Shown: positions 1-64,000 of the stretch, piece by piece
Layout: each line of letters starts with the position of its first letter
Position numbering within the stretch: the stretch's first letter is position 1
The notes under the pieces: model-generated
Databases searched by the model: none
What the model was told of the DNA's origin: nothing
Seen by the model: only the letters and a program-made list of their open reading frames with translations
Translations under genes and position numbers: made by a program
NCBI RefSeq assembly: GCF_025854275.1
Contig: NZ_CP107567.1
Span: 1,426,001 to 1,490,000, forward strand
From: Streptomyces peucetius
Lineage (GTDB): Bacteria; Actinomycetota; Actinomycetes; Streptomycetales; Streptomycetaceae
DNA length: 64,000 bases
Reading direction: 5' to 3'

Positions 1-1046
1 CACCTCGCGGTAGCGCATGTCGACCAGGTCCCGGTCCTCGCCGACGGAGCCGTACCTGCAGACCCAGACGTCGTTGATGGCGACGTTGAGCTGGTCGGGC
101 TCGAAGGCGGCCTTGGTGGTGCCGATGGCGGACAGGACACGGCCCCAGTTTGGGTCCTCGCCGTGGATGGCGCACTTGAGCAGGTTGTTACGGGCGATGG
201 AACGGCCGACCTCGACGGCGTCGTCCTCGGTGGCCGCGTTGATCACCTCGATGCGGATGTCCTTCGAGGCGCCCTCCGCGTCGCCGATCAGCTGCCGAGC
301 CAGGTCGTCGCAGACGGCGCGCACGGCCTCGGCGAACTCGCTCTGGCCGGGGGTGATCCCGCTCGCGCCGGAGGCCAGCAGCAGCACGGTGTCGTTGGTG
401 GACATGCAGCCGTCGGAGTCGACCCGGTCGAAGGTCTGCCGGGTGGCGTCGCGCAGTGCCGCGTCGAGGGCGGCGGCCTCCAGGTCGGCGTCGGTGGTGA
501 GGACGACGAGCATCGTGGCGAGGCCGGGGGCGAGCATGCCCGCGCCCTTGGCCATGCCGCCGACGCACCAGTCGTTACCCTCCGCGACGGCCGTCTTGTG
601 GACGGTGTCGGTGGTCTTGATGGCGATGGCGGCCTTCTCGCCGCCGTGCTCGGAGAGCCGGCCGGCGGCCGTCTCGATACCGGGCAGCAGTTTGTCCATC
701 GGGAGCAGCACGCCGATCAGGCCGGTGGAGGCGACGGCGATCTCGCCGGCGCTGAGGCCGAGCACGTCGGCGGCCTTCTCAGCGGTGGCGTGGGTGTCCT
801 GGAAGCCCTTGGGGCCCGTGCAGGCGTTGGCCCCGCCGGAGTTGAGCACCACGGCGCTGACCTCGCCGCCCTTGAGGACCTGCTCCGACCACAGGACCGG
901 TGCGGCCTTGACGCGGTTGGAGGTGAAGACGCCCGCGGCGGCGCGGCGGGGGCCGGTGTTGACCACGAGGGCCAGGTCCGGGCTGCCGCTCTCCTTGATC
1001 CCGGCGGCGATACCCGCCGCCGTGAATCCCTTCGCTGCGGTCACGC

Positions 1047-1050
<4 letters not shown>
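1..1050 (-). CDS. argJ: Bifunctional glutamate N-acetyltransferase / amino-acid acetyltransferase ArgJ (3' end cut by window edge)
   Basis: ArgJ transfers the acetyl group of N-acetylornithine to glutamate (and in bifunctional forms acetylates glutamate from acetyl-CoA) in cytosolic arginine synthesis. About 350 codons are visible. The family is near 380-390 residues, so roughly the last 35 lie beyond base 1. The start is a GTG giving MSVTAAKGFTAAG, with GGAG seven bases upstream. The autoprocessing segment is clear: KGAGMLAPGLATML, with the nucleophile threonine at about residue 179. The motif NWGR near the visible end is also typical. It lies 88 bp downstream of argC on the same strand, presumably one arginine operon under the argC promoter. 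Frame, order and motif make this secure. Confidence 0.95.
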
Positions 1051-2179
<1,129 letters not shown>

Positions 2180-2186
2180 TCATCGA

Positions 2187-2225
2187 TGGCATGACTATAC
2201 GCATCCATGCAGGTTTATGCAATGA
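2187..2225 (-). promoter_or_regulatory. argC promoter with overlapping ARG-box-like element
   Basis: On the minus strand a TTGCAT hexamer (2222-2217) is followed after exactly 17 bp by TATAGT (2199-2194), a near-consensus vegetative promoter about 30 bp upstream of the argC start. The promoter is overlapped by TGCATAA, TGCATGG, ATGCGTATA and CATGCC half-sites, resembling tandem ArgR boxes of Streptomyces argC genes. ArgR would then block RNA polymerase directly. The promoter is seen in the sequence; the ArgR assignment is by analogy. Confidence 0.7.
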
Positions 2226-2328
2226 CTGGCCTGCGGCGCCCACCCGACCCGATCGGACACAGGATGTCGCGTCCGGCCTGGTGGGCGCTGCCTAGCGTGG
2301 TGATCGTCAAAAGGAAGGAGAACCGGGC

Positions 2329-3195
2329 ATGCTGGAGCGGCTGAACCAGGCCCTGGAGCACATCGAGCGCCGTCTCGACCGGACCGTGGAGGTGGACGAG
2401 CCGGCGCGCATCGCGGCCACCTCGGAGTACCACCTGCGCCGGATGTTCTCCGCGCTCGCGGGGATACCGCTGTCGGAATACATCCGGCGCCGGCGGCTCA
2501 CCCTCGCGGGCGCCGAGGTGCTCGCGGGGCGTGAGCCGCTGCTGGACATCGCGGTGCGCTACGGCTACGGCTCGGGCGAGGCGTTCGCGAGGGCGTTCCG
2601 CGCCATGCACGGCGTCGGGCCGGGCGAGGCCCGGCGCACCGGCGCCGCTCTGAGCTCCCAGCCCCGGATGGCCTTCCGCCTCGTCATCGAAGGGAGCAGC
2701 AGCATGCGCTACCGCGTCGCGGACAAGCCGGCCTTCAACGTCGTCGGCCTCAAGGCCCGGGTACCACTGGTGCATTCGGGGCCGAACCAGGCGATCATGG
2801 ACTTCGTCCGAGGGATCGAACGGCAAGCCGTGGAGCGGCTGGAGAAGCTGTCGGACCAGGAGCCGCACGGCATCGTCGCGGTCTGCGACGACCTGGACCC
2901 CAGCCGCGCCGAGGGCACCGAGCTCGACTACTACCACGGCGTGATCACCTCCGCGGCCGCCCCCGGGGGCACGACCGCCCTGGCCGTCCCGGCCGGCACC
3001 TGGGCGATCTTCACCACCTCCGGGCCGGCACCGCAGGCCGTCCAGGAACTGTGGCGGGACGTTTTCACCGAGTGGTTCCCGTCGAACCCGTACCGCAGCC
3101 GCCCCGGCCCCGAGATCCTGCGGACCCGTCTGTCGCCGGACGGAACCGAGGCCGACGCCGAACTGTGGCTCCCGGTGGGGCCCGAGCTGGGCTGA
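2329..3195 (+). CDS. AraC-family regulator with GyrI-like effector domain
   Basis: A 288-residue cytosolic transcription regulator of the Rob type. The N-terminal 110 residues hold the two AraC helix-turn-helix motifs ([21 protein letters not shown] and [14 protein letters not shown]). The C-terminal half (about 125-288) is a GyrI/effector-binding-like domain ([20 protein letters not shown] onward) that in relatives binds hydrophobic cationic drugs. The ATG follows AAGGAAGGAG. It is transcribed away from argC with about 160 bp between the starts. No transporter or efflux gene sits next to it, so its target cannot be read from context. Confidence 0.9.
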
Positions 3196-3234
3196 ACGAC
3201 GTGCCCCAGCCCCGGGGGGCGGGCGCGTGCGAGT

Positions 3235-3264
3235 GCTTCGGCCGGCCCGGAAGGCGGCCGAAGC
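3235..3264. terminator. Hairpin downstream of the AraC-type regulator
   Basis: Perfect 10-bp arms GCTTCGGCCG / CGGCCGAAGC around a 10-base loop, 40 bp after the stop codon of the AraC-type gene and 78 bp before the next start. There is no U-run, as is common for Streptomyces terminators. Confidence 0.5.
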
Positions 3265-3341
3265 GCTCCGTCACAGCGGACCGGATCTGCTCTCGGCAGA
3301 TCGGGTGGGGCGGCCGCCGCTCCCGGTGCTTGGGTGTCGGT

Positions 3342-4328
3342 ATGGAGATCTTGGTTCTTGGCGGAACGGCATGGGTGGGCAGGGAGTTGTCGCGGCAGGC
3401 GATGGAGCGCGGCCATCGGGTGACGTGCCTGGCCCGCGGCGAGAGCGGGGACGTCGCGGACGGAGCGACGCTGGTCGCCGCCGACCGGCGCGACCCTTCG
3501 GCGTACGCACCGCTGCTGGAGCGTGCCTGGGACGCGGTCGTCGAGGTGTCGTGGCAGCCGGGGTTCGTCCGTGCGGCGCTGGACGCGCTGGGCAGCCGGG
3601 CGAGGCACTGGACGTACGTCTCCTCCGTCAGCGCCTACGCCTCCCACGCCGCGCCGGACGCGGACGAGTCCGCGCCCCTGCTGGCCCCCACCGGGCACGA
3701 CGAGGCCGACCGGGCGGTGTACGGCGAGGCGAAGGCCGCCTGCGAGCAGGCATCGACGGCCTCCGTGGGCGACCGCCTCCTGATCGCCCGCGCCGGCCTC
3801 ATCGGAGGTCCCGGCGATCACAGCGGACGCTCCGGCTACTGGGTGGCCCGGGCCGCCCGTGACCCGCGGGGACCGGTGCTGGTACCCGACGCGCCGGCAC
3901 TGCCGACGCAGGTGGTCGACGTGCGGGACCTGACCGCCTGGCTGCTCGACGCAGCCGAGAAGGGGACGACCGGCACGTACGACGCCGTCGGCCCGGTCGT
4001 CCCGTTCGCACGGTGGATCGAGCTGTCCCGCGCCGCCGGGGGGCACACAGGGGCGGTGGTCACCGCCGACCCGGCCTGGCTGCTCGCGAACGACGTGGCC
4101 CAGTACATGGGCGACGAGTCGCTGCCCATGTGGCTGGCCGACCCGGCCTGGCTGGGGTTCTCGGCCCGGAGCGGGTCGGCGGCGCGTGCGGCGGGCCTGC
4201 GCCATCGACCTCGCGCGCAGTTGCTGGCGGACACCCTGCGGTGGGAACGCGAGCAGGGCCTGGACCGGGCACGACGCGCCGGCCTCAGCGCCCGTCGTGA
4301 GCGCGAGTTGCTCGACGGCCTCGGCTGA
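3342..4328 (+). CDS. NAD-dependent epimerase/reductase family protein
   Basis: A 328-residue cytosolic extended-SDR protein. The start chosen is the ATG giving [18 protein letters not shown]. The reading frame is open further upstream, but the GGTxxVG nucleotide-binding loop must sit at the N-terminus and no family-like sequence precedes it. A YGEAK tetrad-like YxxxK motif is near residue 127, with YVSSVSAYA before it. The C-terminal third is a substrate-lid region typical of isoflavone-reductase or sugar-epimerase-like proteins. No SD is obvious. It converges on the DUF5997 gene. Substrate unknown. Confidence 0.85.
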
Positions 4329-4384
4329 GGCTCTCCGCTCTCCGCCTCCCCGCGCGAACACGTCCCACCGGGTCGCCGAGACCC

Positions 4385-4400
4385 GCCGGACGTGTCCGGC
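4385..4400. terminator. Short hairpin between convergent genes
   Basis: GCCGGA-CGTG-TCCGGC lies in the 139-bp gap between the convergent epimerase-like and DUF5997 genes. It is followed by GC-rich sequence without a U-run. A weak candidate for a bidirectional terminator. Confidence 0.35.
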
Positions 4401-4467
4401 GTCACCGGCCGCCGTCGCGGGGCCGGTGCAGGCGGGCGCGGGGCCGGTTCGGGGCGGGCGCGGTCCC

Positions 4468-4890
4468 TCAGTGCGCCTCGGGGGACCCCTCGGCCCGCGC
4501 CGCGTTCTTCGCCTTGATGCGCTCGGCCTCCTTGCGGACCTCGGCCTGCGTGGCACGCTCCTGCCGCAGCCAGCCGGGAAGCTCCCGCTTCAGCTCGTCG
4601 ATCTGCTCCGTGGTGAGCGGGTCCGTGAGCCCGCCGCGCGCGAGGCCGGCGATGGAGACGCCCAGCTTCGCCGCGACCACGGGCCGGGGGTGCGGACCGT
4701 TGCGGCGCAGGTCCTGCAGCCACTGGGGAGGGTCGGCCTGCAGCGCGTTCAGCTCGCCGCGCGTGACCACGCCCTCCTGGAACTCGGTGGGGGTGGCCGG
4801 GAGGTACACACCCAGCTTCTTCGCCGCGGTCGCGGGCTTCATCGTCTGGGTGTTCTGGTGCGACGTCATGATGTCAAGGGTATCGACCAT
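4468..4890 (-). CDS. DUF5997 family protein
   Basis: A 140-residue soluble, basic protein with the recognisable family sequence TMKPATAAKKLGVYLPATP near the N-terminus, the central PPQWLQDLRRNGPHPRPVVA and a helical, charged C-terminus. Function is unknown. It is not a known enzyme, but the middle (VVAAKLGVSIAGLARGG) could be a helix-turn-helix-like segment. The ATG at 4890 is favoured because GGAGG lies ten bases upstream. An alternative ATG at 4869 has no SD. Both SD and start lie in or next to a perfect 22-bp palindrome shared with the divergent LysR-like gene. In my recollection this divergent pairing recurs in Streptomyces. Confidence 0.8.
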   Translation of the reverse strand: MVDTLDIMTSHQNTQTMKPATAAKKLGVYLPATPTEFQEGVVTRGELNALQADPPQWLQDLRRNGPHPRPVVAAKLGVSIAGLARGGLTDPLTTEQIDELKRELPGWLRQERATQAEVRKEAERIKAKNAARAEGSPEAH

Positions 4891-4900
4891 GTTCGATACC
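4879..4900. promoter_or_regulatory. 22-bp palindrome overlapping the DUF5997 start
   Basis: Perfect 8-bp arms GGTATCGA / TCGATACC with a 6-base spacer. It covers the start codon and part of the SD of the DUF5997 gene and lies 28 bp before the divergent LysR-like gene. Size and symmetry fit an operator for a dimeric regulator. A hairpin that sequesters the ribosome site is the alternative. Confidence 0.6.
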
Positions 4901-4927
4901 TCCGACCACGACCGGTAGCCTGGCGGC

Positions 4928-5701
4928 GTGACAGGCTCGGAAACACCCCCTTCGTTCAGGCTCGCCTACGTCCCGGGCGTGACGCCGGCCAAGTGGGTGC
5001 GGATCTGGAACGAGCGGCTGCCCGACGTGCCGCTGACCCTGGTCGCCGTCTCCGCGGCCGACGCACCCGGAATGCTGCGGCGCACCGACGCCGACGCCGG
5101 GCTCGTGCGGTCGCCGATCGACCGCACCGACCTCAGCGCGATCCCTCTCTACACCGAGACGACGGTCGTGGTGGTCCCGAAGGACCACGTCGTGGCGACG
5201 GTCGACGAGGTGACCGCGGAGGATCTCGCCGACGACATCGTGCTGCACCCGCTCGACGACACCCTCGAATGGGAGCGCCTGCCGGGGCGGCCCGCGATCG
5301 AGCGCCCCGCGACCACGGCCGACGCGATCGAACTGGTGGCGGCCGGGGTGGGTCTGCTCGTCGTCCCCCAGTCGCTCGCCCGGCTGCACCATCGCAGGGA
5401 CCTGACCTACCGGCCGGTCACCGACGCTCCGGTCTCGAGCGTGGCGCTGTCGTGGCCAGAGGACGGGACCACCGACCTGGTGGAGCAGTTCATCGGGATC
5501 GTCCGCGGGCGGACCGTCAACAGCACACGGGGGCGCGCGCCGGCCGCGGCGCAGCCGAAGTCCGAGCGCCCCGCGACGGGCGGCGCCCGCCGCGGGCAGG
5601 CAGCGGCCGGCAAACCGGCGGCGAAGCGCACCCGAGCCGGATCTCCCGGCGCCAAGGGCGGCAAGGGAACCCGGCGCGGCAAACCCCGCCGCCGGTCGTA
5701 A
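4928..5701 (+). CDS. LysR-type substrate-binding-domain protein lacking the DNA-binding domain
   Basis: A 257-residue cytosolic protein. Residues about 8-200 match the periplasmic-binding-like effector domain of LysR regulators (FRLAYVPGVTPAKWVRIW, then GVGLLVVPQSLARL and VALSWPEDG). There is no N-terminal winged helix. The last 55 residues are a low-complexity Lys/Arg/Ala/Gly/Pro tail resembling histone-H1-like tails, which could replace the DNA-binding function or bind nucleic acid non-specifically. Start is a GTG without a strong SD, 37 bp from the divergent DUF5997 gene. It may act with that protein as a split regulator; this is inference. Confidence 0.8.
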   Translation: MTGSETPPSFRLAYVPGVTPAKWVRIWNERLPDVPLTLVAVSAADAPGMLRRTDADAGLVRSPIDRTDLSAIPLYTETTVVVVPKDHVVATVDEVTAEDLADDIVLHPLDDTLEWERLPGRPAIERPATTADAIELVAAGVGLLVVPQSLARLHHRRDLTYRPVTDAPVSSVALSWPEDGTTDLVEQFIGIVRGRTVNSTRGRAPAAAQPKSERPATGGARRGQAAAGKPAAKRTRAGSPGAKGGKGTRRGKPRRRS

Positions 5702-5706
5702 CCGCT

Positions 5707-5767
5707 CCGGTCGTCGTAACGGGCCCGGTCGTGACGGCTCGGGTCGTGACGGCCCAGGCCGTGCGGG
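5707..5767. repeat. Degenerate 15-bp tandem repeats between convergent genes
   Basis: About four diverged units of the form CGGTCGTGACGGC follow the stop codon of the LysR-like gene. They encode nothing convincing and lie 40 bp before the end of the convergent phosphatase-like gene. Confidence 0.45.
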
Positions 5768-5804
5768 ACGGACACGTCGTCGGTGTGCCCGCGGTGTGAC
5801 GCGT

Positions 5805-6380
5805 TCAGGCGGCGGCTTCGAGGCACAGGTGCCAGCGGCCCGGTACGCCGGTCAGTGTCACCGTCGACAGCGGCCGGACGTCGACGTTCCAGTACATCGA
5901 GGGATGCGCGCGCAGCGCGTACACGAACGCCGCCCGGACGACGGCCGGCTCGGCCACGGCGACGATGGAGCCGCAGTCCTGCGCGGGACGGGTGTCAAGC
6001 CAGCCCCCTATGCGCGAGATGAAACCCAGCAGCGGCTCCCCGCCGTGCGGGGCACTGCGCGGGTCCGCCAGCCACGCGTCGACGGCGGCGGGTTCCCTCG
6101 CGGTGACCTCGGCGAGCGTGAACCCGCGCCAGCGGCCCATGTCGCAGTCCCGCAGCGCGGGCTGCGCCAGCGGCGCGAAGCCGAGGGCCTCCCCGGTCTC
6201 CCGGCTGCGCGGGGTGGGCGAGCAGTAGCGCAGCTCGGCGGCGCTGAGCGGTACGAGGGCGTGGGCGGCGAGCTGAACCTCGTCCCACCCCGCCCGGTCG
6301 AGCGGCCGGTCGTCGTCGAAGCGCTCGGTGAGCAGGGTGGAGGTGCGCGCGGCGGCGACCAAGGTGACCCGGACACTCAT
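5805..6380 (-). CDS. Histidine-phosphatase-fold protein without catalytic histidines
   Basis: A 191-residue soluble protein that follows the phosphoglycerate-mutase-like fold along its length. CSPTPRSRETGEALG matches the second-arginine motif, DMGRWRGFTLAEV and GGEPLLGFISRIGGWL match the middle, and the C-terminal strand-helix is present. The N-terminal RHG signature is replaced by VTLVAAARTS, and the second histidine (usually SHGG) by a glutamate in VAVAEPAVVRAA. Both catalytic histidines are thus missing, so a phosphohistidine mechanism is unlikely and a binding or regulatory role is more plausible. It follows the GNAT gene by 31 bp, likely in one operon with MocR. Confidence 0.8.
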   Translation of the reverse strand: MSVRVTLVAAARTSTLLTERFDDDRPLDRAGWDEVQLAAHALVPLSAAELRYCSPTPRSRETGEALGFAPLAQPALRDCDMGRWRGFTLAEVTAREPAAVDAWLADPRSAPHGGEPLLGFISRIGGWLDTRPAQDCGSIVAVAEPAVVRAAFVYALRAHPSMYWNVDVRPLSTVTLTGVPGRWHLCLEAAA

Positions 6381-6411
6381 GGCGTGATGGTGCTGTCCGG
6401 CGCCCCGCAGG

Positions 6412-6864
6412 TCAAGGGGTCGCCGGGAGCGAGGACCGAAGGGGCAGCACCAGCCAGTCCCCGGGATTCTCCACGGCCCGGAATCCGGCCTTCTCGTAGA
6501 CGCCGTGCGCGTCGTCGGTGGTGAGCAGGATCCTGCGTACCCCGAGCGGGACGAGGTGGTCGCGTACGGCGGCGACCAGGGCGGTTCCGAGGCCGTTGCC
6601 GCGGGCGGGCCGGTCGACGTACACGTCGCAGAGGTAGGCGAAGACGGCGTGGTCGGTGACGACGCGCGCGTAGCCGGCCATCTCACCGGTCGAGGTGACG
6701 TAGGCGCCGAAGTTGAGCGATCCGGCGACCGCGCGGTCGTGCGCCTCGCGGCTGCGGCCGATGGCCCAGTAGGCGTCGGTGGACAGCCAGTGATGGGACC
6801 GGGCCACATCCAGGCGGCCGGGGTCGGTGGAGATGGTGTAGGAACCGTACGTCGTGGCGCTCAT
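6412..6864 (-). CDS. GNAT family N-acetyltransferase
   Basis: A 150-residue cytosolic acetyltransferase. The acetyl-CoA binding motif A is VYVDRPARGNGLGTALVAAV (about residues 87-106, Q/RxxGxG/A form), followed by RILLTTDDAHGVYEKAGF, the conserved motif B with its tyrosine. SHHWLSTDAYWAIGRS at the N-terminus is typical of the small YjhQ/Aac-like subgroup. Substrate unknown. It lies 32 bp after the MocR gene on the same strand and 31 bp before the phosphatase-like gene. Confidence 0.9.
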   Translation of the reverse strand: MSATTYGSYTISTDPGRLDVARSHHWLSTDAYWAIGRSREAHDRAVAGSLNFGAYVTSTGEMAGYARVVTDHAVFAYLCDVYVDRPARGNGLGTALVAAVRDHLVPLGVRRILLTTDDAHGVYEKAGFRAVENPGDWLVLPLRSSLPATP

Positions 6865-6896
6865 GGCGGGAGGCTCGCACGGCGCCGGCGGTTCTG

Positions 6897-8342
6897 TCAG
6901 GGCGTTTTCCGCGGTACGGGATCCAGCGCGGCGCGCAGCCTGCGGACGCCCTCCGCGATCTCGGCCGCGCCCGCCACGCCCGCGAAGCTCAGGCGGAGGT
7001 GTCCGGCGGGAGGTTCGGCGCAGAAGTAGGGGCGGCCGGGTGCCACGGCCACGCCCGCCCGCAGGGCGGCGGCGGCGAGAGCGGTCTCGTCGGTGCCGTC
7101 CGGCAGTCGCAGCCACAGGTGGTACCCGCCGGCGGGGATGTGGGGCAGGGAGAGTCCGGGCAGTTCGAGCCCGAGGGCGGCCGTCATGGTGTCGCGCCGG
7201 GTCTTGAGTTCGGCGGCCACGGCGCGCAGATGGCGGCTCCACGCGGGAGCGCCGACCAGTTCCAGCGCGGCTTCCTGGAGGGGGCGGGGGACGAAGAAGT
7301 TGTCGACGACGTGGATCGCGCGGAGCCGTTCGAGCACCGGACCGCGGGCGGCGAGGACGCCCACCCGCAGGCTGGGCGAGGTGGCCTTGGTGAGCGAGCT
7401 GACGTGCACGACGACGCCGTCGTGGTCGTCCGCCACCAGCGGAGCGGGCAGCGGCCCCGCGTCGTCGTGGACGAGACGGCGGGCGAAGTCGTCCTCGACG
7501 ACGAAGGCCCCGGCCTCGCGGGCGATCCGCAGCACGCCGGCGCGCCGCGCCGGTGCGAGGACCGCGCCCGTCGGGTTCTGGAAGAGCGGCTGGCAGACGA
7601 AGAGCCGGGCGCCGGTGGCCCCGAACGCCGCCGCGAGCAGTTCCGGCCGTACCCCTTCCGCGTCCACGGGGACCGGTACGGGCCGCAGCCCGGCGGCGCG
7701 GGCGATGGCGAGCATGCCCGGGTACGTGGGCGACTCGACCAGGACGGGCGCGCCGGGCGGCGCCAGCGCGCGCAGTGCGGTGGTCAGTGCCGACTGCCCG
7801 CCCGAGGTGACCAGCACATCGGCGGCGGTGACGGTGCCGCCGAGCCCGCGGGCGAACCATTCGCGCAGTTCGGGAAGCCCGTCGGTGGGCGGGCGGCCCC
7901 AGGCCCCCGGCCGGCGCCCGGCGCGGGCGAGCGCGGCGGCCATGGCCCGTTCCGGCTGGAGCGAGGGGTGCAGATAGCCGCCGTTGAACTCGACGACGCC
8001 CGGCGGCGGCGCGGCGAGGGTGACGAGGACACCGGCCGCGTCGACGGCCCTCGGTACGACCTCCGCCGCGGCGTCGGCGCTGAGGGCGACCTCCTGCCAG
8101 GATGTGTCGCCGGCGGGCGGCGCGTCGGGGCGGGGCCGGGCCCGGTAGGCACCCGCGCCGGGCCGGGTGACGACGAGCCCCTCGGCGGCGAGTTGCGCGA
8201 GCGCGCGGGAGACGGTCACCGGGGAGACCCGGAAGCGTTCGACCAGAGCCCGGCTCGACGGCAGCTTTCCACCTTCCGGGTAGCGGTTCAGCTCGCTCTT
8301 CAGCGAAGACGCCAGCTCCGCCACGCTGCTACGCTCATGCAT
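6897..8342 (-). CDS. MocR-family regulator: GntR helix-turn-helix fused to a class-I aminotransferase domain
   Basis: A 481-residue cytosolic PLP-dependent transcription regulator. Residues about 5-70 form the winged helix (GGKLPSSRALVERFRVSPVT). The rest is a fold-type-I aminotransferase with VTSGGQSALTTALRAL, the NPTG motif in FQNPTGAVLAPARR and the Schiff-base lysine in SSLTKATSPSLRVG. The start ATG overlaps the start ATG of the divergent EamA transporter by two bases. This leaves no room for a leader, and TATCCT eight bases upstream fits a leaderless promoter. MocR proteins usually control the divergently transcribed neighbour, here the EamA exporter. The GNAT and phosphatase-like genes follow closely. 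Confidence 0.93.
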   Translation of the reverse strand: MHERSSVAELASSLKSELNRYPEGGKLPSSRALVERFRVSPVTVSRALAQLAAEGLVVTRPGAGAYRARPRPDAPPAGDTSWQEVALSADAAAEVVPRAVDAAGVLVTLAAPPPGVVEFNGGYLHPSLQPERAMAAALARAGRRPGAWGRPPTDGLPELREWFARGLGGTVTAADVLVTSGGQSALTTALRALAPPGAPVLVESPTYPGMLAIARAAGLRPVPVPVDAEGVRPELLAAAFGATGARLFVCQPLFQNPTGAVLAPARRAGVLRIAREAGAFVVEDDFARRLVHDDAGPLPAPLVADDHDGVVVHVSSLTKATSPSLRVGVLAARGPVLERLRAIHVVDNFFVPRPLQEAALELVGAPAWSRHLRAVAAELKTRRDTMTAALGLELPGLSLPHIPAGGYHLWLRLPDGTDETALAAAALRAGVAVAPGRPYFCAEPPAGHLRLSFAGVAGAAEIAEGVRRLRAALDPVPRKTP

Positions 8343-8358
8343 GACAGCACAGGATAGC
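8328..8358. promoter_or_regulatory. Back-to-back leaderless promoters and operator-like site for MocR and EamA genes
   Basis: Plus-strand ATG at 8341 and minus-strand ATG at 8342 overlap. TACGCT (8330-8335) is placed as a -10 for a plus transcript starting at or next to its ATG. TATCCT (8356-8351) does the same on the minus strand. The near-palindrome GGATAGCGCTACC (8352-8364 region) overlaps the minus -10 and is a reasonable MocR binding site. Promoter calls rest on spacing alone. Confidence 0.5.
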
Positions 8359-9237
8359 GCTACCACCGACACCCCGATAGCGGTCAGCAGCGGCACCCTG
8401 CTCGCCGCGCTGGGCATCGTCGCCTTCTCCCTGACGTTTCCGTCCACGGTCTGGGGCCTCGAGAGCTTCGGCCCGTGGTCCCTGACGGCTGTGCGCGGCG
8501 TGCTCGCCGCGGCCGTCGCGGGCACGTTCCTGCTGACGCTGCGCGTACCGCTGCCGGAGCGCCGGCACTGGGCCGGCCTCGCGACCGTCGCCGCGGGCGT
8601 GGTCGTGGGATTCCCGCTGCTGACGACGCTCGCGCTGCAGACGTCGACCACCTCGCACGCCGCCGTGGTCGTGGGACTGCTGCCGCTGACGACCGCGGCG
8701 TTCGCCACTCTGCGCACCGGCGGCCGGCCGTCCCGTACGTTCTGGGCCGCGGCGCTCGCGGGGGCGGCCGTCGTGATCGCGTTCACGGTGCGGGAGAGCG
8801 GCGGGGCGCTGCACGCCGGTGACCTGTATCTGTTCGGCGCGCTGCTGGTGTGCGCCGCCGGCTACACCGAGGGCGGCCGGCTCGCCCGGCAGATGCCGGG
8901 CTGGCAGGTGATCGGCTGGGCCCTGGTGCTGTGCCTGCCGCTCGCGCTCGCCGGCTCCGCCGTGGCGCTGTCGTACGAGCCGGTCCACCTCGGCGCGCGC
9001 GGCGTGATCGGGCTGGTCTGGGTCGCCGCCGGGTCCACGTTCTTCGGTCTGTACGTCTGGTACCGCGGGATGGCCGAGATCGGTGTCGCCAGGGCCAGCC
9101 AGCTCCAGCTCGCCCAGCCGCTGCTCACCCTCGTCTGGTCGGTGCTGCTGCTCGGCGAGGACCTCTCGCCCGCGGCCCCGCCGGCCGCCCTCGCCGTCCT
9201 GGTGTGCATCGCCGTCACCCAGCGGTCACGCAGCTGA
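8341..9237 (+). CDS. EamA/DMT-family transporter
   Basis: A 298-residue inner-membrane protein with about ten hydrophobic helices arranged as two EamA repeats, the usual form of drug/metabolite exporters. Recognisable pieces are FPSTVWGLESFGPWSLTAVR at the first repeat and LAQPLLTLVWSVLLLGEDLS near the C-terminus. The start ATG overlaps that of the divergent MocR regulator, which is its most likely controller. By analogy with other MocR-DMT pairs the substrate may be an amino acid, vitamin B6 compound or related amine. The sequence does not show which. Confidence 0.9.
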   Translation: MTAQDSATTDTPIAVSSGTLLAALGIVAFSLTFPSTVWGLESFGPWSLTAVRGVLAAAVAGTFLLTLRVPLPERRHWAGLATVAAGVVVGFPLLTTLALQTSTTSHAAVVVGLLPLTTAAFATLRTGGRPSRTFWAAALAGAAVVIAFTVRESGGALHAGDLYLFGALLVCAAGYTEGGRLARQMPGWQVIGWALVLCLPLALAGSAVALSYEPVHLGARGVIGLVWVAAGSTFFGLYVWYRGMAEIGVARASQLQLAQPLLTLVWSVLLLGEDLSPAAPPAALAVLVCIAVTQRSRS

Positions 9238-9319
9238 AGGTGCAGCGGGCTCCCCCGGCCGTAGACTCGACAACACGGACCATTCGACACATCGAGCCGC
9301 TTCGAGGAGGTCACTCCCG

Positions 9320-9511
9320 ATGCAAGCGAACGTGGGCGACACGCTGCTGGTGCACGGCAGGACCGTGGGACAGCACGACAAGGTCGCCGAAGTCGTCGAG
9401 GTACTGGGGCCCCAGGGCAATCCACCGTTCCGCGTCCGCTTCGAGGACGGGCACGAGGCGCTCCTGTCCCCCGGCCCCGACACCGTCGTCAGGCACCACG
9501 AGAAGACCTGA
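9320..9511 (+). CDS. DUF1918 domain protein
   Basis: A 63-residue soluble protein with the family core GDTLLVHGRTVGQHDKVAEV followed by FRVRFEDGHEALLSPGPDT. It is predicted to form a small SH3-like beta barrel. The ATG follows GAGGAGG at nine bases. Function unknown. It stands alone between the EamA gene and a convergent hydrolase-like gene. Confidence 0.88.
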   Translation: MQANVGDTLLVHGRTVGQHDKVAEVVEVLGPQGNPPFRVRFEDGHEALLSPGPDTVVRHHEKT

Positions 9512-9528
9512 CTCCGCCCCCTCTCCGG

Positions 9529-9560
9529 ACCAGGGCCGGGCCGGCGGGCCGGACCCTGGT
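9529..9560. terminator. Hairpin between convergent DUF1918 and hydrolase-like genes
   Basis: ACCAGGG / CCCTGGT arms extended inward by CCGG pairs, 18 bp after the DUF1918 stop and 86 bp from the convergent gene's end. Probably a terminator for the plus strand, possibly for both. Confidence 0.5.
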
Positions 9561-9645
9561 TGCGTCTGCGGTCGGGGCGTCCTCGGGTCGGTGCGGCTGT
9601 GTCCGGTCCGGCGCTGCGGTCGTTGCGGGTGCGGTCCGGCCGGGT

Positions 9646-10905
9646 TCAGGCCGGTGGCCGGACCCTGGTCGGATAGTGGTCGGCCACGACCCGGGTCATC
9701 GCGCCGATCGGGTCGGTCACGACCTCCATCGCCGAGAAGTAGCAGTGACCGGCGACCTCCGGGTACCGCTCGGCGTACGTGAGATGCCGGGAGAGCTCCG
9801 AGGGGTCCTGCCAGGCCTCCGGCTGCCCCGGCGCACCCGCCTTGTACAGGGCCTCCCCGATGAAGAGGTCGACGCCGGTGCCTCTCGCCACCTCCGCCCA
9901 CCAGGGCACGAGCATCTTGTAGTCGGCGGGCGGGAAGCCCATGTTCCAGTAGACCTGGGGCACGACGTAGTCGATCCACCCCTCTTTTACCCAGCGCCGG
10001 GTGTCCGCGTGCAGGTCGTCATAGGTCTGCACGCCGGCCTCCGTACGCGATCCGAGTGGGTCCGTCGCGGCGTTGCGCCACACACCGAAGGGGCTGATCC
10101 CGAAGCGGACGTGTTTCTTCACGGCCTTGATCCGCGCGGCCGTCTCCCGCACCAGCCGGTCGATGTTGTCGCGGCGCCATGCGGCCTTGTCGGTGAAACC
10201 ACCGCCGTACCGCGCGAAGGTCGCGTCGTCGTCGAAGGCCTGGTCGGGGACGGGATACGGGTAGAAGTAGTCGTCGAAGTGGACCGCGTCGACGTCGTAG
10301 CGGACGACGGCGTCCATGATCGCGTCCTGCACGAAGCGCCGGACCTCCGGGACACCCGGGTCGTAGTAGAGCTTCCCGCCGTACGCCACCGTCCACTCCG
10401 GGTGGAGCCTGGCCGGATGGCTCTCGACCAGGCGCGTCGGGTCGGTGTGCGTGGCCACCCGGTACGGGTTGAACCAGGCGTGCAGCTCCAGACCGCGCCG
10501 GTGCGCCTCGCGCACCGCCGTGCCGAGGGGGTCCCAGCCCGGGTCCCTGCCCTGGACGCCGGTCAGATACTGGCTCCACGGCTCGTACGGCGACGGCCAC
10601 AGGGCGTCCGCGGTGGGCCGGACCTGGAGGACCACGGCGTTCAGCCGGCGGTCCACCGCGGTGTCGAGGTACGCCAGGAGTTCCGCGCGCTGCCGGTCGG
10701 CCGGCAGGCCCGGCTGCGAGGGCCAGTCCCGGTTCGCGACGGTGGCGAGCCACATCCCGCGGAACTCCCGCTTCGTCTGCCGCCCCCGGCCCCGGCGCCG
10801 GTTCTCGGCAGCGGCGCCGGTCCCTGCCGCGTCCCCGGCCGCCGCGAACGCGGCGAGCGCTCCGGCCGCCGTCACCACGAACCCTCTTCTGCCGATACGC
10901 CCCAT
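9646..10905 (-). CDS. Secreted GHL10/DUF187-type glycoside-hydrolase-like protein
   Basis: A 419-residue exported protein. The N-terminus GRIGRRGFVVTAAGALAAF has a twin arginine and a hydrophobic stretch, so export by Tat is likely. TatA and TatC lie at 55-56 kb. Residues about 48-400 match the family-10-like TIM barrel: REFRGMWLATVANRDWPS, LNAVVLQVRPTADALWPSPY, HAWFNPYRV, VDAVHFDDYFYPYP and WIDYVVPQVYWNMGF. The DD in HFDDYFYPYP is a candidate acidic pair. Relatives act on cell-wall or other polysaccharides; the substrate here is unknown. ATG with GAGGTGG upstream. Confidence 0.88.
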   Translation of the reverse strand: MGRIGRRGFVVTAAGALAAFAAAGDAAGTGAAAENRRRGRGRQTKREFRGMWLATVANRDWPSQPGLPADRQRAELLAYLDTAVDRRLNAVVLQVRPTADALWPSPYEPWSQYLTGVQGRDPGWDPLGTAVREAHRRGLELHAWFNPYRVATHTDPTRLVESHPARLHPEWTVAYGGKLYYDPGVPEVRRFVQDAIMDAVVRYDVDAVHFDDYFYPYPVPDQAFDDDATFARYGGGFTDKAAWRRDNIDRLVRETAARIKAVKKHVRFGISPFGVWRNAATDPLGSRTEAGVQTYDDLHADTRRWVKEGWIDYVVPQVYWNMGFPPADYKMLVPWWAEVARGTGVDLFIGEALYKAGAPGQPEAWQDPSELSRHLTYAERYPEVAGHCYFSAMEVVTDPIGAMTRVVADHYPTRVRPPA

Positions 10906-11066
10906 AAGTCCACCTCTGTCAGGCTCGGTGTCCACCGCCGTATCCGCAGAGCATGCCCGCCCCGGGCGCTCGGGCATCCACACATCCGGAGTAACGTCGT
11001 GGGGTCGGGCGGGCGCCGGAACCATACGGGGGACCTGCCGGCCGAAGGATCAGCGAAAGGCACGAG

Positions 11067-11939
11067 GTGACGGACTCAATGGCCGACATTGCACGCGTCG
11101 GAGTAGTGGGTTGCGGCCAGATGGGCGCGGGCATCGCGGAGGTGTGTGCCCGCAGCGGCCTCGAGGTGAAGGTGGCCGAGACCACGGGTGAGGCCCTGGA
11201 GATCGGCCGTACCCGGCTGTTCAACTCCCTCTCCAAGGCCGCCGAGCGCGGCAAGATCAGCGAGGAGGAGCGCGACGCCACCCTGGAGAGGCTGAGCTTC
11301 ACGACCGACCTCGGGGAGTTCGCCGACCGCGACCTCGTCATCGAGGCCGTCGTGGAGAACGAGCAGGTCAAGACCGAGATCTTTCAGGTGCTGGACCAGG
11401 TGGTGACCCGCCACGACGCGATTCTCGCCTCCAACACCTCCTCCATCCCGCTGGTGAAACTGGCTGTCGCGACCTCCCGCCCCGACCAGGTCATCGGCAT
11501 CCACTTCTTCAACCCGGCCCCGGTGCAGAAGCTCGTCGAGCTGATCCCGGCGCTCACCACCTCCGAGGAGACCATCAAGCGTTCGGAGGCCGTGGTGCAG
11601 CAGGTGCTGGACAAGCACCCGATCCGCGCCCAGGACCGCTCCGGCTTCGTGGTCAACGCTCTTCTCATCCCGTACCTCCTCTCGGCGATCCGGATGTTCG
11701 AATCGGGCATCGCGTCGCGCGAGGACATCGACAACGGCATGGAGATGGGCTGCGCCCACCCCATGGGGCCGCTGAAGCTCTCCGACCTGATCGGCCTCGA
11801 CACCGTGGCCTCGGTCGCCGACAGCATGTACGCGGAGTTCAAGGAGCCGCTGTACGCCGCTCCCCCGCTGCTGCAGCGGATGGTGGACGCGGGCCGGCTC
11901 GGCCGCAAGACGGGCTCCGGCTTCTACACGTACTCCTGA
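11067..11939 (+). CDS. 3-hydroxybutyryl-CoA dehydrogenase
   Basis: A 290-residue cytosolic NAD(P)-dependent dehydrogenase for L-3-hydroxyacyl-CoA. The N-terminal Rossmann motif is GVVGCGQMGAGIAEV, the catalytic region IGIHFFNPAPVQKLVEL, and the C-terminal dimer domain starts at DRSGFVVNALLIPYLLSA. The length fits monofunctional Hbd enzymes. The GTG at 11067 has AAAGG six bases upstream. An ATG at 11079 in the same frame is the alternative. It stands alone, so whether it serves butyryl-CoA formation for polyketides, PHB-type metabolism or fatty-acid breakdown cannot be read here. Confidence 0.94.
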   Translation: MTDSMADIARVGVVGCGQMGAGIAEVCARSGLEVKVAETTGEALEIGRTRLFNSLSKAAERGKISEEERDATLERLSFTTDLGEFADRDLVIEAVVENEQVKTEIFQVLDQVVTRHDAILASNTSSIPLVKLAVATSRPDQVIGIHFFNPAPVQKLVELIPALTTSEETIKRSEAVVQQVLDKHPIRAQDRSGFVVNALLIPYLLSAIRMFESGIASREDIDNGMEMGCAHPMGPLKLSDLIGLDTVASVADSMYAEFKEPLYAAPPLLQRMVDAGRLGRKTGSGFYTYS

Positions 11940-11959
11940 CCGGTCGGCGTCGCCCGCCC

Positions 11960-11993
11960 GGCCCGGCGGTGCCACGGCCCGTGGCGCCGGGCC
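11960..11993. terminator. Hairpin between convergent hydroxybutyryl-CoA dehydrogenase and NUDIX genes
   Basis: Arms GGCCCGGC..GCCACGG / CCGTGGC..GCCGGGCC with a small bulge, 20 bp after the dehydrogenase stop and 27 bp from the NUDIX stop. Position and stability suggest a shared terminator. Confidence 0.5.
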
Positions 11994-12020
11994 GCGCGGT
12001 GCCGCCGGGCAGGCCGGCCG

Positions 12021-12551
12021 TCAGCCGAACCGCAGGTGGTGCAGCATCAGCAACCCGGCCGCCATGCCGGCGGCCGGGACCTCGCCGCGGGCGATCATGT
12101 CGGGCACCAGCTTGAGCGGGACCCACTCGCGGCGCGAGGACTCGAAGTCGTCCACGGGGTGACCTGTGTACGTGGCGTCCTCGGCCCAGTAGAGGTGGTG
12201 GCGGGCGTCGGTGAGGCCGTTGGACGGCTCCACGGTCAGCAGATGGTGGAGGGGACCGGGCCGCCAGCCGGTCTCCTCCTCCATCTCCCTGGCCGCCGCC
12301 GCCCGGACGTCCTCCCCGTCCTCGACGACACCGGCGGCGAGCTCCCACCCCCAGCTGTCGGTGATGAACCGGTGCCGCCAGAGCATCAGCACCTCGTTGG
12401 CCTCGTTGACGGCGGTCGCGACGGCAACGGGGCGGAGGCGGACGAGGAAGTGGTCCAGATGCCGGCCGTCGGGCAGCTCGACATCGGCGAGATTGACCCT
12501 GAACCACCGGTTCTCGTACACGGTTTGTTCGCTCAAGTTCGTCCACTGCAT
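12021..12551 (-). CDS. NUDIX hydrolase
   Basis: A 176-residue cytosolic pyrophosphohydrolase, ADP-ribose-pyrophosphatase-like. The NUDIX box is intact: G VVEDGE DVRAAAAREMEEETGW (about residues 85-108), with the REXXEE metal site. The ATG at 12551 is chosen because AAGGTGG lies seven bases upstream. The reading frame extends to a GTG seven codons earlier. It lies 36 bp downstream of no co-directional gene and converges on the dehydrogenase gene. The true substrate is not predictable. Confidence 0.92.
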   Translation of the reverse strand: MQWTNLSEQTVYENRWFRVNLADVELPDGRHLDHFLVRLRPVAVATAVNEANEVLMLWRHRFITDSWGWELAAGVVEDGEDVRAAAAREMEEETGWRPGPLHHLLTVEPSNGLTDARHHLYWAEDATYTGHPVDDFESSRREWVPLKLVPDMIARGEVPAAGMAAGLLMLHHLRFG

Positions 12552-12602
12552 GTTTCTGCCACCTTCCGACACGTAGATGGCAACATGGCAGCAGGAGCCC
12601 GG

Positions 12603-13967
12603 TCATAGGGGAACGCGCAGCGCCCCCTCGATGAGTCCGGCCGTCTCTTTCGCGCCGGCACAACCGCTCGCCGCCAGCCCCTCACGCACCGCCCGCAGCC
12701 GGTCCCTCAGCCGCTGCGACTCCATCCCCCTGGCCCGCTCCAGCATCTCCGCCGCGGTCCGCGCCGCGCGGTCCGCCTCCCCCTGTCGCAGCTCGATCTG
12801 GCTCAGCAGGGCGAGCCGGTGCACCCGGCCGCGGTCGTGCGCCGGTGTGCCGACGGCGGCAGCCGCGTGCGCCCTCGCGGCCGTGAGATAGCCCAGACCG
12901 AGCAGCGCCTCGGCGACCTGTACGTCGACCAGGCCCGGCTGGACGTAACCGGTCTCGTCCGGCTCATGACCGGGGCGGATCCGACCCGCCTCCGACTGCG
13001 CACGCCGGATGCAGGTCAGCGCGCCGGCGGCGTCGCCCAGATGCGCGTACGCCTTGGCCTGCATCGCGTACAGGTCGGCGGCCAGAGCCGGGGTGATCTG
13101 CCGGCCGGCCGACCGCAGCGCCGCCTCCGCGAAGGCGAGCGCCTGCCGGTGCTCGGACATGAACAGCGACTGGTTGACCAGAAGCGCGACGACGTACGCG
13201 CCCAGCCCCCGGTCCCCGCTCGCTTTCGCCAGCCGCAGCGCCTGGTGGAAGTAGCGCTGGGCCGGTCCGTGCGCGTCGGAGTCGTAGGAACAGATACCGG
13301 CCACCGCCACCAGTCCCCCTGCGGCACGGTGCAGTTGACGGCCCAGCGCGTCGCCGTACGAGCCGCGCAGCAGCGGTGCGGTCTCCGCGTTGAGGAAGCC
13401 GACGATGCGGGAGCGGGTCGCGACACCGCCCGCCCGCCGGTACATCAACTCGTAGTGCGCGCGGGCGGCCCGGAGCATCTCGATGTCCGCGGTGCCGACA
13501 CGGGTGCGGCCCTCGCGTGAGACGTCCGAGTCCTCCGGCGGGTTCTCCCACTCCCAGACGGGCATCACGGCGGGCGTTCCGGTGACAGCGGGCGCCGGGG
13601 CTTCGCGTGCGCCCTGCTGCCGCTGCCGCTGCCGCTGCTGGGCCTCGTACCGCCACTGCGCGGTGGCCCGCTCCACGAACCCGGACAGCGACGAGTTGTG
13701 CGGCACGGCGCGGTCCCCTGCCGGTACGCCGAGACCGATGTCGTCGAGCGTGACCACGCGCCGCAGCCGGCCCGCGAGCACCTCGCAGATCAGGTCGGGC
13801 ACCTGGCCGCGGGGCCGCTGCCCCTTCAACCACCGTGCCACGGCGGTGTGTTCGTACCGCAGCGACAGTCCCCTGGCCGAGCCCGCCAGGTTGACGCGGG
13901 CGGCCAGACCCGCGTGGGAGAAACCCGCCTCTTCGAGCAGTGCGTCGAGCAGGGTGTTGGGCTGCAT
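12603..13967 (-). CDS. TPR-containing transcriptional regulator of the Streptomyces NsdA-like type
   Basis: A 454-residue cytosolic protein. The N-terminal 80 residues look like a divergent helix-turn-helix (GFSHAGLAARVNLAG then YEHTAVARWLKGQRPRGQVP). Residues 190-450 are rich in alpha-helical repeat pairs typical of tetratricopeptide arrays (AAGGLVAVAGICSYDSDAHG, ALAFAEAALRSAGRQITPAL, AYAHLGDAAGALTCIRRAQS). A short polyglutamine/arginine stretch (QQRQRQRQQG) separates the two. This architecture occurs in Streptomyces regulators of development and antibiotic production, but the exact subfamily is not certain. GGAGGGGG precedes the ATG. A repeat-filled, gene-free 750 bp lies upstream. Confidence 0.8.
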   Translation of the reverse strand: MQPNTLLDALLEEAGFSHAGLAARVNLAGSARGLSLRYEHTAVARWLKGQRPRGQVPDLICEVLAGRLRRVVTLDDIGLGVPAGDRAVPHNSSLSGFVERATAQWRYEAQQRQRQRQQGAREAPAPAVTGTPAVMPVWEWENPPEDSDVSREGRTRVGTADIEMLRAARAHYELMYRRAGGVATRSRIVGFLNAETAPLLRGSYGDALGRQLHRAAGGLVAVAGICSYDSDAHGPAQRYFHQALRLAKASGDRGLGAYVVALLVNQSLFMSEHRQALAFAEAALRSAGRQITPALAADLYAMQAKAYAHLGDAAGALTCIRRAQSEAGRIRPGHEPDETGYVQPGLVDVQVAEALLGLGYLTAARAHAAAAVGTPAHDRGRVHRLALLSQIELRQGEADRAARTAAEMLERARGMESQRLRDRLRAVREGLAASGCAGAKETAGLIEGALRVPL

Positions 13968-14245
13968 GGCCCCCTCCGGTGACTCAAGTCCGCTCAGGGT
14001 AGTGGAGGGCGAATCGCACGGGGTGTGAAAGTAGTGCGCTTTTCTGCGGCTTGTGTGCTCTGCCCGGGGCCGGGGCGGGGGCTGTTGACTTAACTGCCTC
14101 TCCCTGGGAGGCGGCCGGGCCGCCGGCTCCCCCTCGTACAGTGCGGCGGCCCTGATCGCGCCGTTCGTCCTGCTGATCTGCCCGACACTCCGCGGCAGGG
14201 CGGACGGCGCGCGTGCCGTGGCGCCTGCGGCGGACTTGCCCCCAC

Positions 14246-14339
14246 CCCGCTGTACCGATGTGCGGCTCCGCCGCGTGGCGGGGCAAGCCCCGGACCCGTA
14301 CCGCGCTTCGCGCGATGACCTCAAACTCTCCCTACGGCC
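14246..14339 (+). repeat. Dispersed intergenic repeat, copy 1 (partner at 48355-48448)
   Basis: These 94 bp match 48355-48448 in the same orientation at 87 of 94 positions by hand alignment. The element contains the hairpin GCGGCTCCGCCGC and a GGGGCAAGCCCC stem. It lies in the gap upstream of the TPR regulator and encodes nothing convincing. Confidence 0.8.
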
Positions 14340-14440
14340 CTACGGCCCTACGGCCCAGCGGCCGTGGGTGGGGTGCCTCCCACGCCGCCAGGCGCAGGGG
14401 GCCATGCCCGCAAGCCGGGCTCGATGTGCCGCTGTGGCAA

Positions 14441-14551
14441 CTTCAGCCTCGCCGGCGTTTGAGGCGCGGGTCCGGGGCGGAGCCCCGACAGGACCGGCGC
14501 ACTCCAGCCCCGCCGGCGACTGAGGCGCCGGGCTCGGGGCGGAGCCTCCGA
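14441..14551 (+). repeat. Two tandem copies of a Streptomyces-type intergenic element
   Basis: Units 14441-14489 and 14502-14551 share CAGCC(T/C)CGCCGGCG.(T/C)TGAGGCG and GGGGCGGAGCC. They resemble an element I know from many Streptomyces intergenic regions. Each ends in a potential hairpin (GGGGCGGAGCCCC). Non-coding. Confidence 0.65.
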
Positions 14552-14570
14552 AAACGGGTCCAAGTGGAGA

Positions 14571-14627
14571 CCGCCGTGCGGCGGAGCCGCATGTCGGGAC
14601 AGCGGGAAGGGGCGGGGTGGGGGAAAC
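14571..14627 (-). repeat. Inverted partial copy of the dispersed repeat
   Basis: On the minus strand this reads CCCGCCCCTTCCCGCTGT then CGACATGCGGCTCCGCCGC, the same order as 48341-48384. The 750-bp gap therefore holds repeat copies in both orientations. Bases 13968-14245 and 14628-14715 show only unannotated GC-rich sequence, apart from the pheT 3' end beyond. Confidence 0.65.
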
Positions 14628-14715
14628 GCATCGCGCAGCGGCGACCGCGGAGGGCCCGGCAGGCCGGCGTGTGCACGCCGGTCGGCCGGGCCCTCCGCAA
14701 CGAGACGAACGGGGC

Positions 14716-17228
14716 TCACGCGCCCCGCAACACCGCTCCCGTCCGCTCCGACGCCAGCGCCACCGCCGCGTCACGCGCGGCCGACGCCTCGTCGACCGTC
14801 AGCGTGCGGTCGGCCGCACGGAAACGCAGCGCGTACGCGAGCGACTTGCGGCCGCCCCCGATCTGCTCGCCGGTGAAGACGTCGAACAGCCGGATGGACT
14901 CCAGTAGTTCGCCCGCTCCCTCGCGCAGCGCGGACTCGACGTCCGCCGTGGGCACGTCGTCCGCGACGACGAGCGCGACATCCTGCGTGGCGACGGGGAA
15001 CGTGGAGATCTGCGGCGCCTGGACGACTCCGGTCACCGCCTGCTCCAGCACGTCGAGCTCCAGCTCCATCGCGCAGGTGCGGTCCGGCAGGTGCAGCGCC
15101 TTGACGACGCGCGGGTGCAGTTCGCCCGCGTGGCCGACGAGGGTCTCCTCGCCGTCCACCGTGGCGTACAGCGCGGCGCAGCGGCCCGGGTGCCACGGCG
15201 CGTGCTGGTCGGCGCGGACCGTCAGCTCGACGCCCGCCTCGCGGGCGACCAGCCGGCCGGCCTCGACGGCGTCGGCCCAGTCGGCCGGGCGGCCCTTGCC
15301 CCACCAGCCGTCCTGCTCGCGGGCGCCCGCGAGGACGACGGCGACGCGGCGCGGCTGGCGCGGGAGTGCGGCGTCGAGGCCGGCGATCTCCTCGTCGGTC
15401 GGGCGGCGGTCGACGGGCAGCCGTACCGCGCGCCGCTCCTCGCCGGTGGGGCGGAAGACGAGACCGGTCTCGAAGAGCGCCAGGTCGTGGCTGCCGCGGC
15501 CGTCGTTGCGGCGCAGTGCGCCGAGGAGGCCCGGCAGCAGCGTGGTGCGCAGCGCCGGCTCCTCGTCGGAGAGCGGGTTGACGAGCCTGACGACCCGGCG
15601 GCGGGCGTCGTCGTTCTCCAGGCCGAGCTGGTCGAGGACGGGCTCGCCGATGAAGGGGTAGTTCGGCGCCTCGACGTAACCCGCGCCGGCCAGGGCGCGG
15701 CCGACCCGGCGGTGCAGCCGCTGCCGGGCGGTGAGCCCGCGGCCGGACGGCGGGGTGGGCAGCGTCGAGGGCAGGTTCTCGTAGCCCTCCAGCCGGATGA
15801 CCTCTTCGGCGAGGTCGTTGGGCTCCGCGAGGTCGGGCCGCCACGAGGGGACGGTGACGACGAGGTCGTCCTGTCCGTACACGTCGCAGCCGACCTCCTG
15901 GAGGCGGCGCACCACGGTCTCGCGGCCGTAGGTGACGCCTGCGACGCGGTCGGGGTGGTCCGCGGGCATGGCGATGGTGCGGGGCGCGCTGGGCGCGACG
16001 ACCTGGGTGACGCCGCCCTCCGCCGTACCGCCGGCGAGGAGCACCAGCAGGTCGACGGTGCGCTGCGCGGCCGCTGCCGCGGCCTGCGGGTCGACGCCGC
16101 GCTCGAAGCGCTTGGAGGCCTCGGAGGACAGCTTGTGACGGCGCGCGGTGCGGGCGATGGCGACCGGGTCGAAGTGCGCGGCCTCGATGACGACCTCGGT
16201 AGTGGCACCGGCGGTGTCGTCGTGGTCGGCGATCTCGGTGTTGGCGCCGCCCATGACGCCCGCGAGGCCGATGGGTCCGCGGTTGTCGGTGATGACGAGG
16301 TCTTCCGCGTCGAGCACGCGCTTGGTGCCGTCGAGCGTGGTGAGCTTCTCGCCGGGCTCGGCGCGGCGCACCCCGATCGGCCCGTCGAGACGGGAGCGGT
16401 CGTAGGCGTGCAGCGGCTGGCCGAGCTCGAGCATCACGTAGTTGGTGATGTCGACGGCGAGCGAGATGGGACGCATCCCGGCCTTCTGCAGCCGGCGCTG
16501 CAGCCAGATCGGGGAGCGCGCCTCGGCCTCGAGGCCGACGACGGTGCGCGCGGTGAAGCTGTCGCAGCCGACCGGGTCGGCGACGTCGACGGGGTAGCCG
16601 TACGAGTTCGGCCCGGGCACGTCCAGCAGCGCCGGGTCGCGCAGCGGCAGGCCGTAGGCGGTGGCCGCCTCGCGGGCGACACCGCGCAGGGAGAGGGCGT
16701 AGCCCCGGTCGGGGGTGACGGCGATGTCGAGGACCTCGTCGACGAGTTCGAGGAGCTCGATCGCGTCGGTGCCGACCTCGTGCTCGGGCGGGAGCACGAT
16801 GATGCCGCCGCTGCCGTCGTCGCCCATGCCGAGCTCGTCGCCGGAGCAGATCATCCCGTGGGAGGTCTTGCCGTACGTCTTGCGGGCGGCGATCGCGAAG
16901 TCACCGGGCAGCACGGCGCCCGGGAGGACCACGACGACCTTGTCGCCGACGGAGAAGTTGCGGGCGCCGCAGACGATCTCCTGCGGCTCGCCGGTGCCGT
17001 TGGCCCGGCCGACGTCGACGGTGCAGAAGCGGATCGGCTTCTTGAACTCCGTCAGCTCCTCGATGGTCAGCACCTGGCCGACGACGAGGGGGCCCTTGAG
17101 CCCGGCGCCGAGCTGCTCGACGGTCTCGACCTCGAGGCCGGCGGCGATGAGCTTGGCCTGGACGTCCCGGCCGGTCTCCGTCGCCGGCAGGTCGACGTAC
17201 TCCCGCAGCCAAGAAAGCGGGACCCGCA

Positions 17229-17229
<1 letters not shown>
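14716..17229 (-). CDS. pheT: Phenylalanyl-tRNA synthetase beta subunit
   Basis: An 837-residue subunit of the cytosolic alpha2-beta2 enzyme that charges tRNA-Phe. Domains run in order: N-terminal [15 protein letters not shown], the EMAP-like tRNA-binding domain (about 40-155), the B3/4 editing domain, the B5 domain (about 410-480), a catalytic-like domain, and the C-terminal ferredoxin-fold anticodon-binding domain ending near [12 protein letters not shown]. The editing domain should remove misacylated tyrosine. Its ATG shares one base with the pheS stop (TGATG), so translation is coupled. Length is normal. Confidence 0.98.
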
Positions 17230-18392
<1,163 letters not shown>

Positions 18393-18503
18393 TCAGGGAC
18401 GACCGAGGACGCAAAGGTGCCAAAGGTCGAGTCTAACGGGGTGTGGAGCGGCGAATGAGCCCGCCGGTCGCCCGGGCCCTCCCGCTGCGGCCGGGAACGG
18501 CCG

Positions 18504-19622
18504 CTACTGGAGGTGTGCCGGGGTGCCGACGGGCAACGTAAATCGGAACTCGGCACCGCCGCCGGGTCCCCGGCCGACGGTGATCGTCCCGCCGTGCGCC
18601 TCGACGATGCCCTTGACGATGTACAGACCGAGGCCGGTGCCGCCGCGTTTGCTCCCCCGCCAGAAGCGGGTGAAGACTCGGCCCATCGACTCCTCCGGAA
18701 TGCCGGGGCCCTCGTCGGTCACGGTGACGGCGGTGCCGGTACCGCTCTGCTCATGCGCGGAACGCGAGGGCGCTATGTCGATGGTGACAGTTCCCTCGCC
18801 GTGCCGCACCGCGTTTTCCAGCAGGTTGCCGAGCACCTGGTCGATCTTGTCGGGGTCGGCCCACAGGTCGGGCAGCGGCCGGGTGACGTGGACCCGGAAG
18901 CGGTCGGGAGCCTGGCCGGCGGCCACGTGCGCGTCGACGTGGCGGCGTACGGCGGCGCCGAGGTCGACCGGCTGGCGGCGCACCTCGAGACGGCCGGAGT
19001 CGATGCGGGAGATGTCGAGGAGCTCCGCGATGAGGCGGGTGACGCGGCCCGCGTCGGCGTCGACGGTCTCCAGCATCAGTCGCTTCTGGTCGTCGGTGAA
19101 CCGCTCCCACTTGGCGAGGAGGGTCGCCGTGAAGCCCTTGACGGAGGTCAGCGGGGAGCGCAGCTCGTGGGCGACGGTGGCGATCAGCTCGGCGTGGCTG
19201 CGTTCGCTGCGGCGGCGGGCCTCCGTGCCGCGCAGGCTGACCACGAGCCGGCGCAGCGGGCCGGTGGGGGCGTCACGCACGTAGCGGGCGGAGACGAGGA
19301 CCTCGCGGCCGCCGGGCAGCAGGAGATTGCGCTCGGGCTGGCCGACGCGGGTGGCGAGCCCGCCGTACGGGTCGGTCAGGGTCCACCAGCGGCGGCCCTT
19401 GAGGTCCTCCAGCGGCAGGACGCGTTCCAGCGGCAGCCCGATGGCGTCGGTCCTGTCCACGGCGGTGATGCGGACGGCGGCCGCATTGAAGCAGACGACG
19501 AGTCCCCGCTCGTCGGCGACGACGAGACCGTCGGGGAGCTCGTCGGGGTCGATCAAGGGCGCCTGGGCGCCCCACAGGGCCGCGTCCTGCGGCTCTGCCG
19601 GCCTGCTGGTCCCGACCGTCAT
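18504..19622 (-). CDS. PAS-domain sensor histidine kinase
   Basis: A 372-residue apparently soluble kinase. A PAS domain spans about 25-130 (DELPDGLVVADERGLVVCFN). The dimerisation/phosphoacceptor site is LIATVAHELRSPLTSVKGF with His at about 151. The ATPase domain shows the N box (NLLENAVRHG), G1 (DEGPGIPEE) and G2 (GTGLGLYIVKGIVEAHGG). No transmembrane segment is seen, so the signal is probably internal. No response-regulator gene is adjacent; it is an orphan in this window. It lies 100 bp downstream of the TrmH gene on the same strand. Confidence 0.94.
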   Translation of the reverse strand: MTVGTSRPAEPQDAALWGAQAPLIDPDELPDGLVVADERGLVVCFNAAAVRITAVDRTDAIGLPLERVLPLEDLKGRRWWTLTDPYGGLATRVGQPERNLLLPGGREVLVSARYVRDAPTGPLRRLVVSLRGTEARRRSERSHAELIATVAHELRSPLTSVKGFTATLLAKWERFTDDQKRLMLETVDADAGRVTRLIAELLDISRIDSGRLEVRRQPVDLGAAVRRHVDAHVAAGQAPDRFRVHVTRPLPDLWADPDKIDQVLGNLLENAVRHGEGTVTIDIAPSRSAHEQSGTGTAVTVTDEGPGIPEESMGRVFTRFWRGSKRGGTGLGLYIVKGIVEAHGGTITVGRGPGGGAEFRFTLPVGTPAHLQ

Positions 19623-19720
19623 GTCCCCGTACCCCACCTCTCCGCCGGCGCAGTGGGCCCCCGAGTGCGTCACACTACTAGCTGAAAGTGACGTCGCCGA
19701 CCCCCTGAGCGAGTGGTCCG

Positions 19721-20572
19721 TCAGGTCGCCGGGGCACCCTTGGCCCCGGCGCGCTGGGCGCGCGCCGACGCGTAGAGACATACGGCCGCCGCGGTCGCCA
19801 GGTTCAGGCTCTCGGCCTTTCCGTGGATCGGGACGCGTACGACGGCGTCGGCGAGCGCTCGTGTCTCCTCCGGCAGTCCCCAGGCCTCGTTGCCGAAGAT
19901 CCAGGCGGTGGGACCGCCCATGGTGCCGGCGTCGAGCTCGTCGTCGAGGTCGTCCTCGCCCGCCCCGTCGGCGGCGAGCACGCGTACGCCCGCGTCGCGC
20001 AGCCCCTGGACGGCCTGCTCGACGGGTACGCCGACGGCGACGGGGAGATGGAAGTGGGAACCGACCGAGGCGCGCACGGACTTGGGGTTGTAGAGGTCGA
20101 CGGACGCGTCGGTGAGGATCACGGCGTCCGCGCCTGCGGCGTCGGCGCAGCGCAGCACGGTGCCGGCGTTCCCGGGGTCGCGTACGTGGGCGAGCACGGC
20201 GACGAGCCTGGGGCGGGCGGCCAAAATGTCCTCGAAGGGCGAGTCGAGGAACCGGCAGACGCCGACGAGGCCCTGCGGGGTGACGGTCTGGGAGACCTCG
20301 GCGAGCACGCTGTCCGCGGCGTGGTGGACGCGGGCCCCGGCGGCCCGCGCTGCGTCGACGATGTCGGCGTAGCGCTCCGCTGCCTCGACGGTGGTGAACA
20401 GCTCGACCAGTGTCGCCGCGCCGTCGGGCCCGCGGTGGGCGACGGCCTCCCGGACGGCCTGCGGCCCCTCGGCGATGAACAGGCGGTCCTTCCCCCGGAA
20501 GTTGCGCTTGGCGAGCCGCCGTGCGGCGGTGACTCGGGGCGAGCGGGGGGAGATCAGCTCGGGGGTCGGCAT
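19721..20572 (-). CDS. TrmH/SpoU-family RNA 2'-O-methyltransferase
   Basis: A 283-residue cytosolic SPOUT methyltransferase. The N-terminal RNA-binding part (RLAKRNFRGKDRLFIAEGPQ) is the SpoU substrate-binding domain. The C-terminal knot carries the three motifs: LAHVRDPGNAGTVLRCADA (motif 1, about 125-143), AWIFGNEAWGLPEE (motif 2) and VRVPIHGKAESLNLATAAAV (motif 3). It modifies a ribose in rRNA or tRNA; the exact site is not predictable. It lies between rplT and a kinase in a translation-gene neighbourhood. Start ATG gives MPTPELISPRSPR. Confidence 0.94.
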   Translation of the reverse strand: MPTPELISPRSPRVTAARRLAKRNFRGKDRLFIAEGPQAVREAVAHRGPDGAATLVELFTTVEAAERYADIVDAARAAGARVHHAADSVLAEVSQTVTPQGLVGVCRFLDSPFEDILAARPRLVAVLAHVRDPGNAGTVLRCADAAGADAVILTDASVDLYNPKSVRASVGSHFHLPVAVGVPVEQAVQGLRDAGVRVLAADGAGEDDLDDELDAGTMGGPTAWIFGNEAWGLPEETRALADAVVRVPIHGKAESLNLATAAAVCLYASARAQRAGAKGAPAT

Positions 20573-20658
20573 GCGGCTCGACGGCTCTCTCTCACGGGTC
20601 CGGTTGGGGAAATGTTTCGTTGCGTGCGGTCGGGCGGGCGCCGCGGGGCCTCGGTACT

Positions 20659-20708
20659 CGGCCGTGAGCCTCGGCGAGTGCGGGCGCGGCCGTGAGCCTC
20701 GGCGAGTG
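20659..20708. repeat. Tandem 22-bp repeat upstream of the TrmH gene
   Basis: Two perfect copies at 20659-20680 and 20687-20708, CGGCCGTGAGCCTCGGCGAG plus TG, six bp apart, in the 317-bp gap between rplT and the TrmH gene. The gap otherwise holds the rplT terminator and presumably the TrmH promoter. The repeats could be regulatory or neutral. Confidence 0.6.
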
Positions 20709-20828
20709 AGCCGAAGGGGCGCGCGAGTGTCGAAAGTGGAGAACACGCGGAGGTCCCGAGGAACGAGGGACCGAGCATGATCGACCGTCGACACTCGCAT
20801 CAAGCGCCCCGGAGGTGAACCGAGCCCT

Positions 20829-20868
20829 TGAAAAAGAAACGAGACCCGCAGGCCGAGGCCTGCGGGTC
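20829..20868 (-). terminator. Intrinsic terminator of the infC-rpmI-rplT operon
   Basis: On the minus strand 11-bp perfect arms (GACCCGCAGGC / GCCTGCGGGTC) with a 4-base loop are followed directly by a T-rich tract (TCTCGTTTCTTTTTC). It begins 21 bp after the rplT stop. This is a textbook rho-independent terminator and the clearest in the window. Confidence 0.9.
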
Positions 20869-20889
20869 CGGTTCGGCTCCGTGCGGGCG

Positions 20890-21273
20890 TCAGGCAGCCT
20901 TGGGAGCGTTGACGTCGCTCGGCAGCGCCTTCTGCGCGACCTCGACGAGCGCGGCGAACGCGCCTGCGTCGTTCACGGCGAGCTCGGCCAGGATCTTGCG
21001 GTCCACCTCGATGTTGGCGGCCTTCAGCCCCTGGATGAGGCGGTTGTACGTCATGCCGTTCTGGCGGGCAGCGGCGTTGATGCGCTGGATCCACAGCTGA
21101 CGGAAGTCGCCCTTGCGCTTCTTGCGGTCGTTGTAGTTGTAGACCAGGGAGTGGGTGACCTGCTCCTTGGCCTTGCGGTACAGGCGCGAACGCTGACCGC
21201 GGTAACCGCTGGCCTGCTCGAGGATCGCCCGGCGCTTCTTGTGGGCGTTGACTGCCCGCTTGACGCGTGCCAC
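20890..21273 (-). CDS. rplT: 50S ribosomal protein L20
   Basis: A 127-residue 23S rRNA-binding ribosomal protein, needed early in 50S assembly. The sequence is standard: [55 protein letters not shown]. The start is GTG with AAGGAG seven bases upstream. Last gene of the infC-rpmI-rplT operon, 101 bp after rpmI, followed by a strong terminator. In other bacteria L20 represses this operon; no L20-binding pseudoknot is identified here. Confidence 0.99.
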
Positions 21274-21343
21274 TTGTTGACTCCTTGTAGCGGGGCCGTG
21301 GTTTCCTCACACGACCCGAAAACGAATTGGTCCCGGTCTCGGC

Positions 21344-21373
21344 GTCCCGCCCCCGTCACCGGGGACGCGGGAC
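21344..21373. other. Hairpin between rpmI and rplT
   Basis: GTCCCGC / GCGGGAC arms with an inner CCCC / GGGG pair directly after the rpmI stop, inside an operon. Since rplT continues downstream it may attenuate transcription or protect the rpmI 3' end rather than end the transcript. Confidence 0.4.
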
Positions 21374-21374
21374 G

Positions 21375-21569
21375 TCACTTGCCGAGAAGCTTCTTGATCT
21401 TCTTGGCGTCGGCCGGAGCCATCTCCGCGTTGCCGGTGAGGCGACGCGTCAGCGTGGACGGCTTGTGCTCGAGCAGGTGGCGCTTGCCGGCGCGCTCGCG
21501 GAGCACCTTGCCGGAGCCGGTGATCTTGAAGCGCTTCTTGGCACCGCTGTGCGTCTTGTTCTTCGGCAT
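21375..21569 (-). CDS. rpmI: 50S ribosomal protein L35
   Basis: A 64-residue very basic ribosomal protein, [20 protein letters not shown] through KHLLEHK-type residues to the C-terminal KKIKKLLGK. Normal length. It lies 118 bp downstream of infC and 101 bp upstream of rplT, the conserved bacterial order. Confidence 0.99.
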
Positions 21570-21687
21570 AGCGCCGTATCTCCTCATCAGTGGCGCTCCC
21601 CCGGTGCGGGCACCGGACTGCGGGAGCGTCAGATCGTGGTTATGGGTTCCGGGGCGGACCGGGGCTGCCGGGCGGGCAGCCCGACGG

Positions 21688-22317
21688 TCATGCCTCGGAC
21701 GTTGTGTCGGCCGGGGCGGCGTCGCCGCCCTCGTCCTCGTGCGAGCCCTGGCGCTCCGCCTTGCGTGCCGCCTGAGCCTCACGGGCCTCGGCCATGGCCT
21801 CGGTCTTCTTCTTGTGGGGGCCGAGAACCATGATCATGTTCCGGCCGTCCTGCTTCGGGTTCGACTCGATGAAGCCGAGGTCCTCGACGTCCGCCGCGAG
21901 ACGCTGCAGCAGACGGAAGCCAAGCTCAGGGCGGGACTGCTCACGACCACGGAACATGATCGTGATCTTGACCTTGTCACCCTGCTTGAGGAACCGGACG
22001 ACGTGACCCTTCTTGGTGTCGTAGTCGTGCGGGTCGATCTTCGGCCGGAGCTTCATCTCCTTGATGACCGTGTGCGCCTGGTTCTTGCGCGCCTCACGGG
22101 CCTTCATGGCCGACTCGTACTTGAACTTCCCGTAGTCCATGAGCTTGCACACGGGCGGACGGGCGTTCGCCGCCACCTCGACGAGGTCGAGGTCGTACTC
22201 CTGAGCAAGCTCAAGGGCCTTGGCAAGCGGAACAATCCCGACCTGCTCGCCGCTGGGACCGACAAGTCGCACTTCGGGAACGCGAATCCGGTCGTTGATG
22301 CGGGGCTCGGCGCTGAT
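21688..22317 (-). CDS. infC: Translation initiation factor IF-3, probable ATC start
   Basis: IF-3 keeps 30S subunits free and rejects initiation on non-standard start codons. The protein has both domains: N-terminal [20 protein letters not shown], the linker around [11 protein letters not shown], and C-terminal [21 protein letters not shown] short acidic tail follows. The only start close to the conserved N-terminus is ATC, four bases after a perfect AGGAGG; no ATG or GTG is in frame nearby. This matches the rare starts (ATT/ATC) of infC in other bacteria, where IF-3 limits its own translation. The result is 209 codons beginning (f)M-SAEPRIND. Confidence 0.95.
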
Positions 22318-22620
22318 GGATCCTCCTAAGTAGCACCACGCGGATGTCTGGCAGACAGCCGCGCATTGTCTGTTTGAACAGACCAACCGCGCCGGGACGT
22401 CAAAAATGCCCCGGACGGGACACAGGCGGCAGCTCCTTGAACCGGAGCACCGCCGCGGTCGACCGCGGGGCGCACATCGGGCGACTCCATCGTCCGTACG
22501 GAACGATGGTGGCCGCCTGACCGGTGACCCGCCGTCCCGCAGGACGGCCAGGTGGGAGATCGGAGCCTCCACTTGTGGGCTGGTCACTTACATGTCCAGC
22601 CGGTCGTCACACAAGGTTAG
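22318..22620 (-). promoter_or_regulatory. Long structured leader of infC
   Basis: About 300 bp upstream of infC holds no convincing gene. It contains strong hairpins on the minus strand: CCATCGTTCCG-TA-CGGACGATGG near 22489-22511, CCGTCC-TGC-GGGACGG near 22531-22546, and a CCGGGGC/GTCCCGG pair around a T-run near 22395-22418. An in-frame extension of infC is open through the leader but has no family similarity. An untranslated leader with attenuation or autoregulation is the simplest reading. Confidence 0.5.
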
Positions 22621-22691
22621 CAGCTCCCGGGGGACGGTGCTAACCGGCGGCCGGGGCCGGGGTCGGCACGACGGGGCATATCGTGTGCCTC

Positions 22692-23072
22692 ATGAGTGAC
22701 GCGACCTCCCCCAACGAAACATCCGGATCACCCGAATCGCCTGACTTCGACGCCATGGCGCGTGACATCGCCGAGGTCCCGGCCGTCGAGGTGATCGTCA
22801 CGGTCGCGGTGAACCTGATGAGCGCGGCAGCGGTGAAGCTCGGCCTCACCGAGGACGCCGAGGACCACAAGGACCTGGACGAGGCCCGCAAGCTCGTCCA
22901 CGCCCTGGCCGGACTGCTGGACGCCAGTACGACGGAGATCAGCTCCTTCCACGCCGCCCCGCTCCGGGACGGTCTGAAGTCGCTGCAGCTCGCCTTCCGT
23001 GAGGCGTCGCTGGTGCCGGACGAGCCGGGCCAGGGCCCCGGCGAGAAGTACACCGGCCCCGTGTACGGCTGA
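22692..23072 (+). CDS. DUF1844 domain protein
   Basis: A 126-residue soluble, acidic and mainly alpha-helical protein with the family core EVIVTVAVNLMSAAAVKLGL, then EARKLVHALAGLLDA and the C-terminal GLKSLQLAFREA. Function unknown; it is widely conserved next to infC in actinobacteria as I recall. The ATG at 22692 has no SD, but TATCGT ends seven bases before it, which suits a leaderless transcript. A GTG nine bases upstream in frame is possible. Divergent from infC, convergent with the SseB gene 9 bp downstream. Confidence 0.85.
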   Translation: MSDATSPNETSGSPESPDFDAMARDIAEVPAVEVIVTVAVNLMSAAAVKLGLTEDAEDHKDLDEARKLVHALAGLLDASTTEISSFHAAPLRDGLKSLQLAFREASLVPDEPGQGPGEKYTGPVYG

Positions 23073-23081
23073 GCAGTTCCG

Positions 23082-23825
23082 TTACGCGGCAGGGCTTACG
23101 TAGAAGGGCTCGCCCGGAGGGGTGGCCCCGGCCGGCAGCAGCGCCAGGTCGAGGCCCCGCACCAGGCGGGCCCTCAATACGTCGTCGCCCGCCAGCGCCT
23201 GCGCGACGCGCCGTCCCGCCTCCGCGGGGTCGCCGTCCGCCGCCAGTACCAGCGCCAGCGTGCCGTCGGAGTCCCGGCCGGGACCGAGGTGGGCGCGCAG
23301 CACCGCCGGATCGGCCGCGAGCGCCGTCCGCAGGGCCCCGGTGACCGCGGGGTCGGCGAGCGGGTCGGTGCTCGTACGGCCCTCGGCGAGGGCGAGCAGG
23401 GCAGGACCGCTCAGCTGGTACGGGACGGGGCCGGCCAGGTCGAGCACGAGGGTGTCCGCCTTCTCGTGGGCGGCGGCCTGGAGCGCCTGGTGCAGGGGCA
23501 CGGCGACCGGGCGGGCCTCGGGGTTCCACCGGGCGAGCGACGCGATCGAGGTGAACGCCGGAAGGGCGCGGCGGGAGCCGGCCGTGAGCGTCGGCACGGC
23601 CATGTCACTGGTCTTCTCGCGGCGCAGCCCCGTCTCCTCGTCCTCCTCCACCTCGCCGAGGACGGCGACGACGGGAACCAGGAGCCGGGCGCCGCGCAGC
23701 GCCTCCAGGACCGGCTGTTCGGCGGTGCGGTCCTCGGACCAGGCGGCGAGAGCCGCCTCGAGGTCCGGGTCGGCGGTGCCGTCGTCGTCGGAGAAACCGG
23801 GATCGGGAATGTTCTTGAGCGCCAC
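23082..23825 (-). CDS. SseB-family protein
   Basis: A 247-residue cytosolic protein with the SseB domain in the first half (MALKNIPDPGFSDDDG, LLVPVVAVLGEVE, FTSIASLARWNPEARPV) and an ARPVAVPLHQALQAAAHEKA to LDLAGPVPYQL continuation. SseB was named for enhanced serine sensitivity in E. coli. The biochemical role is unclear. The start is GTG. It converges with the DUF1844 gene with 9 bp between the stops and is separated from mycP by 111 bp. Family call is good, function unknown. Confidence 0.85.
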   Translation of the reverse strand: MALKNIPDPGFSDDDGTADPDLEAALAAWSEDRTAEQPVLEALRGARLLVPVVAVLGEVEEDEETGLRREKTSDMAVPTLTAGSRRALPAFTSIASLARWNPEARPVAVPLHQALQAAAHEKADTLVLDLAGPVPYQLSGPALLALAEGRTSTDPLADPAVTGALRTALAADPAVLRAHLGPGRDSDGTLALVLAADGDPAEAGRRVAQALAGDDVLRARLVRGLDLALLPAGATPPGEPFYVSPAA

Positions 23826-23936
23826 CCGACGAGCCTAGCGTCCTGCCGGTACGGGCCCGCGCCCGGTCAGCTGCGGCGAGGGCCACAGGTCAGGAGCGGC
23901 GAGGGCGGCAGGTGGTGGGCCCGCGCGTGCGGCGGT

Positions 23937-25139
23937 TCAGGGGCGGCGCGTGCGGCCGCCGCGCCAGAGGACGACGGCCGTGGCCAGCAGCAGAGCGCCG
24001 ACACCGCCGGCGGCCGCGGCAAGCCAGCCGCCGGAGCCGCCGTCCTCGTCGGCCGGTGTGGGGCCAGGACCGAAGTACTCCTTGCCGTAGCCCGCCGTGG
24101 CCGCCTTCAGGTCGCCGGGACGCAGCTTCGCGCCCTCGGCGATCGCCGCCGCCGGGTCGACCGTGCCGTAGCCCTTGGCGTCGTCACGGCCGCCCTTGGG
24201 GGCGTCGCGCGCGGTGTCCATGAGGAGCTTCTTGACCTGGGCGGGCGTGAGCTCGGGGTGCGCCGAGCGGACGAGGGCGACCGCGCCGGACACGAAGGCC
24301 GCGGCGGCGCTGGTCCCCCAGCCCTCGTAGTAGCGGCCGTCGGGGTCGGCGATCACGATGTTGACGCCCGGGGCGCTGACGGTGGCGTACCAGCGGCGGG
24401 TGGAGAACGAGGCGTGGGTGCCCCAGCGGTCGACGGCGGTCACCGCGATGACGCCCGGGTAGGCGGCGGGGTACGAGATGTGGTCGCCCTTCTCGCCGCC
24501 GTTGCCGGCGGAGGCGACGACCACCGAGCCCTTCGAGAGGGCGTACTGCACGGCCGCGTCCTCACCGGCCTCGGGGTGGGCGGACTCGCTGTCGTCGCCG
24601 AGCGAGAGGTTGATGACATCGGCACCCTGGTCGGCCGCCCAGCGGATGCCCTGGGCCAGGGCGGTGCCACGGGTCTTGCGGGCCTTGTCCCGGGCCTTGT
24701 CGCTGCCTTCGAGGATGACCCGGACGGGCAGGATCTTCGCCTCGGGGGCGATGCCGAGCACGCCGGACTCCCGGCCGGGGCCGTGGCCGTGTCCGGCGAC
24801 GATGCCGGCCATCGCGGTGCCGTGCCGGGCCCACGCGCGGTCGCCGCGGGAGGCGCCGAAGCCGATGAAGTCCTTGCCGGGCAGTACGGAACCGGCGAGG
24901 TCGGGATGCTGGTCGTCCACCCCGGTGTCGAGCACGGCGACGGTCACGCCCTCACCCCTGGTCGTCTGCCACGCCTGCTCCGTGTGCATCGCCTCGAGGC
25001 TCCACTGCTGGTCCCGGATGCTGTCGGCGTGCGCGGGTGTCGCGGGCAGCACGACGAACGCGGTGGCGGCCAGGGCCGCGAGGGCGCGACGGCCGAGGGG
25101 GCGGCGGACGTGGGGGCGGCGGACGTGGGGGCGTCTCAT
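23937..25139 (-). CDS. mycP: Mycosin-type subtilisin serine protease (type VII secretion-associated)
   Basis: A 400-residue exported S8 protease. A basic N-terminus and hydrophobic stretch with an AHA cleavage site (FVVLPATPAHA) form the signal peptide. The catalytic triad is Asp in VAVLDTGVDDQHPDL, His in RHGTAMAGIVAGHGHG and Ser in WGTSAAAAFVSGAVAL. A C-terminal helix (GGWLAAAAGGVGALLLATAVVLW) anchors it in the membrane with the protease outside, the mycosin layout. No ESX ATPase or EccB-E gene is seen in the window. It overlaps the upstream proline-rich membrane protein gene by four bases (ATGA). The N-terminus repeats RRPHV because the DNA is tandemly repeated. Confidence 0.93.
   Translation of the reverse strand: MRRPHVRRPHVRRPLGRRALAALAATAFVVLPATPAHADSIRDQQWSLEAMHTEQAWQTTRGEGVTVAVLDTGVDDQHPDLAGSVLPGKDFIGFGASRGDRAWARHGTAMAGIVAGHGHGPGRESGVLGIAPEAKILPVRVILEGSDKARDKARKTRGTALAQGIRWAADQGADVINLSLGDDSESAHPEAGEDAAVQYALSKGSVVVASAGNGGEKGDHISYPAAYPGVIAVTAVDRWGTHASFSTRRWYATVSAPGVNIVIADPDGRYYEGWGTSAAAAFVSGAVALVRSAHPELTPAQVKKLLMDTARDAPKGGRDDAKGYGTVDPAAAIAEGAKLRPGDLKAATAGYGKEYFGPGPTPADEDGGSGGWLAAAAGGVGALLLATAVVLWRGGRTRRP
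25097..25133. repeat. 15-bp tandem repeat in the mycP start region
   Basis: Two perfect copies of GGGGGCGGCGGACGT (25097-25111 and 25112-25126) plus a partial third. They encode the repeated RRPHV at the mycosin N-terminus. Slippage here would alter only the signal-peptide n-region in frame. Confidence 0.7.
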
Positions 25140-26695
25140 CGGGGCGTCTCCGTGCCGTGGCCGGTTGCCCGGCTCCTGTTCCCGTCCTCGCGGCCGACCT
25201 CGCTGCCGTCGTCGCCGCTGTCCCGGCCGCCGCCCTGACCGCTGTCCTCGCCCTGGGCGACGGCGCGGCGCAGGCCCTCCTCGATGCGCTGTGCCAGGCC
25301 GGCGGCCTCATGGCCGAGGCCGGCCTCGGCGGGGGCGCTCGTCGCCCCCTTGGCCTGGGCCTCGTCGGCCGGCTGGGGGTCGCTCACGGCACGGCCGTCG
25401 GCGAAGCCGGAGACCGCGTAGACGACGACAGGGGCCTCGGTCACCACCTTGATCGTCCAGCTGGCCCGCTGGTCACTGCCGAAGCCGGCGGCGACGGTGC
25501 CCTTGGCCGGGAAGGTGCGGGGCATCAGGTCGGTGCGCTCACCGAGCGACTCGGTCGTGAACCGGTTGTGCAGAGCGAGCATCCCCTTGGGGTCCGCCTC
25601 CGTGAAGACGAGTCCGACGGTGGTGAGGCTGCTGGCCGTCGCGTCGGTGTACGTGGCGCGCAGCACACGGAGGCAGCCCACCGGCTCGAGCGCCTTGGTG
25701 AGCAACGGGTCGAGCGCCGTCGCGCAGTCCCCGTCGGGCGCGACCGCTATCCGCGTCCACACCCGGTCGGCACCGCCCGGGCCCGCGTCGTCGCCGGAGA
25801 GGGTGCGCGGGAACAGGGTGTCCACGGGAAGGCTGTGCCAGGCGGCGCGCACATGGGCGTACCCGGCGCGCTCGGGGGTGTCGGCACTCGAGTCGCCGGT
25901 CAGCCACGTGCCGGTGGCGGCACCGCCGATCAGTCCGAGCCCGAGCACCACGGCGACGACGGCCCCGACGGTCCGCGCGGGATGCCGGGCGGGGACGGGA
26001 CGCAGCCGCGTCGTCATCTCGACCGGTGTCTCCGGCGGGATCCACAGCTGCGCGGGCGGCCGCGGCGCACCCGGCCGCGGCGTCATGTCGACGCTGCCGA
26101 CGGGACGCGGGGGCCGCGCCGGGGGCACCGGCCGGGACGGTGGCGCGTCGGCGACGGGGCGGAGTCGCGTGGTGGTCTCGACGTCGGGAATCGCGCCGTC
26201 GGCACCGCCGCTACGCGCCGGCGGCGTCACCGGCCGCTGGGGCGCACCGGTGCCGGCCGTGAGCGCGTCACCCGACGGCCGGTCGGAGCCGGCCCCGGCA
26301 CGCGGCGGGCCGAATGCCCCCGCCCCTTCGGCGCGGGGTGCCGGCGGAGCGGGACGGTGCGGCGGCGTCGGTCGCTCGGCACGGGACGGCGGCACGGCAG
26401 GGCCGGGGGCCGCAGCCGCAGGGCCCTCGGCACGGGACGGCGGTACGGCAGCGGATCGCGGGGGCGACGCCGGCCGGTCGGGTACGGCGGGGCCCGGGGC
26501 ACGCCGTGGTGGGGCGGGAATCTCGTCGCCGGTGCCCGGTCCGGGCGCGGGCCCGGCCGGGCGCTCTGCGCGGGACGGCGGGACCGAAGGGTGGCGCTGC
26601 GGCTCTGCGGCGTCGTCCGGGGGCAGAAAGGCGTCGGAGATGCGGGAGCGGGGCGGGGGCTGCGGGCCGGAAGGGCGCTGCGCCTCCGTGCTCAT
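25136..26695 (-). CDS. Proline-rich single-pass membrane protein coupled to mycosin
   Basis: A 519-residue protein of unknown function. Residues 1-240 are proline/arginine/alanine-rich and predicted cytosolic, with repeated VPPSRAE(R/G)P units and repeated TTRLRPV motifs (at about 185, 255) that resemble phosphorylatable threonine sites. One transmembrane helix follows (AVVAVVLGLGLIGGAATGTW, about 270-290). The C-terminal 220 residues would be outside the cell, with YAHVRAAWHSLPVDTLFPRT and a pair of cysteines. The start ATG follows a G-rich GGGGTGG. Four-base overlap with mycP suggests co-translation and a joint task. I do not recognise the extracellular domain. Confidence 0.8.
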   Translation of the reverse strand: MSTEAQRPSGPQPPPRSRISDAFLPPDDAAEPQRHPSVPPSRAERPAGPAPGPGTGDEIPAPPRRAPGPAVPDRPASPPRSAAVPPSRAEGPAAAAPGPAVPPSRAERPTPPHRPAPPAPRAEGAGAFGPPRAGAGSDRPSGDALTAGTGAPQRPVTPPARSGGADGAIPDVETTTRLRPVADAPPSRPVPPARPPRPVGSVDMTPRPGAPRPPAQLWIPPETPVEMTTRLRPVPARHPARTVGAVVAVVLGLGLIGGAATGTWLTGDSSADTPERAGYAHVRAAWHSLPVDTLFPRTLSGDDAGPGGADRVWTRIAVAPDGDCATALDPLLTKALEPVGCLRVLRATYTDATASSLTTVGLVFTEADPKGMLALHNRFTTESLGERTDLMPRTFPAKGTVAAGFGSDQRASWTIKVVTEAPVVVYAVSGFADGRAVSDPQPADEAQAKGATSAPAEAGLGHEAAGLAQRIEEGLRRAVAQGEDSGQGGGRDSGDDGSEVGREDGNRSRATGHGTETPR

Positions 26696-26879
26696 GCCCA
26701 CCCCCCGTTGCTCAACCACGCACCGCCGACGGATCACCGCCCGGGGCAGGCCCGTTCGTCACTTCGTGCCGTCACTCTAACGGGCACGACCGACGACCTC
26801 GGCCACCCGCCTGTGGTCCGTGGGGATCTGCCCAGAACATCCCCTACCCCGGGGTAATCATGTCTGGCAAGCTCGGCCC

Positions 26880-28082
26880 ATGACTCCCCGTGCCGCCGAC
26901 CGGGCCCGCTACGACAGGGCCACCGCCCACCTCGACGCGCCGCTCGCGATCGTCGATCTCGAGGCGTTCGACGCCAACGCCGGGGATCTGGCGCGCAGAG
27001 CGGACGGCAAGCCGATCCGGGTCGCCAGCAAGTCGGTGCGCTGCCGGGCACTGCTGGAGCGGGTGCTGGCCATGGACGGGTTCGCGGGGATCATGTCGTT
27101 CACGCTGGACGAGTCGATCTGGCTGGCGCGCGCCGGTTTCGAGGACGTACTGCTCGCCTATCCGTCCGCGGACCGCGCGGGTTACGCGGAGCTGGCGGGC
27201 GATCCCAAGCTCGCCGCCGCAGTGACCGTGATGGTCGACGACCCGGCGCAGCTGGAGCTCATCGACCGGGCCCGGGCGGGCGGCGCGGAGGAGATCCGGG
27301 TCTGTCTCGAAATGGACACGGCGCTGCGTCTGCTGGGCGGCCGCGTGCGGGTCGGTGCGCGGCGCTCGCCGCTGCGTGAGCCCGCGCAGCTCGCCGAGCT
27401 GGCCCGGTCCGTCGCCCGCCGGCCCGGTTTCCGCCTGGTGGGGCTGATGGCGTACGAGGGCCATGTCGCCGGGGTGGGCGACGCGGTCACGGGGTCGCCG
27501 GTGCGTTCGCGTGCCGTGCGGCTGATGCAGCGCGCGGCGCGTAAGGAACTGGCCGCGCGCCGGGCCGCGGTGGTGCGGGCGGTACGGGCCGTGGCTCCGG
27601 AACTGGAGTTCGTCAACGGGGGCGGCACCGGCAGCGTGCAGCACACGGCCGCCGAGGACGCCGTCACCGAAATCGCGGCCGGTTCGGGCCTGTACGTGCC
27701 GCGGCTGTTCGACAACTACACGTCGTTCACGGGCCGCCCGGCCGCGCTGTTCGCCCAACCGGTGGTGCGCCGCCCGGGCGTGGGGGTGGTGACGGTGCTC
27801 GGCGGCGGTTATCCCGCTTCCGGGGCGGCGGGCCGGGACCGGCTGCCCGTTCCGTATCTGCCGGAGGGCTTGCGCTACGACCCCCAGGAGGGCGCCGGAG
27901 AGGTGCAGACCCCCCTGTTGGGCGCACCCGCCGACGACCTCCTGATCGGTGACAAGGTGTGGTTCCGGCACGCCAAGGCCGGGGAGTTGTGCGAACGTTT
28001 CGACACTCTGCATCTCGTCGAGGGCGACCGGGTCACGGGCGCCGCGCCGACGTACCGGGGCGAGGGGCGAACCTTCCTCTGA
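26880..28082 (+). CDS. Amino acid deaminase/aldolase (alanine-racemase-fold PLP enzyme)
   Basis: A 400-residue cytosolic PLP enzyme of fold type III. APLAIVDLEAFDANAGDLARR and the PLP lysine in IRVASKSVRCRALLER (about residue 49) define the N-terminal barrel. NGGGTGSVQHT and LGGGYPASG contribute to phosphate binding. HAKAGELCERFDTLHL near the end matches the D-threonine-aldolase/D-serine-dehydratase C-terminal domain with a metal-binding HxK/C pattern. The reaction is probably cleavage or deamination of a hydroxy amino acid; specificity is unknown. The ATG has no clear SD. Confidence 0.9.
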   Translation: MTPRAADRARYDRATAHLDAPLAIVDLEAFDANAGDLARRADGKPIRVASKSVRCRALLERVLAMDGFAGIMSFTLDESIWLARAGFEDVLLAYPSADRAGYAELAGDPKLAAAVTVMVDDPAQLELIDRARAGGAEEIRVCLEMDTALRLLGGRVRVGARRSPLREPAQLAELARSVARRPGFRLVGLMAYEGHVAGVGDAVTGSPVRSRAVRLMQRAARKELAARRAAVVRAVRAVAPELEFVNGGGTGSVQHTAAEDAVTEIAAGSGLYVPRLFDNYTSFTGRPAALFAQPVVRRPGVGVVTVLGGGYPASGAAGRDRLPVPYLPEGLRYDPQEGAGEVQTPLLGAPADDLLIGDKVWFRHAKAGELCERFDTLHLVEGDRVTGAAPTYRGEGRTFL

Positions 28083-28111
28083 GAGCCGGGGCCTGCGCCG
28101 CGAGCCGCGGC

Positions 28112-28753
28112 TCAGTACGCGACGGTGTACCGCGTGCGCCGGTGCCCGGGCCGTTCGGCCTCGTCCAGCACGGCGACCGCGAAGTCCTCCATGGATATGG
28201 CGGAGACACCCCGGACGTCGACGAGCAGTTCGTCGGTGCCGAGCCGGTAGGCGCCCGTGCGCTCGCCGGGCTCCAGCAGGGCGGGCGGGCTGAGGTACAC
28301 CCAGTCCGCGAGGACGCCGACCGCCCTGCAGACGTCGAGCTGGGCGGCGCAGGCCTCGGCGATGGGCCGCAGCTCGGCGGGGAAGCCGGGATCGTCGACC
28401 ACGGTGACGCCGCCGCCTTCTGGCAGGGTGAGGGTCGCCGCGCCGCCGACCACGAGCAGCCGCACGCCGGCGCGGGCGACGCCCGCGAGCAACGCCGTGG
28501 TCGTGCTGACGAGTTCGTCCTCCCGTCCGCGCGCCGGCCGGGTCGCGCCGATCACGAGGTCCTGGTCCGCTGCCAGGGCGGTGACGGACTCCGGGTCGGC
28601 GGCGTCGCCGACCCGGAGGCGGGCGGCGGCAGGCAGGCCGGCCGCGCGTGCCGGGTCGCGTACGACGGCGGTGACGTCATGGCCTCGGGACAGGGCTTCC
28701 GCCACCGTCCGGCGTCCGACGTTCCCCGCTGCTCCGAACACGGTGATGCGCAT
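28112..28753 (-). CDS. NAD(P)H-binding oxidoreductase
   Basis: A 213-residue atypical short-chain dehydrogenase of the NmrA/YwnB type. The N-terminal nucleotide motif is ITVFGAAGNVGRRTVAEALS, then HDVTAVVRDPARAAGL. There is no classical YxxxK, as usual for this group. ADWVYLSPPALLEPGERTG is a family feature. Its ATG lies inside the 3' end of the EamA gene, overlapping it by 77 bp, so the two are co-transcribed. Redox or sensing role unknown. Confidence 0.88.
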   Translation of the reverse strand: MRITVFGAAGNVGRRTVAEALSRGHDVTAVVRDPARAAGLPAAARLRVGDAADPESVTALAADQDLVIGATRPARGREDELVSTTTALLAGVARAGVRLLVVGGAATLTLPEGGGVTVVDDPGFPAELRPIAEACAAQLDVCRAVGVLADWVYLSPPALLEPGERTGAYRLGTDELLVDVRGVSAISMEDFAVAVLDEAERPGHRRTRYTVAY

Positions 28754-29660
28754 GGTCCGACTTCTCCTTCTGGTCGTGTCGACGACGGGTGCCGGCAGTC
28801 TGTGCGGTGACGAGGGCGCCGAGGACGACGAGTCCGCCGACGGTCTGCAGCAGGTTCAGCTGCTGGCCGAGGACGGCCGCGCCGAGGACCGTGGCGACCA
28901 CGGGGCTCAGCAGTCCCAGGAACGAGACGGCAGTCGGCCGCAGCGCCCGGATCCCGCGGAACCAGAGCGCGTAGGCGACGGCGGCGCCGATGATCGACAG
29001 GTAGGCGTAGCCGGCGAGGTTCGCTCCGGTGAGGGTGGACGGGGGCGGGCCCTCCACGGCGAGCGCGACGGGGAGCAGCAGCAGGCCGCCGGCGACGAGT
29101 TGCCAGCCGGTGGTGGCGAGCAGCGGCGCGGGCGATGTCCAGCGTTTGGCGAGGACGACCCCGACGGCCATGACGAGAGCCCCACCGAGGGCGGCGGCGA
29201 CTCCGACGGGATCCAGCCGCGCGTCGGCGCGCAGCACGAGCAGGCTGACCCCGCCGACGCCGGCGAGCCCGGCGAGGACGGTGCGCGGTGACAGCCGCTC
29301 GCCGAGAAGTCCTGCGGACAGCCCGGCGGCAAGCAGCGGTTGTACGGCTCCGACGGTCGCGGCGACACCACCCGGCAGCCGGTAGGCGGCAACGAAGAGC
29401 AGTGCGAGGAACACGCCGATGTTCAGCGCGCCGAGCACGAAAGCGCGCCACCACCACACGCCGTGCGGCAGCCGCCGGGTGACGGCCACGAGCAGGAGTC
29501 CGGCGGGCAGGGCCCGCAGCAGGGCGGCGAGGAGGGGCCTGTCGGGCGGCAGCAGTTCGGTGGTGACCAGGTAGGTGGTGCCCCAGACGGCGGGTGCGAG
29601 TGCGGTGACGAGGACAATTCTCGCGTGATTGCTTAGCACTAAGGCAATGTACCTCACCAT
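28677..29660 (-). CDS. EamA/DMT-family transporter
   Basis: Up to 327 residues with ten hydrophobic helices in two EamA repeats (ALAPAVWGTTYLVTTELLPP, later ISIIGAAVAYALWF). Exporter of an unknown metabolite. The ATG at 29660 lacks an SD and would place a rare TTA leucine codon at codon 7 within an operator-like palindrome; a GTG at 29639 skips it and has GGTGAGG upstream, so the true protein may be seven residues shorter. The last ~35 residues, in the overlap with the oxidoreductase gene, are hydrophilic and unlike the family. Divergent from the MarR-type gene, its likely regulator. Confidence 0.85.
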   Translation of the reverse strand: MVRYIALVLSNHARIVLVTALAPAVWGTTYLVTTELLPPDRPLLAALLRALPAGLLLVAVTRRLPHGVWWWRAFVLGALNIGVFLALLFVAAYRLPGGVAATVGAVQPLLAAGLSAGLLGERLSPRTVLAGLAGVGGVSLLVLRADARLDPVGVAAALGGALVMAVGVVLAKRWTSPAPLLATTGWQLVAGGLLLLPVALAVEGPPPSTLTGANLAGYAYLSIIGAAVAYALWFRGIRALRPTAVSFLGLLSPVVATVLGAAVLGQQLNLLQTVGGLVVLGALVTAQTAGTRRRHDQKEKSDHAHHRVRSSGERRTPDGGGSPVPRP

Positions 29661-29685
29661 TAAGCAAAAGAGCTAGACTTGACGG
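29628..29685. promoter_or_regulatory. MarR-type operator and promoter region
   Basis: An imperfect palindrome ATTGCTTAG-CA-CTAAGGCAAT lies at 29628-29648, overlapping the EamA start, and a related TTAAGCAA half-site at 29660-29667. TAGACT (29674-29679) ends seven bases before the MarR ATG, giving a leaderless promoter for that gene. The AT-rich composition contrasts sharply with the flanks. Binding by the adjacent MarR protein is inferred. Confidence 0.6.
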
Positions 29686-29686
29686 C

Positions 29687-30859
29687 ATGGCAGACCATGT
29701 CGATCTCGTCCTGAGGCAGTGGGGCGCGCAGCGCCCCGATCTCGATGTGTCACCGATGGCCGTGATCGGCCGGCTCTCCCGGGCCGGGCAGCTGATCGGC
29801 GCCGAGCTCGCCCGCACGTTCGCCGAGCACGGTCTCGACCGGGCGTCGTTCGACGTCCTGGCGACCCTGCGGCGCAGCGGTCCCGCGCACCGGCTCACAC
29901 CCGCCGGTCTGATGCGGTCCGCGATGGTCACGTCCGGGGCCATCACCCAGCGCCTGGACCGTCTCGAGGCGCGAGGGCTGGTCACCCGCACTCCCAGCGA
30001 GTCGGACCGCCGGGTGGTGCACGTCGAGCTGACCCGGGAGGGGCTGGCGCTCGTCGACCGGACACTGCCCGACCATCTGGCGACCGAGCACCGGGTGCTG
30101 GCCGCGCTGACCGGCCCCGAACGCCGCGGTCTGGCCGGCACGCTGCGCCGCCTGCTGGAGTCGCTCGGGGACACGGCCGCCGAGGAGATTCTCAATTATG
30201 AGAGCGAGTTTTGCGAAAGCGTCCCGGCCGGGCAGGCCCCGCGGAACGGGCCGATCCGCATCGAGTACGGCGGTGAGCGCGACGCGGACGGGAGCGACGC
30301 GGACGAGAGCAACACCGACAAGAGCGACGCCGGCGAGAGCGACGGGGATGCGAGCGGCTCCGCAGGGGGCCGGCCGGAGCTGAACCGTGCCCTGGCGATC
30401 GCCCGCGACATCAGGCGGACCGCACCCGAGCGGCCCGTGGTCCTGACCGTGGCGAGGCTCGGGCTGCTGGCCCCGACCTCCTCCGGTCTCGCGGCCGTCG
30501 CCCGCGAACTGCGGGAGCACGGCATCGGGCTCGAGATCCTCACGGGCCCGCTGAGCGGTGTGCACGATCCCGAGGAGCCCGGCGCCACTCTCTTCGGCGT
30601 CCTGGTGGAGGCGGCCGAGCTGGAACGGGGATCGCGGCCCCCCGCACGGAAGCGGCCGGCTCGTGGCGGCGGCCGGCCCAAGGTGATCGACGACGACATG
30701 CTGGTCCGGGCACGCTCGCTGCGGGACCAGGGGGTGCCCGTGTCGGAGATCGCCGCCCGGCTGACCATCAGGACCGGCAGGAACGCCGGGCAGCACCCGT
30801 CGGTCGCCTCGCTCTACCGGGCCCTCGCACAGGACCGCCGCGAGGACCGGCAGCCGTAG
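29687..30859 (+). CDS. MarR-family regulator fused to a serine-recombinase-like C-terminal region
   Basis: A 390-residue protein in one open frame. Residues 1-165 are a MarR winged-helix dimer (RASFDVLATLRRSGPAHRLT, VTSGAITQRLDRLEARGLVT, SDRRVVHVELTREG). Residues about 190-225 are a low-complexity Asp/Ser/Glu/Gly linker. Residues about 228-385 resemble the C-terminal part of Streptomyces resolvase-type recombinases: RPELNRALAIARDIR, VVLTVARLGLLAP, LEILTGPLSGVHDPEEPGAT and GGRPKVIDDDMLVRARSLRD followed by HPSVASLYRAL. The catalytic N-terminal serine region is absent. The MarR half likely represses the divergent transporter; the rest may be a second DNA-binding module or a captured fragment. 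Confidence 0.85.
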   Translation: MADHVDLVLRQWGAQRPDLDVSPMAVIGRLSRAGQLIGAELARTFAEHGLDRASFDVLATLRRSGPAHRLTPAGLMRSAMVTSGAITQRLDRLEARGLVTRTPSESDRRVVHVELTREGLALVDRTLPDHLATEHRVLAALTGPERRGLAGTLRRLLESLGDTAAEEILNYESEFCESVPAGQAPRNGPIRIEYGGERDADGSDADESNTDKSDAGESDGDASGSAGGRPELNRALAIARDIRRTAPERPVVLTVARLGLLAPTSSGLAAVARELREHGIGLEILTGPLSGVHDPEEPGATLFGVLVEAAELERGSRPPARKRPARGGGRPKVIDDDMLVRARSLRDQGVPVSEIAARLTIRTGRNAGQHPSVASLYRALAQDRREDRQP

Positions 30860-30906
30860 CCGCATCGGACGTTCGGCGACGGCGGTCGCCCGTGGCGGCG
30901 GACGGC

Positions 30907-31902
30907 TCAGCCGGGGCCGATGCTGCTGCCGACGCCGCCGCCGGTGGCGTCACCGGCGGGGCGGATGCTCGCCGCGATCTCGTCCATCACCTCGAGGCCG
31001 GGTGCGGAGGAGGCCGCGTCGAAGGCGAAGCGGACGACCATCAGCGCCCCGGTGCCCGCGGGCGACGGGAAGGCGATCGTCTGGACGTAGCCGCCGGTGC
31101 TCTCGCCGGTGACGACCCGCCAGCGCACCAGGTAGCCCGCCTTGCCCGCGACGGCGACGTTCTGCGACTTGAGGACCTTGTGGGACTCGATGCCGCCGTG
31201 GGGGCGGTTGCCGAGCCGGTCCTCGCCGTACACGGCCTCCGCGGCCTCGGCGACGTCCTGCTCGGCGAGGGTCTTGGCCGTGGTGTCCGCCGACGGCGCG
31301 TTGGCCGCCAGGGAGGACACACGGGCATGCCGGCACAGTGAGGACCCACCCGCCGGGCAGTCGTACGTCTCGTCCACGTAGATCGTCGCGCCCTCCTCGA
31401 GGGAGCTGGTCGCCCGTACCCAGCCGTCCGGGATGGCGAGGGTGATGCCGTTGAGCTGGTCCTCGAGGACGGTGGCGTCGTTCGACTCGGTGGGCGACGG
31501 ACCGGTGCTGTTCCCCGGGTTCTCCGGGTCGGCCGTCGCCGGGGCCGCCGGTGCGGTGCTGCTCGGGGACGCCTCGGGGGTGGACTCGCCCTCGTCCCCG
31601 CCGAGGAGTACGGCGCCGCCGGCGACCGCGGCGACGAGGACCACACCCGCGACGGCCAGTGCGATCAGCCGCCTGTTGCCGCCGCCTCCGGTGCCGCCGT
31701 CCCCCGCCTGCGGCATCGCAGCGGTGTGCGGCTGCGGGGGGCCGAACGACAGCCCCGGCCCGTACGGCTGGGCCTGCCCCTGCGCGCCGTCGCCGGCCTG
31801 GGCCGCGCGGGAGTGCGCGGTCCAGGCCGTGCCGTCCCACCAGCGTTCGGTGTGGGGCGCCTGGGGATCCGGGTACCAGCCGGGAGGGGTCGTCATGCTC
31901 AT
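30907..31902 (-). CDS. DUF2510 membrane protein
   Basis: A 331-residue single-pass membrane protein. The N-terminal DUF2510 motif PPGWYPDPQAPHTERWWDG is present at residues 5-23, then a glycine-rich linker, one transmembrane helix (LIALAVAGVVLVAAVAGGAV, about 80-100), a Ser/Thr/Pro linker and an extracellular domain (about 145-320) containing two cysteines (YDCPAGGSSLC). DUF2510 usually marks actinobacterial membrane proteins of unknown function. Ends 47 bp after the convergent MarR gene's stop. Confidence 0.85.
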   Translation of the reverse strand: MSMTTPPGWYPDPQAPHTERWWDGTAWTAHSRAAQAGDGAQGQAQPYGPGLSFGPPQPHTAAMPQAGDGGTGGGGNRRLIALAVAGVVLVAAVAGGAVLLGGDEGESTPEASPSSTAPAAPATADPENPGNSTGPSPTESNDATVLEDQLNGITLAIPDGWVRATSSLEEGATIYVDETYDCPAGGSSLCRHARVSSLAANAPSADTTAKTLAEQDVAEAAEAVYGEDRLGNRPHGGIESHKVLKSQNVAVAGKAGYLVRWRVVTGESTGGYVQTIAFPSPAGTGALMVVRFAFDAASSAPGLEVMDEIAASIRPAGDATGGGVGSSIGPG

Positions 31903-31933
31903 ACCACCACCCTATGGGCGGTGGGGGGTCCGG

Positions 31934-32716
31934 CTACAGAGGGGTCACGTAGGCGCCGGAGATCCCGCCGTCGACCAGGAAGTCCGTGGCGTTGACGAAC
32001 GACGAGTCGTCGCTGGCGAGGAAGGCGACGGCAGCGGCGATCTCGTCGGCCTCCGCGAACCGCCCGGCCGGGATGTGCACCAGACGGCGTGCGGCCCGCT
32101 CGGGGTCCTTGGCGAACAGTTCCTGGAGGAGAGGCGTGTTGACGGGGCCGGGGCACAGGGCGTTGACGCGGATGCCCTCGCGGGCGAACTGGACGCCGAG
32201 TTCGCGGGACATGGCGAGCACGCCGCCCTTGGAGGCCGTGTACGAGATCTGCGAGGTCGCGGCGCCCATGATGGCGACGAAGGACGCGGTGTTGATGATG
32301 GAGCCCCGGCCCTGGCGCTGCATGTAGGGGATGGCGGCCTTGCAGCAGAGGTACACGGAGGTGAGGTTGACCTCCTGGACGCGCCGCCACGCCTCGATGC
32401 CGGTGGTGAGGATCGAGTCGTCGTCGGGCGGCGAGATGCCGGCGTTGTTGAAGGCGACGTCGACGCTGCCGTAGGTGTCGTACGCCGCCTTGAACAGCGC
32501 CTCGACCTGCTCGGCGTCGGTGACGTCGACGCGTACGAAGGTGCCGCCGACCTCGTCGGCCGCGGCCTTGCCCGCGGTCTCGTCGATGTCGCCGCAGACG
32601 ACCTTCGCGCCTTCGGAGGCGAGCCGGCGCGCAGCCGCCAGGCCGATGCCGCTGCCGGCGCCGGTGATCACTGCGGTGCGGCCTTCGAGGCGGCGGCAGA
32701 GCGGGGTCTCGGTCAT
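31934..32716 (-). CDS. SDR-family oxidoreductase of the amine-catabolism cluster
   Basis: A 260-residue classical short-chain dehydrogenase: TGAGSGIGLAAARRLASEG binds NAD(P), NNAG sits near residue 93, catalytic Ser lies in NTASFVAIM and the active-site pair is YTASKGG. A GGAGG inside the end of the aldehyde-dehydrogenase gene serves it, with six bases between the genes. In this cluster it plausibly oxidises the hydroxyl of a gamma-glutamyl amino-alcohol to the aldehyde that the next enzyme uses. That substrate is inference. Confidence 0.9.
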   Translation of the reverse strand: MTETPLCRRLEGRTAVITGAGSGIGLAAARRLASEGAKVVCGDIDETAGKAAADEVGGTFVRVDVTDAEQVEALFKAAYDTYGSVDVAFNNAGISPPDDDSILTTGIEAWRRVQEVNLTSVYLCCKAAIPYMQRQGRGSIINTASFVAIMGAATSQISYTASKGGVLAMSRELGVQFAREGIRVNALCPGPVNTPLLQELFAKDPERAARRLVHIPAGRFAEADEIAAAVAFLASDDSSFVNATDFLVDGGISGAYVTPL

Positions 32717-32722
32717 GGTGTC

Positions 32723-34102
32723 TCAGGCCTCCGTGCTGATGAAGACGTTCTTGGTCTCGGTGAAAGCGGTGAGGGCGTCGGGGCCCAGTTCCCGGCCCAG
32801 GCCGGACTGCTTGTAGCCGCCGAACGGGGTCCAGTAGCGGACGCTGGAGTGGGAGTTGACGGAGAGGTTGCCCGCGCGGACGGCGCCGGCGACGCGCAGG
32901 GCGCGGCCCACGTCGCGGGTCCAGACGGATCCGGAGAGCCCGTACTCGGTGGCGTTCGCGAGCCGTACGGCGTCCTCCTCGTCCTCGAAGGGAAGCACGA
33001 CGGCGACCGGCCCGAAGACCTCTTCGCAGGCGGCGGGGGCGTCGGGCGCGACGTCGGTGAGCACGGTCGGCGGGAACCAGAAGCCGGGTCCGCCGGGCGC
33101 GGTGCCCCGGATCGCCTTCGCGTCGTCGGGCACATAGCCGCGCACCCGGTCCAGTTGGGCACGTGAGATCAGCGGGCCCATCTGCGTCTTCTCGTCGGAC
33201 GGGTCGCCGACGACGACGGACTCGACGGCGGGGGCGAGCAGACCGAGGAACCGGTCGTACACCGACGCCTGCACGAGGATGCGGGTGCGCGCGCAGCAGT
33301 CCTGGCCGCTGTTGTCGAGGAACGACATGGGGGTGGCGGCCGCGGCGGCGTCCAGGTCGGAGTCGGCGAAGACGATGTTGGGGCTCTTGCCGCCGAGTTC
33401 GAGGGTCACCCGCTTCACGCCGTCCGCGCACTTGGCCATGATGCTCTTGCCGACCCGGGTGGAGCCGGTGAAGACGATCTTCGCCACACCGGGGTGCTCG
33501 ACGAGCGCGTTCCCGGCCACGTCGCCGGCTCCGGGCAGCACCTGGAAGAGGTCCTCCGGCAGGCCGGCCGCCAGGGCGAGTTCCGCGAGGCGCAGGGCGG
33601 TCAGGGGCGTGGTCTCGGCGGGCTTGAGCAGGACGGCGTTCCCGGCGGCGAGGGCGGGGGCGGTGCCCCAGGCCGCGATCGGCATGGGGAAGTTCCAGGG
33701 CGCGATCACGCCGACGACACCGAGGGGTTCGAGCAGCGTGACGTTCATGCCGCCGGGCACGGGAATCTGACGGCCGTTCAGCCGCTCCACTCCCCCGGCG
33801 GCGTAGTCGAGCAGATCGCGGACGTTGCCCGCCTCCCACCGGGCGTTGCCGATGGTGTGGCCGGCTTCGCGGACCTCCAGGCGGGCCAGTTCCTCGATGT
33901 GGTCGTCGACGACCACGGCGAAGCGGCGCAGCAGGCGGGCCCGGTCGGCGGGGAAGGCGGCGGCCCAGAGCCGCTGTGCCTTCGCGGCGCGGGCGACTGC
34001 GGCGTCCACCTCGGCCGGCGTGGTCGCGAGGACGGTTCGTACGACCTCTTCGGTGGCCGGGTCGAGTACGTCGTGGTGCGTGTACGCCAAGGGATGCCTC
34101 AC
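32723..34102 (-). CDS. NAD(P)-dependent aldehyde dehydrogenase
   Basis: A 459-residue cytosolic ALDH. APWNFPMPIAAWGTAPALAA binds the cofactor, GSTRVGKSIM is the conserved glycine motif, LELGGKSPNIVFADSD holds the general-base glutamate, and the nucleophile cysteine is in NSGQDCCARTRILV (about residue 268). Length is slightly short of the 480-500 usual. Starts with GTG, overlapping the glnA4-like stop by four bases (GTGA), so translation is coupled. Probable role: oxidise a gamma-glutamyl aldehyde to the acid. Confidence 0.94.
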   Translation of the reverse strand: MRHPLAYTHHDVLDPATEEVVRTVLATTPAEVDAAVARAAKAQRLWAAAFPADRARLLRRFAVVVDDHIEELARLEVREAGHTIGNARWEAGNVRDLLDYAAGGVERLNGRQIPVPGGMNVTLLEPLGVVGVIAPWNFPMPIAAWGTAPALAAGNAVLLKPAETTPLTALRLAELALAAGLPEDLFQVLPGAGDVAGNALVEHPGVAKIVFTGSTRVGKSIMAKCADGVKRVTLELGGKSPNIVFADSDLDAAAAATPMSFLDNSGQDCCARTRILVQASVYDRFLGLLAPAVESVVVGDPSDEKTQMGPLISRAQLDRVRGYVPDDAKAIRGTAPGGPGFWFPPTVLTDVAPDAPAACEEVFGPVAVVLPFEDEEDAVRLANATEYGLSGSVWTRDVGRALRVAGAVRAGNLSVNSHSSVRYWTPFGGYKQSGLGRELGPDALTAFTETKNVFISTEA

Positions 34103-35463
34103 ATGCGTTCGAAGGAGCGGCGGAGCTCCCAGTCGGTCACCGCGGAGTCGAAGGCGTCGAGTTCGACGCGCGCCATGTTGCGGTAGTGGGCGACGACCTC
34201 GTCGCCGAAGGCGGCCTTGGCGATCGGGCTGGTCTCCCAGAGCTCGGCGGCCTCGCGCAGGGTGGTGGGGACGTGTTCGTAGTCGGCGGAGTAGGCGTTT
34301 CCGGTGCAGGCGTCCGGCAGTTCGAGCTGCTGCTCGATGCCGTGCAGACCGGCGGCGACGAGGGCGGCGACGGCCAGGTGCGGGTTGACGTCACCGCCGG
34401 GCAGCCGGTTCTCGAACCGCAGGGAGCGTCCGTGGCCGACGATCCGCAGGGCGCAGGTGCGGTTGTCGTATCCCCAGGCGACGGCGGTGGGGGCGAAGGA
34501 ACCGGGCCGGAACCGCTTGTAGGAGTTGACGGTCGGCGCGTACAGCAGCGAGAAGTCCCGCAGCGCCGCGAGCTGGCCCGCGAGGAAGTGGCGCATGACG
34601 GGGGACATCCCGCCCGGGCCGTCGCCGGCCATGACGCCCCGGCCGTCGGCGTCCTGGAGCGAGAGGTGGATGTGGCAGGAGTTGCCCTCGCGCTCGTTGT
34701 ACTTGGCCATGAAGGTGAGCGAGACGCCCTCCTGGGCGGCGATCTCCTTCGCGCCGGTCTTGTAGACGGCGTGCTGGTCGCAGGTGACGAGGGCCTCGTC
34801 GTAGCGGAAGACGATCTCGTGCTGGCCGGGGTTGCACTCGCCCTTGGCTGACTCGACGGTCAGGCCGGCGCCGGTCATCTCGTTGCGGATGCGGCGCAGC
34901 AGGGGCTCGATGCGGCCGGTGCCGAGGACGGAGTAGTCGATGTTGTACTGGTTGGCCGGGGTGAGGGCGCGGTATCCGCTGTCCCAGGCCTGTTCGTAGG
35001 TGTCCTTGAAGACGATGAACTCGAGCTCGGTGCCGACGTGCGCCGTGTATCCGTGCTCCGCGAGGCGTTCCAGCTGGCGGCGGAGGATCTGGCGGGGGGC
35101 GGCGACGACGGGTGAGCCGTCGTTCCACGCCAGGTCGGCGACGACGAGTGCGGTGCCCTCGTTCCAGGGAATCCGGCGCAGCGTGGTGAGATCCGGGTGC
35201 ATGGCGAAGTCGCCGTAGCCGCGTTCCCAGGACGACATCTCGTATCCGTCGACCGTGTTCATCTCGGTGTCGACGGCAAGGAGGTAGTTGCAGCCCTCGG
35301 TGCCGTGCTCGAGGACCTCGTCGAGGAAGAAGGGGGCGGCGAACCGCTTTCCCTGGAGACGTCCCTGCATGTCGGGGAAGGCCAGGACGACGGTGTCGAT
35401 CTCGCCGCTCGCGACGAGGGCCCGCAGCTCGTCGAGGGCGAGCGGTGGTTGTCGGTCTGCCAC
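34099..35463 (-). CDS. glnA4: Glutamine-synthetase-like gamma-glutamyl ligase (GlnA4 type)
   Basis: A 454-residue cytosolic ATP-dependent ligase joining glutamate to an amine. Motifs of the GS fold are present: VVLAFPDMQGRLQGKRF, HVGTELEFIVF, EGNSCHIHLSLQD (metal/ATP site), NSYKRFRPGSFAPT (ATP loop) and the RIVGHGRSLRFENR glutamate site. The adenylylation motif of GlnA (NLYELP) is absent. From memory the S. coelicolor homologue GlnA4 (SCO1613) makes gamma-glutamylethanolamide, and the ethanolamine-type permease across the divergent promoter supports this. GTG start with AAGGAGGAG upstream. First gene of a three-gene operon. Confidence 0.9.
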   Translation of the reverse strand: MADRQPPLALDELRALVASGEIDTVVLAFPDMQGRLQGKRFAAPFFLDEVLEHGTEGCNYLLAVDTEMNTVDGYEMSSWERGYGDFAMHPDLTTLRRIPWNEGTALVVADLAWNDGSPVVAAPRQILRRQLERLAEHGYTAHVGTELEFIVFKDTYEQAWDSGYRALTPANQYNIDYSVLGTGRIEPLLRRIRNEMTGAGLTVESAKGECNPGQHEIVFRYDEALVTCDQHAVYKTGAKEIAAQEGVSLTFMAKYNEREGNSCHIHLSLQDADGRGVMAGDGPGGMSPVMRHFLAGQLAALRDFSLLYAPTVNSYKRFRPGSFAPTAVAWGYDNRTCALRIVGHGRSLRFENRLPGGDVNPHLAVAALVAAGLHGIEQQLELPDACTGNAYSADYEHVPTTLREAAELWETSPIAKAAFGDEVVAHYRNMARVELDAFDSAVTDWELRRSFERM

Positions 35464-35541
35464 GGGATTGCTCCTCCTTGGGTCAGCCAGGAGTCATAAG
35501 GTATTGCTGGAGACCATTGATTGGGAAGGGGAAACGGCGAG
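35464..35541. promoter_or_regulatory. Divergent control region of the amine-catabolism cluster
   Basis: Seventy-eight bp separate the ligase gene from the FadR-type regulator gene. The AT-richer part 35496-35521 (CATAAGGTATTGCTGGAGACC) has a weak dyad GGT-N10-ACC that could be the site of that regulator. No clear -10/-35 pair can be assigned. Confidence 0.4.
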
Positions 35542-36282
35542 GTGACGAAGACAGAGGGGACGACGGACGGGCCCGCGGACCGGCTGACGCCCGTGCTGCG
35601 CCCCGTACGCGCGGGCAACGGCTTCGAGGAGGCGCTCGAACAGATCCTTCAGCTGCTGCGCCTCGGACTGGTCCCGGGCGGGGAGCGGCTGCCGGCGGAA
35701 CGGGAGCTGGCCGAGCGCATGGGCATCAGCCGGGTCACCCTCCGCGAAGTGCTCAAGGTCCTCACCGACCAGGGCCTGGTGGAGAGCCGGCGCGGCCGCT
35801 ACGGCGGAACGTTTGTCCTCCACCGCCCCGACAGCACCGGCGAGGAGGAGCTGCGGCGCCGGGTCGCGGACGTGGACGTGGAGGACACCCTGCGCTTCCG
35901 CGAGGTGCTGGAGGTGGGCGCGGCCGGGCTGTGCGCCGCCCACGGCCTGACGGAGCAAGGGGCACGGCAGTTGCGGACCGCGCTGACCGCGACGCACGAC
36001 GCCCCCTTGCAGGAGTACCGCAGGCAGGACACGCTGCTCCATCTGACGCTGGCCGAACTGTCCGGCTCCGCCTCGCTCACCGCCCAGTACGCGGCGGTGC
36101 GGGCCGAGCTGAACGATCTGCTCGACTGCATCCCGCTGCTGGTGCGGAATCTGGAGCACTCGCAGCACCAGCACACGGCCCTCGTCGAGGCGGTGCTGGA
36201 CGGCGATCCGGACGCGGCGCGCGAGGTGATGCGCGAGCACTGCGAGGGGACGGCGGCGCTGCTGCGGGGCTTCCTGCCGTGA
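35542..36282 (+). CDS. FadR/GntR-family regulator of the amine cluster
   Basis: A 246-residue regulator. Winged helix at about 25-85: GGERLPAERELAERMGISRV then TLREVLKVLTDQGLVESRRG. The effector domain is an all-helical FCD domain (about 110-235) with the metal/carboxylate ligand pattern in DTLLHLTLAEL and HQHTALVEAVLDGD. GTG start, with GGAAGGGGAA upstream. It is divergent from the ligase operon and followed after 154 bp by the permease. It most likely responds to the amine or a gamma-glutamyl intermediate. From memory the S. coelicolor homologue next to glnA4 was studied as a regulator of ethanolamine use. Confidence 0.9.
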   Translation: MTKTEGTTDGPADRLTPVLRPVRAGNGFEEALEQILQLLRLGLVPGGERLPAERELAERMGISRVTLREVLKVLTDQGLVESRRGRYGGTFVLHRPDSTGEEELRRRVADVDVEDTLRFREVLEVGAAGLCAAHGLTEQGARQLRTALTATHDAPLQEYRRQDTLLHLTLAELSGSASLTAQYAAVRAELNDLLDCIPLLVRNLEHSQHQHTALVEAVLDGDPDAAREVMREHCEGTAALLRGFLP

Positions 36283-36436
36283 CGCCGGCGCGGGGCCGGG
36301 TGGGGGTCAGGCAGGCCCGGCCCGCGCAGGGGCGCACGGTGAATCCGTGACGCCGGCTTTACGCACAGGGCTTGCGCTGCCGCCGCACGGCCGCAAAGGT
36401 GTCCGCACAAACCTTTGACCTGAGCCAGGAGCGACC

Positions 36437-37912
36437 ATGGCCGACGGCACCACATCGCGCACCCCGTCCACCGCTCCCCCGTCGTCCGAGCCCCGAGGGG
36501 CCGAAGGGGACGCCTATCTGAACCGGCGCACCCTGCGCAGAGGCAGCGCCGGCTGGCTGCTGCTGACCGGCCTCGGCGTCGCGTACGTCGTCTCCGGCGA
36601 CTTCTCCGGCTGGAACATCGGACTCTCCAAGGGCGGCTTCGGCGGGCTCGCCGTCGCCCTCGTCCTGATGGGCGCGATGTACGCCTGTCTGGTCTTCGCG
36701 CTCGCCGAGCTGTCCGCGATCCTGCCCACCGCGGGCGGCGGCTACGGCTTCGCCCGACGCGCGCTCGGCCCGTGGGGCGGCTTCCTCACCGGCACCGCCA
36801 TCCTCATCGAGTACATCCTCGCGCCCGCCGCGATCTCCATCTTCATCGGCGACTACGTCGAATCACTGGGGCTCTTCGGCCTGGAATCCGGCTGGCCGGT
36901 CTATCTGGCCTGCTTCGCGGTCTTCATCGGCATCCACCTCTGGGGTGTCGGCGAGGCACTGCGCTTCAGCCTGGTGGTGACCGCGATCGCGGTCGCGGCA
37001 CTGCTGATCTTCGCGGTGGGTGCGTTCACCGAGTTCAGCGCCGGCGGCCTCGACGACATCCCCGTCGACACAGAGGCGTTCGGAGCGAGCTCCTGGCTGC
37101 CGTTCGGCCTGCTGGGGATCTGGGCCGCGTTCCCGTTCGGCATGTGGTTCTTCCTCGGTGTCGAGGGCGTGCCGCTCGCCGCGGAGGAGGCGAAGGACCC
37201 GGTGCGGTCCATGCCGAAGGCGCTGTCGATCTCCATGGGGATCCTGGTGCTGCTCGCGCTGCTGACCTTCTTCGCGGCGAGCGGCGCCCGCGGTTCCGCC
37301 GCCATCCAGGAGGCCGGCAACCCGCTGGTGGTCGCGCTGCAGGGCGACGGCGACCCGACCGCGCTGAGCCGCTTCGTCAACTACGCGGGCCTCGCGGGTC
37401 TGGTGGCGTCCTTCTTCTCCCTGATCTACGCGGGCTCCCGGCAGCTCTTCGCCCTCTCACGCGCCGGGTACCTGCCGCGCTTCCTGTCCCTGACCAGCCG
37501 CCGCAAGTCCCCCTATCTCGGGCTGCTGATCCCCGGCGCGATCGGCTTCGCGCTCGCGGCGGGCACCGGGAACGGCGCGCGGATGCTGAACATCGCCGTC
37601 TTCGGTGCGACGATCAGCTACGCGCTGATGGCTCTGTCGCACATCGTCCTGCGGCGCCGCGAGCCGGAGCTGCCGCGTCCGTACCGCACGCCGGGTGGTG
37701 TCGTCACCTCGTCGGTCGCCTTCGTGCTGGCACTGTCGGCGCTGGTGGCCACGTTCCTGGTGGACAAGGACGCGGCGTTCATGGCACTCGGCGTGTACGC
37801 CGTGGCACTCGCCTACTTCGCGCTCTACAGCCGCCATCGTCTGGTGGCACGGGCACCGGAGGAGGAGTTCGCGGCGCTGGCGGCCGCGGAGGCCGAACTG
37901 GAACGCAAGTAG
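36437..37912 (+). CDS. APC-family permease, ethanolamine-permease type
   Basis: A 491-residue membrane protein with about twelve helices of the APC fold. GVAYVVSGDFSGWNIGLSKG at TM1 is characteristic of ethanolamine permeases. The family continues with ILPTAGGGYGFARRALGPWG at TM3 and GVEGVPLAAEEAKDPVRSMP after TM6. Cytoplasmic N-terminal 25 residues are Ser/Pro-rich. ATG with a CAGGAG-like site upstream. It follows the FadR-type regulator and precedes a gamma-glutamyl hydrolase by 47 bp. Import of ethanolamine for the ligase is the natural reading. Confidence 0.92.
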   Translation: MADGTTSRTPSTAPPSSEPRGAEGDAYLNRRTLRRGSAGWLLLTGLGVAYVVSGDFSGWNIGLSKGGFGGLAVALVLMGAMYACLVFALAELSAILPTAGGGYGFARRALGPWGGFLTGTAILIEYILAPAAISIFIGDYVESLGLFGLESGWPVYLACFAVFIGIHLWGVGEALRFSLVVTAIAVAALLIFAVGAFTEFSAGGLDDIPVDTEAFGASSWLPFGLLGIWAAFPFGMWFFLGVEGVPLAAEEAKDPVRSMPKALSISMGILVLLALLTFFAASGARGSAAIQEAGNPLVVALQGDGDPTALSRFVNYAGLAGLVASFFSLIYAGSRQLFALSRAGYLPRFLSLTSRRKSPYLGLLIPGAIGFALAAGTGNGARMLNIAVFGATISYALMALSHIVLRRREPELPRPYRTPGGVVTSSVAFVLALSALVATFLVDKDAAFMALGVYAVALAYFALYSRHRLVARAPEEEFAALAAAEAELERK

Positions 37913-37959
37913 CGGGAACCCGAGCAGCGGGAACGGAAGCGGAGAGAGGCGTTGTCGTC

Positions 37960-38649
37960 GTGTCGCAGCCACTGATCGGGGTCAGTACGTACTGGGAGGC
38001 GGCCGCGCGGTGGGGCGTATGGGAGCTGCCCGCCGCGCTGCTGCCGGCCGGGTATCCCCGCCTCGTCCAGGCGGCGGGCGGCCTCGCGGCGATGCTTCCG
38101 CCGGACGAGCCGTCCCTTGCCGAGTCCGTCGTGGCCCGCCTCGACGGAATCGTCGTCGCGGGCGGCCCGGACGTGGCACCGGAGCGGTACGGCTCCGAGC
38201 GCGATCCCCGCACGGGGCCGCCGGCGCCTGAACGGGACGCCTGGGAGCTGGCGCTGATCCGTGCGGCCCTCGCGTCCGGGACACCGCTGCTCGGCATCTG
38301 CCGCGGCATGCAACTGCTGAACGTCGCACTCGGCGGGACGCTGGTGCAGCACCTCGACGGCCACGCCGAGAGCGTCGGCGCCTTCGGCACGCACCCGGTG
38401 AAGCCGGTGCCGGGCACGCTGTACGGCTCACTGGTCCCGGAGACGTCCGAGGTCCCGACGTACCACCACCAGTCCGTGGACCGGCTGGGACGGGGTCTTG
38501 TGGCGAGCGCGTACGCGGAGGACGGGACGGTGGAGGCGGTGGAGGCGGGGGCAGCGGGGGCGGGCTGGGTGCTGGGGGTGCAGTGGCACCCGGAGATGGG
38601 GACGGACCGGCGGGTGATGACGGGCCTCGTGGACGCGGCGCGCACGTAG
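37960..38649 (+). CDS. Gamma-glutamyl-gamma-aminobutyrate hydrolase family (PuuD-like class-I amidotransferase fold)
   Basis: A 229-residue cytosolic hydrolase. The catalytic triad is Cys in LLGICRGMQLLNVALGG (about residue 112) with His and Glu in VQWHPEMGTD near the C-terminus. AGGPDVAPERYG is the family oxyanion segment. PuuD-type enzymes release glutamate from gamma-glutamyl amides in the polyamine pathway; here the equivalent step would free glycine (or the oxidised amine) and glutamate. GTG start giving MSQPLIGVSTYW, 47 bp after the permease. Confidence 0.92.
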   Translation: MSQPLIGVSTYWEAAARWGVWELPAALLPAGYPRLVQAAGGLAAMLPPDEPSLAESVVARLDGIVVAGGPDVAPERYGSERDPRTGPPAPERDAWELALIRAALASGTPLLGICRGMQLLNVALGGTLVQHLDGHAESVGAFGTHPVKPVPGTLYGSLVPETSEVPTYHHQSVDRLGRGLVASAYAEDGTVEAVEAGAAGAGWVLGVQWHPEMGTDRRVMTGLVDAART

Positions 38650-38669
38650 CGCTGCGCGGAGCCGTTTCC

Positions 38670-38730
38670 CCTCCCCGCCCCTTTCCGAAACCGGGGGCTC
38701 CGCCCCCGGTTTCGGAAAGGGGCGGGGAGG
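38670..38730. terminator. 61-bp near-perfect palindrome (29-bp arms) between convergent genes
   Basis: Arms 38670-38698 and 38702-38730 are perfectly complementary over 29 bp with a TCC loop. It sits 20 bp after the hydrolase stop and 60 bp from the end of the convergent LysR gene. Its flank matches the dispersed repeat family (CCCGCCCCTT). Acts most likely as a bidirectional terminator and would form a cruciform or long hairpin. Confidence 0.8.
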
Positions 38731-38790
38731 CGACAAGCCCGCCGCAGGCGCCACCCACCCGCACCCGCACCGCCCCGCGCCACCCCCACG

Positions 38791-39711
38791 TCACCCCCGC
38801 GTCAGCCCCAGCAGGTCCCGCGCCGGCCCCGTCGGCCGCTGGGCGTGCGGCCAGACCGCCCGCAGGTCGCGTTCGAGGGCCACGCCCTCCACCGGCACCC
38901 GCGTCAGACGGCGCGAGGACAGCTCCTCGGTCACCGCGAGCTCGCTCAGGACCGCCGGCCCCGCCCCGCTCACGGCCGCCGCCTTCACCGCCGTGGTGGA
39001 GGCGAGTTCCATCAGCGGGGCGGAGAGCCCGCCGTACCGGGAAAGCGCCGAGTCGAGCACCTGCCGGGTACCGGATCCCCGTTCCCGCAGCACCAGCGGC
39101 GTCCTGGCCAGTTCCTCCGGTGTCAGGGGGGCCCGGCGCCGCCGGGCCCACGCATGGCCGGGGGCGGCGACGACGAACAGCCGGTCGTGGCCGATGACCG
39201 TGCCGTCCAGGCCGTCGGGGACGGAGAGGCCCTCGACGAAGCCCAGGTCGGCCTCGCCGGACAGCAGCCGTTCCGCCACCGCCGACGAGTTGCCCGCGAT
39301 CAGCGAGACCGCCGTGTCGGGGCGGTCCGCACGCAGCGCGATCAGCCACCCGGGCAGCAGGTACTCGGCGATCGTCATGCTCGCCGCGACCCGCAGCCGC
39401 GAGTCGCGGCGGCCCCGCAGCGCCTGGGCGCCCGCGTCGAACGCCTCCGCCGCCTCCACGATCCGCCGGGCCCAGTCGGTTACCAGGGCGCCCGCCTCGG
39501 TCAGCCGGGAACCGCGCGGGGAGCGGTCGACGAGGGCGACGCCCAACTGGCGTTCCATCGAGCGGATGCGGCTGCTCGCGGCGGGCTGGGTGATGCCGAC
39601 CTCGCGGGCCGCCCGTCCGAGGCTTCCGTGCCGGGCCACCGCGAGCAGCAGTTCCAGCGCCCCCAGGTCGGGCACCCGGTGGGTCAGCGGCACACGCGGC
39701 TCTTCGCTCAT
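38791..39711 (-). CDS. LysR-family regulator
   Basis: A 306-residue regulator. The winged helix is at residues 15-75 (LELLLAVARHGSLGRAAREV, then QPAASSRIRSMERQLGVALV). The C-terminal effector domain includes LRVAASMTIAEYLLPGWLI and the VLRERGSGTRQVLDSAL site typical of CysB/CbbR-like binding domains. It is divergent from a TDT exporter gene 70 bp away, a recurrent LysR-TehA arrangement. Its ATG lies inside a CATAAG/CTTATG dyad with TAAGCT as a possible -10 six bases upstream, so the mRNA may be leaderless and self-repressed. Confidence 0.92.
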   Translation of the reverse strand: MSEEPRVPLTHRVPDLGALELLLAVARHGSLGRAAREVGITQPAASSRIRSMERQLGVALVDRSPRGSRLTEAGALVTDWARRIVEAAEAFDAGAQALRGRRDSRLRVAASMTIAEYLLPGWLIALRADRPDTAVSLIAGNSSAVAERLLSGEADLGFVEGLSVPDGLDGTVIGHDRLFVVAAPGHAWARRRRAPLTPEELARTPLVLRERGSGTRQVLDSALSRYGGLSAPLMELASTTAVKAAAVSGAGPAVLSELAVTEELSSRRLTRVPVEGVALERDLRAVWPHAQRPTGPARDLLGLTRG

Positions 39712-39725
39712 AAGACCAGCTTATG
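39709..39725. promoter_or_regulatory. LysR-type operator overlapping the regulator start
   Basis: CATAAG-ACCAG-CTTATG is a perfect 6-bp dyad and fits the LysR T-N11-A rule (ATAAG-N5-CTTAT). It covers the LysR start codon and likely -10, and lies about 57 bp before the TDT gene. Confidence 0.65.
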
Positions 39726-39781
39726 AGGCGATAGGGGCGAGGTCCCTGGTGGGGGCGGGTGCCCTCGGCGAACGTGAGGCC

Positions 39782-40924
39782 ATGGTCACCGCCGTACAGC
39801 CTCTCCCCCGCACTCCCGGGCCGGCCCGGACCGCCGGCGCGCCCGCGTCCGCGCCCCGTCTGCCGTCGCTCCGGCATCTCGGCCCGAACTGGTACGCCGC
39901 CGTCATGGGGACGGCGATCGTCGCCGGCGCCGGGGTCGCGCTGCCGGTGGACGTCCCCGGTCTGCGGGCGGCGTGCACGGGAGTCTGGGCGCTGTCCGCG
40001 GTACTGCTGGCCGTCGTGCTCACCGCCCGGGCGGCGCACTGGGTCCACCACCGGGACCAGGCCCGTGCTCATCTTCTCGACCCCGCCGTGGCCCCGTTCT
40101 ACGGCTGTCTGTCGATGGCGCTGCTGGCCGTCGGCGGCGGCACGCTCACGCTCGGCGCGGACGTGGTGGGCGAAGGTCCCGCGACCACGGCGGGGTTCGC
40201 GCTGTTCGGCGCGGGGACGTTCGTCGGCCTGGTGACCGCCGTCGCCGTGCCGTACCTGATGGTCGTACGGCACCGGCTCACGCCGGGCAGCGCGTCGCCG
40301 GTGTGGCTGCTGCCGGTCGTCGCCCCGATGGTGTCCGCGTCGACCGGGCCGCTGCTGGTGCCGCATCTGCCGCCCGGCCAGTGGCGGGAGGCGATGCTGC
40401 TCGCGAGCTACACGATGTTCGGCCTGAGTCTGCTGGCCACGATGCTCGTCCTGCCGGTGGTCTTCGCGCGGCTGGTGCACCACGGCCCGCTGCCGCTCGC
40501 GCTGACCCCGTCGCTGTTCCTCGTCCTCGGCCCGCTCGGCCAGTCGACGACCGCCGTGCACAAGCTGGCGGACGTCGCGCCGGAGGCGATCGAGGCGGCG
40601 TACGCGTCGGCGCTGGGCGCGCTGGCCCTGGTCCACGGTGTGCCGGTGATGGGGTTCGCCCTGCTGTGGCTGGCGCTCGCGGCGGCGATGGTGCTGCGGG
40701 CGGCCCGGCGCGGCATGCCGTTCACGATGGGCTGGTGGGCGTTCACCTTCCCGGTGGGCACGTGCGTGACCGGCGCGGGGGCGCTCGCGGAGCGGACGGG
40801 TCTGGTGGCCTACGCGTGGCTGTCCGTCGGGCTCTACGCGTTCCTCGTCACGGCGTGGGCGGTGGCCGCGGCGCTCACCGTGCGGGGTCTGCTGTGCCGG
40901 GAGCTGCTCGCCGCGCCCCGCTGA
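39782..40924 (+). CDS. TDT-family (TehA/SLAC-like) transporter
   Basis: A 380-residue membrane protein with ten predicted helices. GPNWYAAVMGTAIVAGAGVA at the first helix is the signature of tellurite-resistance/dicarboxylate transporters, and GPLGQSTTAVHKLADVAPEA marks the seventh. Related proteins export sulphite or move C4-dicarboxylates. GAGG lies just upstream of the ATG. Its 3' end overlaps the convergent metal-receptor-like gene by 50 bp. Control by the divergent LysR protein is likely. Confidence 0.9.
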   Translation: MVTAVQPLPRTPGPARTAGAPASAPRLPSLRHLGPNWYAAVMGTAIVAGAGVALPVDVPGLRAACTGVWALSAVLLAVVLTARAAHWVHHRDQARAHLLDPAVAPFYGCLSMALLAVGGGTLTLGADVVGEGPATTAGFALFGAGTFVGLVTAVAVPYLMVVRHRLTPGSASPVWLLPVVAPMVSASTGPLLVPHLPPGQWREAMLLASYTMFGLSLLATMLVLPVVFARLVHHGPLPLALTPSLFLVLGPLGQSTTAVHKLADVAPEAIEAAYASALGALALVHGVPVMGFALLWLALAAAMVLRAARRGMPFTMGWWAFTFPVGTCVTGAGALAERTGLVAYAWLSVGLYAFLVTAWAVAAALTVRGLLCRELLAAPR

Positions 40925-41621
40925 GCGCCGCGCCGAGCATCGCGGGCGCGCGGACGAGGGAGGGCCCGTACCAGGTCAGGTACCGCCCGTCGACGAGCGC
41001 GGCGGGCAGGCCGGGGAAGGCTTCCGGGCCGTCGTCGGCGGTGAAGCGGTACGGCTCGTCGGGCAGGACGACGGCCTCGGCGCCGCTCGCCCGCAGTTCG
41101 TCCAGCGGGATGCGCGGGTAGCGCTCGGTGTGTCCGGCGTACACGTTGACGACGCCGAGGCGGGCGAGCACGTCGCCGGCGAAGGTGTCGCGTCCGAGCA
41201 CCATCCACGGCCGGCGCCATACGGGCACCACGGCCCGCAGCTCCGGCAGGGATTCGACCGCCGCCCACGCCTCCTGCGCCTCGTCGAGCCAGCGCGGCCG
41301 GGCGAGGGCACATCCGGTCACGAGCACCCGCTCCAGCTCGCGGAACGCCTGGTCGAGGCCCCGTACCTCGGTGACCAGCACCTCGGCGCCCGCCTCGCGC
41401 AGCGCGGTCAGGTCGGGCTCACGGTTCTCCTCCTCGTTGGCGATCACCCGGTCGGGCCGCAGTGCCAGCACCGCCGCCACGTCCGGGTTCTTGGTGCCGC
41501 CGATCCGCCGGGCGTCGAGACCGGGCGGACGGCTGCACCAGTCGGTGACGCCGACGAGGAGACCGGGCGCGGTGACGGCGATCGCCTCGGTCAGCGAGGG
41601 AACCAGGGAAACGACGCGCAC
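40875..41621 (-). CDS. Cytosolic BtuF-like helical-backbone metal receptor
   Basis: A 248-residue protein with the cobalamin/iron-receptor fold (RVVSLVPSLTEAIAVTAPGL, LRPDRVIANEEENREPDLTAL, WRRPWMVLGRDTFAGDVLAR). Unlike BtuF it has no signal peptide or lipobox, so it is probably cytosolic. Ligand could be a corrinoid or another metal chelate; not predictable. It lies nine bp downstream of the XRE-cupin gene and is probably co-transcribed. Its end overlaps the TDT gene from the other strand. Confidence 0.85.
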   Translation of the reverse strand: MRVVSLVPSLTEAIAVTAPGLLVGVTDWCSRPPGLDARRIGGTKNPDVAAVLALRPDRVIANEEENREPDLTALREAGAEVLVTEVRGLDQAFRELERVLVTGCALARPRWLDEAQEAWAAVESLPELRAVVPVWRRPWMVLGRDTFAGDVLARLGVVNVYAGHTERYPRIPLDELRASGAEAVVLPDEPYRFTADDGPEAFPGLPAALVDGRYLTWYGPSLVRAPAMLGAALSGARRAAPGTADPAR

Positions 41622-41630
41622 GGGGCCGCC

Positions 41631-42224
41631 TCAGCCGCGCGGGTCGCTGGTCGTGGCGATGTACTCGGAGACCGCGACGACGAGGATGCGGGTGTCCGGC
41701 GTGGTGGCGCGCCAGCGGTGCCGTACGCCGCCGGACAGGAAGAGCGCGTCGCCGGGGCCCAGCCGGTAGGCCCGGCCCTCCGCCTCGACCTCGACGGCGC
41801 CGTCCGCGACGTACAGCAGCTCGTCGTTGCGGTGCTCGAACTCGCGGCCGGTCTCCTGTTCGCCGGTGAACTCCAGCGCGTTCAGCTGGTGCCGCCCGCG
41901 CACCAGGGCGCGGATGCCGTCGGTGGGACCGGAGGAACGGGCATCGTCACCGGCGCGCACGAGGTCGACGGTGCGTCCCGCGTCGGAGGCGGCGAGCAGC
42001 CGCTGCGCGGTGGTGTCGAGGGCGTCGGCGACCCGCTGGAGGGAGCGCATGCTGGGCCGGGCCCGCTCGTTCTCGATCTGGCTGAGGAAGGGCACGGAGA
42101 GTCCGCTGCGGGCGGCGACGGCGGCCAGTGTGAGGCCGAGGTTCCTGCGGCGTTTGCGCACGGCCGCGCCCACCCGGAGAGGTTCTTCCCTCTCCTTGGT
42201 GTCCTTCGCGTCCTTCGCGTCCAT
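41631..42224 (-). CDS. XRE helix-turn-helix regulator with cupin domain
   Basis: A 197-residue regulator. Helix-turn-helix at about 18-75 (LGLTLAAVAARSGLSVPFLS, QIENERARPSMRSLQRVADA). The C-terminal cupin (about 115-190) has GREFEHRNDELLYVADGAVE and LGPGDALFLSGGVRHRWRA, with histidines for metal. Such regulators sense small polar metabolites. The N-terminus MDAKDAKDTKEREE comes from a short DNA repeat. Leads a two-gene unit with the metal-receptor-like gene. Confidence 0.92.
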   Translation of the reverse strand: MDAKDAKDTKEREEPLRVGAAVRKRRRNLGLTLAAVAARSGLSVPFLSQIENERARPSMRSLQRVADALDTTAQRLLAASDAGRTVDLVRAGDDARSSGPTDGIRALVRGRHQLNALEFTGEQETGREFEHRNDELLYVADGAVEVEAEGRAYRLGPGDALFLSGGVRHRWRATTPDTRILVVAVSEYIATTSDPRG

Positions 42225-42344
42225 GGGCCGGGCTCCCCTCCCCTGGGTCCTGTCTCACCATACGCATCATCGGTCCAGCCGTACTCGACAAGCGCGTGAG
42301 CAAAGGCCTCCGAGGGGGCCGGAGGGACGCGGACAGGTACCGGA

Positions 42345-42383
42345 AAGGGGTGGATCCCGCCGTATCGGCCGGATCCACCCCTT
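42345..42383 (-). terminator. Terminator of the betaine-type transporter operon
   Basis: Perfect 13-bp arms AAGGGGTGGATCC / GGATCCACCCCTT with a GCCG-TAT-CGGC inner stem, about 45 bp after the transporter stop on the minus strand, followed by TTTCC. Confidence 0.75.
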
Positions 42384-42426
42384 CGCGTGAGGGCCCGGGG
42401 CTCGTGTCCGCACGGGCCCCGGCGGG

Positions 42427-45051
42427 CTACCGCGGTGCGATCTCGTCCGCGATGCCCGGGTTCTGCTCCATCCAGGCCTTGACGGCCTCCTCCTCGTGTC
42501 CCGTGCCGTACTTCTGGATCTCGTTCTCCAGTCCGGCGAGCTGCTTCTCGTCGAGCTTGAAGTCCTTGAACCACTTCGTGAGCTGCGGGTACTGCCGGGG
42601 GAAGTTCTTGGAGGCGACGGTGTGGATCTCGTCGCCCCCGCCGAAGGACTTCTTCGGGTCGGCGAGCTTGGTCAGCTCGTACTCGCTGTAGGCCCAGTGC
42701 GGGGTCCACAGCATGACCGCGATCGGCTCCTTCTTGGCGTACGAGCGCTTCAGCTCCGCGAGCATGCCCGGGGTTGAGCTGTCGACGACCTCGAACTCGC
42801 CCTCGAGACCGTAGTCCGGCAGGACCTTGTTCTTGAGGATGTTCATGGTCTCGGTGCCGGGCTCGATGCCGACGATGCGGCCCTTGAACTCGTCGCCGCG
42901 GCCCTTGAGGTCGGCCAGGGAGTCGACCCCGTCGACGTACGAGGGCACTGCGAGTTCCAGGGACGTGGGCCCGTACCAGGCGCCGAGGTCGGTGAGCCGG
43001 TCACCGTACTTGTCCCAGTACTTCTTCTGCGTGATCGGCAGCCAGCCGTCGAACTGCACGTCGATCTGGCCGCGGGAGAGCGCGGTGTACATCGGGCCGA
43101 CCTCGAACTGCTTGAGGTTCATCGTGTAGCCGCGCTCCTCGAGGACCGCCTTCCACAGGTAGGTGGCGGCGATGTCCTCCTCCCACGGGAACCAGGCGAC
43201 GTTCAGGGGACGGTCGCGCTCGTCCTTGCCGCCCTTGCCCGCCGTGCCGCTCCGGTCCACCGGAGCCCACTTGCCGGCGAGGTCCGGGTTCTCCTTCAGC
43301 CAGGCGCGGACGGCTTCCTGCTCCTTGCCCTTGCCCGTCTCCTGGATCTTCGCCTCGAGACCGGTGAGCTGCTCCTCGGTCATCTTGAAGTCGTTCAGCC
43401 ACTTGCCGACCTGGGGGAACTCCTCGGAGAAGCCCTTGCGCGCGAGGGTGTGCACACCGTCGCCCTTGCCCCAGGAGCCCTTGGGATCCTTGAGCTTCTT
43501 CAGGTCGTAGGTGCTGTACGCCCAGTGCGGCGACCACAGGGTGGTGACGATGGGCTCCTTCTTGTCGTACGCGCGCTTCAGCTCGGCCAGCATGCCGGGC
43601 GTGGAGCCGTCGACGACCTTGTACTCGCCCTCGAGGCCGTAGTCCTTCAGGACCTTGTCCTTGAGGATGCCCATCATCCCGGCGCTCGGCTCGATGCCGA
43701 TGATCCGGCCGTCGAACTCCTCCGACCTGCCCTTGAGGTCCTCGAGGGAGTCGACGCCCTTCATGTAGGCGGGGACGGACAGCTCGAGCGAGGTGGGGCC
43801 GTACCAGGAGCCCAGGTCCTCGAGCTTGTCCTGGTACTTCTCCATGTACGAGGCGTGGGTGACCGGCAGCCAGGCGTCGGTCTGGAAGTCGATCTGCCCG
43901 CCTGCGAGTCCGGTGTAGAGCGAACCGGCCTCCAGCTGCTTGGTGTCGACCTCGAAGCCGCGCTGCTCCAGCAGCTCCTTCCACAGGAAGGTGGAGGCGA
44001 TGCCCTCGTCCCACGGGATGTAGCCGATGGAGACCTTCTTGCCGTCCCCGATCCTCGACGCGTCCGCGGCGGTGTCCGACCTGTCGCCGCCGAACATGTT
44101 CATGCCGCCTGCCACGAGGGCGAGGACGACGATGCCGACGACCGCGACGGCGGGCTGCGGGCGGTGGTCCCAGATCTTCAGCCCGCCGGCCATGGCACGC
44201 GCCTTGGCGAGCGCGCGGCGGCCGAGCGGCGAGACCTGGCGGCCCAGCGCACCGGTCATCCGGTCGAGGTACATGGCGAGGATGACGATCGAGACGCCGG
44301 CCTCGAAACCGAGGCCGATGTCGACGTTGCCGATGGCCCGGTAGACGGCGCCGCCGAGGCCACCGCCGCCGACCATGCCGGCGATGACGACCATGGACAG
44401 GCCCAGCATGATGACCTGGTTGATACCGGCCATGATCGTCGGCAGGGCGAGCGGGAGCTGCACCCGGATCAGTGTGTTGCGCGGGGTGGTGCCGAAGGCC
44501 TCCGCGGCCTCGACGAGCTCCTCGTCGACCTGCCGGATACCGAGTTCGGTCATCCGTACGCCGGGCGGCAGGGCGAAGATGATCGTGGCGATGATGCCGG
44601 GGACCACGCCGACGCCGAAGAAGATGATGCCGGGGATCAGATAGACCATCGCGGGCATCGTCTGCATGAAGTCGAGCACCGGCCGGACGATCGTGCTGAC
44701 CGTCTTCGACCGCGAGGCCCAGATGCCGAGCGGAACGGCGATCGCGAGCGTCACGAGGGTGGCGACGAGCACCAGCGAAAGGGTCGACATGGCGTCGTCC
44801 CACAGTTCGACGGCGTCGATCAGCGCGAAGCCCGCGAAGGCGAGGACACCGGCGAGCAGCCCGCGCAGCCACCACGCGACGACCGCGAGGATGCCGGCGA
44901 AGAGCAGCGGCGCCGGCGCGGAGAGCGCCGCGTCGATGGCGTCGTACATTCCGGTGACGAGCGAGCTGATCGCGTCGAACAGCCAGGACAGATGGCGCTG
45001 GAGCCAGTCGACACCGCTGTCGACCCAGTCGCCGAGGGGGAGCCTAGGCAC
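42427..45051 (-). CDS. ABC importer permease fused to two tandem OpuAC-type substrate-binding domains (glycine betaine/proline type)
   Basis: An 874-residue fusion. Residues 1-305 are a ProW-like permease with five or six helices and the EAA loop around EELVEAAEAFGTTPRNTLIR. A further helix (PAVAVVGIVVLALVAGGMNM) anchors the extracellular part. Two homologous OpuAC domains follow at about 340-600 and 620-870; both contain WYGPTSLEL and ELKR(A/S)Y(D/A)KKEPI and are clearly duplicates. No lipoprotein is needed, since the receptors are tethered. Likely import of a quaternary amine osmoprotectant. GTG start overlaps the ATPase gene by eight bases. Confidence 0.95.
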   Translation of the reverse strand: MPRLPLGDWVDSGVDWLQRHLSWLFDAISSLVTGMYDAIDAALSAPAPLLFAGILAVVAWWLRGLLAGVLAFAGFALIDAVELWDDAMSTLSLVLVATLVTLAIAVPLGIWASRSKTVSTIVRPVLDFMQTMPAMVYLIPGIIFFGVGVVPGIIATIIFALPPGVRMTELGIRQVDEELVEAAEAFGTTPRNTLIRVQLPLALPTIMAGINQVIMLGLSMVVIAGMVGGGGLGGAVYRAIGNVDIGLGFEAGVSIVILAMYLDRMTGALGRQVSPLGRRALAKARAMAGGLKIWDHRPQPAVAVVGIVVLALVAGGMNMFGGDRSDTAADASRIGDGKKVSIGYIPWDEGIASTFLWKELLEQRGFEVDTKQLEAGSLYTGLAGGQIDFQTDAWLPVTHASYMEKYQDKLEDLGSWYGPTSLELSVPAYMKGVDSLEDLKGRSEEFDGRIIGIEPSAGMMGILKDKVLKDYGLEGEYKVVDGSTPGMLAELKRAYDKKEPIVTTLWSPHWAYSTYDLKKLKDPKGSWGKGDGVHTLARKGFSEEFPQVGKWLNDFKMTEEQLTGLEAKIQETGKGKEQEAVRAWLKENPDLAGKWAPVDRSGTAGKGGKDERDRPLNVAWFPWEEDIAATYLWKAVLEERGYTMNLKQFEVGPMYTALSRGQIDVQFDGWLPITQKKYWDKYGDRLTDLGAWYGPTSLELAVPSYVDGVDSLADLKGRGDEFKGRIVGIEPGTETMNILKNKVLPDYGLEGEFEVVDSSTPGMLAELKRSYAKKEPIAVMLWTPHWAYSEYELTKLADPKKSFGGGDEIHTVASKNFPRQYPQLTKWFKDFKLDEKQLAGLENEIQKYGTGHEEEAVKAWMEQNPGIADEIAPR

Positions 45052-46201
45052 GGGCCACCGCCTGGTGCGCCGGGGCGGCGGGCTTGCCGAGGTCCGGCGC
45101 GGACTGCGCGGGCACGGCCGGCGGCGGGGCGGGCGTCATCGGCTCGCCGAGGACGGCGAGCAGACGGGCCCTGGGTACGACGCCGATCAGTTCGCCCTCG
45201 TCGTCGGTCACGGCGACGGCCACGCCGCTGGTGGAGCAGGGCGTGAACAGCTCGATGATCGGCGTGTCGGCGGGGACGGTCGCGGGCGCGGCGGCCAGCA
45301 CGTCGGCGGCGTCGCGCAGTTCCTTGCCGCTGTCCGTCTTCGTGCCGTACGCCGTCTCCGGGTCGGCCATGATCGCGCCGGCGGTGAGCACCCGGGAGCG
45401 GTCGACGTCCTGGGTGAAGGAGGCGACGTAGTCGTTGGCCGGGGTGACGAGGATGTCCTCGGCGGTGCCGAGCTGGACGATCCTGCCGTCGCGCATGACG
45501 GCGATCGAGTCACCGAGCCGCATGGCCTCGTTGAGGTCGTGGGTGATGAAGACGATGGTCTTCTTCAGGCGCTTCTGGAGTTCGAGCAGCTGGTCCTGCA
45601 TGTCGCGGCGGATCAGCGGGTCGAGGGCGCTGAAGGACTCGTCCATCAGCAACAGGTCGGCGTCGGTGGCGAGCGCGCGGGCGAGGCCGACGCGCTGCTG
45701 CATGCCGCCGGACAGCTCGTCGGGCCAGGACTTCTCCCAGCCGCCGAGGCCGACCAGTTCCAGGGCCTCCTTGGCGCGCCGGTCGCGTTCGGCGCGGGGG
45801 ACGCCCTGGACCTCGAGCCCGTAGCCGGCGTTCTCGAGAACGCTGCGGTGCGGGAAGAGCGCGAAGTGCTGGAACACCATGCTGATCTTGGTGGACCGTA
45901 CGGTCCGCAGGTCGCGGCCGGTCAGGCCGGTCAGGTCCTGGCCGTCGAAGAGCACGCGTCCGGCGGTGGGCTCCAGGAGCCCGTTGAGCATGCGCAGCAG
46001 TGTGGACTTGCCGGAGCCGGAGAGACCCATGACGACGAATATCTGGCCCGGCTCGACCGTGAAGGAGGCGTCGACGACCGCTGCGGTTGTGCCGTCGGCG
46101 CGCAGCTCGTCGCGGTCGGCGCCGCCTTCGAGCCTGGTCACCGCTTCGTCGGGTCGTCTGCCGAACACTTTGTACAAGTGCTCTGCCTGCAGCCTGGACA
46201 C
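45044..46201 (-). CDS. proV: Betaine/proline ABC transporter ATPase with CBS domain
   Basis: A 385-residue ATPase of the ProV/OpuAA type. Walker A VMGLSGSGKSTLLRML, signature LSGGMQQRVGLARAL, Walker B LLLMDESFSALDP and the switch histidine in FITHDLNEAMRLG are all present. A CBS-like region (about 290-375) probably senses ionic strength, as in OpuA. The GTG at 46201 is chosen: GAGG lies five bases before it. Another GTG is two codons earlier. First gene of the two-gene transporter operon. Confidence 0.94.
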   Translation of the reverse strand: MSRLQAEHLYKVFGRRPDEAVTRLEGGADRDELRADGTTAAVVDASFTVEPGQIFVVMGLSGSGKSTLLRMLNGLLEPTAGRVLFDGQDLTGLTGRDLRTVRSTKISMVFQHFALFPHRSVLENAGYGLEVQGVPRAERDRRAKEALELVGLGGWEKSWPDELSGGMQQRVGLARALATDADLLLMDESFSALDPLIRRDMQDQLLELQKRLKKTIVFITHDLNEAMRLGDSIAVMRDGRIVQLGTAEDILVTPANDYVASFTQDVDRSRVLTAGAIMADPETAYGTKTDSGKELRDAADVLAAAPATVPADTPIIELFTPCSTSGVAVAVTDDEGELIGVVPRARLLAVLGEPMTPAPPPAVPAQSAPDLGKPAAPAHQAVARA

Positions 46202-46450
46202 ATACACCTCACGGGTCGAACCGGAAAACGGCCCGCCACCCCCGCCGGCAGGCAGTGGAGCGCGACGAGGTCTTCCCGTTGCCCGGTGCAATTGTTGAAA
46301 TCCGTACCGGGTTGGCTCCGCGCCCACGCCTCCCCCGGTCCGCGGCAGCCAAACGGAAGTGTGACTCAGTTCACCTTCGGCATGTAGTGTCAGGGGCACC
46401 GGTCACGGGTTATGGGCCCGCTGTCGGTGCGGTGCGGCATCATCGTGCCC

Positions 46451-47371
46451 GTGACCCGACGCCTGATGCTCCTCGACACCGCTTCCCTCTACTTCCGGGC
46501 CTATTACGGGGTACCCGACTCCGTCCGGGCGCCCGACGGCACGCCGGTCAACGCGGTGCGAGGACTCCTCGACTTCATCGCGCGACTGGTCCAGGACCAC
46601 CGCCCGGACGATCTGGTCGCCTGCTGGGACAACGACTGGCGGCCCCAGTGGCGTGTGGACCTCATCCCGTCGTACAAGGCACATCGCGTCGCCCAGGAGC
46701 ACGAGCTCGGCCCGGACGATGAGCAGGTCCCCGACACCCTCACCCCGCAGGTCCCGATCATCGAGGCCGCCCTCGCGGCGTTCGGCATCGCCCGCGTCGG
46801 CGCCGAGGGGTACGAGGCGGACGACATCATCGGCACCCTCACCGCCCGCGCGACCGGCCCGGTCGACATCGTCACCGGCGACCGCGACCTGTTCCAGCTG
46901 GTCGACGACGCACGCGAGCGGCGTGTGCTGTATCCGCTCAAGGGCGTCGGAACGCTGCAGACCACGGACGAGGCGTGGCTGCGCGAGCGGTACGGGGTGG
47001 ACGGGCCGGGCTACGTCGACCTGGCGCTGCTGCGCGGCGACCCGAGCGACGGGCTGCCCGGCGTTCCGGGCATCGGCGAGAAGACCGCGGCCAAGCTGCT
47101 CGACACGTACGGCGACCTGGACGGGATCATGGCCGCCGTCGGAGACCGCACGTCGAAGCTGACACCCACGCAGCGTCGGCGCCTGGACGAGGCACGGGCC
47201 TATCTCGCCGTCGCACCCAAGGTGGTGCGGGTCGCCACCGACGTGGCGCTGCCCGTCTTCGACGCGACACTGCCGGCCGCGCCGCGCGATCCGGTCGCCG
47301 TCGAGGAACTCGCGGGGCGGTGGGGGCTGGGCGGCGCGGTGGTGCGGCTGCTCAACGCACTGAAGCACTGA
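46451..47371 (+). CDS. 5'-3' exonuclease (PolI N-terminal-domain type)
   Basis: A 306-residue stand-alone flap/5' nuclease. RLMLLDTASLYFRAYYG holds the first metal aspartate, CWDNDWRPQWR and EGYEADDIIGTLT the next acidic cluster, VTGDRDLFQLV the third, and GLPGVPGIGEKTAAKLL is the helix-hairpin-helix. No polymerase domain. It probably removes RNA primers or flaps. The GTG at 46451 fits the family N-terminus (MTRRLMLLD). The frame is open to an ATG at 46412, which lacks family similarity. Divergent from proV with about 250 bp between. Confidence 0.92.
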   Translation: MTRRLMLLDTASLYFRAYYGVPDSVRAPDGTPVNAVRGLLDFIARLVQDHRPDDLVACWDNDWRPQWRVDLIPSYKAHRVAQEHELGPDDEQVPDTLTPQVPIIEAALAAFGIARVGAEGYEADDIIGTLTARATGPVDIVTGDRDLFQLVDDARERRVLYPLKGVGTLQTTDEAWLRERYGVDGPGYVDLALLRGDPSDGLPGVPGIGEKTAAKLLDTYGDLDGIMAAVGDRTSKLTPTQRRRLDEARAYLAVAPKVVRVATDVALPVFDATLPAAPRDPVAVEELAGRWGLGGAVVRLLNALKH

Positions 47372-47403
47372 GGCGCCGAGGCTCGGGCCCGATGGATGTT
47401 AAC

Positions 47404-47422
47404 TTAGGTAAGCCTAAGCAAC
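47404..47422 (+). promoter_or_regulatory. DmdR/IdeR-type iron box upstream of the siderophore reductase
   Basis: TTAGGTAAGCCTAAGCAAC matches the 19-bp DtxR-family consensus at about 15 positions, with perfect TTAGG/CCTAA arms. It lies 25 bp before the siderophore-interacting-protein start, which fits iron repression of that gene. Confidence 0.75.
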
Positions 47423-47446
47423 CATCCTCGTCCAGGGAGCAGCACC

Positions 47447-48301
47447 GTGGCAGATCGAGCGGAACGACCGGCCCGCACGTCCCCGAAGGTCCACGAGGCG
47501 CAGGTGGTGCGCACCGAGCGGCTCACCCCGCACATGGTGCGGGTGGTGCTCGGGGGTGACGGGCTGGCCGCGTTCGACCTCGGCGGTTACACCGACCACT
47601 ACGTCAAGCTGGTCTTCCCCGCCGAGGGCGTCACGTACCCGGAGCCGTTCGACATGGACCGGATCCGCGAGGAGCTGCCACGCGACCAGTGGCCCGCGAA
47701 CCGGACCTACACGGTGCGGACCTGGGACGCCGCCCACCGCGAGCTGACCGTCGACTTCGTCGTCCACGGCGACGAGGGCCTCGCCGGCCCGTGGGCGGCC
47801 CGGGCCCGCGTCGGCGACACGATGCGGCTCCTCGGGCCCGGCGGTGGTTACGCCCCCTCCCCGGAGGCGGACTGGCACCTGCTGGCCGGCGACGAGAGCG
47901 CGCTGCCGGCGATCGCGGCGGCGATGGAACACATGCCGCCGGGCGCCGTCGTCCACGCCTTCGTGGAGGTCTCGGGCCCCGACGACGAGCAGAAGAGCGT
48001 CACTCCGGACGGCGCGGAGATCACCTGGCTCCACCGCGGCGACCGCCCGGTCGGCGAGGCACTCGTCGAGGCGGTGACGGCGCTGGACTTCCCTGAGGGG
48101 ACGGTGTGCGCGTTCGTCCACGGCGAGGCGGCCTGCGTGAAGGAACTGCGCCGCCTGCTGCGTGTGGAACGCCAGATCCCCAAGGAGCAGCTCTCGATCT
48201 CGGGCTACTGGCGGCTGGGCAAGACGGACGAGGCGTGGCGCGCGGTGAAGCGGGAGTGGAACGAGCAGGTGGAGCGCGAGCAGGAGGGCGGCGCGGCGTG
48301 A
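47447..48301 (+). CDS. Siderophore-interacting protein (FAD-dependent ferric-siderophore reductase)
   Basis: A 284-residue cytosolic flavoprotein of the ViuB family. FAD-binding is marked by ANRTYTVRTWDAAHRELTVD and HGDEGLAGPWAARARVGD. The NAD(P)H-binding half starts at DWHLLAGDESALPAIAAAME and ends with QLSISGYWRLGKTDEAW. It strips iron from imported siderophores by reduction. The GTG start lies 25 bp downstream of an iron box. GGGAG precedes it. No siderophore transporter or synthesis gene is next to it. It is the last conserved gene before the 48.3-52 kb insertion. Confidence 0.94.
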   Translation: MADRAERPARTSPKVHEAQVVRTERLTPHMVRVVLGGDGLAAFDLGGYTDHYVKLVFPAEGVTYPEPFDMDRIREELPRDQWPANRTYTVRTWDAAHRELTVDFVVHGDEGLAGPWAARARVGDTMRLLGPGGGYAPSPEADWHLLAGDESALPAIAAAMEHMPPGAVVHAFVEVSGPDDEQKSVTPDGAEITWLHRGDRPVGEALVEAVTALDFPEGTVCAFVHGEAACVKELRRLLRVERQIPKEQLSISGYWRLGKTDEAWRAVKREWNEQVEREQEGGAA

Positions 48302-48354
48302 CGCGGTGACAGTGCGGGCCCGCATGCGCGGGGCCGTTCCCCTACCCGCCCCTT

Positions 48355-48448
48355 CCCGCTGTACCGATGTGCGGCTCCGCCGCGTGGCGGGGCAAGCCCC
48401 GGCCCCGTACCACGCTTCGCGCGGTGGCCTCGATCTCCCCCTACGGCC
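48355..48448 (+). repeat. Dispersed intergenic repeat, copy 2
   Basis: Matches 14246-14339 at 87 of 94 positions in the same orientation. The similarity continues weakly to about 48497 (CCCGCAGCCGGGCTG). It opens the 439-bp non-coding stretch between the siderophore reductase and glpF. Confidence 0.8.
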
Positions 48449-48500
48449 TGGCGGCAGTGGCAGTGCCCGCAGCCGGGCTGCTGTGCAGCCCCAGCCCGAA

Positions 48501-48587
48501 GTCGAGGCACTGGAGCGGATGCGCATCCCCGAGTCCTTCGACCCCCGCTCCTCAAAAGGCGTTCGGTTCGTCGACGTCCTCGACGCA
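48501..48587. repeat. Mosaic of inverted fragments of the helicase and SnoaL genes
   Basis: Bases 48501-48550 match the reverse complement of 52828-52877, inside the helicase gene, at 47 of 50 positions and read VEALERMRIPESFDPRS on the plus strand. Bases 48556-48587 match the reverse complement of 51816-51847, the SnoaL 3' end, at 30 of 32 and read CVEDVDEPNAF-stop on the minus strand. The two pieces keep the convergent order they have at 51.8-52.9 kb but with about 950 bp deleted between them. Confidence 0.85.
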
Positions 48588-48629
48588 ACACGCTGCACGT
48601 CCTCCACCGAGCGAACGTCCTCCCGCGCC
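48588..48629 (+). repeat. Left copy of a 42-bp perfect direct repeat bounding the glpF-glpK insertion
   Basis: Begins ACACGCTGCACGTCCTCCAC and is identical over 42 bp to 51872-51913 in the same orientation. It directly abuts the inverted SnoaL-tail fragment. About 3.2 kb lie between the copies. Confidence 0.9.
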
Positions 48630-48740
48630 AGCCGGCGGACCCGGACAGCCGCACCAAAGATGCCGTCCGCGCCCGCGCAGGAGAGCATTGCCGGTGCGCG
48701 GCCACAGTCGGCCCGACCAACCGGGCGAGAGGTGCAGAAC

Positions 48741-49571
48741 ATGCCGGAACCCACGTCCAGAACACGTTTCATCGGTGAACTCTCTGCCGAGTTCGCAGGC
48801 ACCATGATCCTCATTCTCTTCGGGTGCGGTGTCGTCGCACAGGTCGTCGCCGGTGGTGCGCTGACCGACGGGGCACTGGGTGACCACGACAGCATCGCCT
48901 GGGGCTGGGGTCTGGGCGTCGTTTTCGGCGTTTATGTGGCGGCGCGGGTCAGCGGCGCCCACATCAATCCCGCGGTCACCCTCGCGCTCGCGGCTTTCAA
49001 AGGCTTCCCATGGCGCAAGGTCCTGCCGTACGCCCTGGCACAGACGGCGGGCGCTTTCGTGGCCGCCCTGCTGGTGCGCTGGAACTACAGCGAGGTGCTG
49101 GCGCGGGCCGACCCCGGCCACACCGACAAGACGGAGATCGTCTTCTCCACCTTGCCGGGCAACGGCGTTCTCCCGATCAGCCAGTTCGGGGCCTTCCGTG
49201 ACCAGATCATCGGCACCGCCCTGCTGGTGCTGCTGATCTTCGCGGTCACCGATCTGCTCAACACACCGCCGCGCGCGAATCTAGCCCCCTTCATCATCGG
49301 CCTGATCGTCGTCGTCATCGGCATGGCCTGGGGGACCAACGCCGGCTACGCGATCAACCCGGCCCGTGACCTCGGGCCCCGGCTGGCGGCGTTCCTGACG
49401 GGCTACGGAGGCGCTTGGCGTGATCAGTACGGCGACCTCTACTTCTGGGTGCCGATCGCCGGCCCCCTGATCGGTGGTCTGGTCGGTGCACTGTTCTACC
49501 GCCTGCTGATCAGCCGCTTCCTGCCCGTCGCCGAGCAGGAGCCCGGCCGGGTGCCCGCGCCGGACCAGTAA
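48741..49571 (+). CDS. glpF: Glycerol facilitator / aquaglyceroporin
   Basis: A 276-residue MIP-family channel with six helices and the two half-helix NPA boxes ([16 protein letters not shown] at about 74 and [18 protein letters not shown] at about 205). The aspartate after the second NPA (NPARD) is the glycerol-facilitator mark that separates it from water-only channels. The protein admits glycerol for the adjacent kinase. GAGAGGTG precedes the ATG by seven bases. It is 23 bp upstream of glpK. A CTA leucine codon near 49281 is rare for this genome. Confidence 0.95.
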
Positions 49572-49594
49572 ACCGGACGAGTGAGAGGCCAGCC

Positions 49595-51109
49595 ATGCCC
49601 GAGTTCGTCGGTGCGGTGGACCAAGGCACCACCAGCACCCGTTTTATGATCTTCGACCACGACGGCAACGAGGTCGCACGCCACCAGCTCGAACACGAGC
49701 AGATCTTCCCGCGCTCCGGCTGGGTCGAACACGACCCCGTGGAGATCTGGGAACGCACGAACTCCACAATGCAGAACGCCATCCGCCAAGGCGCCCTGTC
49801 CGCCGCCGACCTGGCGGCCATAGGGATCACCAACCAGCGGGAGACCACGGTCATCTGGGATCCCAGCACCGGTCAGCCGCACTACAACGCGATCGTCTGG
49901 CAGGACACCCGCACCGACTCCATAGCCGCGGCACTGGAGCGCGAACACGGGGACCTCATCCGGCGCAAGACAGGGCTGCCCCCGGCGACGTACTTCTCCG
50001 GCGGGAAGATCAAGTGGATCCTGGAGAACGTCGACGGTGTCCGGGAGGCCGCCGAGAACGGCCGGGCCGTCTTCGGCAACACGGACGCCTGGGTCCTGTG
50101 GAACCTCACCGGCGGTCCGAACGGCGGCATCCACGCCACGGACGTCACCAACGCCAGCCGTACCATGCTGATGAACCTCCAGACCCTCGACTGGGACGAC
50201 GAACTGCTCGACGTCTTCGGCATCCCACGCGCCATGCTCCCGGCCATCAATCCGTCCTCGCACCCGGAGGCGTTCGGGACCACCCGCACCACCCGTCCGC
50301 TGCGCACCGCCGTACCCATCACGGGCGTCCTCGGGGACCAGCAGGCGGCCACGGTCGGCCAGGTCTGCTTCCGCCCGGGCGAGGCCAAGAACACCTACGG
50401 CACCGGAAACTTCCTGGTCCTCAACACGGGCACGGAGATCGTCCGCTCCAGCAGTGGCCTGCTGACGACGCTGGCCTACCAGTTCGGGGACGCTCCGGCG
50501 GTGTACGCCCTGGAGGGATCCATCGCCGTCACCGGCTCCGCCGTCCAGTGGCTCCGCGACCAGATGCACATCATCAGCTCCTCTTCTGAGGTGGAGGCCC
50601 TGGCCAAGCAGGCGCAGGACAGCGGCGGCATCTACTTCGTACCGGCCTTCTCCGGCCTGTTCGCTCCATACTGGCGCTCCGATGCCCGGGGCGCGATCGT
50701 CGGCCTCGCTCGCTTCCACACCAACGCGCATCTGGCCAGGGCGACCCTGGAAGCCATCTGTTACCAGAGCCGCGACGTAGCCGAAGCGATGGCGCAGGAC
50801 TCGGGCGTCGCACTCGACGTGCTGCGGGTCGACGGCGGCGTCACCGCCAACGACCTGTGCATGCAGATCCAGGCCGATGTCCTCGGCGTACCGGTCAGCC
50901 GCCCGGTCGTGGCCGAGACCACCGCGCTCGGCGCCGCCTACGCGGCGGGGCTTGCAACCGGCTTCTGGGAGAACACCGACGAGCTCCGCTCGCACTGGCA
51001 CGAGTCGAAGCGGTGGGAGCCGCAGTGGAGCGAGGAGGAGCGGGAGAAGGGCTACGCGGGCTGGAAGAAGGCCGTGCAACGCAGTCTCGACTGGGTCGAG
51101 GTCGAATAG
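49595..51109 (+). CDS. glpK: Glycerol kinase
   Basis: A 504-residue FGGY kinase that phosphorylates glycerol to glycerol-3-phosphate. [20 protein letters not shown] is the ATP-site start, [16 protein letters not shown] and [13 protein letters not shown] bind glycerol, and [14 protein letters not shown] and [19 protein letters not shown] close the second domain. Complete by length. Two ATA isoleucine codons (near 49821 and 49921) are unusual for Streptomyces. No gylR regulator or glpD gene accompanies it, so this is probably an extra glpFK set rather than the main glycerol operon. Confidence 0.96.
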
Positions 51110-51160
51110 CCGGGACGGCGAGCGCCTGTGTGTTCGCCCCGGGCCTGCACTGCCTCAGCC

Positions 51161-51418
51161 CACCACACGAAAACGGTCCACCGACTCGAGGAGGCCCTCG
51201 CTGCGGCCGTCGACCTCGGCGGCGACACCGACACGGTGGCCGCCGTGACGGGCGCGCTCGCGGGCGCCGTGTACGGCATCGACGCGGTGCCCGCGCGGTG
51301 GACGGCACCGCTGCATGTGCCGCTGCCGGGGTTCGGCGACCGGGTGCTGCGCCTCGCGGAGCTCACCGATCTGGCCGTGGCACTGCGCCGTGGACAGTGC
51401 TTCCGCCCCGGCGGATGA
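51161..51418 (+). pseudogene. 3' remnant of an ADP-ribosylglycohydrolase gene
   Basis: The frame reads HTKTVHRLEEALAAAVDLGG DTDTVAAVTGALAGAVYGID and on to WTAPLHVPLPGFGD. The GGDTDTVAAVTGALAGA segment is the C-terminal metal-binding signature of DraG-like hydrolases. The remaining 80 or so codons are only the end of a family that needs about 300, and no start fits. The upstream 50 bp after glpK show no matching sequence. I read it as a truncated remnant left by recombination. Confidence 0.75.
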
Positions 51419-51461
51419 TGGAGCCAAAAGGGAAATTCACGGACGAAAGGCATGGATCACC

Positions 51462-51857
51462 ATGTCCGAACACCCTGACTGCGCCCTGGTCCGCCGGGGC
51501 TACACGGCATTCGTCGCGGGTGACATGGACACCCTCGGTGAGCTGTTCACCGCCGACGCCGTCTTCCACGTCCCTGGTGATCACATCCTCTCCGGGCACC
51601 ACAAGGGACGGGAAGCGATCATGGGCCTCTTCCGCCGCATCGGCGAGGAGACCGCCGGCACGATGCAGATCCAGATCGAGACGATCCTGGCCGATGGGCG
51701 CGGGCACGTCATGTCGTTCCACACCACGCGCGCGGACCGCGGCGACCGCGGTCTCGAGATGCGTGAAGGCCTGTTCTTCTCCATCGCGGGCGGGAAGATC
51801 ACCGACATCGACGAGTGCGTCGAGGACATCGACGAACTGAACGCCTTCTGGAGGTGA
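51462..51857 (+). CDS. SnoaL-like / NTF2-fold protein
   Basis: A 131-residue soluble protein: DCALVRRGYTAFVAGDMDTL, FTADAVFHVPGDHILSGHHK, then MREGLFFSIAGGKITDIDEC. This is the ketosteroid-isomerase/SnoaL alpha-beta barrel. Function unknown; relatives bind small hydrophobic ligands or isomerise ketones. AAAGG lies upstream of the ATG. The last 32 bp before its stop recur inverted at 48556-48587, so the 3' end took part in the rearrangement around glpF-glpK. Confidence 0.85.
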   Translation: MSEHPDCALVRRGYTAFVAGDMDTLGELFTADAVFHVPGDHILSGHHKGREAIMGLFRRIGEETAGTMQIQIETILADGRGHVMSFHTTRADRGDRGLEMREGLFFSIAGGKITDIDECVEDIDELNAFWR

Positions 51858-51871
51858 GGGACGACCGGGCG

Positions 51872-51913
51872 ACACGCTGCACGTCCTCCACCGAGCGAAC
51901 GTCCTCCCGCGCC
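51872..51913 (+). repeat. Right copy of the 42-bp perfect direct repeat
   Basis: Identical to 48588-48629. It begins 15 bp after the SnoaL stop codon and ends 68 bp before the helicase stop. Confidence 0.9.
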
Positions 51914-51950
51914 TGACCGACCGGGCCCCGGCCGCATGGACCGGGACCCG

Positions 51951-51989
51951 GTGATCGTCAGCCGACGGGAGCCGTGATCGTCAGCCGAC
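51951..51989. repeat. 16-bp direct duplication at the helicase 3' end
   Basis: GTGATCGTCAGCCGAC occurs at 51951-51966 and 51974-51989, seven bp apart. The second copy contains the helicase stop codon. It looks like a duplicated junction at the right edge of the insertion. Confidence 0.7.
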
Positions 51990-54809
51990 CGAGCTGTACG
52001 CCACCACGCCCCGCAGCAGCGAGTCGACCGCCTTGCGGGCGTTTTTCGCGACGGTGCTGTTCTCCCGGGGCGCGGCCGCGGCGATCTGGCCGAGCACGTC
52101 GATGACCTGCTTGCACCAGCGCACGAAGTCGCCCGCGGGCATCCCCGCCTCGCGCAGCACCGCGTCGAGCCCCTTGTCGGAGGCCCATTCGTACGCGGCC
52201 CAGGCGAAACCGAGGTCCGGCTCCCGCTGTCCGACGCCCTCCGCCTGGTTGATCCTGAACTCCTCCTCCAAGGCGTCCAGCCGGCCCCAGATGCGGACCA
52301 TCTCGCCCAGCGCGGCCTTCGCCTTCCCGGCGGGCACCTTGGGCGGCAGCGCGTCGTCCGACTGCCGCGCCTCGTACACCAACGCCGACACGCACGCGGC
52401 CAGTTCCGCAGGGCTCAGCCCCTCCCAGACCCGCTCGCGCAGGCACTCGCTGGCCAGCAGGTCCAGTTCGCCGTAGAGCCTGGCGAGGCGCTTGCCGTCC
52501 TCGGTGACCTCGTTGCCGCGGAGGTAGTCCATCTCCGTCAGCAGGGCGACGATCCGGTCGAAGGTCCGCGCGATGGTGTTCGTACGGCCCTCGATGCGGC
52601 GCTCCAGCTGCCGGGTGTCCCGCTGCAGCCGGTGGTAGCGCTCCGCCCAGCGGGCGTGGTCCTCGCGCTCGTCGCAGCCGTGGCAGGGGTGGGCCCGCAG
52701 TTCGGCGCGGAGCCTGGTGATCTCACGGTCGTCCGCCGCGGGGGACCGGCCCTTGCGGTGCCGCTCGGGCGCGATGTGCCCCGCCTTGGTGCGCAGCGCC
52801 GACGCGAGATCCCGACGCGACTGCGGTGAGCGGGGGTTGAAGGACTTGGGGATGCGCATCCGCTCCAGCGCCTCGACCGGCACCGGGAAGTCGATCGACG
52901 CCAGCCGCTTGACCTGACGCTCCGCGGTGAGCACCAGCGGGCGCGGCCCGTCGTGGTACTCGAAGCCTCGGTGGCCGCCCGTCCGCCCGGCGGGCAGTCC
53001 GGGATCGAGGACCAGCGCCAGACCGGCGAACTTGCCCGTCGGCACATGGATCACGTCGCCCTGCTTCAGCCGTTCCAGCGACGCGGCGGCGGCCGCGCGG
53101 CGCTGCGCGGCGCCCTGCTTGGCGAGTTCGGTCTCGCGGTCCTTGAGGTCGCGGCGCAGCCGCGCGTACTCCTCGAAGTCGCCGAGGTGGCAGGTCATGC
53201 CCTCGCGGTACCCCTGGAGGCCCTCCTCGTTGCGCTGCACCTGGCGGGAGATGCCCACCACCGACTTGTCGGCCTGGAACTGCGCGAACGACGTCTCCAG
53301 CAGCTCGCGCGAGCGGTGCCGGCCGAACTGCTGCACCAGATTGACCGCCATGTTGTACGACGGCTTGAAGCTGGAGCGCAGCGGGTAGGTCCGTGTGCCG
53401 GCGAGTCCGGCGAGCGCGCCCGGGTCCATGGCCCGCTGCCACAGGACCACCGCGTGGCCCTCGACGTCGATGCCTCGGCGCCCGGCGCGACCCGTCAACT
53501 GGGTGTACTCGCCGGGGGTGATGTCGGCGTGCTGCTCGCCGTTCCACTTGACGAGCTTCTCCAGCACCACGGAACGGGCGGGCATGTTGATGCCGAGCGC
53601 CAGCGTTTCCGTCGCGAACACGGCCTTCACCAGGCCGCGTACGAACAGTTCCTCGACGACCTCCTTGAAGGTCGGCAGCATGCCGGCGTGGTGGGCGGCG
53701 ATGCCCCGCTCCAGACCTTCCAGCCACTCGTAGTAGCCGAGGACATGGAGGTCCTCCCCTGGGATGGAGGCGGTCCGCTCCTCGACGATCTCGCGCACCT
53801 TCGTGCGCGCCTCCTCGTCGTTGAGCCGCAGACCCGCGTAGAGGCACTGCTGCACGGCGGCCTCGCAGGCCGCGCGGCTGAAGATGAACGTGATCGCGGG
53901 CAGCAGACCCTCGGCGTCGAGCCGGTCGATGACCTCGGGCCGGCCGGGTGTCCAGATGCGGCTGCGCTGTCGCCGCTCGCGCTCCCGGTCCGCCTCCCGG
54001 ACCATCTTGCCGCGGCGGCGGTCGCGCGGGTTGTACGCGCGGCTGCTCTCCATCCGGGCCAGCCGTACGAGATCGGGGTTGACCTCGCGGCGGGCGACAC
54101 CGCGGCCGCCGTGGTCGCTCTCCTCCTCGAAGAGGTCGTACATCCGCCGCCCGGCCATGACGTGCTGCCACAGCGGGACGGGACGGTGCTCGGAGACGAT
54201 GACCTCGGTGTCGCCGCGGACGGTGTCGAGCCAGTCGCCGAACTCCTCCGCGTTCGACACGGTCGCCGAGAGTGACACCAGTGTCACCGACTCGGGGAGA
54301 TGGATGATCACTTCCTCCCACACCGCGCCCCGGAAGCGGTCGGAGAGGTAGTGCACCTCGTCCATGACGACATAGCCGAGACCCGTCAGCGCCTGGGAAC
54401 CCGCGTACAGCATGTTGCGCAGCACCTCGGTCGTCATGACGACCACCGGCGCGCCGGCGTTGACGCTGTTGTCACCGGTCAGCAGGCCGACCTTCGCGGA
54501 GCCGTACCGCTTGACCAGGTCGGTGTACTTCTGGTTCGAGAGGGCCTTGATGGGCGTGGTGTAGAAGCACTTGCGGCCCTGCTCGAGGGCGAGATGCACG
54601 GCGAACTCGCCGACGATGGTCTTGCCCGAACCGGTGGGCGCGGCGACGAGCACGCCTTTGCCCGCCTCCAGGGCCTGGCATGCCTCGATCTGGAAGGGAT
54701 CGAGATCGAAGTCGTACATCGCGCGGAAGGGGGCCAGCGCGGTGGCCTCCTCGGCGGCGCGGACGCGGGCGGCGGCATAGCGCTCTGCGGGAGAGAGATC
54801 CTCGGTCAT
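51981..54809 (-). CDS. helY: DEAD/DEAH-box superfamily-II helicase (HelY/Mtr4-like)
   Basis: A 942-residue cytosolic Ski2/Mtr4-like RNA helicase. FDLDPFQIEACQALEAGKGV (Q-motif region), Walker A AAPTGSGKTIVGEFAV, DEVHYLSDRFRG box II, SATVSNAEEFGDWL motif III, and TGRAGRRGIDVEG motif VI are intact. The C-terminal DSHCT-type domain carries ECLRERVWEGLSPAELAACV. CHGCDEREDH suggests a metal-bound insertion. The ATG at 54809 fits the family start MTEDLSPAERYAAAR; a GTG at 54818 has a better SD. A 50-bp internal segment is copied inverted near glpF. Confidence 0.94.
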   Translation of the reverse strand: MTEDLSPAERYAAARVRAAEEATALAPFRAMYDFDLDPFQIEACQALEAGKGVLVAAPTGSGKTIVGEFAVHLALEQGRKCFYTTPIKALSNQKYTDLVKRYGSAKVGLLTGDNSVNAGAPVVVMTTEVLRNMLYAGSQALTGLGYVVMDEVHYLSDRFRGAVWEEVIIHLPESVTLVSLSATVSNAEEFGDWLDTVRGDTEVIVSEHRPVPLWQHVMAGRRMYDLFEEESDHGGRGVARREVNPDLVRLARMESSRAYNPRDRRRGKMVREADRERERRQRSRIWTPGRPEVIDRLDAEGLLPAITFIFSRAACEAAVQQCLYAGLRLNDEEARTKVREIVEERTASIPGEDLHVLGYYEWLEGLERGIAAHHAGMLPTFKEVVEELFVRGLVKAVFATETLALGINMPARSVVLEKLVKWNGEQHADITPGEYTQLTGRAGRRGIDVEGHAVVLWQRAMDPGALAGLAGTRTYPLRSSFKPSYNMAVNLVQQFGRHRSRELLETSFAQFQADKSVVGISRQVQRNEEGLQGYREGMTCHLGDFEEYARLRRDLKDRETELAKQGAAQRRAAAAASLERLKQGDVIHVPTGKFAGLALVLDPGLPAGRTGGHRGFEYHDGPRPLVLTAERQVKRLASIDFPVPVEALERMRIPKSFNPRSPQSRRDLASALRTKAGHIAPERHRKGRSPAADDREITRLRAELRAHPCHGCDEREDHARWAERYHRLQRDTRQLERRIEGRTNTIARTFDRIVALLTEMDYLRGNEVTEDGKRLARLYGELDLLASECLRERVWEGLSPAELAACVSALVYEARQSDDALPPKVPAGKAKAALGEMVRIWGRLDALEEEFRINQAEGVGQREPDLGFAWAAYEWASDKGLDAVLREAGMPAGDFVRWCKQVIDVLGQIAAAAPRENSTVAKNARKAVDSLLRGVVAYSSVG

Positions 54810-54905
54810 CTTGTTCACGAGCCTACCCGCCGCCTCTGACAGTCAGTCGATCTTTAATCGGACGAGAGCATCCACCGCCGGGAGTACCCCGGGGGATCGT
54901 GCCGA

Positions 54906-54957
54906 TACATGCGCGAGCGGGGCACGCCACCCCGGGCGTGCCCCGCTCGCGCATGTA
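54906..54957. terminator. Long hairpin downstream of tatC
   Basis: Perfect 23-bp arms from 54906-54928 and 54935-54957 (TACATGCGCGAGCGGGGCAC...) with a six-base loop, 19 bp after the tatC stop on the minus strand. No U-run. Ends the tatA-tatC transcript. Confidence 0.75.
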
Positions 54958-54976
54958 CCGGCCTGCCGGCCGTGCC

Positions 54977-55942
54977 TCAGGTGATGTCGTCGTAGCCGCC
55001 CTGACGGTGCGAGCGACCGCCGTCGGCCTCGCCGGTGGCCTGCTCGGGCAGTGCCCGGGCCGTGGTGGCGACCGGTTCCACCTCGCCGAGGGCCGCGGGG
55101 GTCAGGTCGAGGTCGGACGCCTCGTCGTCGCTCAGCTCGGCGTCGGGGTTGCGGCGGCGCCGGCGCAGGTCATTGAGCAGGGAGAAGCCGACTGCCATGA
55201 AGTACAGCAACGCCAGCGGACCAGCCAGCAGCAGCATCGAGAGAGGCTCTCCGCCAGGCGTCGCGATCGCGGAGAAGCCGGTCAAGCCGAGCACCATCGC
55301 CCGCCACCACGAGAGCATCCGCGTACCGCTGAGCACGCCGGTGATGTTGAGGAAGACGAGTAGCAGCGGGAGTTCGAAAGCCGCCCCGAACACGAGGATC
55401 ATCCGCGTGATGAGATCAAGATAGTCGTCGAGCGGCAGGAGGTTCTGCGCGTTGTCGGGTGTGAAGCTGAGCATGATCTGTGCCGTTTGAGGCAAGATCG
55501 AGTAGGCCAGATACGCGCCGCCCGCGAAGAGCGGGACACCGGCTGCTACGAACGAGAGCGAATGACGTTTCTCGTTACGGTGCAGTCCAGGAGCGACGAA
55601 CGCCCACAACTGGTAGAGCCATACCGGTGTCGCGATCAGGACACCGGCCATCAGGGACACCTTCAGGGTGATGGTGAACGGTGACAGCAAACCGTTCGTC
55701 GTCATGACCGCGCAGGGGCGACCGTCCTTGGTCTCCACCGCTCCGTTGACGCAACCGACCGACTCCAGGATCGGCCTCATCAGGAACTCGAAGATGTCCT
55801 TCTGGAAGAACGCGGCCACGACCACCGCGACAACGATGGCAAGAACTGACTTGAGCAACCGGTTCCGCAGCTCACGCAGGTGCTCCGCGAGTGGCATCCG
55901 CCCCTCGGCGTCCTTCTCCTGCTTGCGGACAGACTTGAGCAA
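54977..55942 (-). CDS. tatC: Sec-independent protein translocase TatC
   Basis: A 321-residue six-helix membrane protein, the signal-peptide receptor of the Tat pathway. MPLAEHLRELRNRLLKSVLA (with the conserved HLRELRxR) precedes TM1. MRPILESVGCV, VAPGLHRNEKRHSLSFV and AAFELPLLLVFLNITGVLSG are standard. The C-terminal 60 residues are a charged, unstructured cytosolic tail typical of actinobacteria. Starts with TTG after an AGGAACG site. It lies 42 bp after tatA. The TatB component is elsewhere. Confidence 0.96.
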   Translation of the reverse strand: MLKSVRKQEKDAEGRMPLAEHLRELRNRLLKSVLAIVVAVVVAAFFQKDIFEFLMRPILESVGCVNGAVETKDGRPCAVMTTNGLLSPFTITLKVSLMAGVLIATPVWLYQLWAFVAPGLHRNEKRHSLSFVAAGVPLFAGGAYLAYSILPQTAQIMLSFTPDNAQNLLPLDDYLDLITRMILVFGAAFELPLLLVFLNITGVLSGTRMLSWWRAMVLGLTGFSAIATPGGEPLSMLLLAGPLALLYFMAVGFSLLNDLRRRRRNPDAELSDDEASDLDLTPAALGEVEPVATTARALPEQATGEADGGRSHRQGGYDDIT

Positions 55943-55984
55943 CCCACGTTCCTCGTTTCATGCGGCGGCACCGACGGGACTGTG

Positions 55985-56275
55985 TCAGCTCTGGGGCGTG
56001 CGGTTCTGCTCGTTCACCGGACGAGCCGTGGACACATCACCGGGAGCGGCCTGAATCGTACGCGGCGGGGTCTGCTCGCTGCTCTGCGGGTCCGCGGTGG
56101 GCTGGGCCGGGGTCGACGCTTCGTCGTCCTTCTTCATCGCCTTGGCCTCGCTCTTGAGGATGCGAGCCGACTTACCGAGAGAACGGGCCATGTCGGGCAG
56201 CTTCTTGGCGCCGAACAACAGCAGGATGACAACGATGATCAGAACGATCTCGAGGGGCTTCAGATTGCCGATCAT
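55985..56275 (-). CDS. tatA: Sec-independent protein translocase TatA
   Basis: A 96-residue protein with an N-terminal membrane helix (LEIVLIIVVILLLFGAKKLP) followed by the amphipathic helix DMARSLGKSARILKSEAKAM and a hydrophilic tail. It forms the pore-like part of the Tat complex. AGAAGGAA lies six bases before the ATG. Co-transcribed with tatC, which together export the Tat substrate-like protein encoded near 10 kb, among others. Confidence 0.97.
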   Translation of the reverse strand: MIGNLKPLEIVLIIVVILLLFGAKKLPDMARSLGKSARILKSEAKAMKKDDEASTPAQPTADPQSSEQTPPRTIQAAPGDVSTARPVNEQNRTPQS

Positions 56276-56509
56276 GTGCGATTCCTTCTCACCGAGGCGG
56301 CTTGAGCGGGCTGCCCGGCGTCGGACACACGTCCGGCCACCGTGCTTACGGTGCGATCGTAACCCGCAGGGGTAAACAGGATGCAATGCCTGCGCAGACT
56401 CCACGGAACGACCCGACAGGGCAGTCGTGCCGCCACCAGCAGCGTACCGCCAGGGCCGATGGTGCAGGAGAGGGCGTGGGCGGTCTCCGTCGCCCGGCGG
56501 GGCGTTCGG

Positions 56510-56707
56510 TCAGCGCAGGGTCTCGCCGGCGCGGGCCAGGCCGGTGGCGGCCCGTTCCAGGTCCTCGGCGGCCCGGCCCACGCGTTCCGCGGTGCGGGCC
56601 ACCTCGCGGCCCAGGCGCTGTGCCTCGATGAAGACCTTGATGCCGAGGATCCCGAGGACGGCGATCCCGAGAAAACCGAGGGCGATGGCGAGCATGGGCC
56701 AGAACAT
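56510..56707 (-). CDS. Small membrane protein, TM helix plus amphipathic helix
   Basis: A 65-residue protein: a hydrophobic helix (MLAIALGFLGIAVLGILGIK, residues 5-24) and then one long charged helix with Ala/Arg/Glu repeats (ARTAERVGRAAEDLERAATG). It resembles tail-anchored or septum-related small actinobacterial proteins. I do not recognise the family. It lies in the 476-bp interval between the zinc-ribbon gene and tatA on the same strand and may belong to that transcript. Coding status is likely from codon bias and the helix pattern. Confidence 0.7.
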   Translation of the reverse strand: MFWPMLAIALGFLGIAVLGILGIKVFIEAQRLGREVARTAERVGRAAEDLERAATGLARAGETLR

Positions 56708-56751
56708 GCGCAGAGCCTAGACCGTTCCTGTAGCGGTTCCCGAGCGGGGCG

Positions 56752-57024
56752 TCACACGGTGGAGTGCAGGCGCAGGGTTCTGACCCCGCCGCCCGTGAGC
56801 AGTTCCACGATGCGTTCACCGGCCGGTTTGCGGACCGCGGAGCCGCACTCCGGGCAGGTGAAGGAGTAGAACGTGGTGCGGCGGCTGCCGCCGATGGCGA
56901 GGCGCAGGGCTCCGGCGGACAGCTCGAAGCGGCCCCGGCACTCGGGGCAGGCGGCCTTGAACAGCACCGGCCCGACACGGGCGGGGACCGGCGACATCGC
57001 GGGCATCTGCGGCATCACGGTCAT
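56752..57024 (-). CDS. Zinc-ribbon protein coupled to PafC
   Basis: A 90-residue protein with two CPEC knuckles (FKAACPECRGRFELS and FTCPECGSAVRKPAGERIVE) that would bind one zinc. It has no other known domain and could act as a nucleic-acid or protein partner. Its ATG overlaps the pafC stop by four bases (ATGA), so it is translated with pafC. Family not recognised beyond the ribbon. Confidence 0.85.
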   Translation of the reverse strand: MTVMPQMPAMSPVPARVGPVLFKAACPECRGRFELSAGALRLAIGGSRRTTFYSFTCPECGSAVRKPAGERIVELLTGGGVRTLRLHSTV

Positions 57025-58025
57025 GAGGCGCCGGCTCCCTGCGGCTGGGACTCCTGCCGCTCCTGCTCCTCGTACGCGGCCAGCGCGTCCCGCGCCGCCG
57101 TGCGGGCGCTGTCGGCGAGGTCCTGCGGCGACACGATCCGTCCGTCCCTGCCGAGCCGCAGCGCGAGGCGGCGCAGCGATGCGGGCGAGGGCGTACGCAG
57201 GGTGATGCGCAGACCGCCGTCGGGCAGTTCCTCCGCCCGGTCGTGCGGGTAGTACTCGGCGACCCAGCGTCCGCCGGGGGCGACCTCCACGACGACCTCG
57301 GGGTCGTCGGCGGACGGCTGCACCAGACCCTCGGAGAGGTCCCGCAGTTCGATCTCGGGCGGCGCGGCCGGCGCGTCGAGCAGCCGGATCTCCGCGACCC
57401 GGTCGAGCCGGAACGTGCGGCGCGCCTCGGAGAGGCGGCACCAGGCCTCCATGTAGGTGTGGCCGACGGCGAAGAGCCGGATCGGGTCCACCTCGCGCTC
57501 GGTGAGCTCGTCGCGCGCCGGCGAGTAGTACCGCAGCCACAGCCGCCGCCGTTCCGAGATCGCCCGGTCCACGTCGGCGAAGACCCCGCCCTCGGACTCG
57601 AAGGTCACCGAGAGGCGGGCGCTGGCGCCCGCCGCCTCACCGGCCGCGCCCTCCACCTTGGCCGTGGCCCGCAGCAGCGCCTCGCGGTCGCCCTCCCGCA
57701 GGCCGGGGAGCGTCGCGACGGCACGGGCGGCGACGAGCAGGGCGGTCGCCTCGTCGGCGGCCAGCCGCAGGGGCTCCGCGGTGGACTCGCCGGACGCGTC
57801 AGGGTTGCGCCACCAGATGCGCTCGCCGTCGGTGTCGATGTCCAGCAGGTCGCCGCCGCGGAAGCTGGTCCCGCACATGGGCAGCACGTCGAGGTCGGAG
57901 ATCAGCTCGTCCTCGGTGATGCCGAAGGCGCGGGCGACGTCCGCGATGCGCGCGCCGGGGCGTTCGCGCAGATAGGTCACCAGCGACAGCATCCGCCGGG
58001 TCTGGTCGATGGCATTGGCCGCCAT
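57021..58025 (-). CDS. pafC: PafC: WYL-domain regulator
   Basis: A 334-residue regulator. An N-terminal winged helix (ARIADVARAFGITEDELISD) precedes the WYL domain (about 140-230) with RLWLRYYSPARDELTEREVD and VGHTYMEAWCRLSEARRTFR, and a C-terminal WCX-like domain. PafBC heterodimers activate DNA-damage genes in mycobacteria; WYL domains sense single-stranded DNA or nucleotide ligands. The ATG at 58025 gives MAANAIDQTRRM. It lies 16 bp after pafB and overlaps the zinc-ribbon gene. Confidence 0.93.
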   Translation of the reverse strand: MAANAIDQTRRMLSLVTYLRERPGARIADVARAFGITEDELISDLDVLPMCGTSFRGGDLLDIDTDGERIWWRNPDASGESTAEPLRLAADEATALLVAARAVATLPGLREGDREALLRATAKVEGAAGEAAGASARLSVTFESEGGVFADVDRAISERRRLWLRYYSPARDELTEREVDPIRLFAVGHTYMEAWCRLSEARRTFRLDRVAEIRLLDAPAAPPEIELRDLSEGLVQPSADDPEVVVEVAPGGRWVAEYYPHDRAEELPDGGLRITLRTPSPASLRRLALRLGRDGRIVSPQDLADSARTAARDALAAYEEQERQESQPQGAGAS

Positions 58026-58041
58026 GGTCCGCGACTCCCCC

Positions 58042-59001
58042 TCAGCCCTTGGCCACGGCACGCAGCCGGTCGACCACGTCCGCCCGCAGGTCCGCGGGCT
58101 CCAGCACGACGACGTCCGGCCCGAACTCGACGAGCCAGGCGTCCAGACCGTGTCCGTACGGAATCTCCAACTCGTCCCACCCCTCGCCGAGTTCCCGTAC
58201 GGCGGTGGCCCGCGAACGCAGCGGGTAGCCGCAGCCGGCCCGGAGCCGGATCAGGGCCGAGCGGGTCGCCGTCTCACCGGCCCAGCTCTCCACGGTCTCG
58301 CGGACTGTGACGACGTCGGGCACGGGCACGGTGAACGCCCCGGAACGGGAGGAACGGACCTTGCCGGTGATGCGGGAGAGCCGGAAGACCCGCTCGGCGC
58401 CCCGGTCCCGGTCGTGACCCGCGAGGTACCAGTGGCCGCGCCAGCATTCGAGCGTCCACGGTTCGACATGGCGCTGCTCGGGGCGGGCCGCGTTGGCCCT
58501 GCGGTAGTCGAAGAGGACGGGGCGCCGGTCACGGCAGGCGAGCATCAGCGGTTCGAAGGCCGCCTCGTGGACGGGGATGCGTGGTTCGAGAGCGCTGTGG
58601 TGGAGCTCGTACGTGTCCTCGGTCTCCGGCATCCCTGCCGCCCGCAGCTTCTGCAGGGCGCCGCTGGCGGCGCCGGCGAGCCTCGCCTGCTGCCACACCT
58701 TGGCGGCCAGGCCCAGTGCGGCGGCCTCCTCGGCGTCCAGGGTGATGGGCGGCAGCCGGTTGCTGTCCCGGCGCGCCAAGTAGCCGATGTCCCCGTCGAG
58801 GGACTCCACCGTCTCGATCACCAGGCCGAGTTCACGCAGATCGTCCTTGTCGCGCTCGAACATCCGGTTGAACGAGTCGTCGGAACCCGCTTCCAGGTAC
58901 GCCTCGATGGACCCGCGCAGCTCGCGCTTGCTGAGCGGGCGCCTCGTCCCGAGCAGACACAGCGCCAGATTCATCAGCCGCTCGGCCTTGGCAATGGCCA
59001 T
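58042..59001 (-). CDS. pafB: PafB: WYL-domain regulator
   Basis: A 319-residue partner of PafC. Winged helix with ERLMNLALCLLGTRRPLSKR and FNRMFERDKDDLRELGLVI. The WYL domain shows RPVLFDYRRANAARPEQRHV and WTLECWRGHWYLAGHDRDRG. Its C-terminal domain resembles WCX. ATG start. Preceded by a terminator that separates it from the FKBP gene, so pafB-pafC-zinc-ribbon form their own unit. Location near pafA is conserved, although the proteasome function is separate. Confidence 0.94.
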   Translation of the reverse strand: MAIAKAERLMNLALCLLGTRRPLSKRELRGSIEAYLEAGSDDSFNRMFERDKDDLRELGLVIETVESLDGDIGYLARRDSNRLPPITLDAEEAAALGLAAKVWQQARLAGAASGALQKLRAAGMPETEDTYELHHSALEPRIPVHEAAFEPLMLACRDRRPVLFDYRRANAARPEQRHVEPWTLECWRGHWYLAGHDRDRGAERVFRLSRITGKVRSSRSGAFTVPVPDVVTVRETVESWAGETATRSALIRLRAGCGYPLRSRATAVRELGEGWDELEIPYGHGLDAWLVEFGPDVVVLEPADLRADVVDRLRAVAKG

Positions 59002-59074
59002 CGACGCCCTTCACCTCTTTTTATGAAGTCCCTTACGCCCGTCGACCGTACCGCCCCGGGGTGTCCGGACAAAA

Positions 59075-59108
59075 GCGAGGGCCCGTGCCGTCAGGCACGG
59101 GCCCTCGC
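59075..59108 (-). terminator. Intrinsic terminator of the FKBP gene
   Basis: On the minus strand 15-bp perfect arms GCGAGGGCCCGTGCC / GGCACGGGCCCTCGC with a four-base loop are followed by TTTTGTCC. It begins 21 bp after the FKBP stop. Confidence 0.85.
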
Positions 59109-59129
59109 GTGGTCACCGGGTGATCAGCC

Positions 59130-59504
59130 TCAGACTCCGACCAGGTCGCAGACGAAGATCAGCGTCTCACCGGGGGCGATACGGCCGCCGCCGGCGCCGC
59201 GGTCCCCGTAGGCGAGGTGCGGGGGGATGGTCAGCTGGCGGCGCCCGCCGACCTTCATGCCCTGTACGCCCTGGTCCCAGCCGGAGATGACCTGGCCGGC
59301 GCCCAGCTGGAACTGCAGCGGGGTGCCGCGGTTCCACGAGGCGTCGAACTCCTCACCGGTGGAGAAGGCAACGCCCACGTAGTGGACGGAGACGGCGTCG
59401 CCCGCCTTCGCCACCGGGCCGTCGCCCTCCCAGATGTCCTTGATCTCCAGATCGGCCGGCGGCTCGCCGCCCGGGAAGTCGATCTCGGGCTTGTCGATGC
59501 TCAC
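59130..59504 (-). CDS. FKBP-type peptidyl-prolyl isomerase, cytosolic
   Basis: A 124-residue single-domain FKBP: VSVHYVGVAFSTGEEFDASW, FQLGAGQVISGWDQGVQGMK, RRQLTIPPHLAYGDRGAGGG, then ETLIFVCDLVGV. All active-site aromatics of the family are present. It catalyses cis-trans isomerisation of proline bonds and would bind FK506-like macrolides. GTG start at 59504 with AAGGAG upstream. It follows the lipoprotein FKBP on the same strand. Confidence 0.95.
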   Translation of the reverse strand: MSIDKPEIDFPGGEPPADLEIKDIWEGDGPVAKAGDAVSVHYVGVAFSTGEEFDASWNRGTPLQFQLGAGQVISGWDQGVQGMKVGGRRQLTIPPHLAYGDRGAGGGRIAPGETLIFVCDLVGV

Positions 59505-59569
59505 GGATGTTGCTCCTTGCGTTCTGTCTGCGATCAACCGGGACAGTCTCGCAGAATGTCCCGGCCCGC

Positions 59570-60511
59570 CTACTGAACGGCCAGGATGTCGACCGTGAAG
59601 ACCAGGGTGGACTTCGCCGGGATGCCCTGCTGCTCCTGGTCGCCGTAGCCCATGTCCGGCGGGACGACGAGCAGCACGCGGCTGCCGGCCTTCTTGCCCT
59701 CCAGCCCCTTCTGCCAGCCCGGGATGACCTGCGCGAGCGGGAAGCTCACCGGCGCGTTGCCCCTGGCGTAGCTGCTGTCGAACTCCTTGCCGTCCTTCCA
59801 CAGGACGCCCTGGTACTTCACGGAGAGCGTGTCCGTGGCCTTGACCGCGGGGCCGGTGCCCTCGATCACGTAGTTCGACACGAGCTTGGCCGGCGCGTCC
59901 TTCTTGGGGACGATCAGCGACGGCTTGTCACCGTCGGTGTTGGTGCCGACCTTGGGCAGGTCGATGTTGTCCTGGGCGACCTCGGTGCCCTTGGCGGACG
60001 TCGGCAGCGTGGTGCCCTTGACGATGTCCATGACGAACACCAGCGTGGAGTTGGCCGGGATGCTGCCCTGCTCCTGCGCGCCGTAGCCGAGGTCCGGCGG
60101 GATCGCCACCTCGAGACGGCTGCCGACCTTCTGGCCGTCGAGGGCCTGCTGCCAGCCCTCGATGACACCACCGCCGCCGAGCGTCACGGTGAACGGCTCG
60201 CCGCGGTCGAAGCTGTTGTCGAACGGCTCCTCGCCGTCCCACACCTGGCCCAGGTAGTCGACCTGGGCGACGTCGCCCTTCTTGAGGGTCTGGCCCTTGC
60301 CCTCGCTGACGACGTTGACCTTCAGGTCCTTGGGGGGCTCTCCCTCGCCCTTGGCGAGGGTCGGCTTCTCGCCGAACTTCGCACCCTCGGTGATCGAGGG
60401 AAGCCCCTTCGTCATCGAGGTGGAAGCGGAATCGGAGCCCTTGTCGTCGCCGCATGCCGCTGTCGTCAACAGCAGCAGGGGTACGACGAGCAGGCCGGCA
60501 AGTCGGCGCAC
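59570..60511 (-). CDS. FKBP-type isomerase lipoprotein with two FKBP domains
   Basis: A 313-residue exported lipoprotein. The signal peptide LAGLLVVPLLLLTTAACGDD has the lipobox LTTAAC with cysteine 20. Domain 1 (about 75-165) contains GVIEGWQQALDGQKVGSRLE and LGYGAQEQGSIPANSTLVFV. Domain 2 (about 205-313) ends with PDMGYGDQEQQGIPAKSTLV. The family repeats are clear. It would fold extracytoplasmic proteins and may use Sec. GTG start at 60511, 66 bp upstream of the cytosolic FKBP gene. Confidence 0.94.
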   Translation of the reverse strand: MRRLAGLLVVPLLLLTTAACGDDKGSDSASTSMTKGLPSITEGAKFGEKPTLAKGEGEPPKDLKVNVVSEGKGQTLKKGDVAQVDYLGQVWDGEEPFDNSFDRGEPFTVTLGGGGVIEGWQQALDGQKVGSRLEVAIPPDLGYGAQEQGSIPANSTLVFVMDIVKGTTLPTSAKGTEVAQDNIDLPKVGTNTDGDKPSLIVPKKDAPAKLVSNYVIEGTGPAVKATDTLSVKYQGVLWKDGKEFDSSYARGNAPVSFPLAQVIPGWQKGLEGKKAGSRVLLVVPPDMGYGDQEQQGIPAKSTLVFTVDILAVQ

Positions 60512-60672
60512 GTGGTCCTCATGTCTCTAACGGCTCGGTGGATGCGGGACACTCTAGGCCGTGCCGAGGGCCCCGCACGAGAAACGGATGCTGCATCCGA
60601 GAAACGTACGGGGCCCGGGTGACGTTCCGACACACGTGCGACACGCCCGGAGGGACGCCGCCGGCCGCAAGA

Positions 60673-62034
60673 TCACATGCCGGCGATGAGCTTCTCCACC
60701 CGGTCGTCGACCGACCGGAACGGGTCCTTGCACAGCACGGTGCGCTGCGCCTGGTCGTTGAGCTTGAGGTGCACCCAGTCGACGGTGAAGTCCCTCCGCT
60801 GTTCCTGCGCCCGCCGGATGAAGTCGCCACGCAGCCGCGCCCTGGTGGTCTGCGGGGGCACCGACTTGCCCTCGAAGATCTTCAGGTCGTTGCAGATGCG
60901 GGCGGCCTGGCCCTTCTTCTCCAGCAGGTAGTACAGCCCGCGCCGGCGGTGGATGTCGTGGTACGCGAGGTCTATCTGCGCCACTCGGGGGTGCGACATC
61001 GACATGTTGTGCTTGGTGCGGTACCGCTCCAGCAGCTTGTACTTCATGACCCAGTCGATCTCGGTGTCGATCCGGTCGAGGTCCTCCTGCTCGATCGCGT
61101 CCAGCGTGCGGCCCCACAGCTCCAGGACCTGCTCGACGGTGCCGGTGCGGATGCCGCGCCGGTCGACGAAGTCGACGGCCTTCTCGTAGTACTCGCGCTG
61201 CACCTCGAGCGCGGACGCCTCCCGGCCGCTGGCCAGGCGCACCTTGCGCTGGCCCGTTATGTCGTGGCTGACCTCTCGGATGGCCCGGATCGGGTTCTCC
61301 AGGGTGAGATCACGCATGACGGTGCCCGCCTCGATCATGCGCAGCACCAGGTCGGTCGCGCCGACCTTCAGCAGCATCGTCGTCTCCGACATGTTGGAGT
61401 CGCCGACGATGACGTGGAGCCGGCGGTACCGCTCGGCGTCCGCGTGCGGTTCGTCACGGGTGTTGATGATGGGGCGCGAGCGGGTGGTGGCGGAGCTGAC
61501 GCCCTCCCAGATGTGCTCCGCTCGCTGGCTGACGCAGTAGACCGCCCCGCGGGGCGTCTGCAGCACCTTTCCCGCACCGCAGATCAGCTGCCTGGTGACC
61601 AGGAACGGAATGAGGATGTCGGCCAGCCGCGAGAACTCGCCGTGCCGCGCGACGAGATAGTTCTCGTGGCAGCCGTAGGAGTTTCCCGCCGAGTCGGTGT
61701 TGTTCTTGAAGAGATAGACGTCGCCCGCGATTCCCTCCTCGTGCAGGCGGCGTTCGGCGTCGACGAGAAGGCCTTCGAGAATGCGCTCGCCGGCCTTGTC
61801 GTGCGTGACCAGCTCGGTCACATTGTCGCATTCGGGTGTTGCATATTCCGGATGCGAACCCACGTCGAGGTACAGGCGGGCGCCGTTCCGCAGAAAGACA
61901 TTGCTGCTGCGGCCCCATGACACGACACGGCGGAAGAGGTAGCGCGCCACTTCGTCAGGTGACAGTCGGCGCTGTCCCCTGAACGTGCACGTGACGCCGT
62001 ACTCGTTCTCCAGCCCGAAAATGCGGCGGTCCAT
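60673..62034 (-). CDS. pafA: Pup-protein ligase PafA
   Basis: A 453-residue ATP-dependent ligase that conjugates the small protein Pup to lysines of target proteins, marking them for the mycobacterial-type proteasome. [20 protein letters not shown] is the N-terminal glutamine-synthetase-like core, followed by [40 protein letters not shown] and [20 protein letters not shown]. Full length. Ends about 160 bp upstream of the FKBP lipoprotein gene. Deamidase, proteasome and pup genes lie outside this window. Confidence 0.97.
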
Positions 62035-62043
62035 GTCTGAACA

Positions 62044-63327
62044 TTACGCCTCAGGGCCTGAGCTGAAACCGGGTTGGGCAGCCCCGTTTCGATCATTTTC
62101 CGATGAGTGGCCGCCGGCGTGCGGCCCGGAACCCGTGATGTCCTCGGTGCGGCCGGGAACCGCGAGCACCCGCTGAGTGGTCGTCAGAACCAGCAGCGCG
62201 GCGATTCCTCCGGCCCCCGCGACGGCGAAACTCCACGCCGTACCGCCGATCTCGACCGCCGGGCCCGCTACGGCCGTGCCGACGGCGGCTCCGACACCGA
62301 AGGTGGTCACCAGCCAGGAGAACGCCTCGGTGACCGTGCCGCGCGGCGCGTGCCGGTCCACGACGATGAACGCGCAGGCGATCGCCGGTGCCAGGAAGAC
62401 GCCGGCGAGTGCCGACAGCGCCGTCATCGCCACCACACCGGGCGTGAGGACCAGGGGGAGGTAGCCGGCGGCCAGCAGCGCCACGATGATCCGCAGCCGC
62501 CGCTCCGGAGCCCCGGCCCACTGGCGGGCCCCGTACGCGGTGCCGCCGATGAGGGCGCCGAGGCCGAGCGCGGCCATCAGCCAGCCGTACACGGACTCGC
62601 GCCCGTGGTCGTCGGCATAGGCCACCCCCGCGACCGTGATCGAACCGAGGGCGAGACCGACGAAGAAGAACGCGCCGAGGAGCGCGAGCAGGCCCGACGA
62701 GCGCAGCGCGCCCAGCCAGTGCGCCTCGCGCGGCGCGGAGCGCCAGGCGCGGGACGGCTCGGACAGTACGACCGACAGGGCGCCCACGACCCCTATGGCG
62801 TTGATCACGAGCAGCGCGGCTGCGGGCGACCAGAGCGAGACGAGCAGCGTCACCAGCAGCGGTCCGACGGTGAACATGATCTCCTGGGCCACCGCGTCCA
62901 TGGCGTAGGCCCGGTGCACCCGGTCCTCGCGCCCCAGCACACTGGGCCACAGGGCGCGCAGGCCGCCCTCGAGCGGCGGGGTGAACAGTCCGGCGACGGT
63001 CACGGCGGCGTACGCGACGACCAGCGATCCCGTGCCGGCCGCGGCGAGCAGGAACATGCCGAGTGCGGAGACGACGGCGGCCGGCAGCTGCACCCTCGGC
63101 TGCCCGTACAGGTCGACGGCCCGGCCCAGCAGCGGCTGGCCGACGGCGGTGGCCAGGCCGTACACGGCGGCGAGCGCTCCGGCGAGGGTGTAGCTGCCGC
63201 CCTCGGCGCGGGTGAAGAGCACGATGGCGATGTGGGCCGTCGCGTTGGGCAGCCGCCCGACGAGGGTGCCGGTGAGCAGCCGTGCGGCGTGCGGCGCCTT
63301 GAGGATGTCTGCGTACCCGGCGGCCAT
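62044..63327 (-). CDS. MFS transporter
   Basis: A 427-residue membrane protein with twelve predicted helices. HAARLLTGTLVGRLPNATAH is TM1, GRAVDLYGQPRVQL is the loop-2 type motif, and NAIGVVGALSVVLSEPSRAW precedes the central loop. It matches small-solute/drug MFS exporters of Streptomyces next to pafA. Start ATG with GAGAGGGG. Divergent from the LacI-type gene, its likely regulator. Substrate unknown. Confidence 0.9.
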   Translation of the reverse strand: MAAGYADILKAPHAARLLTGTLVGRLPNATAHIAIVLFTRAEGGSYTLAGALAAVYGLATAVGQPLLGRAVDLYGQPRVQLPAAVVSALGMFLLAAAGTGSLVVAYAAVTVAGLFTPPLEGGLRALWPSVLGREDRVHRAYAMDAVAQEIMFTVGPLLVTLLVSLWSPAAALLVINAIGVVGALSVVLSEPSRAWRSAPREAHWLGALRSSGLLALLGAFFFVGLALGSITVAGVAYADDHGRESVYGWLMAALGLGALIGGTAYGARQWAGAPERRLRIIVALLAAGYLPLVLTPGVVAMTALSALAGVFLAPAIACAFIVVDRHAPRGTVTEAFSWLVTTFGVGAAVGTAVAGPAVEIGGTAWSFAVAGAGGIAALLVLTTTQRVLAVPGRTEDITGSGPHAGGHSSENDRNGAAQPGFSSGPEA

Positions 63328-63372
63328 GCCGTCCCCTCTCCCCCGTCTCCCGGCTTCGGACTCCAGGGCGAA

Positions 63373-63404
63373 GTTTTACGTATAACGTGACGGCCCATAC
63401 GTAC
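63373..63404. promoter_or_regulatory. Operator-like region between MFS and LacI genes
   Basis: TTTTACGTATAACGTGACG contains an ACGT-N3-ACGT dyad, and TACGTACC lies further right. The patch is AT-rich compared with its surroundings and lies about 46 bp before the MFS start. A plausible LacI-family operator by position; not matched to a known site. Confidence 0.4.
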
Positions 63405-63485
63405 CATGTCGACAGCCCGCGGGTCCACAGCGCCGCCGCCCCGGGCTCCCGTGACACCCCGACGGGCGGCCGAGGACGGGAGCAG

Positions 63486-64000
63486 ATGGCACACCGGGCC
63501 CAGCAGGACCGTCCCCCCGCCGCCGGAGCGGACACCAACCGCCCCACCAGCAGGGACGTCGCCCGCGCCGCCGGCGTCTCCCAGGCCACCGTCTCCCTCG
63601 TGCTCGGCGACAAGTGGCGGGGCCGGGTCTCGGAGCGGACCGCCGCCGTGGTCCGCGACGCGGCCCGGGAACTGGGCTACCGGCCCAATCTCGCCGCCCG
63701 CAGCCTCCGCCTCGGCCGCACCAGGACCGCGCTCCTCGTCGTCCCGGCCCTCACCAACGACTTCTTCGCCCGCGTCTACACGGGAGCAGCCGCCGTCGCC
63801 GCACAGCACGGCTTCGGCGTCGTCCTCTATCCCTCCCCGGAGGGCGTCGGCCCCGCCAGGGACCCCTTCGCCTCCGCCCGCGCCGCCCTGGACGGCGTAA
63901 TCGCCTCCTCGATGGCCGCCCAGGCCCTCACCGCCATCCGTGGCACCGACCTGCCTCTGGTCATGCTCGACAGCGACCCGGCGGACACCGGCGCCGCCGC
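63486..64000 (+). CDS. LacI-family regulator (5' part, cut by window edge)
   Basis: About 171 codons are visible. The helix-turn-helix is residues 18-45 (TSRDVARAAGVSQATVSLVL), with hinge region LGYRPNLAARSLRLGRTRTA and the start of the periplasmic-binding-like effector domain (LLVVPALTNDFFARVYTGAA). GGGAG precedes the ATG. The effector would be a sugar or similar ligand, and the target is likely the divergent MFS gene. Confidence 0.92.
   Translation, partial: MAHRAQQDRPPAAGADTNRPTSRDVARAAGVSQATVSLVLGDKWRGRVSERTAAVVRDAARELGYRPNLAARSLRLGRTRTALLVVPALTNDFFARVYTGAAAVAAQHGFGVVLYPSPEGVGPARDPFASARAALDGVIASSMAAQALTAIRGTDLPLVMLDSDPADTGAA

Follow-up and report, generated by a model that had tools for sequence, protein, structure and literature searches.

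The window, a stretch of 64,000 nucleotides, covers positions 1,426,001-1,490,000 of a single-contig chromosome of 8.05 Mb which, judged by its relatives, is that of a Streptomyces. The part of interest lies between a siderophore-interacting reductase and a DSHCT helicase and contains the following features, given in window coordinates.

47447-48301, plus strand: siderophore-interacting reductase
48314-48498, no strand assigned: copy of a dispersed intergenic repeat, its right part cut short at the patchwork
48501-48550, minus strand: patch C', an inverted copy of helicase-internal 52828-52877, 47/50 identical (94%)
48544-48587, minus strand: patch A', an inverted copy of the SnoaL 3' end at 51816-51860, 87% identical over 45 gapped columns
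48585-48629, plus strand: patch B, a direct match to the spacer at 51869-51913, 44/45 identical (98%), containing a perfect 42-bp repeat
48640-51128, plus strand: accessory glpF and glpK segment, including a leader of about 100 bp; 93, 92 and 91% identical to its counterparts in genomes G174, G129 and G196
48741-49571, plus strand: glpF, MIP-family glycerol facilitator (PF00230, TIGR00861)
49595-51109, plus strand: glpK, FGGY glycerol kinase (PF00370, PF02782; TIGR01311 above cut-off)
51129-51185, no strand assigned: filler of 57 bp at the right junction
51186-51437, plus strand: C-terminal remnant of an ADP-ribosylglycohydrolase (ADPRH), 3' end only (PF03747 positions 248-287 of 287)
51462-51857, plus strand: SnoaL-like gene, native (PF12680), which adjoins the helicase in nine other genomes
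51869-51913, plus strand: partner of patch B in the SnoaL-helicase spacer
51951-51966 and 51974-51989, no strand assigned: exact 16-bp duplication over the helicase 3' end
51981-54818, minus strand: DSHCT helicase
52828-52877, minus strand: partner of patch C', inside the helicase

The gene order proposed by the sequence-only reading (reductase, glpF, glpK, ADPRH remnant, SnoaL, helicase) is borne out by these coordinates and domain matches. As that reading had also stated, no transposase or integrase was found among the seven window proteins scanned. The window contains no match to a tRNA family. Homology of the ADPRH remnant starts at 51186 in the alignments to both Streptomyces xantholiticus (L021) and L229, and its very end is out of frame relative to S. 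xantholiticus.

Among 80 reductase loci taken from named genomes, 45 contain both the reductase and the helicase, separated by 101 to 9,256 bp. In S. xantholiticus, the closest relative compared, the gap of about 9.3 kb holds genes for an ECF sigma factor, an RskA-type anti-sigma factor, DUF1295, cyclopropane synthases, an amine oxidase, a 323-aa ADPRH and SnoaL, and presumably DUF1365 as well. Here, glpF-glpK replaces about 8.3 kb of the sigma/anti-sigma and lipid genes, and the site measures about 2.8 kb. The missing S. xantholiticus block has no orthologue elsewhere in the genome, where the best matches were a 66% stretch at 3.13 Mb and an 84-base piece. The sequence-only reading would have taken a clean reductase-helicase junction in relatives as a sign of insertion. 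Short gaps do occur in some of them (101 bp in L038 and 180 bp in L026), yet in comparison with S. xantholiticus the change is a replacement. The SnoaL gene adjoins the helicase in nine other genomes (L021, L022, L023, L229, L230, L231, L233, L234 and L235). This number is not a census, as 95 of the 392 genomes searched gave a match and the seven with a SnoaL match beside a helicase match were examined; L023 and L232, both with a contig of 72,159 nt, are one genome in these counts, and both were kept among the 52 intervals and 91 sequences described below. Directly before SnoaL, an ADPRH with at least 313 of 323 residues in one piece is found in L021, L023, L229 and L231; it is in pieces in L230, lies about 0.8 kb off in L233, and is absent from the other three of the nine (L022, L234 and L235). 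On this evidence, SnoaL and ADPRH are residents of the locus, and their arrival together with glpFK was rejected. All or nearly all of the sigma/RskA block is kept in L021, L233 and L234, while L022 and L230 have a part of it and L235 has a part at a distance. L229, L231 and L023 lack the block, so by this comparison the interval is one that loses genes repeatedly.

These comparisons change the picture of a 3.7-kb inserted module. That the region is variable and was made by recombination holds, whereas its arrival as one module does not, SnoaL and ADPRH being old neighbours of the helicase; nor do glpFK, ADPRH and SnoaL form a unit, with SnoaL native beside the helicase and a near-complete ADPRH likewise in four of the nine genomes. 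A glpF-glpK-SnoaL block conserved at this site, the finding that would have spoken against an acquisition, was not seen, and neither GlpF nor GlpK gave a match at E 1e-8 in any of 87 other loci. As judged from these gene orders, only glpF-glpK (48640-51128) is accessory.

The repeats named by the sequence-only reading are real. The two copies of the 42-bp direct repeat (48588-48629 and 51872-51913, 3,284 bp apart) are identical and form part of the longer match of patch B. The 16-bp duplication at the right edge, also exact, lies on the far side of the native SnoaL gene. The dispersed repeat on the left was confirmed as well: 48302-48740 has at least 94 matches in the own genome, a floor since 40 of 239 first-look candidates were scored, and 90 of them fall within query positions 1-191, the other four being the locus itself and three local pieces. 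Three of its four best alignments stop at 48480, and the one with L020 stops at 48498. In S. xantholiticus, the left half of the repeat aligns at the corresponding position (up to 48426), from which it follows that the dispersed repeat is older than the insertion; with its genome-wide distribution, this led us to reject it as a part of the insertion. A search by titles found no publication naming the family.

Between the dispersed repeat and the last quarter of the ADPRH gene there is now a 129-nt patchwork, the 2.49-kb glpF-glpK segment and the filler. Three copies of right-flank DNA make up the patchwork (48501-48629), in the order inverted, inverted and direct, and all of their partners are found in a stretch of 1.06 kb (51816-52877). 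The two inverted copies, of the helicase (48501-48550) and of the SnoaL tail (48544-48587), had been overlooked in the sequence-only reading. In the gapped alignments, C' and A' overlap by 7 nt, imperfectly, and A' and B by 3 nt; without gaps, A' matches at 32 of 35 positions (91%) over 48553-48587 and starts 2 nt beyond C'. Ten base pairs separate the patchwork from the left end of the glpFK segment. At the right end there are the 57 bp of filler, for which no own-genome match was better than E 0.17.

Several controls show that such a patchwork is rare. The three pieces score 77.9, 77.9 and 51.8 bits against the flanks, and none of 1000 dinucleotide-preserving shuffles of 48501-48629 exceeded 38.3 bits. 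Natural 129-nt tiles had a neighbour above 45 bits in 17 of 404 cases, 12 of them in one internally duplicated gene (42508-43927), one at 14515, and four consisting of the tract and its partners. Filtering of 91 sequences (1,811,701 bases) left 14 short near-repeat pairs, and chains of unlike copies were confined to this locus and to a tandem array in L051; there was no other non-tandem chain in this 1.81 Mb. When 52 reductase-helicase intervals, including that of the window, were compared with their own flanks, three exceeded 55 bits (the window, L095 and L094), the highest reversed-sequence control being 47.3 bits. Neither L095 nor L094 was accepted as a second example, the former being a tandem duplication and the latter consisting of inverted copies next to a stretch of Ns, which are probably an artefact of the assembly.

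The templates of the patchwork were probably the genome's own sequences. C' is 94% identical to the resident helicase and at most 92% identical to helicases of other species, and over the same 35 nt A' is 91% identical to the resident SnoaL tail and 83% identical to the tails of S. xantholiticus and G129. The best match to the patchwork in 391 other genomes was the helicase piece, at 92% over 51 nt. An origin of C' from the own helicase is thus likely, though not proven. The SnoaL-helicase spacer, the partner of B, differs among the relatives compared. C' and A' (ungapped) together differ from their partners at 6 of 85 positions and B at 1 of 45, a difference that is not significant by Fisher's test (p = 0.42); under a neutral model that lets both copies of B mutate, but C' and A' on the patchwork side only, its probability is 0.013. 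B may therefore be younger than C' and A', and more than one event is possible.

The glpFK segment itself was searched for in 392 genomes of the genus, of which 67 gave no score, with one stretch scored per genome. Over 48640-51126/51128 the identity is 93% in G174, 92% in G129 and 91% in G196, and a continuous match of at least 78% that spans nearly all of both genes is present in at least 49 of the 324 other scored genomes. Among the matches listed, none but the own one extends into SnoaL. The pair stands beside a zinc alcohol dehydrogenase gene in G174 and G129, and in G196 it lies between 893-nt inverted copies (99% identical) of a DDE transposase element. Similar pairs, about 80% identical, are carried by two Streptomyces plasmids; four plasmid records matched, the best at about 80%, so a near-identical plasmid source is unsupported. 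At the present locus the same pair (91% identical to that of G196) has no such bracketing insertion-sequence copies, the boundaries at 48640 and 51128 lack element ends, and of 69 repeat pairs, the 25 longest included no inverted arms at the ends of the segment.

It is the sole copy of this glpFK type in the genome. About 33 kb from the pair there is a gylR-glpFKD-like operon, and the accessory GlpK is 57% identical to the GlpK of that operon. The two share the enzyme families for glycerol uptake and phosphorylation, but the accessory pair, whose MIP and GlpK domains are intact, stands apart without a regulator or glpD alongside. The synonymous divergence (dS) of glpF and glpK is 0.20-0.22 against G174 and 0.26-0.29 against G129, compared with 0.33-0.44 for the reductase, exonuclease and helicase, and 0.81 and 0.34, respectively, for SnoaL; dN/dS of glpK is 0.05-0.10. 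The low dS of the pair and the low dN/dS of glpK suggest exchange between lineages and a maintained function, although codon bias could also lower dS.

We suggest, with a probability of about 0.6, that the replacement arose when one or more double-strand breaks were repaired by an illegitimate route, NHEJ-like and assisted by microhomology. The left edge looks like a fossil of error-prone repair of a chromosome break, and the whole is best read as locally templated insertions coupled, in a single event or in several, to the capture of a mobile glpFK pair. A polymerase would have extended the broken end by copying local templates, switching among them at microhomologies, and the extended end would then have been joined to the glpFK segment. 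The segment would have been drawn, from outside or from the own chromosome arm, from a wandering pool that is seen at other chromosomal sites, on plasmids and between the insertion-sequence pair of G196. The pair would be expressed from its carried leader and may add a second dose of glycerol uptake and kinase to that of the gylR-glpFKD operon. On this reading the 42-bp repeat would be one copied piece of the patchwork, and not the recombination site of an element, and the repeats would be a by-product of repair rather than excision sites.

A precedent is known from Streptomyces ambofaciens, in which I-SceI breaks were healed with deletions and half of the scars had microhomologies of 1-6 nt (Hoff et al. 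2018, PMC5869714). Some of the scars described there contained DNA from near the break (42 and 83 bp) or from a transposase gene (30 bp); other strains had insertions of up to 18.8 kb, and loss of kuA or ligC/D left one or no such clone (PMC5869714). The present locus shares with them a deletion and short pieces copied from nearby DNA (here three, with partners in 51816-52877), the short overlaps inside the patchwork being possible microhomologies, and on this common anatomy we read it as a natural repair scar. The genome also has the genes for such repair, with two Ku genes at two places (PF02735) and three matches to ATP-dependent ligase (PF01068), one Ku and one ligase gene lying about 1 kb apart near 5.37 Mb. 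Unlike those scars, the locus has three chained pieces of mixed orientation beside a multi-gene segment, and in contrast to the laboratory products it would be natural and old, diverged by 2-13%. Several observations count against repair: the imperfect overlap of C' and A', the filler that lacks a source, the small margin by which C' is nearer to its own helicase, and the lack of a comparable chain in the 51 other reductase-helicase intervals. The possibly younger age of B counts against repair in a single event.

It is somewhat unlikely, in our view, that the locus was built by separate events, in which an old deletion-repair left C' and A' and glpF-glpK came later, forming the direct repeat of B. 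The lower divergence of B under the one neutral model would fit this course, as would the independent loss of the sigma/RskA block without glpFK in L229, L231 and L023, but the pieces of the patchwork abut with no gap and the divergence difference fails Fisher's test. We also think it unlikely that glpFK formerly stood on the left arm and then moved here. The flanks of the 10.1-kb glpFK segment of G174 are directly joined in this genome at about 336.18 kb, without glpFK, as would be expected after such a move; however, the surroundings of the pair are different in G129 and G196, so that G174 may simply have gained it, and the flanks of G174 are 84-88% identical where glpFK is 93%. Such a movement concerns the source of the pair and is compatible with break repair.

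Mobilization by an insertion sequence or integrase, with the mobility genes lost afterwards and the 42-bp repeats as remains of the ends, has parallels in the bracketed pair of G196 and in the plasmid-borne pairs. We consider it very unlikely here, since besides the lack of mobility genes among the scanned proteins and of a tRNA match, the left copy of the repeat stops 10 bp short of the donor-like segment whereas the right copy lies about 0.74 kb past the segment's other end, behind SnoaL, and the other two local copies are left unexplained. Hardly credible is the proposal of the sequence-only reading that the 42-bp repeats serve the regular loss of a glpFK-ADPRH-SnoaL module. Their perfection and spacing would allow it, but two further local copies share that edge with the repeat pair, recombination between the members of the pair would also take out the native SnoaL gene, no recombinase was found, and exact copies of the 42-mer occur only in loci of this place among the loci compared.

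Chained templated insertions, in which several local copies are joined by template switching, as in microhomology-mediated break-induced replication (MMBIR), have been described in eukaryotes, whereas the present locus is bacterial. A limited literature search, with mostly eukaryotic titles, found no templated insertion in bacteria. We tentatively propose, at somewhat less than even odds, that break repair at this locus was a natural bacterial case, in which a broken end switched among local templates within 1.1 kb and captured a mobile gene pair. If this is true, mutagenic break repair would have installed functional accessory genes in a Streptomyces chromosome without any mobility gene. From five laboratory insertions, Hoff et al. 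(2018, PMC5869714) speculated that NHEJ could aid the integration of incoming DNA in Streptomyces. The locus would be a natural scar of such anatomy, edging genes that were acquired and are apparently maintained, and its signature can be searched for in other chromosomes: local copies joined in a chain where an accessory segment that has no mobility genes begins or ends.

The interval between the siderophore-interacting reductase and the DSHCT helicase, where glpF-glpK lies in the window, is variable: the distance between the two genes ranged from 101 to 9,256 bp (45 of the 80 fetched loci), and comparison of the fetched loci indicated that the sigma/RskA/cyclopropane-synthase block has been lost from it repeatedly. 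Further features noted in the window, and one in another locus, are as follows.

48314-48498 and 14240-14339, dispersed intergenic repeat, modular and rich in G+C (a copy at each position)
51951-51989, 16-bp duplication spanning the 3' end of the helicase gene
42449-44018, 742-bp direct repeat (75% identical) inside a single ORF (42427-45051, minus strand)
22401-22608, minus strand, Streptomyces small RNA family Scr1601 (Rfam match above the gathering score)
L095:10753-11249 (another fetched locus), 3' end of the reductase gene duplicated in tandem (256 bp, 94%)

At the place of the 16-bp duplication, the genome represented by L023 and L232 has its own, different short duplication (seen in L023). 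The dispersed repeat has at least about 90 partial matches elsewhere in the S. peucetius genome, and a literature search found no paper with a name for this family. Judged by eye, the ORF holding the 742-bp repeat resembles a fused transporter in which one domain is present twice. Scr1601 was the only match above the gathering score in the Rfam scan of the window.

Related glpF-glpK pairs were found in other genomes of the genus. The flanks of a 10.1-kb segment carrying glpFK in G174 (L165:4388-14529) are directly joined in the S. peucetius genome itself, at about 336.18 kb (L180). In G196 (L167:5764-12592), glpF-glpK is bracketed by two inverted insertion-sequence copies with a DDE transposase (893 nt each, 99% identical), an arrangement resembling a composite transposon.
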